Below are positions 1 to 48,099 of a stretch of 48,099 nucleotides of DNA, piece by piece. Origin of the DNA: Leptolyngbya sp. FACHB-261. GTDB taxonomy: Bacteria; Cyanobacteriota; Cyanobacteriia; FACHB-261. The stretch covers positions 1-48,099 of the forward strand of contig NZ_JACJPL010000033.1 of NCBI RefSeq assembly GCF_014696065.1. Direction: 5' to 3'. Below the pieces are notes generated by a model that saw nothing but the letters and a program-made list of their open reading frames with translations, did not search any database and had not been told where the DNA came from. Position 1 is the stretch's first letter, and every line of letters starts with the position of its first letter. Both the position numbers and the translations under genes were made by a program.

Positions 1-284
1 GCTTGCAGGTTGCGCACATCGTACTGGCTGTCGGACGGGCCGATCACGCCAGCCGAGGCAGTCAGCAGGCGGTCCCGCAGTTGTTGGGGAATCTCAGCCG
101 TCAGCATGTGGTCCCGGACTTGCTGAGGAATCTCAGCGGTCAACATGTGGTCCCGCACTTGGCTTGGGATGGCAGCAGTTTCAAAGCGCTCCCGAATCTT
201 TTCGGGGATGGCCGCTTGAGCAGCAGAAGCGAGACCGAGCGTGAAGAGGGTAGCTAGAGCAGCGTTGCGAAGAGTGCTTTTCAT
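1..284 (-). CDS. Secreted repeat protein, partial (runs off left edge)
   Basis: Reading leftwards from an ATG at 284, the protein opens with a Sec signal peptide (MKST start, hydrophobic core, Ala-Gln-Ala cleavage motif near residue 23). It then has near-identical repeats of about 13 residues built on AEIPQQVRDHMLT, two clear copies plus diverged ones. The repeats suggest a small exported or periplasmic protein; I do not recognise the family. AAAGGAA lies just before the ATG, and a good sigma-70 promoter sits 45 bp upstream. The C-terminus is outside the window. An open frame on the plus strand (3-257) is its shadow. Function unknown. Confidence 0.72.
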   Translation of the reverse strand, partial: MKSTLRNAALATLFTLGLASAAQAAIPEKIRERFETAAIPSQVRDHMLTAEIPQQVRDHMLTAEIPQQLRDRLLTASAGVIGPSDSQYDVRNLQ

Positions 285-328
285 TTCCTTTACCTCAGAC
301 TGTTTGGACTCGAACTCTCTATGTCCTT

Positions 329-357
329 AATGTAGACCCTTATTGTTTGAATGTCAA
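329..357 (-). promoter_or_regulatory. Sigma-70 type promoter for the secreted repeat protein
   Basis: On the minus strand a perfect -35 TTGACA (357-352), a 17-bp spacer and a -10 TACATT (334-329) precede the ATG at 284. The predicted start of transcription is near 322, giving a leader of about 38 nt. Confidence 0.7.
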
Positions 358-413
358 CAGTCTGAATAAGAGAATTTTCGACAAGCTTTGACCAGGTCCC
401 AATAAGCAAGGCC

Positions 414-644
414 CTAAGGGAACTGATTCGCTGCTGGTTTTGCAACCAGATCCCGCTCAGCGGGGCTTAATCGGTAAGCGAGCTGTAGGGCAACTGTAGG
501 CTGGGATGGGTCGGTCGGACCCCAACACTTCCCAGATGCCCTCCCAAGCTGCAGGTGCACAGTTCTTGGCCCCCCCCTGTAGCTCTCATCATCGCTTGTG
601 GCTCTGACGCAGTTATTCACTGTCAAAGCCATAGACAGCCGCAC
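414..644 (-). CDS. Possible small hypothetical protein
   Basis: A 76-residue open frame begins with GTG three bases after the stop of the upstream minus-strand gene (an ATG four codons in is an alternative). That spacing would fit operon coupling. There is no recognisable domain, no clear ribosome binding site, and composition does not decide. It may be chance. The frame contains the palindrome CCCGCTCAGCGGG at about 451-463. Confidence 0.25.
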   Translation of the reverse strand: MRLSMALTVNNCVRATSDDESYRGGPRTVHLQLGRASGKCWGPTDPSQPTVALQLAYRLSPAERDLVAKPAANQFP

Positions 645-647
645 TAC

Positions 648-1235
648 CTAGCTTTTTATAAAAGCTGACTCAGGAGCTGATAGTTGATCGCACATCACCT
701 GCAGCTTCGAGGCTTGATGACCCCGCTCAATCTCAGCCTCGGCCTTCAGCTTGTGCTTCAGGGGTAGATAAACGGGTTTGACTTTGCCCTGCTCACAGGT
801 GACATGGTTGTAGTAGGTTCGGCCGTTGGGTTTAGGGTAAGCGGCGATTGAACCCTCCCGAGTTCCCTGAGCCACCAACTCTCTCACCGCCTGTTGCAGC
901 TCTGCTACTGCTTGGGTGAGGTGAGTGGCAGCTCGGCCAACTGGAGTTAGAGAGTCATGCCAAACTTGAGAGCTTTGGCATGAAAGCAGGGTTGTTGCTT
1001 GAGGCGGCTTCGGAGCTTCTGCGCCACCGAGTGATTCATGCAAAAGTTCTGTGTCTTGGCATGAATTGCTCACCAGCGGCCCAAGCTCTGGCCCAACGGC
1101 TCCCGTTCCCGTCTGTTCATGCAAACTGCTGTCGCTTTGACATGAATGCAAAGATGCTTGGGGAGCAGCTTCTTCAGGCTGACCTGGAATTTCTGCAGGA
1201 CTACTAGTTATTGCGCGGCGCCGTCGTTTGCTCAT
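648..1235 (-). CDS. Hypothetical plasmid protein with three 27-residue repeats
   Basis: A 195-residue basic-start protein (MSKRRRR). Residues of about 28-110 hold three tandem 27-residue units, each with S-C-Q near the start and H-(E/D) eight or so residues later. This is followed by a helical stretch (ELQQAVRELV) and a C-terminal Tyr/Lys-rich segment (TYYNHVTCEQGKVKPVYLPL) that resembles the small conserved C-terminal boxes of uncharacterised cyanobacterial plasmid proteins. The repeat DNA also forms three interrupted palindromes (see the separate entry). GGAGGT lies about 14 nt before the ATG. It lies downstream of a helix-turn-helix gene on the same strand. Function unknown. Confidence 0.55.
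   Translation of the reverse strand: MSKRRRRAITSSPAEIPGQPEEAAPQASLHSCQSDSSLHEQTGTGAVGPELGPLVSNSCQDTELLHESLGGAEAPKPPQATTLLSCQSSQVWHDSLTPVGRAATHLTQAVAELQQAVRELVAQGTREGSIAAYPKPNGRTYYNHVTCEQGKVKPVYLPLKHKLKAEAEIERGHQASKLQVMCDQLSAPESAFIKS
955..1147. repeat. Three interrupted palindromes with an 81-bp period
   Basis: Arms TCATGCCAAA (955-964) and TTTGGCATGA (974-983) form a perfect 10-bp inverted repeat with a 9-bp spacer. Near-identical pairs follow at 1034-1044/1056-1066 and 1116-1125/1136-1146. The right arms start exactly 81 bp apart. They lie inside the coding sequence and correspond to its 27-residue protein repeat. They may be protein-binding sites (iteron-like) as well as coding repeats. 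Confidence 0.7.
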
Positions 1236-1348
1236 CTGCCGCTCGCTACCTCCAGACAGACGCTCTTAGTCCGGCCCCAGCTGGCTTACCCCTGACACTC
1301 AAAGCCAGCAACTCCCCCAGCCACCCTGACGCTCAGGACTCAACTGCT

Positions 1349-2011
1349 CTATCGCTTGCTCGAGGTCTCGCCGCTGTAGCTTGAGGCCAGCTCCTGAAGC
1401 TGGGCAGGGGTCTCACACTGCTGCAGGGCAGCACACAAGGTAGCCAGGGCAGGATTGCCCCCATCAGAGCGTGATGGTGCAACAGCTTCAGCGGGCACTC
1501 TCAGTAGGTCCCAGGCTCGCAACACTTCCTGACTGCAACCCACCTGAACTTCATAACTGGCAGTTTGTAGGTAGAAGCGGAGCACTCTGCCTCGCTCTCC
1601 CGGTCGCTGGCGCAGCCCCACCACTTCCTGTGGAGCAAAGGCGGTTGCTGAAGGCAGCTCTGAGCCTTTTTCACTTACCTGCTGCACCCAGGTCTGCTGC
1701 TCTGGGGTTAGAAGCTCGAAAGCCTGTTTCAGGTGGGGCGTAGCGGTCTTCTGTTGCAGTAGGTCTTGTTCCTGACGAGTGCGACACTGCAGCAGGTGTT
1801 GGGCGAGGTGCAGCTGGAGTTGGGGTGAAAGGGGCTCAATTGCTCGAGCAGCAACGGTTTGACTATGTGGTTCAGACTTATTCCTAGCGTCACTACTTAG
1901 ATCTAAAGCGCTAGGAATAGTGTCTGAACACTGCTCCAACCTCTGCAGGTCCATGCTTCTGAGGATCTTGCTGATGGCGCTTTGCGTCAGGCCAACAAGC
2001 TGGGCAATCAC
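1349..2011 (-). CDS. Helix-turn-helix DNA-binding protein, plasmid type, probably N-terminally truncated
   Basis: A 220-residue frame from GTG 2011. Residues 1-20 form a helix-turn-helix (IAQLVGLTQSAISKILRSM) of the kind found in ParB/KorB-like or resolvase-like regulators. The middle is Gln-rich and helical. The C-terminal part contains a VLRFYLQTASYEVQVGCS segment and ends with a Ser/Lys tail. The HTH starts at the very first residue, so the start is suspicious: the DNA upstream still encodes plausible sequence in other frames (see 2012-2215). Likely a plasmid replication or partition regulator; specific role unknown. Confidence 0.55.
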   Translation of the reverse strand: MIAQLVGLTQSAISKILRSMDLQRLEQCSDTIPSALDLSSDARNKSEPHSQTVAARAIEPLSPQLQLHLAQHLLQCRTRQEQDLLQQKTATPHLKQAFELLTPEQQTWVQQVSEKGSELPSATAFAPQEVVGLRQRPGERGRVLRFYLQTASYEVQVGCSQEVLRAWDLLRVPAEAVAPSRSDGGNPALATLCAALQQCETPAQLQELASSYSGETSSKR

Positions 2012-2215
2012 CGCCCACCTGCTGCTTCAGTGGCAATGGCTCCTAGTCGTAAGCGGTGGTCAAGGGTTCAGGCTCTGTTCCTGCGGCAGCAGTGATAGCT
2101 TTTCACCCGGCGAAGTCGTTTGGTTGTGGGTAAGCTGAGCCGGTTGCCGGATTGCTAAAGGCAGCTCCCCTCCGCTCGCCCGAGGAAGTTGAACCCTAGA
2201 GATCCTCTTAGGCGG
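2012..2215 (-). pseudogene. Frameshifted 5' portion of the 1349-2011 HTH gene
   Basis: Minus-strand DNA upstream of GTG 2011 is open in one frame (LPLAIRQPAQLTHNQTTSP... ending QSLNP, stop). It then reads plausibly in a second frame (TLDHRLRLGAIATEAAGGR, stop), and that segment abuts the HTH frame. Together they would add about 70 residues, including a helix expected just before the recognition HTH. Two frameshifts are needed, so this is either a decayed 5' end or sequence error. Inference from reading frames only. Confidence 0.4.
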
Positions 2216-2251
2216 TCAATCGAGCCCTACTTTGCATGGGCTTGATTGACC
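2214..2251. repeat. 14-bp inverted repeat hairpin
   Basis: Arms GGTCAATCGAGCCC (2214-2227) and GGGCTTGATTGACC (2238-2251) match at 13 of 14 positions around a 10-nt loop. There is no T-run on either side, so an operator or attenuator just upstream of the HTH gene is more likely than a terminator. Confidence 0.6.
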
Positions 2252-2625
2252 TCTCTGCGCTCATGAGTTTGGTTGCTAAAGCGGAGGGTGTTGCTACGGA
2301 GCTGGAGGGATTGCTATGAAGGGTCAGAGTCAAGATACTCATCGCGGTTACTCTTTCTCCTGAGCAGGGAAGTTCAGGGAGAGCAGAGCAAGCCAGGGAC
2401 AGGTTTCCATAGGCTCTGGTTATCCCAATTGCAAGGAAGGGGAGCTAGGTGTAGGGGGGGGCATCCAGCGTTCAATCTCCGGCACGAGAAATGGATGCCA
2501 GATTCTGTCAGATCTTTGAAAGCCCAGTGCGTGATCGGATCAATCTGATCAGGCTGTAATAAAAGAGCTAAAAGCCTTATACATCAGGACTTTTGCGGAT
2601 CGCGTTGTGTGTCGATCCGGGAGCT
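2252..2625. other. Intergenic region without a supported gene
   Basis: No frame here shows a recognisable protein. Short open frames on the plus strand (for example 2273-2548) lack ribosome binding sites and known motifs. The region sits between the HTH gene's 5' remains and the repeat cluster at 2626-2729. Confidence 0.5.
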
Positions 2626-2729
2626 TTTGTAGTAACCCTCAAAGCCTTGCTCCGTAAGGCTTTGAGGCCAATTTTTCGAGAAATTTTTTTTACTACAAAG
2701 CTGCTTGTAGTAAACAATGCAAGTAGTAA
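2626..2729. promoter_or_regulatory. Cluster of TTTGTAGTAA sites (candidate operators or iterons)
   Basis: TTTGTAGTAA occurs at 2626-2635, exactly inverted as TTACTACAAA at 2690-2699, as CTTGTAGTAA at 2704-2713, and partly as CAAGTAGTAA at 2720-2729. The second and third form a 9-bp inverted repeat. Four related sites within about 100 bp, next to a gene for an XRE-domain protein, suggest binding sites for that protein or origin iterons. Inference; no binding data. Confidence 0.5.
2637..2667 (+). terminator. Strong 12-bp hairpin, terminator-like on the plus strand
   Basis: CCTCAAAGCCTT (2637-2648) and AAGGCTTTGAGG (2656-2667) pair perfectly around a 7-nt loop. They are followed on the plus strand by CCAATTTTTC and a longer T-run near 2683-2691. 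No plus-strand gene ends here, so it may block transcription into the plasmid genes or be part of the surrounding repeat cluster. Confidence 0.5.
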
Positions 2730-2759
2730 TAGCGGCAAACGGAAGAGTAGGCTCGATAC

Positions 2760-3442
2760 TCACAGCTTGAGGACCTTTCTGAGGCTCACTTCTATTTCAG
2801 GCGTGAGTTCTCGTCGGCCAAACTCAAGGTGGGAGATAAGCTGTTGGGAGACACCTAGAGTTCCAGCTAGCCTTGCTTGACTCCAACCCCTGCTTTTGCG
2901 GGCATCGCGGATTTCTTGGCCTGTAATAGGCTTCGTGGAGGCTGGAGGCAGTTGAGCTTTATAGATGGGGCGATTGCTCAACTTACCAGGCTTCCTACAA
3001 TCCAATAATTCTGGAATTGGTTCAGGTGGTCGAACTGTAAGCTTACTTTCAAGCAGAATGTTGATATACCCTTTGGGCTTACGCGCCTGACCATCAGGCC
3101 TAAGCGACTCAGGATATTTCTCGTCGAATTCAATTGTCCAGCCCAGCCTTACGAGAGTTTTCAGTGATTCATTCCACTGGTCCAATAGGTCGCGAGCTTT
3201 GTGGCGGTCTTGCTTGCTTGGTAAAGCTTTTCATCATATCCAACTAGAAGCGCTCCCAGTAGTGCCTTGACTCGATACACACCGGAGGTACGAATTCGGC
3301 TTTCTAAAGTGAGATGAATGGCTAAACGAAGAGCAAGTTCGTTATGGTAAGGGTCAATTTTAAGGACACTTTGGGCAATGTAACCGAATTGGTGAAGAGC
3401 TTCTTTAGCTTTTGCACCCCCTCGATTAAGAAAGCCTTTTGT
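2760..3442 (-). pseudogene. C-terminal third of a broken XRE-domain plasmid protein
   Basis: From 3185 to 2760 an open frame ends in a clear XRE/Cro-type helix-turn-helix (TGQEIRDARKSRGWSQARLA, then VSQQLISHLEFGRR). DNA 3442-3190 encodes further good protein in a different frame (GGAKAKEALHQFGYIAQSVL; LRLAIHLTLESRIRTSGVYR; KALLGALLVGYDEKLY), which runs into DLLDQWNESLKTLVRLGW only after a frameshift near 3200. The upstream end is in frame with the gene segment at 3443-3856 across a TGA. With 3869-4420 it forms one gene of about 550 codons. The shape (N-terminal winged-helix-like part plus C-terminal XRE domain) fits a cyanobacterial plasmid replication or regulatory protein; identity uncertain. 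Confidence 0.6.
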
Positions 3443-3856
3443 TCAAAGACCTAGTTGAACTTGAAGTTCGGCTTTTGCCAGATTCTCCAATTGGTCAGAG
3501 AGAAGAGTTTTTTGCCCCGTAGCACTGATGCTAATATTCCACATGCGTGAGGTTTGCACAGTTACCTGGGTTTTGTGCCGACTAATTTGCCCTTCTTTCC
3601 ACTCGACTTTAACTAGCAAGCAATCTAGCGCGAAAGCACAGCCAACTAATTCAGATAATTTTTGACTGAGTGAAATATCTTTTCGGTTACTCCAACCAAG
3701 GTTTCTAATGACATCTTCCCCAGATAGCGTAAAACTACCGCTCCAGGGCTCTTCCTGATTCATCGCATGGGCGGCCAAAATTAGCTGAAGCTTGACGGTA
3801 TTGAAGCCAAAATTATTGATGATTTTCTCAGCGGCATCCCAAGGCAAAGTTGTCAC
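3443..3856 (-). pseudogene. Middle segment of the broken XRE-domain plasmid protein
   Basis: A 137-residue open stretch from GTG 3856 (MTTLPWDAAEKIINNFGFNT). It has alternating helix and strand, and a GEDVIRNLGWSNRKDISLSQ segment that resembles the winged-helix part of initiator-like proteins. Upstream it is in frame with the 183-codon segment across a single TAA (3871-3869). Downstream it is in frame with further coding sequence across a TGA (3445-3443). Either it is a fragment of a gene with nonsense mutations, or separate short genes in one frame; three collinear segments make the first more likely. A weak GGAG lies before the GTG. Confidence 0.55.
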
Positions 3857-3868
3857 ATCTCCAGGGGT

Positions 3869-4420
3869 TTAGATGTAATGCTCAATGTAGTTTTGGGGGT
3901 TGCTTTTAGAAATTTTTGAAAAGACAGCAACTCCATCTTGGTCACGCCAAAGGTCCTTCCTAAGCTGCGACTCTAACGAACTAATGAATGGTGCGCCAGT
4001 TGGAATCCGCTCAATATTCTTGTTTAGAAAAAGCTCATTCTCCTTAGCATTGACAGCACTCGTGTCAATTAAGTCTTCTAGTTCTTTGCTTAGAAATCTG
4101 GCTCTGCTTCTGAGCTCCTCAAGATTTTTTTGAATATGAGCTTTCAGGCCCTGATATTCAGAGGATTTGTAAGCTAACAAAGAAGCATTTAAAAGCTCAT
4201 CAATAGTTACGTTAGCAGCTTCTAAATTAATTTTGTTTAACCTGACCTCGTCAGCTAACTGAGCACAAAAATCCTTCCTCCGAACTGCCTGTAAACAAGC
4301 TTCAGCATTCTGTAGCCACTTCAATATATAAGGAGCACCAAGTGCCCCTGTTTCCATGAAGGGAGCTAATGCTGCCACCAGGTCGTTCATTTCGTTGGGA
4401 TTTATAAGCTCAGTGCTCAA
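3869..4420 (-). pseudogene. N-terminal segment of the broken XRE-domain plasmid protein
   Basis: A 183-codon open stretch from TTG 4420 (an ATG at codon 11 is an alternative). The product is soluble and mostly helical, with a heptad-like region (LKAHIQKNLEELRSRARFLS) and no Cys-rich or membrane part. It ends YIEHYI then TAA, and continues in the same frame into TPGDVTTLPWDAAEK of the next segment. I read the TAA as an internal nonsense codon in one long gene. No assigned function. Confidence 0.5.
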
Positions 4421-5458
4421 GGAGCTTCTTTGCTACCACTAGGATACTCTATGGAATGCAGCTTTTCTTTGACTTGAAAATTTTATAGTCCAGCTTCTCG
4501 AAAAGCTTGAGCCAGCGCTTCAACAATATCTAACTCTAGACTCCATCGTTGTAAATACTCAAAGTCTAACTTGTTCCCCTGCATACTTAAGACTCCCAGC
4601 ACAATACAGTAATTCTAAACTAACTCCACTTTTTGAATTATCAATGAGGCTGAATCAGGTAGAGATTGCCGCAAAATCACCGGGATCGTAGCTAATATCA
4701 CCAACAAAATAAAAAGACAAAACGAGATTAAAGGTAGACCGCCCCATTCCCTCCAGCGTCAGGTCAGGAGGGATCATTCACCGAATATTGTGCTGAAAGC
4801 GGTTCCATTCCCGATGGGTCTACCCGACTTGCTGTCACGCCAGCAATAATCCCGCCAATCACTGAACTCCATACCTCTGCACCGCTTCTAGGTCGCTATC
4901 TCCCAAGTTCCCTAGTCGCTTAATCGGATAGTGTTTTCATCAGAAGCATTTGCTCCGGTTCTCCCAGAGTTGAGGGCCTAGGGGGCAGCTAGGGCAAGAG
5001 ATGATACTTTTAAACCCCCTCTCAGGCGCTACTAATGTCTTTGACCAAGCCCCTGATACCTCTCGCTTAAGGGTCGGGCCCTAGTAATAGGATTATTGAC
5101 TCAGTGATTGAATCTTGCCAGGGCTTATATTAGTAGATACGGTTTCTTGCTAAGCCACTTGGTTGTAAGTTCTGGTCTGACTACTCGTTGCGTAGACGCT
5201 CCAGTTCTTGTTTGGTGAGGATGCGTAATAAAGCTGTCAATTAGTCTGCTTTTTGCAAACTTTCAGTGTTGCCAACTCTTCAGGACTAGCAATCAAGTAA
5301 CCTTCCAGCCCCTTACCCACCAGCAAGCCTTAAGAACCTTGGCACGGCTTCGAGATAGCCAGAAGATGTTTGCCCGGTTTGCTGAGTTGGCATCGCATGG
5401 ATAGCCAAGTTACCTCTTCTTGGATAAGAAACGGTGTCTGCTGTACTGACAAGTGCCA
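4421..5458. other. About 1 kb without an intact gene
   Basis: No frame of useful length is supported. Short minus-strand stretches look like protein remains: about 4600-4490 (NKLDFEYLQRWSLELDIVEA, stop), about 4860-4770 (VIGGIIAGVTASRVDPSGME, stop), about 5330-5240 (KGLEGYLIASPEELATLKVC, stop) and about 5225-5185 (LRILTKQELERLRNE, stop). I could not join them into one gene. Degenerated plasmid DNA is the likeliest reading. Confidence 0.45.
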
Positions 5459-5737
5459 TTAGAAAATCAGGGGCTTGATCCTAGCCAAGACCTCTGAAAC
5501 CACCGCACTCGGAGCTTCCTCAGGGAATTTTACACCCCATTCGTGCCAGTCCAGAAACTTGAGGTGATCAGCCAAGATACAGCCTGTCGTCCTCATGCCC
5601 AAAGGAAGAACAACCTCAAAGGGATAGCCCTTCTGCTGATTTGTGATTGGGCAGGCCAACATCAAGCGAGCCTTCCTGTTGTAGGCAGCATGGGATAAGA
5701 CGAGGGCAGGACGAAAGCCTGCTTGCTCCCGCCCCAC
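5459..5737 (-). CDS. MazF/PemK-family toxin, N-terminally truncated
   Basis: The 92-residue frame from GTG 5737 carries the PemK/MazF core (GREQAGFRPALVLSHAAYNR, then a LACPITNQQKGYPFEVVLP strand and ILADHLKFLDW). Family members are mRNA endoribonucleases of about 110 residues, beginning with an RGDI(V/I)W(V/L) strand that helps build the active site. That strand is missing: the open frame reads FSYVK upstream and then meets a hairpin terminator. No antitoxin gene is adjacent. The protein is probably non-functional and, lying behind a terminator, poorly transcribed. Confidence 0.7.
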   Translation of the reverse strand: MGREQAGFRPALVLSHAAYNRKARLMLACPITNQQKGYPFEVVLPLGMRTTGCILADHLKFLDWHEWGVKFPEEAPSAVVSEVLARIKPLIF

Positions 5738-5750
5738 TTTGACATAGGAG

Positions 5751-5791
5751 AAATAAAATGCCTCCCTCGGTAAGTGGGAGGCATTTTATTT
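5751..5791. terminator. Bidirectional rho-independent terminator of the exopolysaccharide operon
   Basis: AAATAAAATGCCTCCC (5751-5766) and GGGAGGCATTTTATTT (5776-5791) form a perfect 16-bp stem around a 9-nt loop. The GC-rich part is flanked by A/T runs, so it can work in both directions. It lies 71 bp beyond the stop of the last operon gene (5862). Confidence 0.85.
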
Positions 5792-5861
5792 TCATGGGTG
5801 TCTAGCAATGTTTCTGGTTGTCCCAACCGGCTAACTAAACTGTCCGAGCCGGTTGGAAGAA

Positions 5862-7013
5862 CTACCCTATGCAGGCCTTGAATAAGGCAGGATCATCCCA
5901 AGGAACATCATGATAGGCTTTTTCCAAATGGGGGCTTTGAACGTCGCGGTACCATTCCTGCGGAAAGAGAGCAGCCAGAGCATTGCCCTGAAGAGTTGGA
6001 GCTTGGGTGTAAGCTCCGCCGCTCAATTTAGCGTAAAGTGCTGCGCACAGATCCCTGCCAACTGATGAGCCAAGATGAGAAACAGGTATGGGACGAGGGT
6101 TACATTCTATGAAATAAGCATGCCCCTCCTCTGAAAGCATGAAGTCAAATCCAGCGAAACCTGTGTACTCAAAGTGAGCAATTAGAGCTGAGGCTGTCGC
6201 AGCCATTTCTGGGTGTTCGATAAAACGAACAACGCTGCTTGGCCCGTTAGGCGTTGGAGAGGTGCATTCCTTAGCGGCAGCAAAACCAGTCAAAATCTCA
6301 CCCGAAACAGCTACTGCACTATACATAGCTGCCTTACCTCCTATGAATTGCTGCACACTAAGCGTGTTGTCAGATAGCAACCAGCTTCTATTTAGCAGCC
6401 GACTTACGGACTTTCTGAACCTGCTCTTTTTCCTTGGTAGAAATGCTGGCAGACTTTGCAATAGCTCGTCCTGACTATCACAAACTTTTACTCCCGCTCC
6501 TGACCAGCTAAAATCCTTCTTAAGCACAACTGGATAGTTGTATTTGCTAGCGAACTCTAAAGCCTCATCTAAGCTCCGAACTACTTTCTGCATTGGCGTC
6601 TGCAGACCCAGTTCCTGTGCAACCAGTTGAGTATGATGTTTGAGAACAGTGGCTTCAAAGAGCTTAGCATTACCTAATGAGCGCTGAATAACCGTTAGCG
6701 CTTCGGCTAGGATGAAACTAGGATTTTCTATTCCCAGACGTACAAGGTAGTGCAAAAAGCAAACAGCAATTTCATCTCCAGGGATGATAATGACTGGATG
6801 CCACTCATGAATTGCCTGAACCAAAGACCTGAGTAATTGCCTACCCGACTTGGTTGAGCTCAATAGAAATCGTTGATCTACATGACCCGTTTTCGCCAGA
6901 AAACTCAATGGATGGCACAAAACACCTACCTTGAAACCCACCTGCTGTAAAGCTTTAGGTAGTCTAGCAATGCCAAGCCGCTCGCGGTCAACAGAGAAAA
7001 CTAATACATGCAC
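5862..7013 (-). CDS. ATP-grasp enzyme of the exopolysaccharide operon
   Basis: A 383-residue protein with an ATP-grasp fold. The nucleotide-binding strand and loop are near residues 162-180 (YPVVLKKDFSWSGAGVKVCD), and the metal/ATP site near 290-310 (GFAGFDFM ... AYFIECNPRP). ATP-grasp enzymes couple ATP cleavage to carboxylate-amine or similar ligation, so it may add an amino acid or other acyl group to a sugar precursor; the substrate cannot be read from sequence. Start is GTG 7013 with GGAG about 10 nt upstream. It is the last gene of the eight-gene operon, just before the terminator. Confidence 0.8.
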   Translation of the reverse strand: MHVLVFSVDRERLGIARLPKALQQVGFKVGVLCHPLSFLAKTGHVDQRFLLSSTKSGRQLLRSLVQAIHEWHPVIIIPGDEIAVCFLHYLVRLGIENPSFILAEALTVIQRSLGNAKLFEATVLKHHTQLVAQELGLQTPMQKVVRSLDEALEFASKYNYPVVLKKDFSWSGAGVKVCDSQDELLQSLPAFLPRKKSRFRKSVSRLLNRSWLLSDNTLSVQQFIGGKAAMYSAVAVSGEILTGFAAAKECTSPTPNGPSSVVRFIEHPEMAATASALIAHFEYTGFAGFDFMLSEEGHAYFIECNPRPIPVSHLGSSVGRDLCAALYAKLSGGAYTQAPTLQGNALAALFPQEWYRDVQSPHLEKAYHDVPWDDPALFKACIG

Positions 7014-7050
7014 AATTCTTTAGCTCCAATGATATCTTTCAGCGGTTTGA

Positions 7051-8094
7051 TTAGAGGCTTTGTCCCAGTTGGCTTTGGTGAATATGTCGTCTTTGGCTTG
7101 CGCCTGTTCTTTTTAAGGCAACAGTCTCTAGCTGTACATAGAGTTGCTTAGGCAGGAGCAACAGCATATAAGCCGCAATGACAGTCAGAAGAGTTCGGCG
7201 TGGTTCTTCGAACAAAACACGCCAGTGAGTTGTGATGGCGCGATGCACAAGTTTCACAGCCATTGCCCCTGACCCCGAGCGCACAGCACGACGCGCTAAA
7301 TAGCGAAGCTGGTAAGCTCTTGCTACATTGCCCCAACGAGCAATCACATCTGGTGCGTAGGTACGGGTCTTATTAATTACCTGCTCCCAAGATTCAAACT
7401 GCTTAAGCAAGTTAGCTGACAACCCTTCTGAATTTACTCGGTACAATGTCAGGGCTTCAGGAATACCTTCAATTTGCCATTGTGTTTGAATGGCAATACG
7501 AATCCAACATTCAATATCCTCTGATTGACGGAAACGGTCATCGAAATAAAAATCTTCAGTAGTGCCGTAAAGATCATCCTGGAACCGAATCGCGTCAAGA
7601 ACTTCCCGGCGCAACACAGGTGCTGAACCATTGCCGATTGGGTTTCGGCACAATAGATACTCAGGCGTAATTCCAGATAACTTAGGCATCTGGTAGGTGC
7701 CCAGTGGTTCTCCGGTTTCATCTATGAAAGCAGAGCGGCTAAAACTAACCCCGACAGTAGGTGCACTTTCTAGGTGACCAATGTGTCGTTCTAGCTTTTG
7801 AGGTAACCAGAGATCGTCAGAGTCCAATAAAGCCAAGTACTGCCCCTGTGCATGGCGAATGCCAGTATTTCTAGCACCTGCTAAACCTCTGTTCTTTTGA
7901 TAAACAATACGAATTCGAGGGTCTGTAAATTGCTGGCAAATCTCAATACTATGATCGGGGGACTCGTCATCTACGATGATCAACTCAAAGTCTGAATAAG
8001 TCTGCGCTAAAACTGATTGAATGGTTGCTGCAATGTAGCGTTCTACTTTGTAAACAGGGACGACTACAGAAACTTTTGGCGTTGTTTTAATCAT
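7051..8094 (-). CDS. Family 2 glycosyltransferase
   Basis: The 347-residue protein opens with the GT-A signature (VSVVVPVYKVERYIAATIQS). It has the nucleotide-sugar motif VDDESPD at 41-47 and the metal-binding DSDD at 91-94. The C-terminal third is basic and hydrophobic (MLLLLPKQLYVQL), suggesting membrane association. GT2 enzymes add one sugar to the lipid-linked repeat unit at the cytoplasmic face. It lies 9 bp downstream of the flippase gene on the same strand. Specificity unknown. Confidence 0.88.
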   Translation of the reverse strand: MIKTTPKVSVVVPVYKVERYIAATIQSVLAQTYSDFELIIVDDESPDHSIEICQQFTDPRIRIVYQKNRGLAGARNTGIRHAQGQYLALLDSDDLWLPQKLERHIGHLESAPTVGVSFSRSAFIDETGEPLGTYQMPKLSGITPEYLLCRNPIGNGSAPVLRREVLDAIRFQDDLYGTTEDFYFDDRFRQSEDIECWIRIAIQTQWQIEGIPEALTLYRVNSEGLSANLLKQFESWEQVINKTRTYAPDVIARWGNVARAYQLRYLARRAVRSGSGAMAVKLVHRAITTHWRVLFEEPRRTLLTVIAAYMLLLLPKQLYVQLETVALKRTGASQRRHIHQSQLGQSL

Positions 8095-8103
8095 ATAACT
8101 AGC

Positions 8104-9399
8104 TCAGTGTTCTGGTTTGAGGTAGGAACCTGGGTGGGAATCAAAGACATATCGTCCTACCCACACAGTAAAAATGGGCAGAATGGTGATGTGAGCGAGC
8201 AAGACTGCGGTTGCAACCCCTAAGATTCCCCACTGTGTGCTGATGCCTATAGCGATCACAAACATGATCGTGAAAATTAGGTTCCATTGCAGATTGATTT
8301 GGGGTTTACCCACTGCACAGGTTAGTTGAGAAGCAGCATCTGCGAAGGGACGAGGCAAAGCAGATAAACAGATAAGAATTAGGACAGGAATAGCCCCAGC
8401 CTCTGTCCACTTCTGACTGAAGACAATCGGAACGTACCAAGGAGCTAAGCTTGATTGAATCAAGATTAGAGGTACTGTGATCAACGCAATAGTCCTCAGT
8501 CCACTAAAAAAACGCGACTTTAGTTGTGCTAGGTCAGTGTTGACGGCACAAAGATATGGAAATAATGCTGAGCTACAGGCCGTGATCACACTTAAACTGA
8601 TGCCTAAACCAGCGTTAAAGGCAAAATAGTAAATTCCTAATGCTTGGACCCCTAAAAAACGACCAACCAGCAGGTAGTCAACGTTATTCCTTAAGGTGGT
8701 CAGCAACTCGATTCCTAAAATGCTTCGACTATAGTCAAAAATGCTCCGCCAGTGTTTTAGCGTAAATCTACCCTTCGGTCGCCATGAATGATTGAAGTAA
8801 TAGAAAGCAACCCAAATCGGCGCGACTAGAACCTTTGGCAAGATAACTGCCCACATTCCCATGTCGAGAAAGGCGAAGATAACTGTTAAGACACAATCAG
8901 ATGAGAGCTGCAAGGTGTTACATATGGCTACAATTTTTAGACGGCTCTCTCGTTGAATTAGGGCACATTGAACTATCCCCAATGGTAGGATCAGGTAAAC
9001 CATGCCCATCAGACAAATGGGTAGAATTAGCGTGTTGTGCTGGTAGGACAAACTTACCGGATAAGCTATCAAGCATTGGACAATAAAGAGAAAACTGAAC
9101 AATATCCAGTTAAACCAGTAAGCAGTTTCGCAAAGCGGCTCTAGCTCCTCCTCCCGCGCCTGAATTAACTTTGTTACAACCCCACTGCGAGTGAATACAT
9201 TGACAAACTCGTTAGTGGTCAGGACTAGAGCCGCTAACCCATAATCGGTGGGGCTGAGTAGACGGGCTAGAACAACGGTAGTCGCTAACCGAAAAAAGCG
9301 AACAACTAGCTGTGAACCTCCTAGCCAGCCTAGATTCTGGATGAATTTGTCAGACAGCTTTCTCTTGATTTGAGCAATGATTCCCTGAGCACTAATCAT
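8104..9399 (-). CDS. Wzx-like polysaccharide flippase (MOP superfamily)
   Basis: A 431-residue, strongly hydrophobic protein with about 12 predicted membrane spans. It has the family pattern near the N-terminus (GGSQLVVRFFRLATTVVLAR, then LLSPTDYGLAALVL). Wzx proteins turn the lipid-linked repeat unit across the cytoplasmic membrane for polymerisation. ATG start at 9399. Its position between the priming enzyme and a glycosyltransferase fits a Wzx/Wzy-dependent pathway. Confidence 0.88.
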   Translation of the reverse strand: MISAQGIIAQIKRKLSDKFIQNLGWLGGSQLVVRFFRLATTVVLARLLSPTDYGLAALVLTTNEFVNVFTRSGVVTKLIQAREEELEPLCETAYWFNWILFSFLFIVQCLIAYPVSLSYQHNTLILPICLMGMVYLILPLGIVQCALIQRESRLKIVAICNTLQLSSDCVLTVIFAFLDMGMWAVILPKVLVAPIWVAFYYFNHSWRPKGRFTLKHWRSIFDYSRSILGIELLTTLRNNVDYLLVGRFLGVQALGIYYFAFNAGLGISLSVITACSSALFPYLCAVNTDLAQLKSRFFSGLRTIALITVPLILIQSSLAPWYVPIVFSQKWTEAGAIPVLILICLSALPRPFADAASQLTCAVGKPQINLQWNLIFTIMFVIAIGISTQWGILGVATAVLLAHITILPIFTVWVGRYVFDSHPGSYLKPEH

Positions 9400-9476
9400 A
9401 GAACTGCGTGAGTCACGTTTAGGAGACTATAGGATATTGAGCCGTGCCAATGTCTTCTACAGAAGGGTAAAGGCCA

Positions 9477-11441
9477 TTAAATGGCGCCACTATCTTTGCT
9501 AAACAGGACCGTGACAGTTTTTAACAGAAGAGATAAGTCACGCTTCAAACTCCAGTTTTTTTGGTACTTCAGGTCTAGCTTGATCACGTCTTCGAAGTTA
9601 CGTATCTTAGAGCGGCCATTGACTTGCCACTCACCTGTAATTCCAGGCTTGACATCTAGGCGCGCCCACTCTGGAGCATCGTAATGATTAAGTTCTTCTG
9701 CTGTAGGGGGACGGGTACCGACTAAGCTCATATCCCCCAGGAGCACATTCCAAAACTGTGGAAATTCATCCAAACTAGTTTTGCGCAGAAAACGACCCAC
9801 CCGAGTTATTCGCGGGTCTTTATCGTTCTTGAAAAAATTGCCGTTAGCCTGGTTAGCAATTTGGCTCTTTAGGGCTTCTGCATTAGCAACCATTGAGCGG
9901 AATTTCCAGATGCGGAAGCGCTTACTCATCAATCCACAGCGAACCTGGCTAAAGAAGATTGGGCCAGGGTCATCCAATTGAATGGCAATACTAATGGGAA
10001 TTAACAGAATTGCCATAATGGAAAGACCAACAACTGCACCAACAATATCGATAGACCGTTTGATTGGATGATTGACCGAGGGGTGAAGCTTAAGTTGCGG
10101 ATCTTGCCTGAGCTGACGTTTTAGGTCTTTGTCACGGTAGGTTCGGGCTGTTGCGGCAGCTTCCTCAATGTTAAAAGCGCGATCTATGCCTACCATTACT
10201 AGGGTTGCTCTAACTTCTGGAATGACGCTCCAAAGCACCAGTTCATGTTTACCTGCTTGAGCCAATTTCAAGCAGGCGACCAGAGCTCCCAAGCCAGTGC
10301 TATCGATAAACTTAGTTGCACTCATGTCCAGAACAATTTTTTGAGAAAAGCTCTGGTCCAGGCCTTTTAAAACTGCTCGAAACTGCAGTACTTCAACTGT
10401 AGTTAAGCGTGCAGGGGTACTAAGAACTGTAGTTCCCTGATGTTGAAAGACTGTTGTTTCGGATTTCGAAGCAGAATCCTGCCGAATAACAGAATCTACC
10501 TCTGTTGATCGCGCACATTGAACTTTAGGATAGCGCTTTGCTAGCTCTGGGCTATGCACGAAAAGTTGATCTAAAACTGCAAATGCTCTCAAAATCCGAG
10601 CAGACAAACTGAGCTGCTTGATTCGAGTTCGCGATTCTACAAAGATCACCTGACTTCTACATAAAAGTTTGGCCAGAAGTAGAAAAGGAACTGCTACTCC
10701 TGCCCCTGTTGAAAGTACTAAATTAGGTTGCTCACGCTGCAAGACCTTGAATGCAAGGAACAAGTTGCGAACTAGATTAGGGAGGTTGCGATTGGTAGGG
10801 CTATGAGCCCAGTACACCCGTCCTGGCTCATCTTGGAGTTCGTTTTTGGTGGTTTCTGCCCGAAATGTAACCCAGCAAGAGCTTTGAAACTGCTGCCGGA
10901 AAGGTTTTAGTTGTTGCATTTCCTTGAAATGACCACCGGAAGAACAGACCAACATGATCTTTTTGTCAGTGCTATCTCCGTAGTACTCACTTAGCTGCTT
11001 GCAGAGGTCAGCCTGAGGCAGTTTCAGATCTGTAGATTCTGTTGCTGTCAGGAACTTCGTTAGAGATGCAGGAGATCTTGCAATAGAAACACCTTGCTGC
11101 TCTAGAGCATCAGCCAATTCCAACTGATGGTCATCGACATGCTCCCCAAAGCGCTGAGTTCTAGGAACGAGTACATAGGGCTTACCGGAAGCCTCCAACA
11201 GAAGGGCCGTACCTTCACCGCAATGAGCAATAATTAGACGCGCCTGATCAACTAGAGTTTTGAAGGCAGATTCTGGAAGTAACTTAAAAACCTTGACCTG
11301 ATCTGGAAGCTTGGTTGAGCAACCGTATTGTACGACTACTTCCTCATTCTGATCGATAAAACCATTGCGAATTAGCAGATTCACCCAGTCCATCAAAGCG
11401 TTGAAGGGGTACTGTTCTGTTCCTACTGTAACTAGAATCAT
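9477..11441 (-). CDS. Four-domain fusion: PssE-like + PssD-like + STAS + priming glycosyl-phosphate transferase
   Basis: The 654-residue protein, read from ATG 11441 (MILVTVGTEQYPF; an upstream TTG adds 12 residues), has four modules. Residues 1-150 are Alg13/PssE-like (IIAHCGEGTALLLEASGKPY). Residues 160-310 are Alg14/PssD-like (MLVCSSGGHFKEMQQL; LVLSTGAGVAVPFLLLAKLL). Residues 335-432 are a STAS domain with FIDSTGLGALV. Residues 458-654 are a bacterial sugar transferase (one membrane span, then KFRSM, DEFPQFWNVLLGDMSLVGTR). The last module attaches sugar-1-phosphate to undecaprenyl phosphate. PssD/PssE pairs add the next sugar, glucuronate in rhizobia. One polypeptide thus holds the first two steps plus a regulatory module. 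The fold calls are firm; the sugars are unknown. Confidence 0.87.
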   Translation of the reverse strand: MILVTVGTEQYPFNALMDWVNLLIRNGFIDQNEEVVVQYGCSTKLPDQVKVFKLLPESAFKTLVDQARLIIAHCGEGTALLLEASGKPYVLVPRTQRFGEHVDDHQLELADALEQQGVSIARSPASLTKFLTATESTDLKLPQADLCKQLSEYYGDSTDKKIMLVCSSGGHFKEMQQLKPFRQQFQSSCWVTFRAETTKNELQDEPGRVYWAHSPTNRNLPNLVRNLFLAFKVLQREQPNLVLSTGAGVAVPFLLLAKLLCRSQVIFVESRTRIKQLSLSARILRAFAVLDQLFVHSPELAKRYPKVQCARSTEVDSVIRQDSASKSETTVFQHQGTTVLSTPARLTTVEVLQFRAVLKGLDQSFSQKIVLDMSATKFIDSTGLGALVACLKLAQAGKHELVLWSVIPEVRATLVMVGIDRAFNIEEAAATARTYRDKDLKRQLRQDPQLKLHPSVNHPIKRSIDIVGAVVGLSIMAILLIPISIAIQLDDPGPIFFSQVRCGLMSKRFRIWKFRSMVANAEALKSQIANQANGNFFKNDKDPRITRVGRFLRKTSLDEFPQFWNVLLGDMSLVGTRPPTAEELNHYDAPEWARLDVKPGITGEWQVNGRSKIRNFEDVIKLDLKYQKNWSLKRDLSLLLKTVTVLFSKDSGAI

Positions 11442-11547
11442 TGGGGCTGACCGTTTACTAGAGGAATGAAAGGCCAAATGTGGGCATGTCAGCTTGACAT
11501 TTCATTTTTAAATTTCTATTTGGAAGTATGCCCATCTAGCTGATGTT

Positions 11548-11575
11548 CTAACGACTCTATTTCTTCTGTCGTTAG
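11548..11575. repeat. Inverted repeat in the operon's internal gap
   Basis: CTAACGAC (11548-11555) and GTCGTTAG (11568-11575) pair perfectly around 12 nt. They lie in the 234-bp gap between the GT4 gene and the fusion gene, the largest gap in the operon. It could be an attenuator or an internal control site. Confidence 0.4.
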
Positions 11576-11711
11576 CTTAAGAATCTAGAGAAAAATCAGT
11601 GTTTTCACGCTTTCAATCCAGTAAGCAAGAGTTGGTGAATCAATTAACTCTTATGGGTCCTCTACTTTTTTTCTAAAGTTAAAGGGCTCTTGTTTCACCG
11701 CCAGTCCGAGG

Positions 11712-12701
11712 TTAGAAACCGATTACTCTCCAAAACAAGTTTTCCCATTGCTCCAGATACTTCTCCCAAGCATGCTTTACAGATTTTCTACCCGCTTCTC
11801 CCCATGCTTCTAGATTTTGGCTAAGCAAAGATGCAATCGCTTGAGCTAATTCCTGAGAATCTAGGGAAGGCACTGCAAGGCCACAATCCTGGATCTGCTC
11901 GCTTAAACCATCAACATCAGCAACAATTAAAGCTTTACTGGCGGCTTTAGCTTCTAAACAAACGATTCCCCAAGGTTCCCAACGCGAAGGAACGATGACT
12001 GCGTCACAGCTTTGTAGAAATTGAGCTACATCGTCTATCCGTCCCACAAATTGGACATTGTCTAGGCCTTGAGCTGCCTTCTTAAGTTTCGCCTCATCTG
12101 GTCCTGTACCTGCAATACGAAGCCTTATAGGCGCTTGCGGAATTAAACGCATTGCATCCAGTAGAATATCAAACCCCTTCTGAGTGCAAAACCTTCCGTA
12201 GGTTGCCAGGGTGAGCAGCTGATTACTCGGTTTGGGTGATAGTTGCAAGAAATTGTCTAGATTGCAACAGGGCTGAATCAAATCGAGCTTCTTTTGAGCA
12301 ACTAGATTGTTTGCGTTCAGCCACTTTTGCTGTGCTTGAGAAATTGCAACGACACGATGGGCTAGAGCATGAGAGAGCTTGAGCATTAAGCGAAACCGAG
12401 CCACTGACGGCACGTTGAATCGCTCAAATCCTGCTGAGTAATGGTGTTCGTAGATGACGATTTTAGTGCGTCTGTGCAGCAATCTGACAAGCAACAGATC
12501 TACTAAACCTTTCCAGTTGCAAGCTTGATGGCAAAGAATCAAGTCTGGCTTTAAGTTGCTAATGGCTGCTCTAGCAGTTTCGATGGGGGAGGTTGAAAAC
12601 TCGAATTGCTCGGCTAGGCGAGAATTCTTGAGGTTTTCCACGGTTGACTTGACCCCCCCCATTTTGTCATCACCCAGTAGATGAAGAATTTTAGGTTTCA
12701 T
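11712..12701 (-). CDS. Family 4 glycosyltransferase
   Basis: A GT-B enzyme of 329 residues from ATG 12701 (MKPKILHLLGDDKMGGVKST). A TTG at 12752 would add 17 hydrophobic residues and lacks a good ribosome site. The GT4 donor site is clear: PSRWEPWGIVCLEA holds the E-x7-E pair (about 242 and 250), and YGRFCTQKGFDILLDA is the linker strand. It transfers a sugar, usually with retention, to the growing lipid-linked repeat. The start overlaps the Wzy-like gene by 11 bp, indicating coupled translation. Confidence 0.88.
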   Translation of the reverse strand: MKPKILHLLGDDKMGGVKSTVENLKNSRLAEQFEFSTSPIETARAAISNLKPDLILCHQACNWKGLVDLLLVRLLHRRTKIVIYEHHYSAGFERFNVPSVARFRLMLKLSHALAHRVVAISQAQQKWLNANNLVAQKKLDLIQPCCNLDNFLQLSPKPSNQLLTLATYGRFCTQKGFDILLDAMRLIPQAPIRLRIAGTGPDEAKLKKAAQGLDNVQFVGRIDDVAQFLQSCDAVIVPSRWEPWGIVCLEAKAASKALIVADVDGLSEQIQDCGLAVPSLDSQELAQAIASLLSQNLEAWGEAGRKSVKHAWEKYLEQWENLFWRVIGF

Positions 12702-13992
12702 GGCAAAGGCTAGGTGAAATAGGCTGAAGACGATAGCTTTGATTAAAGGCAATCCCTAGTAAGACTAAGCCAGGCCAGTATAGATAGGCCAAGATCTCTA
12801 GGTTCTCACCTAAAGCATAGAGAAATAGGATTAGCAATATACTCAAGCCTGTCTGAGCGATTACGCTATTCTGAGCTTTGAGAAGCAGATCTACAAAACT
12901 CAAAAGCAGGGGGACCGCTAGAGCCAAGAAACCAACTAAGCCCTTCACAAACAGTAGGCCAAACCAGCTATGGTGTGAGCCAATGGGCATGTACTCAACC
13001 AAGTGTGGTCCCCGTTCAACAACGCCATGTCCCCAAATGGGCGCTTCGTCCTGCCAACGTTGAACAGCAATACTTCCCAAAGTTGCACGAACCCGAGAAG
13101 AACCAGCCCGTGCTGCCTTAAAAGCATCTAAGAAGTCGTGGTATGCCTGTAAGAGTGCAGGAGTAAAAATGCCTGTCAAGGTCGATGTAAAACCCAAAGT
13201 AAACAACATACCGGGGCGAGTCAGGTTAGCAAGAATCCGACTAAATATAGGAACAACTGCTAAGGTGACCAGAGCCAATCTGGACTGAGAGACAACACAC
13301 ATCAAAACGCTAGCGATGATGCCAGCCCAGCGCCACTTTTTTACTTTTTCCTGAAGCGCAAATACAAAGTAGACATTTGCCACAAACCCTAAAGCTGGAG
13401 CCCAAGGCGTAAACAAACGCCACCTAACTCTGCCTCCTTCAGGATCGATTTCATAAAGATTCAGCGCAAAGAATTCTGGACCTGGACCACCGACTAGGCT
13501 TGTTGGGGAGACGTAGGGAGTCTGTGGTAGATGTAAAACGTAAGCCAATAAAAAGAGGGGGAAAAGCAGCAAAGTTTGAAAGCAGACAATACAAGTAGCT
13601 CGATAAATGAGCTGAGGACGAATTTTTAGGCAGCCGATTAATGGGAATATTGCCATAAGAGCCCAGCCCTTAGCCCAACCGATAGTTGACTTGATAATGG
13701 CTGGAACCCCTAAGCCAAAATCAAGATGCCCCATGATTAAGGCAACTTCCATCACCAACATGGCACTTACCCAAATCCAAACTCCCCAGGGAATGTAAAT
13801 CCTATCAGCAGCAGGGGTTAAGTCAGTTTGCTGCCAGAGTTTTCTGCATAAGTAGAAAAGCAGTATCCAGGCAATTGCTGGAGCTGCAATATAGAGCCCT
13901 CCCACTACATAAAGGCCATAAGTACCAGTAATAGCATGCCAAACTAGACGTTCTTCAAAGTTACACGGCGATAAATCGTTTCGCGTGTCCAT
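12691..13992 (-). CDS. Wzy-like O-antigen/exopolysaccharide polymerase
   Basis: A 433-residue integral membrane protein with about ten hydrophobic segments and a long extracytoplasmic loop (about 150-200). It has the Wzy/WaaL-type motifs SQSRLALVTL after a membrane span, and ERGPHLVEYMPIGSHHSWFG in the second large loop, where conserved His and Arg take part in polymerisation. It would join repeat units in the periplasm. ATG 13992; its first 49 bp overlap the end of the Wzz-like gene. Confidence 0.82.
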   Translation of the reverse strand: MDTRNDLSPCNFEERLVWHAITGTYGLYVVGGLYIAAPAIAWILLFYLCRKLWQQTDLTPAADRIYIPWGVWIWVSAMLVMEVALIMGHLDFGLGVPAIIKSTIGWAKGWALMAIFPLIGCLKIRPQLIYRATCIVCFQTLLLFPLFLLAYVLHLPQTPYVSPTSLVGGPGPEFFALNLYEIDPEGGRVRWRLFTPWAPALGFVANVYFVFALQEKVKKWRWAGIIASVLMCVVSQSRLALVTLAVVPIFSRILANLTRPGMLFTLGFTSTLTGIFTPALLQAYHDFLDAFKAARAGSSRVRATLGSIAVQRWQDEAPIWGHGVVERGPHLVEYMPIGSHHSWFGLLFVKGLVGFLALAVPLLLSFVDLLLKAQNSVIAQTGLSILLILFLYALGENLEILAYLYWPGLVLLGIAFNQSYRLQPISPSLCHET

Positions 13993-15359
13993 AACAAAAC
14001 CAGCCCAGTTGTGATTAAAACTGATCCTAAAAACGCCCCTGCCAAGACAAATTTTCCCTTGGGAGAAGTGGGTTCGTCAGGTAGAGATGGCTCCACGAGA
14101 ACTTGTACTAATGGGTAGGAGGCAAAGACATCCGTCTTGCTGACATCTGTTTTCGCCAAGGTAGAACTGAAAACTGCCTGAGCGACCTGGAGATTAAGCT
14201 GCAAGTTTTGCAAGGTTGCAGCTTTACCAACTTGTCTATTAAGCCTGGTTTCCAGCTGGACTATTTGTTTGTCCAAAGACTCTGCCTGACCACCTAGACC
14301 ACGTTGCTGTGCCTGTACAGAAACTAAGTCCTGAAATAGATTAGCTCGATTTCCAGCCGAGGGAAGATTTAGAAGCTGCAATCCCTTTCCATCAAGTTCT
14401 CGCCCAACTAACAATTGGCTCCGTCGAAGTAGAGCATTGTGAGCTGCTGTTTGTCTGGCAACTTCTTTAACCACTTTAGGGTGGTTAGGCCCCCACTTGG
14501 ACAAATAAATCTCAAGAGTAGTACTAGATTCAGCATAGTCTTTGAGATTTTGTTGAAAGATCGAATCAGCTTGCAAAACGAAGGCATCGGCAGCCTGTTG
14601 GGGCGAGACGCCGAGATTACCCGATAATTGCAGTAATTGCTTATTGGCTTTTTGGTGCTCGGCGACCACTTCAACTTGCTGTTTGCGTAGCTGCTCAATA
14701 TTGAGCGCTAGCTCCTTGAATTGGTCTGTGGAAGTCAGACCGGATTTCGCCTCATAGGTGGCAAGCGCTTGCTGTGCTTCTCTGAGTTTTTCCTTTGCAG
14801 AACCGAGTGTCGCTTTCAGGCTCTGTGCCCGTTGCTTTTCTTCATTTGCCCTCAACTTGTCAAGCTGCTCCTCAAAGGCATTGTATAGAGCCTGCGACTT
14901 GTCCCTTGCTTGTTCGGGGTTAAAACCCGTCACACTAAAGTTGAGCACTGCTGTTTGATCAATCAGTTTGATGCGGGGTTTGCCAAACTCTTCAATGGGC
15001 AAATCGAGTTGTTCAGCTGCTATCTTCAGGACAGCCTTACTTTCCGCAATTGTTTTGTAGTTAACTTTTGGATCTACAGTTGAGCCGCTATATGGAGAGC
15101 TGACGTTGGAAGATGCTTGGCCAACATTATCGAGATTAATAGTAGAACCCGCTCCTGCACCTGGAAGAATGAGAGACCATTCACTGGTGTAAGTGACGGG
15201 AGCTATTTTCAGATAGGTCAGGGCCATGCCCCAAAGCATGACGTTGGTACCCAGAGCCAAGAGCATGTAGCGAACGAACCGCCCCCCTCGTTTTGATTCT
15301 CGCTCACGAACCTCTCTTGAGAGGTCTGAAATTTCTGGAATGTTAGTAGAATCTGTCAT
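13944..15359 (-). CDS. Wzz/GumC-type polysaccharide co-polymerase
   Basis: The 471-residue protein has membrane spans near 31-51 and 440-461, and a periplasmic region between them with long coiled coils (about 175-260 and 340-400). The proline-rich motif SLPDEPTSPKGKFVLAGAFL precedes the second span, as is typical of chain-length proteins. There is no C-terminal tyrosine-kinase domain and no kinase gene nearby, so it is a kinase-less type. It sets chain length and links polymerase and exporter. Start ATGA overlaps the exporter's stop by 4 bp. Confidence 0.88.
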   Translation of the reverse strand: MTDSTNIPEISDLSREVRERESKRGGRFVRYMLLALGTNVMLWGMALTYLKIAPVTYTSEWSLILPGAGAGSTINLDNVGQASSNVSSPYSGSTVDPKVNYKTIAESKAVLKIAAEQLDLPIEEFGKPRIKLIDQTAVLNFSVTGFNPEQARDKSQALYNAFEEQLDKLRANEEKQRAQSLKATLGSAKEKLREAQQALATYEAKSGLTSTDQFKELALNIEQLRKQQVEVVAEHQKANKQLLQLSGNLGVSPQQAADAFVLQADSIFQQNLKDYAESSTTLEIYLSKWGPNHPKVVKEVARQTAAHNALLRRSQLLVGRELDGKGLQLLNLPSAGNRANLFQDLVSVQAQQRGLGGQAESLDKQIVQLETRLNRQVGKAATLQNLQLNLQVAQAVFSSTLAKTDVSKTDVFASYPLVQVLVEPSLPDEPTSPKGKFVLAGAFLGSVLITTGLVLLWTRETIYRRVTLKNV

Positions 15360-16426
15360 TTGAAGAGATTGAGTATGAGGCCAAACGGAGAAAAAATATC
15401 GCCAATGGTTCGGAATACATCCCTTAGGCCTGTAACTCTGGAGTCATAGCAGGCTACGCCATCTCCCGGCATGAGAAAGGGGTTATTCTCGTCGCCTGAG
15501 TCTCGGACCAACTTCTCAACTGGGCGGTTTAAGGTTTCAGTTTTACCAGTTAAGATGTTAGTTCTTACTAGAACGGCGTGACGGCGAGCATTGGTCGCGC
15601 CTGTACCACCAACACAGTTTGCAGCGATCACGGCTTGAGATAGCCTTGCTCCATAAGCGAAACCTCCATTTTCTACAGAGTTAGCAGATTGTCCATTACC
15701 AGGGGCTGGAATAGATAGATTGGATAGATAAACACGGATTCCTGGTGGGGTAATCTCTGAGGGGCGGACGAGATTGTTGTTAATTTTTTGAGTTGAGGAG
15801 ACAATAATTTGATCCCCGGCTACCAGGGGAATATCTTCAACTGGCTGACCACTAAATACACCCGATAAATCTATTGTCCTCTCTGCTGTTCCCCGGATGA
15901 CACGAATATTAGCCACATCTGCATCAGGCCTGACACCACCGGCTGCCCTTAGCGCAACAGTGAGGTAACGCTCAGGTGTGGCCACACCTGGAGCTTGATT
16001 ATTGTCCTGGCGCTCTTCGTTCGGGCGTCGGTCGTTAATCTGAACGCGACCAGGTTGAAAAGTTGCCCCTTGCACTGTGACTTCAATAGGAGCCCAAGAC
16101 AAAACCTGTAGGCTAACGTTGATGAAATCTTGCCGGAAATAGCCGCCTGAAACGAGGGCCTGAGAAATCTTTTCTGCTGCTGCTGTGGGCTCTAGCGTTT
16201 CTACCGGCAAAGAACCCAGAAACGGGAACTCTAACGCTCCATCAGAGTTAACGACGTAATTTCCAGCGAACTCGTCTCCTTCAGGAATAATAATTCTGAC
16301 CCGGTCACCGGGTGAAAGAGTGAGCGCAGCACTAGGGGCTGATGCGGCTAGAACTGATACAGTGACCGCGGATGCTAGGATGACGCACTGGACAAAAAGT
16401 GTTTTGGGGGGCAATTTGAGGGGCAT
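15356..16426 (-). CDS. Wza-like polysaccharide export protein
   Basis: A 356-residue protein with an N-terminal signal peptide (hydrophobic core about 10-30, cleavage near APSAA). The Poly_export domain follows (LSPGDRVRIIIPEGDEFAGN ... DGALEFPFLGSLPVETL), then SLBB-type ligand-binding regions (TVQGATFQPGRVQI). I see no lipobox cysteine. It would form the outer-membrane exit pore for the polymer. First gene of the operon; AGGGAG lies 8 nt before the ATG. The next gene overlaps it by ATGA. Confidence 0.88.
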   Translation of the reverse strand: MPLKLPPKTLFVQCVILASAVTVSVLAASAPSAALTLSPGDRVRIIIPEGDEFAGNYVVNSDGALEFPFLGSLPVETLEPTAAAEKISQALVSGGYFRQDFINVSLQVLSWAPIEVTVQGATFQPGRVQINDRRPNEERQDNNQAPGVATPERYLTVALRAAGGVRPDADVANIRVIRGTAERTIDLSGVFSGQPVEDIPLVAGDQIIVSSTQKINNNLVRPSEITPPGIRVYLSNLSIPAPGNGQSANSVENGGFAYGARLSQAVIAANCVGGTGATNARRHAVLVRTNILTGKTETLNRPVEKLVRDSGDENNPFLMPGDGVACYDSRVTGLRDVFRTIGDIFSPFGLILNLFK

Positions 16427-16722
16427 CAGTACAACTCCCTAAGCTTTTGGCTTTGGTTTAGGTGGAAGTGTTCTGAATGTAGCCTTCCCCTAGAAAATAG
16501 AAGCTAACTTACCGTTGAGTTCAGGTTTTCATAATTAGCTTCAGTTATTCTACTGAGGCTAGAACATTCTTAAGTGCTAACACTGAGGTTTCTGCTCCGC
16601 ACTCCACGGCGGCTAACGACTTTTACTGATCCTATGCAATGTGATTTGGGCTAAATTGAGCCTAGCATGGATTGCCTAAACAGCAGTTTCATGTCTTAAA
16701 AAACGATCAGTGAGCTGCCCCC

Positions 16723-17061
16723 ATGCCCCCCATCGCTACGAACTCCATTGTTAAAGTCGTGCGCCCTTCTGACTCATTGAATGGCAATAAAATTAATTCC
16801 TTTCTTAAAGAAGTCAGTGAGGCTATTTCAACCGAAACCAAAGCTGTTCTAATTAATCTACAGGACGTGATATTTATGGATAGCTCTGGTTTAGGAGCAA
16901 TCGTCTCAGCTTTCAAAACGGTTTGCTCAGTTGGGGTTAGGTTCGCCATCTGCTCTATAAATGATCAAGTCAAGATGCTATTTGAACTGACAGGCATGGA
17001 TCAGGTTTTTGACATCTTTGCTGATCAGGATGAGTTTGTCAGCAAAGTTCTGCTGTCATAA
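16723..17061 (+). CDS. STAS-domain anti-sigma-factor antagonist
   Basis: A 112-residue single STAS domain with the phospho-acceptor motif FMDSSGLGAIV (DSSG at 53-56), as in SpoIIAA-type antagonists. Such proteins switch partners according to Ser phosphorylation. It is divergently transcribed from the exopolysaccharide operon across about 300 bp, and the operon's priming enzyme has its own STAS domain with the closely matching FIDSTGLGALV. A role in controlling the operon or the fusion enzyme is an inference. No cognate kinase or phosphatase gene lies in the window. Confidence 0.85.
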   Translation: MPPIATNSIVKVVRPSDSLNGNKINSFLKEVSEAISTETKAVLINLQDVIFMDSSGLGAIVSAFKTVCSVGVRFAICSINDQVKMLFELTGMDQVFDIFADQDEFVSKVLLS

Positions 17062-17089
17062 GATTTGTGTCTTAATCTAAAATCGTTCT

Positions 17090-17335
17090 ATAACTTTAGC
17101 CAAAGTAGTTCATAAGTAGGCAGAAGCAACGGCATCAAAGGAGCCAAAGCTGGTAATGTTTCTCCTTGGCCTTGTTCTTGAATGGAGACCAATAGTGTTC
17201 GATAGAGTTTAAGCCAGTGAATAGGGGGTAGGTACAACAACTTTTAACCTGAACTCTCAATCAACTGGCTAATTCTCCTTATTTCGTAGAAGTCACATTA
17301 TCCAGAGCAATCGTTTGTCCCTCTCGAAGTTCGGG
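17090..17335 (-). pseudogene. IS630-family transposase remnant
   Basis: Minus-strand reading gives ELREGQTIALDNVTSTK, then after a shift LNSIEHYWSPFKNKAKEKHY, then in another frame SFDAVASAYL and a stop. These are the last two DDE blocks of an IS630 transposase (the D of the LDN motif and the E of the NSIE motif). At least two frameshifts and a stop are present. Its upstream end joins directly to a recombinase remnant, so the element's 5' part is lost. Confidence 0.75.
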
Positions 17336-17860
17336 CACCGTGAGCGAGAACAGCGAAGATAGCTTGGTCCCTGAATAGATTCACCTTCTTCGTCTTCAAG
17401 GCTTGTTGGAGTGCTTGCACTTCGGTGGGCAGAAGGTCACGTGCTTCTGGCTCTGGAACTTTTTCCATTGCCACAGCAGGAGCAGGATTGAACTCAAGAG
17501 TGTGGGGATATCGAGCTAACTGAAGAAGCTCTTGATCGCGGCTAGCGCTCGGTTGACGGAGGTTGAGGCTAGACCTTGAGCCTTAAGATGCTCCTTGAAC
17601 CGACCCACGAGGAGTGATGTCCTTCCAAGAGCGGTCCGTCCAGTCTAAAAAGCTCTGCAGCTCCTGCTGGTAGGCCTTACGAGAATTTGAGGCGAGCGAG
17701 CAGAGAGAAACTCCTCCACTCTCAAGCCGCTTAAGTCTGACGGTGCCCTGTCCAGAGCAGTGGTCTGAGCACCGTCGCCCCCCAAGGAAATCAAATGAAT
17801 AGGAGGTAAAGCGCCTTTTTCATTAAGCATGAGCCATTGACCTCCTCTTAGCCCCAAACC
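17336..17860 (-). pseudogene. Tyrosine recombinase (XerC-like) pseudogene
   Basis: Minus-strand fragments in changing frames give SGLRVEEFLSARS, then NSRKAYQQELQSFLDWTDRS, then FKEHLKAQGLASTSVNRALA, then DIPTLEFNPAPAVAMEKVPE, then LLPTEVQALQQALKTKKVNL and FRDQAIFAVLAHG. This is the N-terminal SAM-like DNA-binding domain and the first part of the catalytic domain. The remainder, including the R-H-R-Y catalytic residues, is replaced by IS630 sequence. Several frameshifts make it dead. It marks former integrative or dimer-resolving activity of the plasmid. Confidence 0.75.
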
Positions 17861-17939
17861 CGTCCGTAAACCCGAACTGCAAGCGAGTTTTACAGGCCCA
17901 GCCCAACTCTAATGTCGGATAAGTATCGTTTATCTTAAG

Positions 17940-17958
17940 TACGACTATACTACGACTA
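17940..17958 (+). promoter_or_regulatory. Direct repeat TACGACTA, one helical turn apart
   Basis: TACGACTA at 17940-17947 and 17951-17958 are spaced 11 bp apart, with TATACT-like sequence between and around them, about 50 bp before the two-gene operon at 18009. The spacing suits an activator or repressor dimer site. Inference. Confidence 0.35.
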
Positions 17959-18008
17959 AGTAAGATGAGGATGAGGTAAACTGCTCAACAGTTGCGATTG
18001 GCGGTGCC

Positions 18009-18515
18009 ATGCCTCGTCCCCAAGCTGAGAAATGCCGACGCTGTGCTAAGCTCACAGCCGCTGAGGCTCAAAAACTCCACGGACCCGAAGGGGATGGCTG
18101 CTGGACCGATGAGGCCAACCGCTGCAATCGCCGCCGCAGCTACTACCGTCACCGCGACCGCTTCAATCAAAGTCGTCGTCTCCAACGAGACGTAAAACCA
18201 GGGCTCGAGAGAGTTGAGATTCTGGCGGTCCCGGCTGCTGTGCTGCACTTATATCGAGCCAGGGTGGACGACCCGGTTCATGCGGTCGGTGCCGAGTTAT
18301 GGATCGGTCAGGAGCGCAGAGCGCGCCTTGAACCGGTTCACTGCTTTGGTCTAACCCCGGGCCAGTTGTCCGCTTACGCCCAGCAGGTGCTGGCAGTGTT
18401 CTCGACCAAGTATGGGGCTCAGGATGGGAAACCACTACGGCTGGAGAAGTTTGCTAGCCATGTCGAGTTGAACCCCCAAAACTGCCCGATTCGCCCCTGT
18501 CCCTTGCACCCCTGA
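18009..18515 (+). CDS. Cys-rich conserved plasmid hypothetical protein
   Basis: A 168-residue basic protein. The N-terminus has a Cys cluster (EKCRRCAKL ... GCW ... NRCNRRR), which could bind zinc. The middle is a helical Arg/Ala-rich region and the C-terminus has ELNPQNCPIRPCPLHP with further Cys/His. It looks like a small nucleic-acid-binding protein, but I cannot name a family. Its TGA overlaps the next ATG by one base (TGATG), so the two are translationally coupled. Confidence 0.6.
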   Translation: MPRPQAEKCRRCAKLTAAEAQKLHGPEGDGCWTDEANRCNRRRSYYRHRDRFNQSRRLQRDVKPGLERVEILAVPAAVLHLYRARVDDPVHAVGAELWIGQERRARLEPVHCFGLTPGQLSAYAQQVLAVFSTKYGAQDGKPLRLEKFASHVELNPQNCPIRPCPLHP

Positions 18516-19210
18516 TGAGCTCTGGCTTCACTGAGCAATTGGAACTGAAGTTGTGGGAGGACCTCAAGGCCGCCAGCGCGGATCCTGAGGGAGCTGATAT
18601 TGGCCTGTTGCTGGGGAAATTAGAAGCAGTGGTTGCGGTGATGGAAGAGCAGGACCGGCTGCAAGTAGCTGCTGCTGCCATTGAGCAGATGGTGCAGCTG
18701 TATGAGCTGCGCTCTGGGGCTCTGTTAGGCGATTGGGAAGACAGAGGTAGGGTTGAAGGGCCGGTAATGAACGGAGATTGGTTGACGGCACTCGTGCGAC
18801 AGACGATGGCATTTGACTTGGCTGAGTTACTAGAACCACCGGTGCCTGAGCAGCGACGTAGAGGAGCTAGGGTAGAGACAGGCGAGTCAATCGCTGGCGT
18901 GGTGGATAAGGCAGTTTTGCTGGAAGCGCTGGATGAGATGGCCCCAACAGAGGCATCTGATCCACTAGCAGTTGCACATGCAGAGGATGTTGTAGCCTGG
19001 TCTCAAGCAGTGCTGGGATGGCTGGAGAGATTAGCTACTAGTCGAGCAGTGTCTTTGCTTGAGTTACAGCAAGGGTTGGAGATGCCCTTGGTTGAGGTTT
19101 GGCTAGGGCTTCTATTGATCAGAGGGGGACATGCATTAGAACAACGACTAGATTTTTATGACCCTGCTGGAATCTGGCTCCAGCCTTTGACTCTCAAACC
19201 AAGCCTGTAG
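18515..19210 (+). CDS. Acidic conserved plasmid hypothetical protein
   Basis: A 231-residue, Leu/Glu-rich, mainly helical acidic protein with no signal peptide or membrane span. The second half (AWSQAVLGWLERLATSRAVS, then LLELQQGLEMPLVEVWLGLL) resembles a small helical DNA- or protein-binding module. It is coupled to the Cys-rich basic protein upstream by a one-base stop/start overlap, so the basic and acidic products may act together. Family and function not recognised. Confidence 0.6.
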   Translation: MSSGFTEQLELKLWEDLKAASADPEGADIGLLLGKLEAVVAVMEEQDRLQVAAAAIEQMVQLYELRSGALLGDWEDRGRVEGPVMNGDWLTALVRQTMAFDLAELLEPPVPEQRRRGARVETGESIAGVVDKAVLLEALDEMAPTEASDPLAVAHAEDVVAWSQAVLGWLERLATSRAVSLLELQQGLEMPLVEVWLGLLLIRGGHALEQRLDFYDPAGIWLQPLTLKPSL

Positions 19211-19278
19211 ACCTGCGCTTAGTAGTCACCTTCACCCTTGCCCTTTCAAAAGCGATCTGACGGTCTAATACCAATTCT

Positions 19279-19671
19279 CTAAATTCTGGCTACAGATAAG
19301 GCATCCAGGATAGATTGCCTTCCTGTAATCGATGCAATGGTCTGAGGCGTGAGCTTTTTCAGTCGTTCTCGTAACTGTTGACGCAAGTGCTCCAGTGTAG
19401 TCGGTAGACTCCAACGCAATCGCCGCTTGAGATATTGCCACACTTGCTCTATCGGGTTTAGCTCAGGACAATGAGCTGGCTGAAACATCAGAATGATATT
19501 GCTTGGAACCTTTAGACGTTTGGCTTTGTGAAACCCACCGTTGTCCGACTGAATAATCAACAAGTCATCCTTGAACGGCTCGGCCACAAGGTTCAAAAAC
19601 ACTTGGAAGCAATCCGTGTTCAAGTGAGAGAATTCAAAGAAAAAAGACTCTCCCGTTTTCGGTTCGACCAT
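19279..19671 (-). pseudogene. IS630 transposase, C-terminal DDE part
   Basis: The 130-residue stretch has the second and third catalytic blocks: IIQSDNGGFHKAKRL (D) and FQPAHCPELNPIEQVWQYLK (E of NPIE). The preceding block (FFCGDETRLGLKTLGGRNIT, with the first D) is in the same frame at about 19850-19715, but is cut off by a TAA near 19712. Confidence 0.8.
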
Positions 19672-19906
19672 GCCATAGAGGTAGGTTGCTTGGAATTGCC
19701 ACTGGACTTACCCGATAGGTTTGACTCCTTTAGCGGTAATGTTGCGTCCGCCTAAGGTCTTCAAGCCCAGCCGAGTTTCATCGCCACAAAAGAAGCGCAC
19801 CTTTCCACGCCAGCCCAAGAGGCTCCATGCAACTGCTACTAGCATCGCCAAGTTCTGGGCTAAGTTTTTTTATATGCTTCTAATTGCTCAGATGACTGCT
19901 CGACGC

Positions 19907-20347
19907 TTACAGGGCGTGGCACCTTGGGGGAAGCTTGCAAGCGATAATGACCAGTTGATACACCGTCTTATACTCTGCTGCAATCCCTAACTGGCTTTCC
20001 AACCAATCGCAAGTTGCTTGATGCCTATCAAAGCCTTGCGGCTCTTCTAATCGTCTTTGCAGGGCTGCGACTGCCCAAGGTGGAATCGCTCGGGGACGAC
20101 CGGAGCGAGGCCTGCTTTTGAGCAATTCCTCAATGCCTTCTTCCCGGTGATGTTTGAGCCATTCCTGCACTGTTGCTCGATGTCGGCCTAAAATCGAAGC
20201 TGCTTCTTGCACCGTTTTAGCCCGCTTGCTTTTGAGTAGATACAGCAAATGAATGCGTTCTTTGTTCGACGCTGTTTTCTGCTTTCTCAGCAACTGCTTG
20301 AGTTCATCCTCACTCTCTTGAATCTCCAGTTTGTAGACTCCTGCCAT
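19907..20347 (-). pseudogene. IS630 transposase, N-terminal DNA-binding part
   Basis: The 146-residue frame has the paired helix-turn-helix of IS630 transposases (TVQEAASILGRHRATVQEWL and RRLEEPQGFDRHQATCDWLE). It goes out of frame near 19940. The continuation HYRLQASPKVPRP is in a second frame, and a further shift occurs at an A-run near 19868. Two shifts plus one nonsense codon indicate a dead transposase, not a single programmed frameshift. Confidence 0.78.
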
Positions 20348-20678
20348 CTGCCGTGACTGAACCCTATACCAGTCTTATACCATCTGTCGCTTAATTTTCA
20401 AGAATTGGTATAAGCCTGCTGTTCAGCTAGAGCAATTAGACGGTCAAGGTGTCCTGCCTGCCGCTCAGTAGTTAATCGAATGGCACTCATATCCTCAAGT
20501 AACTGTCCCCGACCCTGCACCAGCAGTTCTATACTCTGACGCTGCTCCCTTGATGCTTGGACGAGTGCATCAACGCTTGCTCTTTAAGTTCAACTGGCCC
20601 CAACAAGCGCAGAAGTCATCTATCTGGGCAAGGTCTGAAAGCTAGGGATCCGGTCGCCCGTTCGTCATGCCACTCTTA

Positions 20679-20742
20679 CCTCATCTGGAGAAAACGCATC
20701 TTTCCGTCCTGTGAACCACAGACGCGTTTTCTCCAGATGAGG
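20679..20742. repeat. Compound hairpin with perfect 19-bp arms
   Basis: CCTCATCTGGAGAAAACGC (20679-20697) and GCGTTTTCTCCAGATGAGG (20724-20742) pair perfectly. The 26-nt interior contains a second short dyad (GTCCTGTG / CACAGAC). There is no T-run. It could be a cruciform or folded single-strand site, a MITE remnant, or a termination structure. I see no second copy in the window. Confidence 0.65.
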
Positions 20743-21062
20743 CCACATTGGAGCTGAAGTTGAAGGGGTGAGGCCAGGGCGATGGTAACGAGGCGACTGA
20801 TACTACATTCCCTGGTTACGGGTTGCTTGCCATCAAAGCCCGGTAAAGTGAGCTTACGCTCTCTAGCTTTTATTACTTGGTAAGTAATTTATCAGTGAAC
20901 TACCTGCTCTAAGTTGGAGAGTGACAGAGCATCTCTGAAGCGATGGCTCTGCATAGCACCCTAGCAGCAATACTCAAAATTTCGCACTGCCCTGAATGTC
21001 CCTGAAATATAATTTGGCTCTCTCAGTGGATTAGCCTTCAAAATCATACGTTTTTAAGAGTG
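20743..21062. other. Intergenic DNA upstream of the queC fragment
   Basis: No gene is supported. There is a short palindrome, TTACTT-GGT-AAGTAA (20873-20887), and an ACGTTTTTA half-site at about 21048-21056 that resembles half of the candidate parS palindrome. I see no preQ1 riboswitch pattern before queC. Confidence 0.4.
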
Positions 21063-21070
21063 AGGTGAAG

Positions 21071-21274
21071 ATGAAGACCAAAGCCGTCGTTCTCCTGTCG
21101 GGTGGCTTAGATTCCGCTACTGCTGCTGCCCAAGCCATTGCAGATAGTTATGAACTCATTGCTCTTTCGTTCCGATACAGTCAGAGACATGAGCGAGAAC
21201 TGCAGGCAGCCTTGCAAATCGCACAGGCTTTCCCTATCCAGGAACATCAGGTCATGGAGAGCAACTTAAGTTAG
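21071..21274 (+). pseudogene. queC: queC fragment (7-cyano-7-deazaguanine synthase N-terminus)
   Basis: The start (ATG 21071, with GAGG upstream) opens with the PP-loop nucleotide motif [20 protein letters not shown] and the next QueC block [20 protein letters not shown]. QueC converts 7-carboxy-7-deazaguanine to preQ0 and is normally about 225 residues; here a TAG stops it after about 67. Reading past the TAG gives RGGSVLTDQT, matching the WGGS-LTD block, and then homology is lost. The zinc-binding C-terminus is absent, so it is not functional. Confidence 0.8.
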
Positions 21275-21492
21275 CGGGGAGGTTCAGTCTTGACAGACCA
21301 GACCACAGAACTGCTATGTCTCCAGTTTCTCGGCTTTGGTTTGAGATTGCCTAGGCTTGATCTCTGGCCTTCTTACATAAAGGCAAGCCATACCGTTCCT
21401 GCTGTTCAAACCACCCTGCCATTGACCACCTTCTAGAGCGTAATCCGTTTCTCTCGATGAGAATGACCGCTACCAGGCAAATCCAGGGATAA

Positions 21493-22452
21493 CTATCTCT
21501 TCTTTCTTTTAGACTCAACTACTAACAGGTGGTTAAGTTCCACCAATAATTCCTTCAGCCGTTTCTGCTTCTCAGGATCGCTCCAAGCCAGGCTCTTGCT
21601 GCCTTTACGAAGCGTCTCTACAAACTGCACAGATAAATTGACTGACTCAGCCGGCTTAGCCGTGCTTGATTTCTGTGCAATCAGCTCCTTGATCTGAGTG
21701 AGGCTCAAGTTCTGTTCAATGGCTACCCCTAAAACTTTTCTGCGCAGCGCTTCATCCTTAACGCGAGCGATTGCTAAACCTTTGGTGTAGGCAATTTTAC
21801 CCTCCTCAATAGCGTTGAGCACTTCCACTGGTTTCTTGAGAAGGCCAAGAAGTGTTGTGACGTAGGACTGCCAAGACCGGCGTCCCAATGACTCAAAAAC
21901 TGCAATCACCTCCTGTGCATCAGGGATGATAAAAACGTTTTTATCAGGATTACGTTGTACATGATTGTGCATAGAGTACAGCAGCACCTTAACCTCATCA
22001 ACGGGTCTATCAAGGTGTTGCGACAATAAACGTAGGTAGCCATATGCTTCTTCAACCGGATTTAGGTCCTCACGCGCCAAGTTTTCAATGAGGGCATACT
22101 CCAGTGCCTCAGCATCGCTGAGATCTTTGATATCCGCAGGAATCTCAGTAAGACCTGCAAGCTCACTTGCTCGGTAGCGTCGCTCTCCAGCCACAAGCTC
22201 GTAGCGACCACCAGCCTTCGGACGTACCCAAACCGCTGATTGAACGCCACGCTTCTTGATATCTGCAGCGAGTTCTTCCAGCTTTTCCTGGTCAAAATAC
22301 CGTCGTGGCTGCCAAGCAGGAAGATCTATAACTTTCAGGGAAAGCCTGTGTCCGCTTTGCGGCTTTAGTGTTGGCGCCTCTGTTGTAATTACTGTCGCTG
22401 GCCTGCGGATCTCCCCCCGGATTAGCTCAGCAAGGTCACGCTTCTGTGTCAT
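21493..22452 (-). CDS. parB: ParB-family partition protein
   Basis: A 319-residue protein with a ParB/Srx nucleotide-binding domain: WQPRRYFDQEKLEELAADIK and GERRYRAS (89-96), then IENLAREDLNPVEEA. A helical DNA-binding region and a basic C-terminus follow. ParB binds parS and loads the partition complex. ATG 22452 overlaps the parA stop by ATGA (a GTG nine bases upstream is less likely). The gene contains one copy of an 18-bp palindrome, encoding DKNVFI, that recurs upstream of parA. Confidence 0.9.
   Translation of the reverse strand: MTQKRDLAELIRGEIRRPATVITTEAPTLKPQSGHRLSLKVIDLPAWQPRRYFDQEKLEELAADIKKRGVQSAVWVRPKAGGRYELVAGERRYRASELAGLTEIPADIKDLSDAEALEYALIENLAREDLNPVEEAYGYLRLLSQHLDRPVDEVKVLLYSMHNHVQRNPDKNVFIIPDAQEVIAVFESLGRRSWQSYVTTLLGLLKKPVEVLNAIEEGKIAYTKGLAIARVKDEALRRKVLGVAIEQNLSLTQIKELIAQKSSTAKPAESVNLSVQFVETLRKGSKSLAWSDPEKQKRLKELLVELNHLLVVESKRKKR
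21928..21945. promoter_or_regulatory. Candidate parS site 1, inside parB
   Basis: GATAAAAACGTTTTTATC is a perfect 18-bp palindrome. The identical sequence occurs at 23354-23371 and, as far as I can see, nowhere else in the window. Confidence 0.72.
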
Positions 22453-23075
22453 GGCTTCCACTCCCGCAATAATTCTTCCACTACCCGACGGTAATCTCCT
22501 GCCGCTCGTTTGGCTGCTTCTCCCTTCATTTGGCTGATGGGTTTACCCAGTAGCGCCGCCCGTTCATGATTCTTTGACGAAAACACACAACTGTTAAAAC
22601 TGGTGATACCTTCTGTCAGAAGAGTATCTTGTGCCCGACGCGCTTCGTTCACCGCACGAGCATCCACGCGGGTCAACAGTACACGATAAGAAATCTCCGA
22701 AGGGGCAATAGTATCTTTGATAGTTTCAATCAACGCTTTGAGATCAAGGGTCGACGGTGGTGATGGTAGGACTACATAGTCTGCAGCTGCAATCACCGCC
22801 TTGAACTCAGCAGCGCCACGGGAGGGCGGGGTATCAACAATAATGCAGTCAAAATCCTTAATTTTGCGCAGATCGACTAGCAGTTCTGGATCTGTTTCCT
22901 GAGCTAGCTCAAAGGGCATCTCACCCCTTTCCACCCAAAAAGCTGACGAAGCCTGAGGATCAGCATCCACCAACAGCACCTTGAAACGTTCACCCAAAAT
23001 GGCGGCAATGTTAACAGAAGTCGTAGTTTTTCCCACGCCTCCCTTACCATTCACAACAGCAAGGACTTTTGGCAT
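22449..23075 (-). CDS. parA: ParA-family partition ATPase
   Basis: A 208-residue short ParA (type Ib size, no N-terminal HTH). It has the deviant Walker A KGGVGKTT (11-18), LLVDADPQASSAFW as the A' motif, and CIIVDTPPSRG as Walker B. It positions plasmid copies by ATP-driven nucleoid binding together with ParB. ATG 23075; its stop overlaps the parB ATG by 4 bp, forming an operon. A short ParA without a DNA-binding N-terminus usually leaves autoregulation to ParB, which fits the palindrome upstream. Confidence 0.93.
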   Translation of the reverse strand: MPKVLAVVNGKGGVGKTTTSVNIAAILGERFKVLLVDADPQASSAFWVERGEMPFELAQETDPELLVDLRKIKDFDCIIVDTPPSRGAAEFKAVIAAADYVVLPSPPSTLDLKALIETIKDTIAPSEISYRVLLTRVDARAVNEARRAQDTLLTEGITSFNSCVFSSKNHERAALLGKPISQMKGEAAKRAAGDYRRVVEELLREWKP

Positions 23076-23353
23076 ATTATTCTACCGATTGATTTGTAGC
23101 ATGATGCTGAGAATTACAGAACAGAGACTATCACTGGCAATTTAACTGCGGATTAGACCTCCTCCATTGGAGAGAGCTCTCCCCTCTGCTAGGAGCTTTC
23201 ACCGTGACAGATTTGTGATGGTCTTACAGAAATGTTTCAAGACTATGGAAGGCTCTGCTTTCTGCCCATACATAGATAGAGCCTACTACGAAGGCAACAC
23301 TTCGTGTGAATGTAAAAACATGCTCCGTTCCTGCAACCACAGGCCTCTCAATT

Positions 23354-23371
23354 GATAAAAACGTTTTTATC
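23354..23371. promoter_or_regulatory. Candidate parS site 2, upstream of parA
   Basis: Identical 18-bp palindrome to site 1, 279 bp before the parA start. The stretch between 23076 and 23484 holds no supported gene. Confidence 0.72.
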
Positions 23372-23484
23372 GCTAGCAGAATTTTGCTAGTTATGCGTTT
23401 TGAGCTTCAAGAGGAGCCAGTTCACGGTAGCTCTTACCTTACCCTTTTAAGCCACAGTATTCGTCCCTGGTAGCTGCAAGCGAG

Positions 23485-23760
23485 TTACTGTCTTCTCTCC
23501 AACCGTGCCAGTCTTCGCTCCTGAGCTTCCGCAGTGCTTCTCAGGTCACTGATTTGCTGAGACTGAGCTTCAACTGCTGCCAGTAGTCGATCCAGGCGAG
23601 CACTATCGGCCACTACTGCAGTGATCACTCGCTCTAACCTCGCATCTAAACTCTCGTGGTCCCGTCGCTGCTCTTGAGCAAGCCGGACCAAGTCTTCCAT
23701 TGTTGCTGTTAAACGGTCTAGCCTCTGGTCAATTGGCTCACGGCCATTGCTACTAGTCAT
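23485..23760 (-). CDS. Small coiled-coil protein
   Basis: A 91-residue, highly charged protein made almost wholly of heptad-type helix (LDARLERVITAVVADSARLD, then RLLAAVEAQSQQISDL), with no membrane span or known motif. ATG 23760. It resembles the gene interrupted by the IS630 element 3 kb away. Probable structural or scaffolding role near the partition locus; specific function unknown. Confidence 0.6.
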   Translation of the reverse strand: MTSSNGREPIDQRLDRLTATMEDLVRLAQEQRRDHESLDARLERVITAVVADSARLDRLLAAVEAQSQQISDLRSTAEAQERRLARLERRQ

Positions 23761-24094
23761 TAGACCCGTCTCATTCCCTAACCACTCTTGGTACCAGACT
23801 ACCTCTAAGCTGGCAGCAGGCGATTTCTAGAGCGGTTTGAGAATGCGAAATTCCACTCTGGAAACAGTAACGTCTCCTCTATTCCTACCTGTGGTTAAGC
23901 TTTCAAACTGCTGACTAGCTTCAGTGTGGAAGATGCCGGAGAAGAGAAGGCATAGCCCTAACTATCACTGATATTCAACTTGCTCCTGTACTCTGTCGAC
24001 TGGGAAGCTATGACCTGAAGGCGCATTAAAGATGCGGGTATAGTAACTGGGCATGAGTCCATTGTTTTAATTTTGCCTGCTAATGGGGGCTTGA
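23761..24094 (+). other. Intergenic region before the defence island
   Basis: No gene is supported. A TATAGT box near 24038 and a GGGGG ribosome site 5 nt before the ATG at 24095 suggest the island's promoter lies here. No -35 box is clear and I see no attachment-site repeat or tRNA. Confidence 0.4.
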
Positions 24095-26947
24095 ATGGCT
24101 GATCGTTTCCTTCCCACTCCAGGTGCTGTGGTTACTTGCCGCGATCGTCAATGGGTTGTACTACCCTCAGAAATTCATGAAGTCATCCGTTTACGCCCCT
24201 TGAGTGGGAACGAAGACCAAGTTTGCGGTATCTATCAACCTTTGGAGCTAGAGCCAATTACCTCAGCTCAGTTCCCCGTTCCTAAAGCAGACGCAATTCA
24301 AGACCATACCGCTGCTCAACTGCTCATGGATGCAGCTCGCTTGAGCCTACGGAGTGGGGCAGGTCCGTTTCGCTCGCTCGGTCGGTTATCAGTACGCCCG
24401 CGCCCGTACCAGCTTGTGCCACTGCTCATGGCACTGCGGTTAGAGACCATTCGGCTTCTGATTGCAGATGACGTGGGAATTGGCAAGACAATCGAAGCAG
24501 GGCTGATTGCCAGAGAAATGCTCGATCGTGGGGAAGTCAAACGGTTGGCTATTTTATGTCCTCCTCATCTGTGTGATCAATGGCAGCGAGAGTTGAGGGG
24601 AAAATTCCACATTGATGCGGTTGTGATTCGATCGGGCACCGTCAGCAAATTAGAGCGTGGTCTGCCTGGAGGGGATCACCACGTCTTTGGGTATTACCGC
24701 CACATTATTGTGAGCTTGGATTATGCGAAGTCAGACCGCCGTCGAGCTAGCTTCCTAGCTCACTGTCCAGATTTGGTGATTGTAGATGAAGCGCATACCT
24801 GTGCTCGTCCAGGGGGACGAAGTACCTCCCAGCAGCAGCGGCATCAATTACTTCAGGAACTAGCAGAGCGAGAGCAGCAGAATTTTATCCTTTTGACAGC
24901 GACTCCTCACAGCGGGATTGAAGAATCATTCCTCTCAATTATTGGTCTACTCAAAGGTAAGTTTGAGAGTTGGGACATTAATAACCTGACCCAGGAGCAA
25001 CGGATTGAGTTGGCCAACCATTTTGTGCAGCGCCGTCGTGCGGATGTGAAGCAATGGTTGGGAAACGAAACACCTTTCCCAGAGCGTGACCCTCTGGAAC
25101 AGCCCTATAAGTTATCCAAGGAATACCGGGATCTTTTTGAGGAGGTCTATAACTTTGCGCGTGGGTTGGTTAAAACGACCACAGAGGATATGAGCTATGC
25201 CCAGCGTCGAGGACGGTATTGGGCAGCCTTGGCACTAATTCGTTGTGTGATGTCATCACCTGAGGCTGCGATCGCAACACTCGGTAAACAGGTGAATAAG
25301 ACCGCAGCGGATGAAGGGCAAAGTGCGGAGATAGACATTGATGAAGACCTGATGGTTGCCTACACCTATGATCCAACTGATCAGGAGCAGGCGATTGATG
25401 CCCAACCCACAATCGCGATTGAGCAGGGGCAACGGTCTTACCAGGATTCCGATCGCCGTAAATTGCGGGGATTTATTCAGGCAGCGGCAAAGCTCAAAGG
25501 GGCAAAAGACACCAAGTTACAAGCAGCGATCGCCACCGTCACCGATCTCCTTACCAAAGGCTTCAATCCGATTATCTGGTGTCGCTACATTGCTACAGCT
25601 AACTACGTTGCTGAAGAATTGCGAAACAAATTTGAGAAGAAGCGGGGGAGTACAACCCGTGTGATCGCCATTACAGGCGAGCTATCCGAGGACGAGCGGG
25701 AAGTTCGGTTGGAGGAATTGACGCTCTATCCGCAGCGAATTTTGGTGGCAACGGACTGTCTCAGTGAAGGGGTGAACCTGCAAGAGTATTTCAATGCAGT
25801 GATTCATTATGACTTGCCCTGGAACCCGAACCGCCTGGAACAGCGAGAAGGTCGGATTGACCGTTACGGTCAGACGGCAACCGTGGTGAAAAGCTATCTG
25901 ATTTATGGGCAAGATAACCCCGTGGATGGAGCGGTGTTAGACGTGTTGATTCGGAAAGCTGTGGAAATCCATAAAACCCTTGGTATTAAGGTGCCTGTAC
26001 CAATGGATAGTGCCACGGTTTCAGAGGCAGTGTTCAAATCGCTCTTTGACCGGAAAGCTGATGCTCAGCAACTTTCCCTGCTGGATTTGCTGGACAACGA
26101 AGAATCTGCTGTCGAGCAAGTTCATAAAAGTTGGGATCGGGCGGTCGAGCGAGAGAAGGTTAGCCGGACTCGGTTTGCTCAACGGGCAATTAAGCCGGAT
26201 GAGGTTGAACAGGAGCTGGTGGAATCGGATCAGATTCTGGGCAATGAAGCCGATGTTGAGCGATTTGTGAAAGCTGCCTGTAGCCGCTTGAATGCGTCCT
26301 TACAGAAGAAAAAGCAATCCTGGCTACTGCCGTCGATCCCATTGCCCTTGCAACCCAGTCTGGGTACACAGCCCCGCACGATTACCTTCACGACACCTGC
26401 ACCGGAAGGGGTGGAATATGTCGGGCGCAACCATGCATTGGTAGAGGGTCTAGTCCGCTATTTATTGGAAGAGACCCTCGAAAATAACCGTGACCCCATC
26501 GCAGCTCGCTGTGGCTTTACGATTACCGATGCAGTTGAGCAACGCACCACACTGTTATTGCTGCGATCGCGCTATTTGCTGACCAGTCCAAAAGTTGAGT
26601 CTCTCCTGGCGGAGGAATGTTTTGTTGCTGGGTTTACGGGACCGCCCTCTAATCCCCTATGGTTGGAGCCTGAGGATGCCCAGAAGTTACTCCAACAAGC
26701 GGAACCCGTGGGGGATATTGCTCCCGCCTTAAAGCAACTAGAAATTGAAGATTTACTGAATAGTCTCGGTGATTTTGAAGAAGAACTAGATGCGATCGCC
26801 CAGATCAGGAGCCAGGGTCTGGTTCAGTCTCATCGACGAGTTCGCAGTGTGACTAAGGAAGGACAGGTCCGTGTGAAGCCTCAGTTGCCAATGGATATTC
26901 TGGGAATCTTTGTTCTCCAACCCGGTCAGCGGAGGAAAGTGGCATGA
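24095..26947 (+). CDS. drmD: DrmD-like SNF2-family helicase of a DISARM-related system
   Basis: The 950-residue protein starts with the small N-terminal domain typical of DrmD (RFLPTPGAVVTCRDRQWVVL ... LRPLSGNEDQVCGIYQPLE). SNF2 helicase motifs follow: ADDVGIGKT (124-132), DEAH (231-234), LLTATPHSG (267-274), LVATDCLSEGVNLQ and PNRLEQREGRIDRYGQ. In DISARM class 1, DrmD works with an adenine methyltransferase and the DrmAB complex to restrict unmodified DNA. The helicase is intact, its last 4 bp overlap the methyltransferase start (ATGA), and it contains four HIP1 octamers. Confidence 0.85.
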   Translation: MADRFLPTPGAVVTCRDRQWVVLPSEIHEVIRLRPLSGNEDQVCGIYQPLELEPITSAQFPVPKADAIQDHTAAQLLMDAARLSLRSGAGPFRSLGRLSVRPRPYQLVPLLMALRLETIRLLIADDVGIGKTIEAGLIAREMLDRGEVKRLAILCPPHLCDQWQRELRGKFHIDAVVIRSGTVSKLERGLPGGDHHVFGYYRHIIVSLDYAKSDRRRASFLAHCPDLVIVDEAHTCARPGGRSTSQQQRHQLLQELAEREQQNFILLTATPHSGIEESFLSIIGLLKGKFESWDINNLTQEQRIELANHFVQRRRADVKQWLGNETPFPERDPLEQPYKLSKEYRDLFEEVYNFARGLVKTTTEDMSYAQRRGRYWAALALIRCVMSSPEAAIATLGKQVNKTAADEGQSAEIDIDEDLMVAYTYDPTDQEQAIDAQPTIAIEQGQRSYQDSDRRKLRGFIQAAAKLKGAKDTKLQAAIATVTDLLTKGFNPIIWCRYIATANYVAEELRNKFEKKRGSTTRVIAITGELSEDEREVRLEELTLYPQRILVATDCLSEGVNLQEYFNAVIHYDLPWNPNRLEQREGRIDRYGQTATVVKSYLIYGQDNPVDGAVLDVLIRKAVEIHKTLGIKVPVPMDSATVSEAVFKSLFDRKADAQQLSLLDLLDNEESAVEQVHKSWDRAVEREKVSRTRFAQRAIKPDEVEQELVESDQILGNEADVERFVKAACSRLNASLQKKKQSWLLPSIPLPLQPSLGTQPRTITFTTPAPEGVEYVGRNHALVEGLVRYLLEETLENNRDPIAARCGFTITDAVEQRTTLLLLRSRYLLTSPKVESLLAEECFVAGFTGPPSNPLWLEPEDAQKLLQQAEPVGDIAPALKQLEIEDLLNSLGDFEEELDAIAQIRSQGLVQSHRRVRSVTKEGQVRVKPQLPMDILGIFVLQPGQRRKVA

Positions 26948-28011
26948 AGAATACGGTTGATATGCCAGTTGGGGTTGATATTCAAGGCAATTTGATCGCG
27001 CCGGACTTAACCACAGAGTTGGTGATTGGGGAGATTAAGGGTCAGGCACCGGAGGACTTCGGTCTTGCCAAAGGAGATAAGCTAGCAGATGAAATAGCGA
27101 CCGCCTGGGGGGATGCCAAAGCGTACTGGGCTGCATTCCAACGGGCTGTATCCCGATTATCGGAAGATGATCCGGCTACGACGGTGACACGGGAGCAGTG
27201 GGTGGTGCCGTTGCTCAGAAGTATGGGCTATGACCCGGTCTATGTGGCGAAGGCTGAAGTGGTGGAGGGGCAAACCTATGCAATCTCTCACCGAGCCGAA
27301 CCGGGGGAGAATAAGCCGCCTGTTCATATTATTGGCAGTCGAGTGCGACTGGAGCAGCGACCTCCCAGCGGCACACCCCGACTTTCTGCCCATGCCTTGG
27401 TGCAGGAGTACCTTAACCGCACGGAGCATCTCTGGTCGGTAGTGACGAACGGCTTGCGGTGGCGATTGCTGCGAGACTCGACGTTGATGACGCGGCTGAC
27501 TTACGTTGAGTTTGACCTGGAGCAGATCCTCAATGGAGAGAACTTTGCTGAGTTTGGCTTATTTTATCGACTGTTCCATCGTTCTCGGTTGCCGGAAAGC
27601 ATCGACGATGCGGATGAATGTCTGCTGGAGTTTTATCACCAGGAGTCGTTGCAGCAGGGTGGGCGGGTTCGCGATCGCCTCCGTGACGGTGTAGAATCTG
27701 CCCTCAAGCGACTGGGAACAGGATTCTTACAGCATCCTCAGAGTCAGAACCTGCGCGAGAAGTTGGAGGCTGGCACACTGACGGAGGTAGCGTATTACCG
27801 ACAGCTTTTGATGCTGATTTATCGTCTCCTGTTTTTGATGGTGGCGGAGTCGCGAAATCTGCTGCTTTCAACGGACGATCCAGAAAAGGCACGGATTTAT
27901 CGGGAGTACTACAGCATTGAGCGGTTGCGAGCGCTGGTAGAGCGACCAAGCTGGCGGCGAGAAGGCTTTCAAGGTTCCGCAGGGATGGAAAAGTCCGTGG
28001 ACGCTGAGTAG
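26944..28011 (+). CDS. Eco57I-type adenine methyltransferase (DrmMI-like), N-terminal fragment
   Basis: The first 355 codons of what was a protein of about 1,291 residues. It carries the N-terminal region before the catalytic domain (PVGVDIQGNLIAPDLTTELV; WSVVTNGLRWRLLRDSTLM; LLMLIYRLLFLMVAESRNLL). The frame breaks after RPSWRREGFQ, where a 71-bp insertion brings a TAG. Deleting one repeat copy plus the spacer joins it exactly to DLWQGLRVTFQ of the second half. ATG 26944 overlaps the DrmD stop by 4 bp. As read, this fragment has no catalytic motifs. Confidence 0.82.
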   Translation: MKNTVDMPVGVDIQGNLIAPDLTTELVIGEIKGQAPEDFGLAKGDKLADEIATAWGDAKAYWAAFQRAVSRLSEDDPATTVTREQWVVPLLRSMGYDPVYVAKAEVVEGQTYAISHRAEPGENKPPVHIIGSRVRLEQRPPSGTPRLSAHALVQEYLNRTEHLWSVVTNGLRWRLLRDSTLMTRLTYVEFDLEQILNGENFAEFGLFYRLFHRSRLPESIDDADECLLEFYHQESLQQGGRVRDRLRDGVESALKRLGTGFLQHPQSQNLREKLEAGTLTEVAYYRQLLMLIYRLLFLMVAESRNLLLSTDDPEKARIYREYYSIERLRALVERPSWRREGFQGSAGMEKSVDAE

Positions 28012-28044
28012 AGCGACCAAGCTGGCGGCGAGAAGGCTTTCAAG
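27937..28044 (+). repeat. 37-bp direct repeat that splits the methyltransferase
   Basis: The 37 bp at 27937-27973 recur exactly at 28008-28044, separated by 34 bp of unrelated sequence. The offset is 71 bp, not a multiple of three, so the duplication shifts the frame and adds a stop. Loss of 71 bp by recombination between the copies would restore the full reading frame (3,876 bp from 26944 to 30890). Confidence 0.92.
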
Positions 28045-28046
28045 AC

Positions 28047-30890
28047 TTGTGGCAGGGGTTACGGGTTACGTTTCAGCTCTTTGATGAGAACTGGCGGGGA
28101 CAGGTGTTGGGGCTATCGCCCTTAGATGGGGATTTGTTTGGCTCCCATACCTTAGTTGATCTGGAAGGGTGCGGCATCGACAACCATGACCTGATGTTGG
28201 CGTTGCGAGGATTGTCGCTCTATGAGCAGAAGGGGCAATTACGCCGAGTCAATTATGGGGCACTGGATGTTGAGGAGTTGGGAAGTGTTTACGAGAGTCT
28301 GCTGGAGTTTCACCCTAATGTGAGTCAGGTTGATGGGATTTGGGAATTCCAGTTGGTGACGGGGAGTGAGCGGAAGACGACGGGTTCTTACTATACGCCA
28401 CCGGAGTTAGTGGGGCAGTTGATTAAGAGTGCGTTGGAGCCAGTGATTGTGGATCGGCTGGCATCGTTGGGATCTGACGCAACAGTAGAGGCGCAAGAGC
28501 AAGCTCTGCTGAAGTTGAAAGTGTGCGATCCGGCTTGTGGATCAGGGCATTTCTTGCTGGCAGCAGCACGACGAATTGGTAAAGAGCTAGCACGGGTACG
28601 GACGGGAGAAATGCAACCAGGGGCGGAACCGTTGCGAGTAGCCATTCGCGATGTGATCCAGCATTGCATTTATGGGGTGGACTTGAATCCGCTAGCGGTA
28701 GACCTGTGTAAGGTAGCGCTTTGGCTGGAGGGGCTGTGTCGAGGTTTATCGCTGAACTTTCTAGATCACAGAATTAAGTGTGGCAACTCGTTGGTGGGGG
28801 TATTGGATCTGGATTGCTTAAAGGAGGGAATTCCAGACAATGCCTATAAACCTGTGACGGGGGATGACAAAGCCATTGCATCTCGTATCAAGAAAACGAA
28901 CAAGAAAGATCTAGAAGATATGCAGCGAGGGCAACTTGCCCTGGAGTTGGAGTCAACCTTTGAGAAAGACCGAGAGGAGTATGCCAGGGCATGGCGTGAA
29001 ATTGAGGTGATGAAGGATGATGACCCAACGGCAGTGCATCAAAAGCAGAAGAAGTATGAACGCAGTCGCCATTTAGTCTCGTGGCTACGGGATCGGTCTG
29101 CCTGTAACCTCTGGACAGCCGCGTTTTTCATGCCGCTGACAGAGCAGAATTTGCAGCTTTTGCCGACTTCGGGGGTGTTGGATAACCTGCTAAAGGGGAA
29201 CTGGGCGACGCAGGAGATTGTGGCGGCGGCGGATACGCTGGCAGATGAGAAGCATTTTTTCCATTGGCCCCTGGAGTTTCCGGATGTGTTTGAGCAGGGT
29301 GGATTTGATTGCGTATTAGGTAATCCACCGTGGGAGCGAATTAAGTTGCAAGAAAAAGAGTTTTTTGCAGCCAGAGATTTGCGAATCGTTCATGTGAAGA
29401 GTTCTACTGAAAGAAGCCGACTCATAGAAGATTTGAAAATTCAAAAACCAGAATTAGCTAAAGCATATGAGGACACAAAACATGATGCTGATGCTCAAGG
29501 AAAGTTTATTCGAGAGTCATCTCGATTTTCTCTAACGGCAGTAGGCGACATCAATACTTATTCAGTTTTCTCGGAGTTGGCTATTGGCTTAGTCGAATCT
29601 TTTGGTCGTGTCGGCATAGTTGTCCCACCTGGTATAGCTTCAGACATGACAACTAAAGAGTTTTTTAATTTCTTGATTAAGAAAAACAGACTTTGCTCTT
29701 TGGTCTCCTATGTAAATGAGAGGAGCTTATTTCAAGGCGTATTACATAACTTTAGGTTTTCTTTGATGTCAGTTGTTGGAGAAAAAATTGAAATACAAGA
29801 ACCTGATCTTGCGTTTGAATGTTTGAGTTTTGCTGAAGCGGAGAAACCTGAAAGGCATTTCACCTTAACGGAAGAAGAATTAAGGTTGTTGAATCCAAAT
29901 ACTCTCAATTGTCCTTTTTTTAGGACAGGAACGGATGCTGAGATAACAAAGAGAATTTATCAGGGTATTCCCATTATTCAAAATGAAGCCAAAGACGAAA
30001 ATCCTTGGGAAATCTCTTTTGCTAGGATATTCGATATGACGAATGATAGTCATCTCTTCAGTGTTGAACAAAAAGATGATTGTGTTCGTCTTTTAGAAGG
30101 CAAAATGATCTTTAGTTTTGATCATAGAGCAGCTAGCATAGGTATAAACGCTAAAAATATTCAACGCTCAGGTCAGCCTATAGAAACCACTTTAGAAGAT
30201 CATAAGGACCCATATTTTCTTACAAAACCTCAGCATTGGGTTAGTAGAAAGGAGGTGATGGCAAGACTGAGAGATCAAAAACAGGATTGGTTTATTGGTT
30301 TTCGTAGTGTTACCGGACCATCGAATGAGCGCACTTTTGTTTCTACTGTAATACCCTTTTGTGGCGCTGGTAACTCGTTACCTATCTTATTGAGTCAAAA
30401 ACAGGGAAAAGACTTATTACTATGCCTAATTTCTAATCTCAATGCGTTGGTTTTTGATTTCGTGGTGAAGCAGAAAATTGGTGGAGTCAATTTGAATTTT
30501 TTTATCGTTAAACAACTTCCTGTCATCCCACCCGATCGCTACACCCAAACCGACATCGACTTCATCGCCCCCCGCGTCCTCGAACTTACTTACACTGCCT
30601 GGGACTTGCAACCCTTCGCCCAAGACATGGGCTACGACGGCGAACCCTTCATCTGGAACCCAGAACGCCGCGCCCTGCTCCGTGCCGAACTCGATGCCTA
30701 CTATGCTCACCTCTACGGACTCACCCGCGACGAACTCCGCTACATCCTCAATCCCGCCGATGTCCACGGTCCCGACTTCCCCAGTGAAACTTTCCGCGTT
30801 CTAAAGAACAACGAGATAAAACTATTCGGCGAATACCGCACCCAACGCCTCGTCCTCGCCGCCTGGGATCAGTTATTCGGCAGCAGTTAA
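28047..30890 (+). CDS. Eco57I-type adenine methyltransferase (DrmMI-like), catalytic fragment
   Basis: The 947-codon second half holds the class-I methyltransferase core: TTGSYYTPPELV, motif I DPACGSGHFL (161-170), YGVDLNPLAVDLCKVALWLE, and motif IV NPPW near 425. A long C-terminal target-recognition region follows. These enzymes methylate N6 of adenine using S-adenosylmethionine. In DISARM class 1 this marks host DNA. The frame opens with TTG 28047 inside the coding sequence with no ribosome site, so separate translation is doubtful. Base composition is AT-richer over 29.35-30.5 kb (the recognition region), which suggests recombination there. Confidence 0.82.
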   Translation: MWQGLRVTFQLFDENWRGQVLGLSPLDGDLFGSHTLVDLEGCGIDNHDLMLALRGLSLYEQKGQLRRVNYGALDVEELGSVYESLLEFHPNVSQVDGIWEFQLVTGSERKTTGSYYTPPELVGQLIKSALEPVIVDRLASLGSDATVEAQEQALLKLKVCDPACGSGHFLLAAARRIGKELARVRTGEMQPGAEPLRVAIRDVIQHCIYGVDLNPLAVDLCKVALWLEGLCRGLSLNFLDHRIKCGNSLVGVLDLDCLKEGIPDNAYKPVTGDDKAIASRIKKTNKKDLEDMQRGQLALELESTFEKDREEYARAWREIEVMKDDDPTAVHQKQKKYERSRHLVSWLRDRSACNLWTAAFFMPLTEQNLQLLPTSGVLDNLLKGNWATQEIVAAADTLADEKHFFHWPLEFPDVFEQGGFDCVLGNPPWERIKLQEKEFFAARDLRIVHVKSSTERSRLIEDLKIQKPELAKAYEDTKHDADAQGKFIRESSRFSLTAVGDINTYSVFSELAIGLVESFGRVGIVVPPGIASDMTTKEFFNFLIKKNRLCSLVSYVNERSLFQGVLHNFRFSLMSVVGEKIEIQEPDLAFECLSFAEAEKPERHFTLTEEELRLLNPNTLNCPFFRTGTDAEITKRIYQGIPIIQNEAKDENPWEISFARIFDMTNDSHLFSVEQKDDCVRLLEGKMIFSFDHRAASIGINAKNIQRSGQPIETTLEDHKDPYFLTKPQHWVSRKEVMARLRDQKQDWFIGFRSVTGPSNERTFVSTVIPFCGAGNSLPILLSQKQGKDLLLCLISNLNALVFDFVVKQKIGGVNLNFFIVKQLPVIPPDRYTQTDIDFIAPRVLELTYTAWDLQPFAQDMGYDGEPFIWNPERRALLRAELDAYYAHLYGLTRDELRYILNPADVHGPDFPSETFRVLKNNEIKLFGEYRTQRLVLAAWDQLFGSS

Positions 30891-30953
30891 GCAAGGTTGT
30901 CTAATCATCCACAACCTTGTTTACACAGTCTTTGACTTCATACAGGAATATCA

Positions 30954-32219
30954 ATGTACAAACCCGGCGGCCCGATTATCGATGCCCTAACCCGCATTCA
31001 AAACAATCAATATGTGCTGCCAGCCATTCAACGCGAATTCGTCTGGCAACTCGAACAAATTGCAAAACTGTTCGATAGCTTGATGCAAGACTATCCAATT
31101 GGAACCTTCCTATTCTGGAATGTAGAGGCTGTAAATAGTCACAAGTTCAAGTTTTATGGCTTTGTCCGCGATTATCACAAAAGGGATAATCCCCATTGCC
31201 CTGATTTAGGGCTGCTCCCCAACCAAAACCTAACTGCCATTCTAGACGGACAGCAAAGGCTCACTGCCCTTAACATTGGGCTTCGGGGTTCAATGTCGAT
31301 GAAGGTTCCCTACAAGTGGTGGAGTAGCCCTGATGCATTTCCGAAATGCTTTCTCTACCTCGACCTACTCGCTAAAGGTGATGCTGAGTACGAAGACTTC
31401 AAATACCGATTCAAATTTCTTGAACCATCCAAAGCCAAGGACACCAGTGACGAAATCTGGTTTAAGGTTTCTGATGTCTTGAACCTCAAAGCTGGCCCTT
31501 CCATGCTGAAGTGGATTACAGATAGACACCCGAACTTGGATAACGATCGACTTAACTTGGCATTTGAAGTTTTAGCAAAACTCCACGAGACTGTACACAT
31601 TAAGCCCCTTGTTCACTATTACGAAGAAACCAGCCAGGATATTGAGAAAGTTCTAAATATATTCATTCGCCTTAATAGCGGTGGAACGGTCTTATCCTAT
31701 TCAGACCTTTTGCTGAGTGTTGCTGTTGCCCAATGGTCGAAACCGGATGCACGACAGGAAATCCATAACCTAGTCGATGAAATTAATGGCATTCGTGATG
31801 GCTTTAGCTTCTCGAAAGATTTTGTACTAAAAGCAGGCTTGATGTTGGCAGACATCAGTAGCGTAGGATTCAAAGTTGAGAATTTCAATCATGAGAATAT
31901 GCAAACGCTGGAGTCACTCTGGCCCAAGATTCGCACTGCTATTGTATTGGCAGTTCATCTAATAGCCGACTTCGGTTTGAACTGGCAAACTTTACGAGCA
32001 GACAGTGCCGTATTACCGATCGCCTATTACCTTTACCACAAGAATTTTTCAGATAACTACCGCTCCCATAATTCCTATGATGGCGATCGAACGTTGATCA
32101 AAGGATGGTTATTCCGTTCATTGCTAAAACCATCCGGCATTTGGGGTAGTGGTCTAGATACCTTGCTCACTGCCCTAAGAAGTGTCATCAAAGACTCAAC
32201 TGACCCAGGATTCCTATAG
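30954..32219 (+). CDS. DUF262 (GmrSD/ParB-like) protein, frameshifted before its HNH domain
   Basis: The 421-residue frame has the DUF262 signature: YVLPAIQREFVWQLEQI (20-36), ILDGQQRLTAL (96-106, the ParB-like catalytic DGQQR), and IFIRLNSGGTVLSYSDL. DUF262 proteins with a C-terminal HNH (DUF1524-type) domain act as nucleotide-dependent endonucleases against modified or foreign DNA. Here a frameshift near 32205-32219 separates the HNH part, which follows in another frame. ATG 30954 has AGGAAT upstream. It sits where drmA would be in canonical DISARM class 1. Confidence 0.82.
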   Translation: MYKPGGPIIDALTRIQNNQYVLPAIQREFVWQLEQIAKLFDSLMQDYPIGTFLFWNVEAVNSHKFKFYGFVRDYHKRDNPHCPDLGLLPNQNLTAILDGQQRLTALNIGLRGSMSMKVPYKWWSSPDAFPKCFLYLDLLAKGDAEYEDFKYRFKFLEPSKAKDTSDEIWFKVSDVLNLKAGPSMLKWITDRHPNLDNDRLNLAFEVLAKLHETVHIKPLVHYYEETSQDIEKVLNIFIRLNSGGTVLSYSDLLLSVAVAQWSKPDARQEIHNLVDEINGIRDGFSFSKDFVLKAGLMLADISSVGFKVENFNHENMQTLESLWPKIRTAIVLAVHLIADFGLNWQTLRADSAVLPIAYYLYHKNFSDNYRSHNSYDGDRTLIKGWLFRSLLKPSGIWGSGLDTLLTALRSVIKDSTDPGFL

Positions 32220-32236
32220 ACGCTCTCAACCAGTCC

Positions 32237-32587
32237 ATGCGGCAACGGGGTAAGTCGCTTACCTTTGAGCCAGAAGAGATCGAAGAACTGGTCTCGATGA
32301 ACTATGGAGACAAGAGAGTTTTTCTATTGCTCTCTTTGCTCTATCCCTTTGTAGATCTGAGAAACCAATTTCACATCGATCACGTTTTTCCTCGATCGCA
32401 ATTCAAACCAGCTCAGCTCAAGAAAGATGGATTTGATGACAATGGTGTAGAACTGCTTCGGGAACTCCGAGGTAAACTGCCCAATCTTCAACTGTTAGAA
32501 GGTAAGGAAAATATTCAGAAACAGGCTACACTTCCGGTGCAGTGGTTGAGAGATAGATACCCTGGAAGTAATGGAAAATGCAACTAA
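32237..32587 (+). pseudogene. HNH-nuclease tail of the DUF262 protein, twice frameshifted
   Basis: This frame is open from 32204 (IDALNQSMRQRGKSLTFEPE) and carries the HNH-type motif NQFHIDHVFPRSQF, then LPNLQLLEGKENIQKQATLP. It leaves frame again near 32570. The natural end (NDYCDRHDLGQLSEELKNFQ ... RIINLINKT, stop) lies in a third frame up to 32711. Restoring two single-base shifts gives one protein of about 585 residues from 30954 to 32711. The nuclease activity is probably lost. Confidence 0.72.
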
Positions 32588-32751
32588 TGACTACTGCGAT
32601 CGTCATGATTTAGGACAATTGTCAGAGGAGTTGAAAAATTTCCAGCAGTTCTACGACAAGAGACAAACCACCTTAAAGTCCCGAATCATAAACCTCATTA
32701 ACAAAACCTGATTTGGCGATCGCTCTGAATTTTTATCAGCTTGAGAATGCA

Positions 32752-34860
32752 ATGACTATTTGGGCACTTTCATTTACCAACACTTTCTTTAGCGAGCTGC
32801 TGAACCTCCCTCAAGCAGTTCAAAAGAAGATTAGCAAAACGCTAAAGGTGCTCGAGACCGATCCGATTTCTGCCCAGGGTGATGCCAAAAAGCTGAAAGG
32901 CTACACCAACAACGTCTACCGAGTTCGCATTGGTGACTACCGCCTGTTCTATAGTTTTGGACAGGGGTGGGTAAAACTGCTCAGCGTTCGTAAGCGAGAC
33001 GAGCGAACCTACGAAATTGAGCTACCCGAAGTAGATGCTCCTCTCCCACCTCCAAAAGAAAGCATTCTTGAACCCCAATACCAAGAGACTCCAGCGGCAG
33101 GGGTGACCGCATCCCAACCCATATCCCTGGCTGAACCAAGTCCTTCTACCGAGAATTCGTCGTCGATTACTACTGCATTGCCAGTCAAACTGACAGACGC
33201 ACTGCTCAAGCAATGGAAAATCCCATCTGAACATTGGCCCGGAATTTTAGCCGCCCCCCACTCTGAAGCACTGCTAGAGCTGCCAATTCCCGATCACTAT
33301 CTCCAGCGCATCATTGATAACCTCTATCCTCGCCCCATTGAGGAGATTATTACTGAGCGTGAGTATGTATTGAAACAGCCAGAGGATCTCGATCGCTTTG
33401 TTGAAGGGAGCCTCACAACATTTCTGCTCAAACTTGATCCAGAACAGGAAAAGCTCAAAGCCTTTGGTAAGCAAGGCCCCATTCTGGTGAAAGGTGGACC
33501 AGGTACTGGAAAATCAACGTTAGCGATCTACCGAGTGCAAGGCCTTCTAGAGCAAGGTTTTAAGCCTGTGCTCTTTACGACCTACACAAAAGCTCTGGTC
33601 ACCTATTCCGAGCAATTGTTATCTCAACTTATTGGGCAATCGCTTGATCAATCGGGAGTAAAAGTCGCAACCGTTGATTCCTTAACTTTTCACTACTACG
33701 TCCAGACCTACGGCAAGCCGATGTTTGCGCGAGATGATCAGTGCCTTGCCCTGCTAGACGTTGCCCTGCAAACAGCCGAAATACCGGCAAAAAATGGTTT
33801 CGATCGCCAGGGTCGCCGTCAGTTCCTAGAAAGGCTTGGACTGCCCTACCTACTTCAGGAAATCCAAGATGTGATTGAAGCCTGGGGAATCACCAGCCTG
33901 GAAGAATACCTGGCTTTAGACCGCCGAGGCAGAGGAACACCCCTCCAGGCAAAATTGCGAGAAGCCCTGTGGAGCATTTACCAAACCTGGCAACACCTCA
34001 TGGAACGGGACGGGTATATCACCTGGTCTCAGCTTCGCTGCAAAGCACTGGAAGTGGTACAGCAACTAGCAGAATCGCCCTACCAAGCCGTTGTAATTGA
34101 TGAAGCCCAAGACTTATCACCCGTTTCTCTCCGATTTCTCCTGGCATTAGTGCCCTCCCTCGAAGGGGTTTACCTCACCGCTGATGCCTCACAGTCCCTA
34201 TACCAGCGTGGTTTTAGCTGGAGGCAAATTCACGCCGACCTGAAGGTGACTGGACGAACGTTGCTGCTAAGGAGGAATTATCGGAATACTGAGCAAATCA
34301 TAACGGCTTGTGCCACGATTTTAGAGGGGACACCTGCCGGGGATACTGAATGTTTGGCTCAAGAGCCGTCTGCCTACCAGGGAGAACTTCCAACCATCAT
34401 CCTGACCGATAGCGTTGAGCAGGAAAGCCGGTTGATCCATTCGTTCTTCATCGAAGCTGCCAAACATTGCCGCTTGCCGCTGCATGGAGGGGCAGTGCTT
34501 TGTCCAAGTATCGCAATGGGGAAAGCGATCGCGCAACGTTTGGTGAAACAGGGGGCAGAAGCACAATTCGTTGCAGGCAATGATATCGATCTAAATGCGA
34601 CGTATATCAAGGTCATGACACTCCACTCTGCCAAAGGCTTGGAATTTCCGTTTGTGGCAGTAGTGGGACTGCGTGAGGGAATACTTCCATATATCAGTGC
34701 AGATCTGCCGGAAGACGAAATGAAGCCTGTTTTAGACGAACAGCGTCGCCTATTCTATGTGGGATGTTCACGAGCTATGCGAGCACTGATTGTCAGCGGT
34801 TCGCGCTCCAGTCCTTCATCGTTTTTAGACGGTCTCTCTGATCCTTATTGGAAAAAGTAG
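32752..34860 (+). CDS. RelE/ParE-like domain fused to a UvrD/Rep superfamily 1 helicase
   Basis: The protein, read from ATG 32752 (an upstream TTG at 32713 adds 13 residues), has about 702 residues. Residues 1-95 match the RelE/ParE toxin fold (LLNLPQAVQKKISKTLKVLE, VYRVRIGDYRLFYSF). A Pro-rich linker follows, then UvrD helicase motifs: KGGPGTGKST (about 247-256), VVIDEAQDLSP (about 446), RRNYRNTEQI, VMTLHSAKGLEFP (about 621) and RRLFYVGCSRAMRAL. Motor functions look intact. The toxin-like part could be an mRNA interferase or a DNA- or ribosome-contact module. It sits between the DUF262 gene and the DUF1998 helicase, same strand. Confidence 0.85.
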   Translation: MTIWALSFTNTFFSELLNLPQAVQKKISKTLKVLETDPISAQGDAKKLKGYTNNVYRVRIGDYRLFYSFGQGWVKLLSVRKRDERTYEIELPEVDAPLPPPKESILEPQYQETPAAGVTASQPISLAEPSPSTENSSSITTALPVKLTDALLKQWKIPSEHWPGILAAPHSEALLELPIPDHYLQRIIDNLYPRPIEEIITEREYVLKQPEDLDRFVEGSLTTFLLKLDPEQEKLKAFGKQGPILVKGGPGTGKSTLAIYRVQGLLEQGFKPVLFTTYTKALVTYSEQLLSQLIGQSLDQSGVKVATVDSLTFHYYVQTYGKPMFARDDQCLALLDVALQTAEIPAKNGFDRQGRRQFLERLGLPYLLQEIQDVIEAWGITSLEEYLALDRRGRGTPLQAKLREALWSIYQTWQHLMERDGYITWSQLRCKALEVVQQLAESPYQAVVIDEAQDLSPVSLRFLLALVPSLEGVYLTADASQSLYQRGFSWRQIHADLKVTGRTLLLRRNYRNTEQIITACATILEGTPAGDTECLAQEPSAYQGELPTIILTDSVEQESRLIHSFFIEAAKHCRLPLHGGAVLCPSIAMGKAIAQRLVKQGAEAQFVAGNDIDLNATYIKVMTLHSAKGLEFPFVAVVGLREGILPYISADLPEDEMKPVLDEQRRLFYVGCSRAMRALIVSGSRSSPSSFLDGLSDPYWKK

Positions 34861-34869
34861 GAAGGTTCT

Positions 34870-37800
34870 ATGAAGGTCCCCGTTCGGTTACACGAGCTGC
34901 TCCAGCAAAGCAATGAAGCTATGAAGCCGTTCTTGATGCTGATTGGGCAGGGCAGTGCCGAGATAGATTGCACTGGAGTAGAATCGCTGGAACCCGAACA
35001 GTTAGACCTTCTCTTTTCTTATGCCCCAGACAATTGGGATATTGCAGACCTCTGGCCCATCATTAATGTCGATACCCTATCCGACAACCTAGCTGCTCAG
35101 TTAGAGCAATGGATTAACCAACGTCGAGGCAGAATACTCGTCCAAGACTTATCTGCAAATCAGCCAGCCGAAACAAGCGATTGCCCCACTCTGGATATTT
35201 TCAATCTTCGCGATGAGGTGATCGGGGATTACCGGAAATACATCGAGAGTTTTCTGAAAATCCGCGACCAGCGAGTGAAAGATTTTGTCGATCGAGAGCT
35301 AGAACGGGGAGAGCTGTGGCCAGACCCGTTGGTGCAGCTTAATCCGTCCTATCGACAAGGAGCTAATATCCCTACCCTTATGAGCGAGGGAATATTGCAT
35401 CCATCCTGCGATCGCTATTTCCCAGACTATGTTTCTAAATACAGCTTTCGGTTACATCAAGAGCAAGCGTTTCGGATCGCGCAGCGCCAAGAACCTTATG
35501 TTCTAACCACTGGAACCGGCTCTGGGAAGAGCATGACGTATGTTATACCCATTTTTGATGACCTGCTGAGAAATCCAGGTGTTAAGGGAGTCCGGGCGAT
35601 TTTGGTCTACCCCATGAATGCCTTAATTAACTCCCAAAAAGAAGAATTCGATAAATTCTTAAGCCAGGTTCCAGGTACGCATATCCGCGTTGAGAAGTAC
35701 ACCGGGCAAGAAAACCTAGCAAAGAAAACAGAGATTCAGAACAACCCACCCCAGATTATTCTGACCAACTACATAATGCTGGAGCTAATGCTCAGCCGTA
35801 ATCAGGAGGAGAAACTAGTTGCATCCCCTGACCTGAAATTCCTGATTCTTGATGAACTGCACACCTACCGGGGTCGTCAGGGTGCAGATGTGGCAATTCT
35901 GATTCGTAAACTGCGACAGCGCTGTGGACAGAAACTGTTGTGCATTGGCACCAGCGCCACGATGTCCACGGAAGGAGCGCGATCGAATCGAAATCAAACC
36001 GTTGCAGCTGTTGCCAGTAAACTCTTTGGCATTGAGGTTAAAGCAGAGAATGTTGTTTATGAAACGTTAGAACGGACGATTCAGCGTCCCGATCCGACAG
36101 TGGATGAACTACGGGAGGCGATCGCCGTAGGACTACCCCCAGAAGAAGAACAAACTTTAGCAGCATTCCGATCGCACCCTCTAGCTGCCTGGATGGAGAT
36201 GGCCTTTGGACTTCAGGAAGAAGAAGGGCACCTAGTTCGACGAACACCCATTTCGCTAGCCACTGGCGCAGCCAAACTCGCTGCAGAAACTCAGACCGAT
36301 GAAGGAGCCTGTCTTGAACTGCTACGGGGGATGTTTTTCTGGGGGAGTAAGACGAAGGGGCTTGCTTTCCGGTTACACCAATTCATTTCCCAAGGGGGAA
36401 GCGTGTATGCCACGACTGAGAAACGGGGCGATCGCTTACTGACCCTCGAAGGGCAATACTCAACAACTGAGGATCGACTGCTCTATCCCCTCGTATTTTG
36501 CCGGGAGTGTGGTCAAGACTATTACCTTGTTCATTACGATCGCGACCAGAACGAAGTAAAGCCACTCCTACCCACGGCCCTGAGTGCTAGCTTGGAAGAC
36601 TCCAATATTCGAGAGGGATACATCACTCTAGATGAACCAGGATTATGGGATGAGAGTGAAGAAGACCGCCTTCCAGATACCTGGTTCAATGAAACAAAGC
36701 GTCAGGGAAGAGTTCCCAAGAAGGAATACGCTGACTTTATTCCTCAGCGGTTGCGGGTGCTGCCGAGTGGTCGAGTCGTTTCATCTCTTTTCGAGGGTAC
36801 GTCTTACTGGTTTACCCCTAAGCCATTCCTGACCTGCTTGAACTGCGGGGTCGTTCACGACAAGAAGAAAAACGAATTTACGAAACTTTCGCGCCTAAGT
36901 AGCGAAGGCAGAAGTACCGCAACAACATTGCTTTGTCTTTCAACTGTGAATCGATTGAAGACGAGCGGAGCAATATCACCACAGGCTCAAAAAATTCTGA
37001 GTTTCACCGATAACCGTCAGGATGCCTCACTCCAGGCAGGCCATTTTAACGACTTCGTGCAAACGAGTTTATTGCGAGCTTCCTTGAACGGTGCGATGCA
37101 AGCTAAGCAAAAACTAACCCATACAGAGTTAGCCCAAGCGGTGGTTGAGCAGATGGGCCTATCTCAGGCAGATTATGCCAAACAGGTTGCAGACTATGGT
37201 CCTGGTAAGCGTCGGAACGAAGAGGCATTTCGCAATCTCATTGAATATCGGCTCTATGAAGATTTGCGAAAAGGCTGGCGGATTGTTCAGCCGAACTTAG
37301 AGCAGTGTGGACTCTTGGGAATTGAATATGAGGGACTTGAAGAAGTCTGTAGAGCAACAGAATTTTGGCAGAAGCACGGGCACCCAATTTTGCTTCAAGC
37401 CAGCTCGGAACAACGCTACGAAGTAGTTCGAGCTGTGCTTGACCAGCTTCGTAAGGATTTAGTGCTGGATGCAGAACTGCTGCAACCACAACGAGTTGAT
37501 CAGCTTAAAAAAGAAGTGCGTCAAGCAATTAAAGATCCGTGGTGTTTTGATGAGTATGAACGTCTCAACGAAGCGCGATGGGCCTCAATCTCAACAGCAA
37601 AGGCAGGTAGAGATGTCATTAAGCTCACAGCACGCAGCAAAATTGGTAAATTTTTGCGCTCTGCCCAAACTTGGACGTGGCGTAACCAAAATATCTCTGA
37701 GGCAGATTATGACGGCTTGATCAAAACTCTCATAGCAGCACTGGCAGACACTGGCTATCTTCTCCAGGAGGGGCAAGATGTCCAAATTCGGATTGATGCG

Positions 37801-40209
37801 ATGATTTGGAGGGCACAGCAAGCCAGCCATATCAAGCCAGACCCGATGACCTCAAAACGATTGCAGGGGACTGAAGATGTGCAGTTAGAGGTCAACCAGT
37901 TTTTCCAGGAGTTCTATGGCAGAAGTGGCCCAAATGTTCACAATATGGAAGGGCGTGAGCATACGGGGCAAGTGAAAAATGAAGATCGACAAAAAAGAGA
38001 AACCCAGTTCAGAAATGGAGAACTTTCAACCCTTTTCTGCTCTCCCACGATGGAGCTTGGAATTGACATCTCAGATCTGAATGTCGTTCACATGCGAAAT
38101 GTACCGCCCAGTCCGGCTAATTACGCCCAACGGAGTGGGCGAGCTGGACGAAGTGGACAGGAGGCATTAGTCATTACCTACGCCTCAGTTGGGAGTGGAC
38201 ATGATCAATACTTCTTCAGGCGACCGGAGCAAATGGTTGCTGGTGTGGTTGTACCGCCTAAGTTAGAGCTAGGAAACCAGGATCTGATCAAATCGCATAT
38301 TCACTCTCTATGGTTGGCTCATACAGGTCTTTACCTTGAGAGTTCAATGAATCAGATCCTCGATCTGGAGGGTAATGGCTACCCACTCAAAGAGATGATC
38401 CGCAACCAGCTCACTTTATCCTCTGATACTTTGGATCGCTGCTTTCAAGCAACAAAGGTCATTTTAGAGGATGCATTCTGTACGGCTGATTTACGACGGG
38501 CGACTTGGTATACAGAAGACTTTCTCCGGCAAGTCATCGAGGATGCACTGACAAGCTTTGATCGAGCCTGCGATCGGTGGCGCAAACTTTACCGCGATGC
38601 AGTCACACAGCTTGAAGCATCCCGGCAAACGATTGATAAAGCCACACGAGGTTTGACGTCTCAGGAAGAGCGAAATAATGCTGAAGCCCAAGAACGGGAA
38701 GCAAAACGACAAATTGACTTATTGGTGGGGCAGACGAATCAAGGCAAGAATCAGTCGCAGTTGGAATTTTACCCTTATCGCTACTTTGCCTCCGAAGGTT
38801 TTCTACCTGGCTATAACTTTCCTCGATTACCAGTACGGGCATACATCCAGGCAGGGGAAGATGGAGAATTTGTTTCCCGACCACGAGTAGTGGCGATTCG
38901 CGAATTTGCACCTCGAAACATTCTCTACTATGAAGGAAGTAAATTTCAAATCTCGAAGACCCGTATTCCTGTAAAGGGTATTGAAAGCGGGTATCAGCGG
39001 GTCGCACTCTGCCCGCAGTGTGGATATTTCCATACAGGGGATGATTGGCAGAGAGACCTATGTGAAAACTGTAATATCAAGATTGCACCGGATAGCTATG
39101 GCAATCCTGCAAAACTCAATCGAGTATTGAGTATGGAGACGATGCTCACTCGACGACGTGAACGAATCACTTGTGATGAGGAAGAACGGCTTAAGTACGG
39201 CTATAACGTCACAACCCACTTCCGCTTTGAACAGCAAAAACGAGAGTTAGCCGTTGTTACTGCCGAAGATGGCACGAAGCTACTGGAGATCACCTATGGC
39301 GATACAGCAAATATTTGGCGGGTTAACCGAGGCTTAAGGAGTAGTCAGGAGAGAGGATTCAAAGTCGATCGTGCAACGGGAACTTGGGGAGATACCAAGA
39401 GTGAGGAGAACCCCGATACGTTGCAAACAGAAGTGCATCTAATGGTTGAGGATGTTTGCAACGTACTTCTCATCAAACCCTTCAACATTCCGATACAGCA
39501 TTCAGATAAGTTCCTGGCTAGTTTCCAATATGCGATGGAAAGAGCTATTCAGGCTGTATATAAACTCGAAGAGAACGAACTCGCATCTGAACGGCTGGGA
39601 CAGGGGCAATATCTTCTATTCTGGGAAGCTTCCGAGGGCGGTGCTGGTGTTCTCTCACAAATACTAGAAAATCCAGCAGCATTCCAAGCATTAGCGAAAG
39701 AAGCTTTAGATATCTGCCACTTTGTTCATGAAAAAGAGAGCTGCACCAAGGCTTGTTATGAATGTCTCCTCTCCTATCGCAATCAATTTGACCATCCACT
39801 ACTCGATCGCCATGCAATCCGTGGATACCTTGATCAACTTACAAAAAGCACAATAAGCCGCCATGTTCAAGGAATGTCCCGTGAGGAACAATACCAGCAA
39901 TTACGAGCACAGACAGATCCAAACTCAGCCTTTGAACGAGAATTTCTCGATGAACTGTACAACCAAGGCATAAAGTTGCCAGACTCAGCCCAAGAACTGA
40001 TCCCAGAGGCTAATGTAAAGCCTGACTTCCTGTACCGAGATGCCAAAGTAGCAATTTTCTGTGACGGTTCAGTTCATGACCATCCTGAACAACAGGAGCA
40101 GGATCGCATTGCCAGGGAGAACCTCAAATATTCTGCTGGATACTACGTTCTTACCTTCCGCTACAACGAAGATTGGAGGGCAAAGTTAAGTGTGTTGAAC
40201 TCCTTTTAA
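34870..40209 (+). CDS. Giant DEAD/DEAH helicase with DUF1998 domain and C-terminal nuclease-like segment
   Basis: The 1779-residue protein has Walker A TTGTGSGKSMTYVIP (about 214-222), LVYPMNALINSQ, DELHTYRG (about 327), KILSFTDNRQDASLQAGHFN, and the C-lobe TMELGIDISDLNVVHMRNVP ... QRSGRAGRSGQ (about 1087). Cys pairs lie near 543, 653 and 1380. DUF1998 ends with the Cys cluster CTKACYECLLSYRNQFDH (about 1624). The last 110 residues (FEREFLDELY ... KPDFLYRDAKVAIFCDGSVH) look like a PD-(D/E)XK/Vsr-type nuclease. It resembles a fused DrmA+DrmB, or DruE of Druantia, with a nuclease replacing DrmC. GAAGG precedes the ATG. Intact. Confidence 0.82.
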   Translation: MKVPVRLHELLQQSNEAMKPFLMLIGQGSAEIDCTGVESLEPEQLDLLFSYAPDNWDIADLWPIINVDTLSDNLAAQLEQWINQRRGRILVQDLSANQPAETSDCPTLDIFNLRDEVIGDYRKYIESFLKIRDQRVKDFVDRELERGELWPDPLVQLNPSYRQGANIPTLMSEGILHPSCDRYFPDYVSKYSFRLHQEQAFRIAQRQEPYVLTTGTGSGKSMTYVIPIFDDLLRNPGVKGVRAILVYPMNALINSQKEEFDKFLSQVPGTHIRVEKYTGQENLAKKTEIQNNPPQIILTNYIMLELMLSRNQEEKLVASPDLKFLILDELHTYRGRQGADVAILIRKLRQRCGQKLLCIGTSATMSTEGARSNRNQTVAAVASKLFGIEVKAENVVYETLERTIQRPDPTVDELREAIAVGLPPEEEQTLAAFRSHPLAAWMEMAFGLQEEEGHLVRRTPISLATGAAKLAAETQTDEGACLELLRGMFFWGSKTKGLAFRLHQFISQGGSVYATTEKRGDRLLTLEGQYSTTEDRLLYPLVFCRECGQDYYLVHYDRDQNEVKPLLPTALSASLEDSNIREGYITLDEPGLWDESEEDRLPDTWFNETKRQGRVPKKEYADFIPQRLRVLPSGRVVSSLFEGTSYWFTPKPFLTCLNCGVVHDKKKNEFTKLSRLSSEGRSTATTLLCLSTVNRLKTSGAISPQAQKILSFTDNRQDASLQAGHFNDFVQTSLLRASLNGAMQAKQKLTHTELAQAVVEQMGLSQADYAKQVADYGPGKRRNEEAFRNLIEYRLYEDLRKGWRIVQPNLEQCGLLGIEYEGLEEVCRATEFWQKHGHPILLQASSEQRYEVVRAVLDQLRKDLVLDAELLQPQRVDQLKKEVRQAIKDPWCFDEYERLNEARWASISTAKAGRDVIKLTARSKIGKFLRSAQTWTWRNQNISEADYDGLIKTLIAALADTGYLLQEGQDVQIRIDAMIWRAQQASHIKPDPMTSKRLQGTEDVQLEVNQFFQEFYGRSGPNVHNMEGREHTGQVKNEDRQKRETQFRNGELSTLFCSPTMELGIDISDLNVVHMRNVPPSPANYAQRSGRAGRSGQEALVITYASVGSGHDQYFFRRPEQMVAGVVVPPKLELGNQDLIKSHIHSLWLAHTGLYLESSMNQILDLEGNGYPLKEMIRNQLTLSSDTLDRCFQATKVILEDAFCTADLRRATWYTEDFLRQVIEDALTSFDRACDRWRKLYRDAVTQLEASRQTIDKATRGLTSQEERNNAEAQEREAKRQIDLLVGQTNQGKNQSQLEFYPYRYFASEGFLPGYNFPRLPVRAYIQAGEDGEFVSRPRVVAIREFAPRNILYYEGSKFQISKTRIPVKGIESGYQRVALCPQCGYFHTGDDWQRDLCENCNIKIAPDSYGNPAKLNRVLSMETMLTRRRERITCDEEERLKYGYNVTTHFRFEQQKRELAVVTAEDGTKLLEITYGDTANIWRVNRGLRSSQERGFKVDRATGTWGDTKSEENPDTLQTEVHLMVEDVCNVLLIKPFNIPIQHSDKFLASFQYAMERAIQAVYKLEENELASERLGQGQYLLFWEASEGGAGVLSQILENPAAFQALAKEALDICHFVHEKESCTKACYECLLSYRNQFDHPLLDRHAIRGYLDQLTKSTISRHVQGMSREEQYQQLRAQTDPNSAFEREFLDELYNQGIKLPDSAQELIPEANVKPDFLYRDAKVAIFCDGSVHDHPEQQEQDRIARENLKYSAGYYVLTFRYNEDWRAKLSVLNSF

Positions 40210-40362
40210 TCGAAGCTAATCCCAGAAGTGAAAAGCCTTTGATACCGATAGGCATTGAGCACCTAGGTAAAACATTTAAAATTTGCTGTTGAATGTTCTG
40301 CTAAAAAGAAGTACATTCTTCCTTTCAAAACTAGGAATCTTGTGGACTAGGCGTTCTTAGCT

Positions 40363-41028
40363 CTATCCAGCGTAAGCATTAAGTTCATCAGGGGCTGGGC
40401 TATCTTCTCCATAAATTGCCCGCTCCTCAAGACGTCGTTCTCTTCTTATCTGCCTCATGACAGCTCGCCTTTCTTGGGCCGCTTGCCTGCGTTCCTGTGT
40501 GCAGTTTTGCGCTTGTAGTACAGTCTCAACTCCTGTAGGACCTGCAGTAAGCATTGAGCCAGGTGAGGCAAAGACTGAACTCTTTGGTAGTTTCTCTTTG
40601 TGCTTCATCGCTGCTTCCATTGCTGTTTGCACCCACTGCTGCTCATGCACCTGAGCCTGACGCAGGTTCTGCAACTCAGCTTGGTGAATCGCTTCACAAT
40701 CCTCTGGACTCACAAACTCGTCCATTGTTCCTCCAGCAAAGCGAGGCATAGAGCTTGTCTCTCGAATCCTGGTCTGCGGGTTGACCTGCTCAAACTCTAT
40801 CCACAATCCACCGCAGGCAGACCGCTGGCAGCGGATGGGCGGTTCAAAGGTCTCATAGTTAGCAAAGTCCGGTCCCAGATACTTACGCACGTTCAGAGGT
40901 GAAATTCGTCCAGTGTCGTAGCAGCATAGGCAGCACCAGCTCAGAGACGTAGAGCTTCTCGAATGAGGCTGAGGCTGCTGAATCTGCTCAAACGGGTGGG
41001 TCTGCTTGCGGCGGTATTGTCCCAGCAT
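40363..41028 (-). CDS. Hypothetical plasmid protein with a Cys-rich motif
   Basis: A 221-residue protein. The N-terminal part has a CCLCCYDTGRISPLNVRKYL motif and later RCQRSACGGLW, a possible zinc site of four cysteines. The rest is Gln/Arg-rich helix (QERRQAAQERRAVMRQIRRE). Its ATG overlaps the stop of the RepA-like gene by one base (TGATG), so it is translated with it. Possible accessory replication or primosome factor; no family recognised. Confidence 0.6.
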   Translation of the reverse strand: MLGQYRRKQTHPFEQIQQPQPHSRSSTSLSWCCLCCYDTGRISPLNVRKYLGPDFANYETFEPPIRCQRSACGGLWIEFEQVNPQTRIRETSSMPRFAGGTMDEFVSPEDCEAIHQAELQNLRQAQVHEQQWVQTAMEAAMKHKEKLPKSSVFASPGSMLTAGPTGVETVLQAQNCTQERRQAAQERRAVMRQIRRERRLEERAIYGEDSPAPDELNAYAG

Positions 41029-42197
41029 CAGAGCAAGCCTCGCTTGTTCACAAAACGGGCAAAGCGAGCGCGCTCCTGATTGATAGCGTTGGGCTGGCTA
41101 GGGTCATGAACAAAGGGTTGATACTGCAATTGCCTGAATTCAGCCAGCCACTGCTCAAAGCGAGGGTCTGCTGTCCAGTCGTAATTAGGAGAGGCACTAG
41201 AGACCTGAGCTGCGGAGTTAGGTTCAGAGGGTTGAGTAGCAGGTTGACCTGCTTTGAAACTGAGCCAGTCGCGATGGTTCGGGTCAAGGGCAATAGACTG
41301 AACCACCTTGGCTAGATACCCCTCGCCCTTGTCAGGGTAGTGCCCGCGCAGCCATTGATTGAGAGCCTGGAACTGAGCAGCATCAACCCAAGGGCCATCC
41401 AGTAGACCAGGAGCAATTCGCCTTTGTACCGCTGCCTGTGCTCTCTCCTGCTGCAGGGCTAAAAGGGCTGGCGCTCCGACTGCCTGAGCTTGTTGATAAT
41501 AGGCTTGAACAACGTCTTGGCTAGCCGCTACAGGAGTTTGGAGTCTGGAAGGGGTTCGAGAGGCTGAGGGGGGTTCTTGATCGTTCGATTCCAATCTCTC
41601 TTTCTGCAGTTCGGTTTGAGCTAGCGGCTTCGCCTGTGAGAGGGGTAGGGGAGAGAGAACTTGTTGGGATTGCCTGAATGGGAATTCCTTATAGGGATTA
41701 CCTTTGTTTGGTGGATCCACTACCACTCCTCCTGGTGGATCCACCACCACCCCTCCTGGTGAATCTGCTACCACCCCCCTAGTGTTTCCCAAACGGCTAG
41801 TGGCTGCACTACCAGTCGTAGATCTGCGACGGATGGTGGATTTAGGGCAAGGTCTCAGTTCCTCAACTTGCTCTGGATGGCACCAAGAGCTATTGTCAGT
41901 AGGGCGATAGATCAGGGAGTAACCCGCGCCTTGGCTATCATCTTTTTCCAACAGTCCAAAAGCACACAAGGCGCGAAGAGCATCTCTCACTTTGTCCTCG
42001 CTCATCTTGCAAGTTTTCGCCATTCTGGGAATGCTTTCGTAAGCCCTACCTCTACGCACAATTCGGGCGTAGATTCTGAACTCAAAAGGATCTAAACCAT
42101 AGTCATCTAAATTACTTGGAACAAACAGCTTGTACAGGTTTTCCTGTCTGGATCGTTCAGCAATTGGATTTGGCAGAATCTGGAGAGTTTGCATCAT
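41028..42197 (-). CDS. RepA/DnaD-like plasmid replication initiator candidate
   Basis: About 390 residues (ATG 42197; GTG 42218 also possible). Residues of about 20-95 are a winged-helix domain as in plasmid and phage replication initiators (LDPFEFRIYARIVRRGRAYE; MAKTCKMSEDKVRDALRALC). A low-complexity linker with the repeat GGVVVDPP follows, then a helical C-terminal region (QWLRGHYPDKGEGYLAKVVQ; RFEQWLAEFRQLQY). This layout is common in cyanobacterial plasmid replication proteins. It is coupled to the downstream Cys-rich gene. I see no clear iterons adjacent. Confidence 0.65.
   Translation of the reverse strand: MMQTLQILPNPIAERSRQENLYKLFVPSNLDDYGLDPFEFRIYARIVRRGRAYESIPRMAKTCKMSEDKVRDALRALCAFGLLEKDDSQGAGYSLIYRPTDNSSWCHPEQVEELRPCPKSTIRRRSTTGSAATSRLGNTRGVVADSPGGVVVDPPGGVVVDPPNKGNPYKEFPFRQSQQVLSPLPLSQAKPLAQTELQKERLESNDQEPPSASRTPSRLQTPVAASQDVVQAYYQQAQAVGAPALLALQQERAQAAVQRRIAPGLLDGPWVDAAQFQALNQWLRGHYPDKGEGYLAKVVQSIALDPNHRDWLSFKAGQPATQPSEPNSAAQVSSASPNYDWTADPRFEQWLAEFRQLQYQPFVHDPSQPNAINQERARFARFVNKRGLL
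41710..41780. repeat. 24-bp tandem repeat encoding GGVVVDPP
   Basis: Three units start at 41710, 41734 and 41758; the third is diverged and shortened. They encode the linker of the RepA-like protein and contain GGATCC twice. Copy number could vary by slippage. Confidence 0.7.
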
Positions 42198-42320
42198 GTT
42201 ACTGTCTCGATAATTCACAAGAAATGCTAGAGAAAACGATGCTCATTCTTGCTAGGAGCACTGTGGAATAGTTCTGGCAGGAAACTTACAGATCCTTGTG
42301 CTGAAAGGTGGCAGTTTCAA

Positions 42321-43124
42321 CTAGCTGGCAGGCTCTACCCCAGGGGTAGGCTGGCCTTTGAGATACACTAGGAAATTGAGCAACTCTTCGTCAGTTAGCT
42401 GCCTACGAGACTTCTTGCCATAAGTGGCTTGAAGATATCGAGTGCCAGTGGTTGCATCCCAGCGCAAGCGCACTAGTTCGACGTCAATCTGCGCCCGTAC
42501 AGTCACTAGAGTCAGAAAACCAGAGGATTGCTGCTGACAAATGTGCTTCCGGACCTCTCGCTCATGGGCCTGCAATTGAGCAACGAGCGCAGGTGTCTCC
42601 AGCAGTGTTGGCCATTCAGGAGAAGACTGTAGAGTTGCTACAGCATCGTCCACCTGGCGCTCACAGGTAGCCTCTTTGAGCTGTTGTCGATAGGTGCCCA
42701 TAGCGGTAGAACTGGCTATAGAGGCCTGCCCATTGACACAAGAAGCTTGCAGGACATTAGCAATGTTATCGGGCAGTGCTTCTGGTTCAATGTCCTTGAA
42801 GGTGATGAGGGTCTGGGAGCTTTTGACCTCACCCTCGGCTATTTCTCGACTGAACCAAATGGACTTGTTGCACTGAGGCTTGCAGCGCCGTACCCATAAC
42901 AGCCCACGGCACTCGAGCAGCATTGGACCATTATTGTCCGATTGCTTGACAGTCGCTCCTACAGAAGACCAATCAAAAGTAGGGTACTCCTTCAAAGGGA
43001 GCTCGTACTCCTGTGGCCTTTGGACAGCAGTAACCTGAGCAGCAAGGGCTTGAGCGATCTGCTCTAGAGCGAGGGTAGATCTCTCAACCAAGCCAACCAA
43101 CTGAACGGTGAGTTCGGTTTGCAT
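42321..43124 (-). CDS. Conserved plasmid/phage-type hypothetical protein
   Basis: A 267-residue protein. Residues of about 38-115 form a block (LPLKEYPTFDWSSVGATVKQ, CNKSIWFSREIAEGE, then TLITFKDIEPEALPD) seen in uncharacterised proteins of phages and plasmids, possibly single-strand DNA-binding. The remainder is helical and ends with TYGKKSRRQLTDEELLNFLV. ATG 43124 lacks a strong ribosome site. It lies between replication-type genes on the same strand, which suggests a role in DNA metabolism. Confidence 0.55.
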   Translation of the reverse strand: MQTELTVQLVGLVERSTLALEQIAQALAAQVTAVQRPQEYELPLKEYPTFDWSSVGATVKQSDNNGPMLLECRGLLWVRRCKPQCNKSIWFSREIAEGEVKSSQTLITFKDIEPEALPDNIANVLQASCVNGQASIASSTAMGTYRQQLKEATCERQVDDAVATLQSSPEWPTLLETPALVAQLQAHEREVRKHICQQQSSGFLTLVTVRAQIDVELVRLRWDATTGTRYLQATYGKKSRRQLTDEELLNFLVYLKGQPTPGVEPAS

Positions 43125-43468
43125 GGGGTGTTTGGAAGAAGAAAGCAGCGATGGAGGGGTTCTGAGGCAAACTGAATGGAGGCAATGCCCTTAGCTAATG
43201 AAGGAGGTTTGCTCGATTAGGTTTGGATGTAGCAAACAAATTGGCTGGGCACTGAGAAGAGCAGCTGAGGCACCAGCAACAGCAGTCATGGCACTCTGAG
43301 CACATGCGTTCATCTTTAACCTACTCGCCGAGGTGCAGATCCTCAACGAAGAGTTAGCTCTGTAACTCAAACTTTGGTGCAGTTCAGTAGAGCCAAACTC
43401 ATAGAGCGGCCGATTACCTTCATGCAGGAAGTGCTCCTACCCAATCAAGGTAGGAGCTAGCAAAAGCC
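43125..43468. other. Intergenic region with one hairpin
   Basis: I see no gene. A perfect 9-bp inverted repeat GCTCCTACC (43433-43441) / GGTAGGAGC (43449-43457) lies 12 bp past the stop of the next minus-strand gene and may end its transcript, although no T-run follows. Confidence 0.45.
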
Positions 43469-43753
43469 CTATGCGATGGACGTTGGCCAGGGGTCAGGTT
43501 CAAACATCTCTAACAGCGGCTGGGTAACGGACATTTTGATGTCGATCTCACGCCACTGATAACTGATGTAGTTGGGATACTGGCTCTGTAGCCAGGTCTT
43601 GATGGCCTCAGTAGTCCAGTCAATGCCAGCCTCGATCAGAATGTTGAACGGTGGAATTTGCTTGTTCTTGTGGGCAACGCGGCAGGCCCAGAGCTTGTGA
43701 GGTGCGCGGCCATCAACAGACTCTCTAGCAGGTTGATCTGCTTGTGCAATCAT
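43469..43753 (-). CDS. Small hypothetical protein
   Basis: A 94-residue soluble protein (HKLWACRVAHKNKQIPPFNI; WTTEAIKTWLQSQYPNYISY) with mixed strand and helix and no known motif. AGAGGAG lies 8 nt before ATG 43753, a strong ribosome site. It is divergent from the HTH gene at 43874, across a region with palindromes. Function unknown. Confidence 0.62.
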   Translation of the reverse strand: MIAQADQPARESVDGRAPHKLWACRVAHKNKQIPPFNILIEAGIDWTTEAIKTWLQSQYPNYISYQWREIDIKMSVTQPLLEMFEPDPWPTSIA

Positions 43754-43773
43754 AGATTTACTCCTCTGTGAGT

Positions 43774-43811
43774 GCCCTTCGGTAGTGATTTCCCGTCCCT
43801 TACCGAGGGGC
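43774..43811. promoter_or_regulatory. Inverted repeat in the divergent promoter region
   Basis: GCCCTTCGGTA (43774-43784) and TACCGAGGGGC (43801-43811) match at 10 of 11 positions around 16 nt. They lie between the divergent genes at 43753 and 43874. A regulator site or leader hairpin is possible. Confidence 0.4.
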
Positions 43812-43840
43812 CTATCATTTACATCTCCATGCTAGCATTG

Positions 43841-43857
43841 TTTGTGCACAATGTGCA
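43841..43857. promoter_or_regulatory. 17-bp element, upstream copy
   Basis: TTTGTGCACAATGTGCA lies 16 bp before the HTH gene's ATG. Its exact inverse complement occurs just after the same gene at 44253-44269. Each copy carries GTGCAC half-sites, consistent with an operator for the HTH protein. Confidence 0.65.
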
Positions 43858-43873
43858 CTAGAAGGAATTCTAA

Positions 43874-44230
43874 ATGCTTGCACAAAGGGAAGTTAGAGCC
43901 GAACACTTAGAACTGGTGGTCCGGTATATCAAGTCAGTCCCGCCGCCCCCTCGAATGGAACCGAGCGAATTCATGGCACGGTGGGCTATCACCCAAGAGC
44001 AACTGGCAGACCTCTTAGGTGTTTCTAGAAGCGCAGTTGCTCATTGGTTCAGTGCCCTGGACAGCAAGCATAAGCGCAACCCACCGGAATCCGTAAAGAG
44101 GCAGTTAGCGGAGATCAATGCTCTCTGGAGCCTCTATGAGAACGAGCCAGAGCATCTGAGGCAAGCTTGGGAAGCAAGAAGGCTTAGGATTCTGAAGGCA
44201 TCATCTCCACCTCCTGATGGTCCGTCTTGA
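43874..44230 (+). CDS. Small XRE-like transcriptional regulator
   Basis: A 118-residue protein with a central helix-turn-helix (MARWAITQEQLADLLGVSRS then AVAHWFS) and a helical C-terminus (INALWSLYENEPEHLRQAWE) that may dimerise. AAGGA lies 8 nt before ATG 43874. The gene is bracketed by exact inverted copies of a 17-bp element and followed by a terminator, so it forms a self-contained, probably autoregulated unit. Confidence 0.78.
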   Translation: MLAQREVRAEHLELVVRYIKSVPPPPRMEPSEFMARWAITQEQLADLLGVSRSAVAHWFSALDSKHKRNPPESVKRQLAEINALWSLYENEPEHLRQAWEARRLRILKASSPPPDGPS

Positions 44231-44252
44231 CTTCAAATTCGTAAATTCTCAT

Positions 44253-44269
44253 TGCACATTGTGCACAAA
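44253..44269. promoter_or_regulatory. 17-bp element, downstream inverted copy
   Basis: TGCACATTGTGCACAAA is the exact reverse complement of 43841-43857. It lies 22 bp after the stop of the HTH gene and just before the terminator. Confidence 0.65.
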
Positions 44270-44275
44270 TTTCTT

Positions 44276-44300
44276 GCCCTTCAGCCATGAAGGGCTTTTT
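44276..44300 (+). terminator. Rho-independent terminator after the XRE-like gene
   Basis: GCCCTTCA (44276-44283) and TGAAGGGC (44288-44295) form an 8-bp stem with a 4-nt loop, followed by TTTTT. Confidence 0.85.
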
Positions 44301-44432
44301 GATGGTTATTAAGCGATGGGTTCAGTTGAAGTCCCCGTCCGGGAAAGTTCAGGTTCCGCACCTCAATCCAACCGGGACAGGACCTAAAGGGAACCCAAAA
44401 AGGACACAAATCATGCGAGACAAACTGGGCCC

Positions 44433-44765
44433 ATGAGGAGTGCACACGTTCAAGGCGAAATTCTACATACACCTAGAACTCTGGCTAAGCAGCTCGGAAT
44501 TACTGAACGAAGCCTGAACCGTCTCGTCCGCCAGCTCCGTCTCTCCCGACCACCGCGAGGTGGGCATCTAAGCGCCACCGCTCAATGCATCTTGCAGGAA
44601 TACTGGGAAGCCGTGCATGAGCTGCGGTTACTGAATAAGGACAAGTACATCACTGAGGTCCTTGGCAGAAAGGACGGGCTGAACCTTTATGTCCAGCGTG
44701 TGTATCGCATGACCCTCGAAGAGTACAAGCAAACAATTAAAGGCAAAACTCATGAGCACCCCTAA
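44433..44765 (+). CDS. Small helix-turn-helix protein
   Basis: A 110-residue basic protein. The N-terminal half is a helix-turn-helix (PRTLAKQLGITERSLNRLVR, then QLRLSRPPRGGHLSA); the C-terminal half is helical (LEEYKQTIKGKTHEHP end). There is no strong ribosome site before ATG 44433. It overlaps the next gene by 14 bp and heads a run of closely packed plasmid genes, so it may regulate them. Confidence 0.6.
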   Translation: MRSAHVQGEILHTPRTLAKQLGITERSLNRLVRQLRLSRPPRGGHLSATAQCILQEYWEAVHELRLLNKDKYITEVLGRKDGLNLYVQRVYRMTLEEYKQTIKGKTHEHP

Positions 44766-45306
44766 CGAGTTAGCACATGAACTTGACATTGATGCAAGCG
44801 AGATCCACACCCTTCTGACCCGACTGAGAATGCCCATTTCTGAAGAACTGACTCCAGAACAGGAGGACTTAATTCGTATGGCGAAGGTGGATGCAGACGA
44901 ACGAGGCGTTAGCCTTCTTGACGTCGTGCCAGAAATTAACCCACCCGAAGCTCAATCCTCTGATTCTGCTCCTGCCAGCAACAGCAGTAACTCGTTTCTG
45001 ACTCTGGAGCAAAGCGCCTCTGCATCTGTCCATGCAGCATCGGGAGCGAGCGATGCCCTAGCTCAATCTTTTGCTGATGAATTTTGGGCAGATGTTTGGA
45101 CCAAAACCCATGGCCTGATCCGCAGTCCCCAAAGTGTTGAACTGCCCCGCGCTTCCGCTGCTTTCCAGCAGATGGTTGAAAGCATTCGGGGGGAGTTACA
45201 GACGGGGGTGACGCTGCTGGGAGGCTACCACTTGCAGGGCATGCAGGCAGCTCAGGCCTTGAAGAGGTCATCGATGCAGCCGTTACCCGAGTCTGGACAG
45301 GCCTAA
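44752..45306 (+). CDS. Hypothetical protein heading the membrane-protein cluster
   Basis: A 184-residue protein. The first 45 residues resemble a small HTH-like helical bundle (NELAHELDIDASEIHTLLTR). A Ser/Ala-rich linker follows, then a helical region (DEFWADVWTKTHGLIRSPQS; MVESIRGELQTGVTLLGGYH). AAAGG lies 8 nt before the ATG. The coding sequence may really shift frame near 45258 and continue as LEEVIDAAVTRVWTGLKSRA into the hydrophobic frame at 45342. If so, the TAA at 45306 is not the natural end. Confidence 0.55.
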   Translation: MSTPNELAHELDIDASEIHTLLTRLRMPISEELTPEQEDLIRMAKVDADERGVSLLDVVPEINPPEAQSSDSAPASNSSNSFLTLEQSASASVHAASGASDALAQSFADEFWADVWTKTHGLIRSPQSVELPRASAAFQQMVESIRGELQTGVTLLGGYHLQGMQAAQALKRSSMQPLPESGQA

Positions 45307-45341
45307 AGTCGCGAGCAGGGCAGATTGCGAGCCAGGGCACC

Positions 45342-45779
45342 GTGGTTGCCCTCTCCTGCCTAATTTGCCTGATGCTGGGGCGGCTCTATCGCTTGCCCCT
45401 CAGAATCACTGTGCCTTTAGCCCTCTGCACTGCACTGCTTTTACTCGACGACAAACCGAGATCGAAATCCCACTCCCTTCAACCCGAGTTCCAACAGGAG
45501 CCACAACATGACCCTCAACCTCTCTCTCCCTTGCCTGACGCCTCGTCCTCCTCTGCACAATTGCCTCTCCCATCTCTGCCAGAAAACGCTCAAGCGCATC
45601 CTCCCACTTCTATACTGCCAAAACTGGCTGGAAGCTCGCTCCAAAGCGCTGCGATTGGGACTGTTATGGGCGATTGCTCTGCTCAGCTTTCAAGCTTGTT
45701 GCTGGGGTGCCCCGCTGGTCCTGACCCAGATAGTGATGAGTACCGCCATGCTTGCCGTCACCAAAGGGAGCGGGCTTAG
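45342..45779 (+). CDS. Possible membrane-anchored, Pro-rich protein (or C-terminal part of the preceding gene)
   Basis: A 145-residue frame from GTG 45342: two short hydrophobic segments (VVALSCLICLMLGRLY; ITVPLALCTALLLL), then a Pro/Ser-rich tail. The frame is open upstream to about 45240 with plausible sequence, which suggests a frameshift joins it to the preceding gene. Its second half overlaps, in another frame, the better-supported gene at 45508. The start shown is only the first available one. Confidence 0.35.
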   Translation: MVALSCLICLMLGRLYRLPLRITVPLALCTALLLLDDKPRSKSHSLQPEFQQEPQHDPQPLSPLPDASSSSAQLPLPSLPENAQAHPPTSILPKLAGSSLQSAAIGTVMGDCSAQLSSLLLGCPAGPDPDSDEYRHACRHQRERA

Positions 45780-45801
45780 AGCACTGGGGGCATGGGCATG
45801 A
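45508..45801 (+). CDS. Small membrane protein
   Basis: A 97-residue protein with CAGGAG 7 nt before ATG 45508 and a 4-bp ATGA overlap with the next gene, both strong signs of real translation. A hydrophobic stretch (LRLGLLWAIALLSFQACCWG) and a second one (PLVLTQIVMSTAMLAV) suggest a signal-anchor and one membrane span. No family recognised. It begins the chain of overlapping genes up to 48010. Confidence 0.6.
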   Translation: MTLNLSLPCLTPRPPLHNCLSHLCQKTLKRILPLLYCQNWLEARSKALRLGLLWAIALLSFQACCWGAPLVLTQIVMSTAMLAVTKGSGLRALGAWA

Positions 45802-46067
45802 GCGCTCTACAAGTGCGCTACCAGGCAGCAATGGTGTTCCTGCTCTCTACCCTGCTCACCCCAGCTCTGATTGCAGGCGTAGGAGCCGTGCGCGGCTACA
45901 ACTTTGCCTCAATCGGCTTTCTGACTGCTTTGGGATTAGTGGGAGGTGCAGGCAACGGTCTAGTCTGCTGGTGGTTTTTGCAGCGCCAGGAGAACACTCT
46001 CAAACTTCTCAAACCGCTGCCTGAATCGAAGTTTCGGCGTGAAGCTGTGGAGGACCGTTCGCGATGA
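45798..46067 (+). CDS. Small membrane protein with two spans
   Basis: An 89-residue protein from ATG 45798 (ATGA overlap with the preceding gene). Two hydrophobic segments (AAMVFLLSTLLTPALIAGVG; FLTALGLVGGAGNGLVCWWF) precede a charged cytoplasmic tail. The size and layout resemble small inner-membrane parts of secretion or transfer machines, but I cannot assign it. The stop overlaps the next ATG by 4 bp. Confidence 0.65.
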   Translation: MSALQVRYQAAMVFLLSTLLTPALIAGVGAVRGYNFASIGFLTALGLVGGAGNGLVCWWFLQRQENTLKLLKPLPESKFRREAVEDRSR

Positions 46068-46771
46068 GTGAACCGGCTGAAGATCTAAAGACCCCAACCA
46101 CTCGTGCTCCCTGGCACCTGTTCTGGATTACTCAAGGACTGTTGCGAGGGGCTGCTTGGGCTCAAGCGAACCCTAAGCGCGCAGTCCTAGGTTTAGCCTT
46201 TGTGGTGCTCAGCGTCCAAACCCTCGGGCAAGTGAAACAAGCTCCCCCGGCCCAGGACCAGGAACCCATCGTTGCGCCAGAGGCGAAAGCTCCCTTCAAA
46301 ACTCAACTTGCTCAATCAGAAGCGGACTACCGCCAAGCTCAAGCCCAGTTCCTGCAAACGCAGACCCGATTAGACGAAGCGAGCTTGCAAGCCCTGCGCA
46401 GTTACCTCATCCTGCGGGCTTGGTCCTGGCGAGACCAAGCGAAAGGCAAGCGGACCCAGTTAGATGCTGATGATGCTCTGTTTTTCGGTCGCCTCGGACA
46501 ACAGCCCAAATTCCAAAGTGGGCAAAGTAATCCTGAGCAGGTCGAATATGGTCATGGCTTACTCGAGGACTTAGCCATCCAGTTAGCCACAGCAGGGCAA
46601 TTACCCGCTCTTGGAATTCACGAACTCCCTGCTGCTGAATCCGTTAAGGCGGCGCCCGGTACCCTGCTGATTCGCCTGGAAACTGCTCGTCAAGCCAAGG
46701 TCACAGCCATGAGTCAATCCGAGCGTTGGCGCTCTATTGCTCAACAGGAGGCTGAAGGTGACTCGCCCTAG
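46064..46771 (+). CDS. Membrane-anchored coiled-coil protein
   Basis: A 235-residue protein with a short cytoplasmic N-terminus, one span near 40-58 (RAVLGLAFVVLSVQTLGQV), a Pro-rich link, a coiled coil of about 80-125 (LAQSEADYRQAQAQFLQTQT), and a globular C-terminus. This is the topology of a periplasmic adaptor or structural subunit. ATGA overlaps on its 5' side; the following GTG start lies inside its last codons. No family recognised. Confidence 0.62.
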   Translation: MSEPAEDLKTPTTRAPWHLFWITQGLLRGAAWAQANPKRAVLGLAFVVLSVQTLGQVKQAPPAQDQEPIVAPEAKAPFKTQLAQSEADYRQAQAQFLQTQTRLDEASLQALRSYLILRAWSWRDQAKGKRTQLDADDALFFGRLGQQPKFQSGQSNPEQVEYGHGLLEDLAIQLATAGQLPALGIHELPAAESVKAAPGTLLIRLETARQAKVTAMSQSERWRSIAQQEAEGDSP

Positions 46772-47756
46772 TCCGCCTAACTTGCTGCTGAGCAGTTGGT
46801 GCAGCTTGCTGCTCATGGGCAGTGCCGCTCTTCTTGCTGAAAGTGCGACGCACATTCAAGTCGAGGTTCAAACCCGCCCCGCCCTGTTTGAGCCTGAGCC
46901 AGACCAATTTACTCCCGGCATCCAGCAGCTCAAGACCTACTCCTGGTATCCCACCCGCCCGGCTAGTTTGTTTGTCGCCCTAGCCAGTGGTGTAACTGGA
47001 GCCGCCTTAGGCTGGGACATGCTGGGGCAGCTCTCCGCTTTAAATCAGGGTAGCAACAGCTCTCGGGCAACCTCAGAGCGTGGCAGTGATTCACCTGCCT
47101 CCCTGCTCAGCCATCCTCGTCCTGTGCGCTGGTTTGAGGAACTAGTGAACTCAGGGCTTGGCTTGGTCTATGGAGTTCAAGGGTCGCGCAAGTCAGCAAT
47201 CGTGCGCAAAGTCGTCGAGCAGCGGCTCAAGAGCGGCTACCGGGTTGAAATTGCTCACCCAGGCGCTAAAGCAGGCGAGTACCGCGGGCTCAAGGTTTAC
47301 GGGGCCGGGGAAGACTATCTCGAAATAGACCAAGCGCTTGAGAATTTCCTAGACCAATTCCAGAAGCGGGCCCTGGAGTTTGCTACCAACCCCAATCCCA
47401 CCTTTGAGTCCTACACCTTAGTCTGCGAAGAGGTTACTCGCTACCCCGGTAATGTCAGTCGCTGGCCTGAGTTTCTCAAAATCGCTACTAGCGACATTCG
47501 TAAGAAACACATGTCGGTATTGCTGGTCGCCCACGGCGACACGATGCAACTGCTAGGCATGCCACCTGGGTTTTCAGAAACACTTAAAGCCTCTGCTCTC
47601 AAAGTGGAACTGTTTGCCAATCCTGACCGCACACCCAAACTCAAGGGCAAGCTCCATGTTTACCGTCAGCAGCCCTTAGACATTACTCTCACCGCTGAGA
47701 CACAACTCCAAGAAGACTTTGATTACACCCCGCTCATCAAAAGGAGAGTGGCATGA
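46758..47756 (+). CDS. Membrane-anchored P-loop ATPase-like protein with altered Walker A
   Basis: Starts at GTG 46758, with a perfect AGGAGG 6 nt upstream; a TTG at 46737 has no ribosome site. 332 residues: two N-terminal hydrophobic segments (LLLSSWCSLLLMGSAALLAE; ASLFVALASGVTGAALGW), then an ATPase-type domain. The P-loop reads VYGVQGSRKSAIVRK, with Arg-Lys-Ser in place of Gly-Lys-Ser/Thr. A YTLVCEEVTRYPG strand gives a Walker B-like acidic pair, and VLLVAHGDTMQL a sensor-like strand. The layout recalls transfer coupling ATPases (VirD4/TraD) in reduced form. Identity not certain. Confidence 0.6.
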   Translation: MTRPSPPNLLLSSWCSLLLMGSAALLAESATHIQVEVQTRPALFEPEPDQFTPGIQQLKTYSWYPTRPASLFVALASGVTGAALGWDMLGQLSALNQGSNSSRATSERGSDSPASLLSHPRPVRWFEELVNSGLGLVYGVQGSRKSAIVRKVVEQRLKSGYRVEIAHPGAKAGEYRGLKVYGAGEDYLEIDQALENFLDQFQKRALEFATNPNPTFESYTLVCEEVTRYPGNVSRWPEFLKIATSDIRKKHMSVLLVAHGDTMQLLGMPPGFSETLKASALKVELFANPDRTPKLKGKLHVYRQQPLDITLTAETQLQEDFDYTPLIKRRVA

Positions 47757-48010
47757 GTGATGGCTATAAGCGAGGTGGTTTCACCCTTTACCCTATCGCT
47801 TGGGGTGGCTTAGCCTTCTGGCTCATTTGCGGACTGTTCTTCTATTTCAGTTCTGTCACTGGTTCAGGTATCCAACCGCGAACCCTTTGGGATTATCTCC
47901 TGCCTTGGAATTGGTTCAGTTGGGGAGGGGTTGGCGCTCACCAAAACATTAATCGATTCAACAGCACAGTGGTTGGGCCGACCAATTATAGCCCTACGCA
48001 CGCACGTTAG
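47753..48010 (+). CDS. Small membrane protein
   Basis: An 85-residue protein with one strong span (PIAWGGLAFWLICGLFFYFS), a Trp-rich segment (LWDYLLPWNWFSWGGVG), and a short polar tail. ATGA overlaps the ATPase-like gene, so it belongs to the same transcript and is probably its membrane partner. No family recognised. Confidence 0.68.
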   Translation: MSDGYKRGGFTLYPIAWGGLAFWLICGLFFYFSSVTGSGIQPRTLWDYLLPWNWFSWGGVGAHQNINRFNSTVVGPTNYSPTHAR

Positions 48011-48047
48011 GACGCTATTCTAGAGAGAGAAGCATTGAGATACACCC

Positions 48048-48099
48048 ATGCCTGCGCCTTACAGTTATGACCTACGCACCAAAGCGATCGAAGCCGTTA
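48048..48099 (+). CDS. IS630-family transposase, start only (cut by right edge)
   Basis: The first 17 codons (MPAPYSYDLRTKAIEAV) match the conserved N-terminus of cyanobacterial IS630 transposases, which begins the HTH domain. The rest is outside the window. It lies 37 bp after the last membrane gene, so an element has inserted at the end of that operon. Confidence 0.75.
   Translation, partial: MPAPYSYDLRTKAIEAV

Follow-up and report, generated by a model that had tools for sequence, protein, structure and literature searches.

Results

The window analyzed here is the whole stretch of 48,099 bp, which constitutes one entire contig (G000:C33). It carries ParA and ParB genes, which makes the replicon plasmid-like; the contig ends, compared for circularity, had no terminal overlap, and searches of plasmid collections with the genes neighboring the locus described below returned neither a match nor a related plasmid backbone. 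Its relatives are cyanobacterial. On its forward strand, positions 43874 to 44230 encode a 118-aa HTH protein (HTH_3/Xre-like; Pfam PF01381). The 17-mer TTTGTGCACAATGTGCA at 43841 to 43857 ends 16 nt ahead of the ATG (43874), and its exact reverse complement at 44253 to 44269 begins 22 nt past the stop codon, which ends at 44230. The 17-nt arms are 100% complementary and form by far the strongest inverted pair within 1.2 kb. The initial annotation had described just such a 17-bp pair in opposite orientation, at 16 and 22 bp from the gene, and both the inverted-pair search and the sequence bear it out. The terminator that it placed after the gene is also real: a terminator scan and folding located a separate intrinsic terminator on the forward strand at 44276 to 44295, GCCCTTCA-GCCA-TGAAGGGC, with a stem of 8 and then TTTTT.

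Upstream of the gene, the operator-like palindrome GTGCACAATGTGCAC (43844 to 43858) overlaps the 17-mer and has counterparts at the equivalent position in homologues. The operator-like 3' element (44253 to 44269) includes the palindrome TGCACATTGTGCA (44253 to 44265), and homologues have a palindrome at the same place. A candidate -10 hexamer, TAGCAT (43833 to 43838, forward strand), picked out by its sequence and by the -10-like TATNAT of homologues, would place the transcription start inside the 5' palindrome; a scan with an E. coli-type promoter consensus found no promoter. The ribosome-binding-site-like sequence AGAAGGAA follows at 43860 to 43867 on the same strand. On the reverse strand, an ORF of 94 aa (43469 to 43753) is divergent to the HTH gene, and a search with it found no homologues. 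The 5' site precedes its start by about 91 bp, and this ORF may share the 5' operator. Both divergent genes start with ATGnTTGCACAA (43742 to 43753 and 43874 to 43885, a 92% inverted repeat), and these repeats supply an additional TTGCAC half-site at each start codon. Just downstream of the HTH unit, two overlapping small ORFs (44433 to 44765 and 44752 to 45306) have similar putative HTH N-termini and a weak AbiEi-like match. Elsewhere in the window, positions 24095 to 40209 form a defense island with a DpdE/DrmD-like helicase, two ORFs matching separate parts of DrmMI, an HEC-05 candidate in two frames (30954 to 32219 and 32237 to 32587), a GajB-like UvrD helicase, and a DruE-like helicase of 1,779 aa.

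The 118-aa protein matches PF01381 over residues 39 to 61 with 24.9 bits, against a cut-off of 23, and its recognition helix is predicted at about residues 52 to 63 (SRSAVAHWFS). Profile searches gave HTH_3-type matches and none to MerR or ribbon-helix-helix families. No relative with a solved structure was found by sequence, and a search for viral relatives that would deepen the alignment was also negative. An AlphaFold model made without an alignment reached a pLDDT of 58, too poor for a fold search.

The pair of sites is well beyond chance expectation. In 2,000 dinucleotide shuffles, the longest word common to both 100-nt flanks averaged 7.0 nt and never exceeded 12 nt, and shuffles of the whole window gave 0.22 matches to the 17-mer even at up to three mismatches. 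Taken singly, both copies are near-perfect palindromes (5' copy, 7-bp arms, P = 0.007; 3' copy, 6-bp arms, P = 0.027), so that the inverted orientation of the pair is nearly uninformative. The informative feature is that one palindromic site occurs twice around an HTH gene. At up to one mismatch, the 6.9-Mb genome contains no copy of the 17-mer besides these two; therefore, for a protein that reads the 17-mer, the gene encoding it would be practically the sole target. Relaxing the search to two mismatches added nine genomic sites, versus two for a reversed control pattern. A regulon elsewhere in the genome was considered and rejected, since all eight of the sites fetched fall within ORFs 100 or more codons long.

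Among genomes of the host's class, 22 of 116 and 52 of 388 contained homologues of the HTH protein, which also occur on a few cyanobacterial plasmids. Matches in gut and soil Clostridia, Bacilli, and Collinsella, mostly confined to the short HTH stretch, were set aside. Clustering of 102 gene records at 75% identity left a nonredundant family of 66 members. Perfect palindromes with arms of at least 6 nt within 60 nt past the stop codon follow 28 of these 66 genes, versus 15 of 149 other ORFs at the same loci (Fisher's exact test, P = 1.6e-7). Beyond the window, 24 cyanobacterial loci have one kind of site on both sides of a homologous gene, ahead of the ATG and again past the stop codon, either TTGYCA-N3-TGRCAA upstream and TTGYCA-N2/N3-TGRCAA downstream or TTGTCA-N3-GTGCA on either side in direct orientation; these 24 include many close relatives of one another, and the listing pattern was itself derived from these sequences once they had been inspected. 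The independent evidence therefore comes from the flank comparison just given and from shuffle tests of similarity between upstream and downstream flanks. In the latter, only 4 of 19 loci reached P = 0.05 without gaps, partly because group b (defined below) combines N3 sites upstream with N2 sites downstream; the window, L164, L076, and L173 were individually significant at the floor of the test (P = 0.01).

The sequence of the site varies among relatives. It is TTGYCA-TGRCAA in group b, TGTCA-N3-TGACA in group c, and CCCGCAC-GTGCGGG, CTATCACCGTGATAG, or CCTATCAAATGATAGG in group d, while the window site, TGCACA-N1-TGTGCA, is distinct from the common TTGYCA class. The closest relatives of the window gene (L076, L077, L089, and L173 to L175; about 45 to 48% identical) all have TTGTCA-N3-GTGCA upstream, and all but L077 repeat it downstream in direct orientation, with a second palindromic site slightly beyond. 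Their GTGCA half is also present in the window site, which thus resembles a symmetrical form of this operator. These comparisons indicate that the gene-bracketing layout is conserved while the sequence of the site drifts. Relatives that keep the layout with other site sequences suggest that the sites are most likely binding sites of the regulator itself, not the ends of a cassette. The comparison thus lends good support to the "pair of operators" offered in the initial annotation.

The other possibility raised there was that the 17-bp sites delimit a tiny mobile cassette. Exact 17-bp inverted repeats that enclose a single gene would be expected of such a small element, mobile or invertible, carrying the regulator. 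However, a target-site duplication was looked for at the outer edges and is absent, neither a second copy nor a solo end exists in the genome at up to one mismatch, viral contigs contain no exact 17-mer, and no recombinase gene adjoins the unit. Moreover, the sites are directly oriented, not inverted, in the nearest relatives, and the closest chromosomal relatives share one gene order, the HTH gene with an 82-aa gene. The missing duplication, the missing copies, and the conserved synteny led us to reject this explanation, which we regard as highly improbable.

Loci L146 to L170 (group b), together with L177 and L178, have HTH homologues with paired TTGYCA operator-like sites. Of the 26 group b genes, 23 have a cas12k gene or fragment as their divergent neighbor immediately upstream, and NCBIfam model NF038191 confirmed Cas12k in all four loci tested (L158, L159, L177, and L178). 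In both loci inspected, the end of cas12k has tRNA genes no more than about 1.5 kb away, CRISPR-like 45-nt repeats adjoin cas12k in L178, and three genomes (G117, G196, and G210) have Mu-transpos_C (TnsB-type) matches 12 to 15 kb away on the same contig. No Cas12k was found in the window or the rest of the host genome. The TTGYCA-N3-TGRCAA-type upstream sites, present in 18 group b loci, directly follow a -10-like TATNAT, and mostly N2 versions occur past the stop codon. In L154, L158, and L161, AGTACATAAGATCT or AGTACACAAGTTCT boxes, which resemble the cyanobacterial LexA box, stand about 40 to 75 nt ahead of the HTH start, before the regulator promoter; similar boxes, AGTTC-N4-GTACT, are found both upstream and downstream of other group b genes.

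The two-sided arrangement was found at genes that seemingly have their own promoter. In contrast, many members of the operon-type groups c and d have the 3' site with no 5' partner site within the locus, which suggests a function of its own for the 3' site. The host's own paralogue, L103 (G000:C16:86500-89900), shares the order of the window, i.e., stop codon, palindrome CCTTGCACCGTGCAAGG, and terminator. It is located in an operon behind a gene for a 158-aa protein with the motif GERVHWHSVSTQDYGTVVG..WENDLE, and this two-gene unit recurs in many relatives of groups c and d.

The retention of the 3' palindrome alone in groups c and d would also be compatible with an RNA element, i.e., a terminator hairpin or a 3'-end stabilizer, in which case the 5' copy alone would be an operator and the identity of the two a coincidence of descent or duplication. 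The 3' palindromes of L146, L154, L156, and L103, with loops of 3 to 4 nt and a T-rich tail, point the same way, and in several cas12k-linked members a palindrome followed by T-rich sequence could double as the terminator. In the window, however, a separate strong terminator follows the palindrome. A simple terminator scan lists the palindrome as a weak five-pair candidate, it folds weakly as RNA by itself (-4.6 kcal/mol; z = -0.5 in context), and it is followed by CAAATTTCTT and lacks a GC-rich stem with an immediate T run. A T run is also missing from most palindromes of groups c and d, an Rfam search yielded no credible RNA element, and the 3' site is identical to the 5' site at 17 of 17 positions. 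In group b, the half-sites TTGTCA and TTGCCA are freely mixed, and the combination TTGCCA..TGACAA makes up 3 of the 18 downstream N2 sites and 4 of the 15 upstream N3 sites. In RNA, a stem formed by this combination would contain a C-A mismatch, so the pattern is more in keeping with a dimer that reads two independent half-sites in DNA than with an RNA hairpin. We therefore consider a purely RNA-level role for the 3' palindrome unlikely.

Discussion

Our analysis places one palindromic sequence on both sides of a gene for an HTH_3-type protein and nowhere else in the genome at up to one mismatch. The interpretation we favor, and consider probable, is that the gene at 43874 to 44230 encodes a small local autorepressor whose dimer binds the identical palindromes on either side of its coding gene; binding, repression, and the role of the 3' site are inferred from sequence comparisons. 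A dimer at the 5' palindrome, over the predicted transcription start, would shut off the regulator's own promoter and might also act on the divergent 94-aa gene. The 3' palindrome, between the stop codon and the terminator, would be a second operator of the same protein. It would most likely boost autorepression, either through a higher local concentration of repressor or through cooperative contact with the 5' site, or protein bound there would act as an obstacle in front of the terminator. The 3' site may also work alone, as suggested by the members of groups c and d with no detected 5' partner.

Small Xre/HTH_3 autorepressors (PF01381) are the closest point of reference for this arrangement. 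The window protein resembles them in an HTH domain that scores above the gathering cut-off and in a palindrome that overlaps the promoter predicted for its gene. Its family differs in the second copy of the operator past the stop codon, which is conserved across the family. A literature search on 3' operators yielded nothing closely similar.

DNA looping across the gene, which the initial annotation also raised, would be a special case of this autorepression, in which the two operators might act chiefly by closing a loop of about 408 bp. Repressors of the lac and gal type use a main operator with auxiliary operators and DNA looping. The window is comparable in having an operator-like site at the predicted promoter and a distant identical one, but its putative auxiliary site is located between the stop codon and the terminator, and helical phase between the sites is not conserved in its family. 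Two identical sites flanking the gene, and a range of spacing conserved among homologues, would favor a loop. Yet in the window and its homologues, centers of paired sites are 348 to 408 bp apart, equivalent to 33.1 to 38.9 helical turns with no common phase. The phase spans about a full turn among close relatives (33.4 to 34.5 turns in most group b loci, with the window at 38.9), the 118-aa protein lacks a recognizable tetramerization domain, and the 5' partner is undetected in many relatives. We thus regard looping as a rather unlikely main mode of action, if slightly less so than a purely RNA-level 3' element.

The cas12k-linked branch extends these considerations to CRISPR-associated transposons. 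A survey of 118 type V-K systems found regulators in 86 and named MerR, Arc_1, and Arc_2 only, with no mention of Xre in its text (PMC9938897); the HTH family may therefore represent a further regulator type. The group b genes occupy the same divergent position beside cas12k as CvkR, Arc_1, and Arc_2, and they have an inverted-repeat site at the putative promoter, as does CvkR, whose binding site at promoters is an inverted repeat of 15 nt (PMC9938897). They differ in the HTH family, which is neither MerR nor ribbon-helix-helix, and the window gene differs further in not being located beside cas12k. Thus, group b may be an undescribed type of HTH regulator in these transposons. Our broadest proposal, which we advance tentatively and hold with less confidence than autorepression in the window itself, is that a widespread cyanobacterial HTH family, including a fourth type of type V-K regulator, acts through gene-bracketing operators, the 3' one being placed between stop codon and terminator.

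If true, these predictions would describe a compact design for autoregulation in a place, the 3' flank, that is seldom inspected for such operators. The own flanks of an uncharacterized regulator family would then offer a simple route to predict its binding site. The cas12k-linked branch would further supply regulator candidates for RNA-guided transposons, a class in which the natural control is assigned in only part of the systems.
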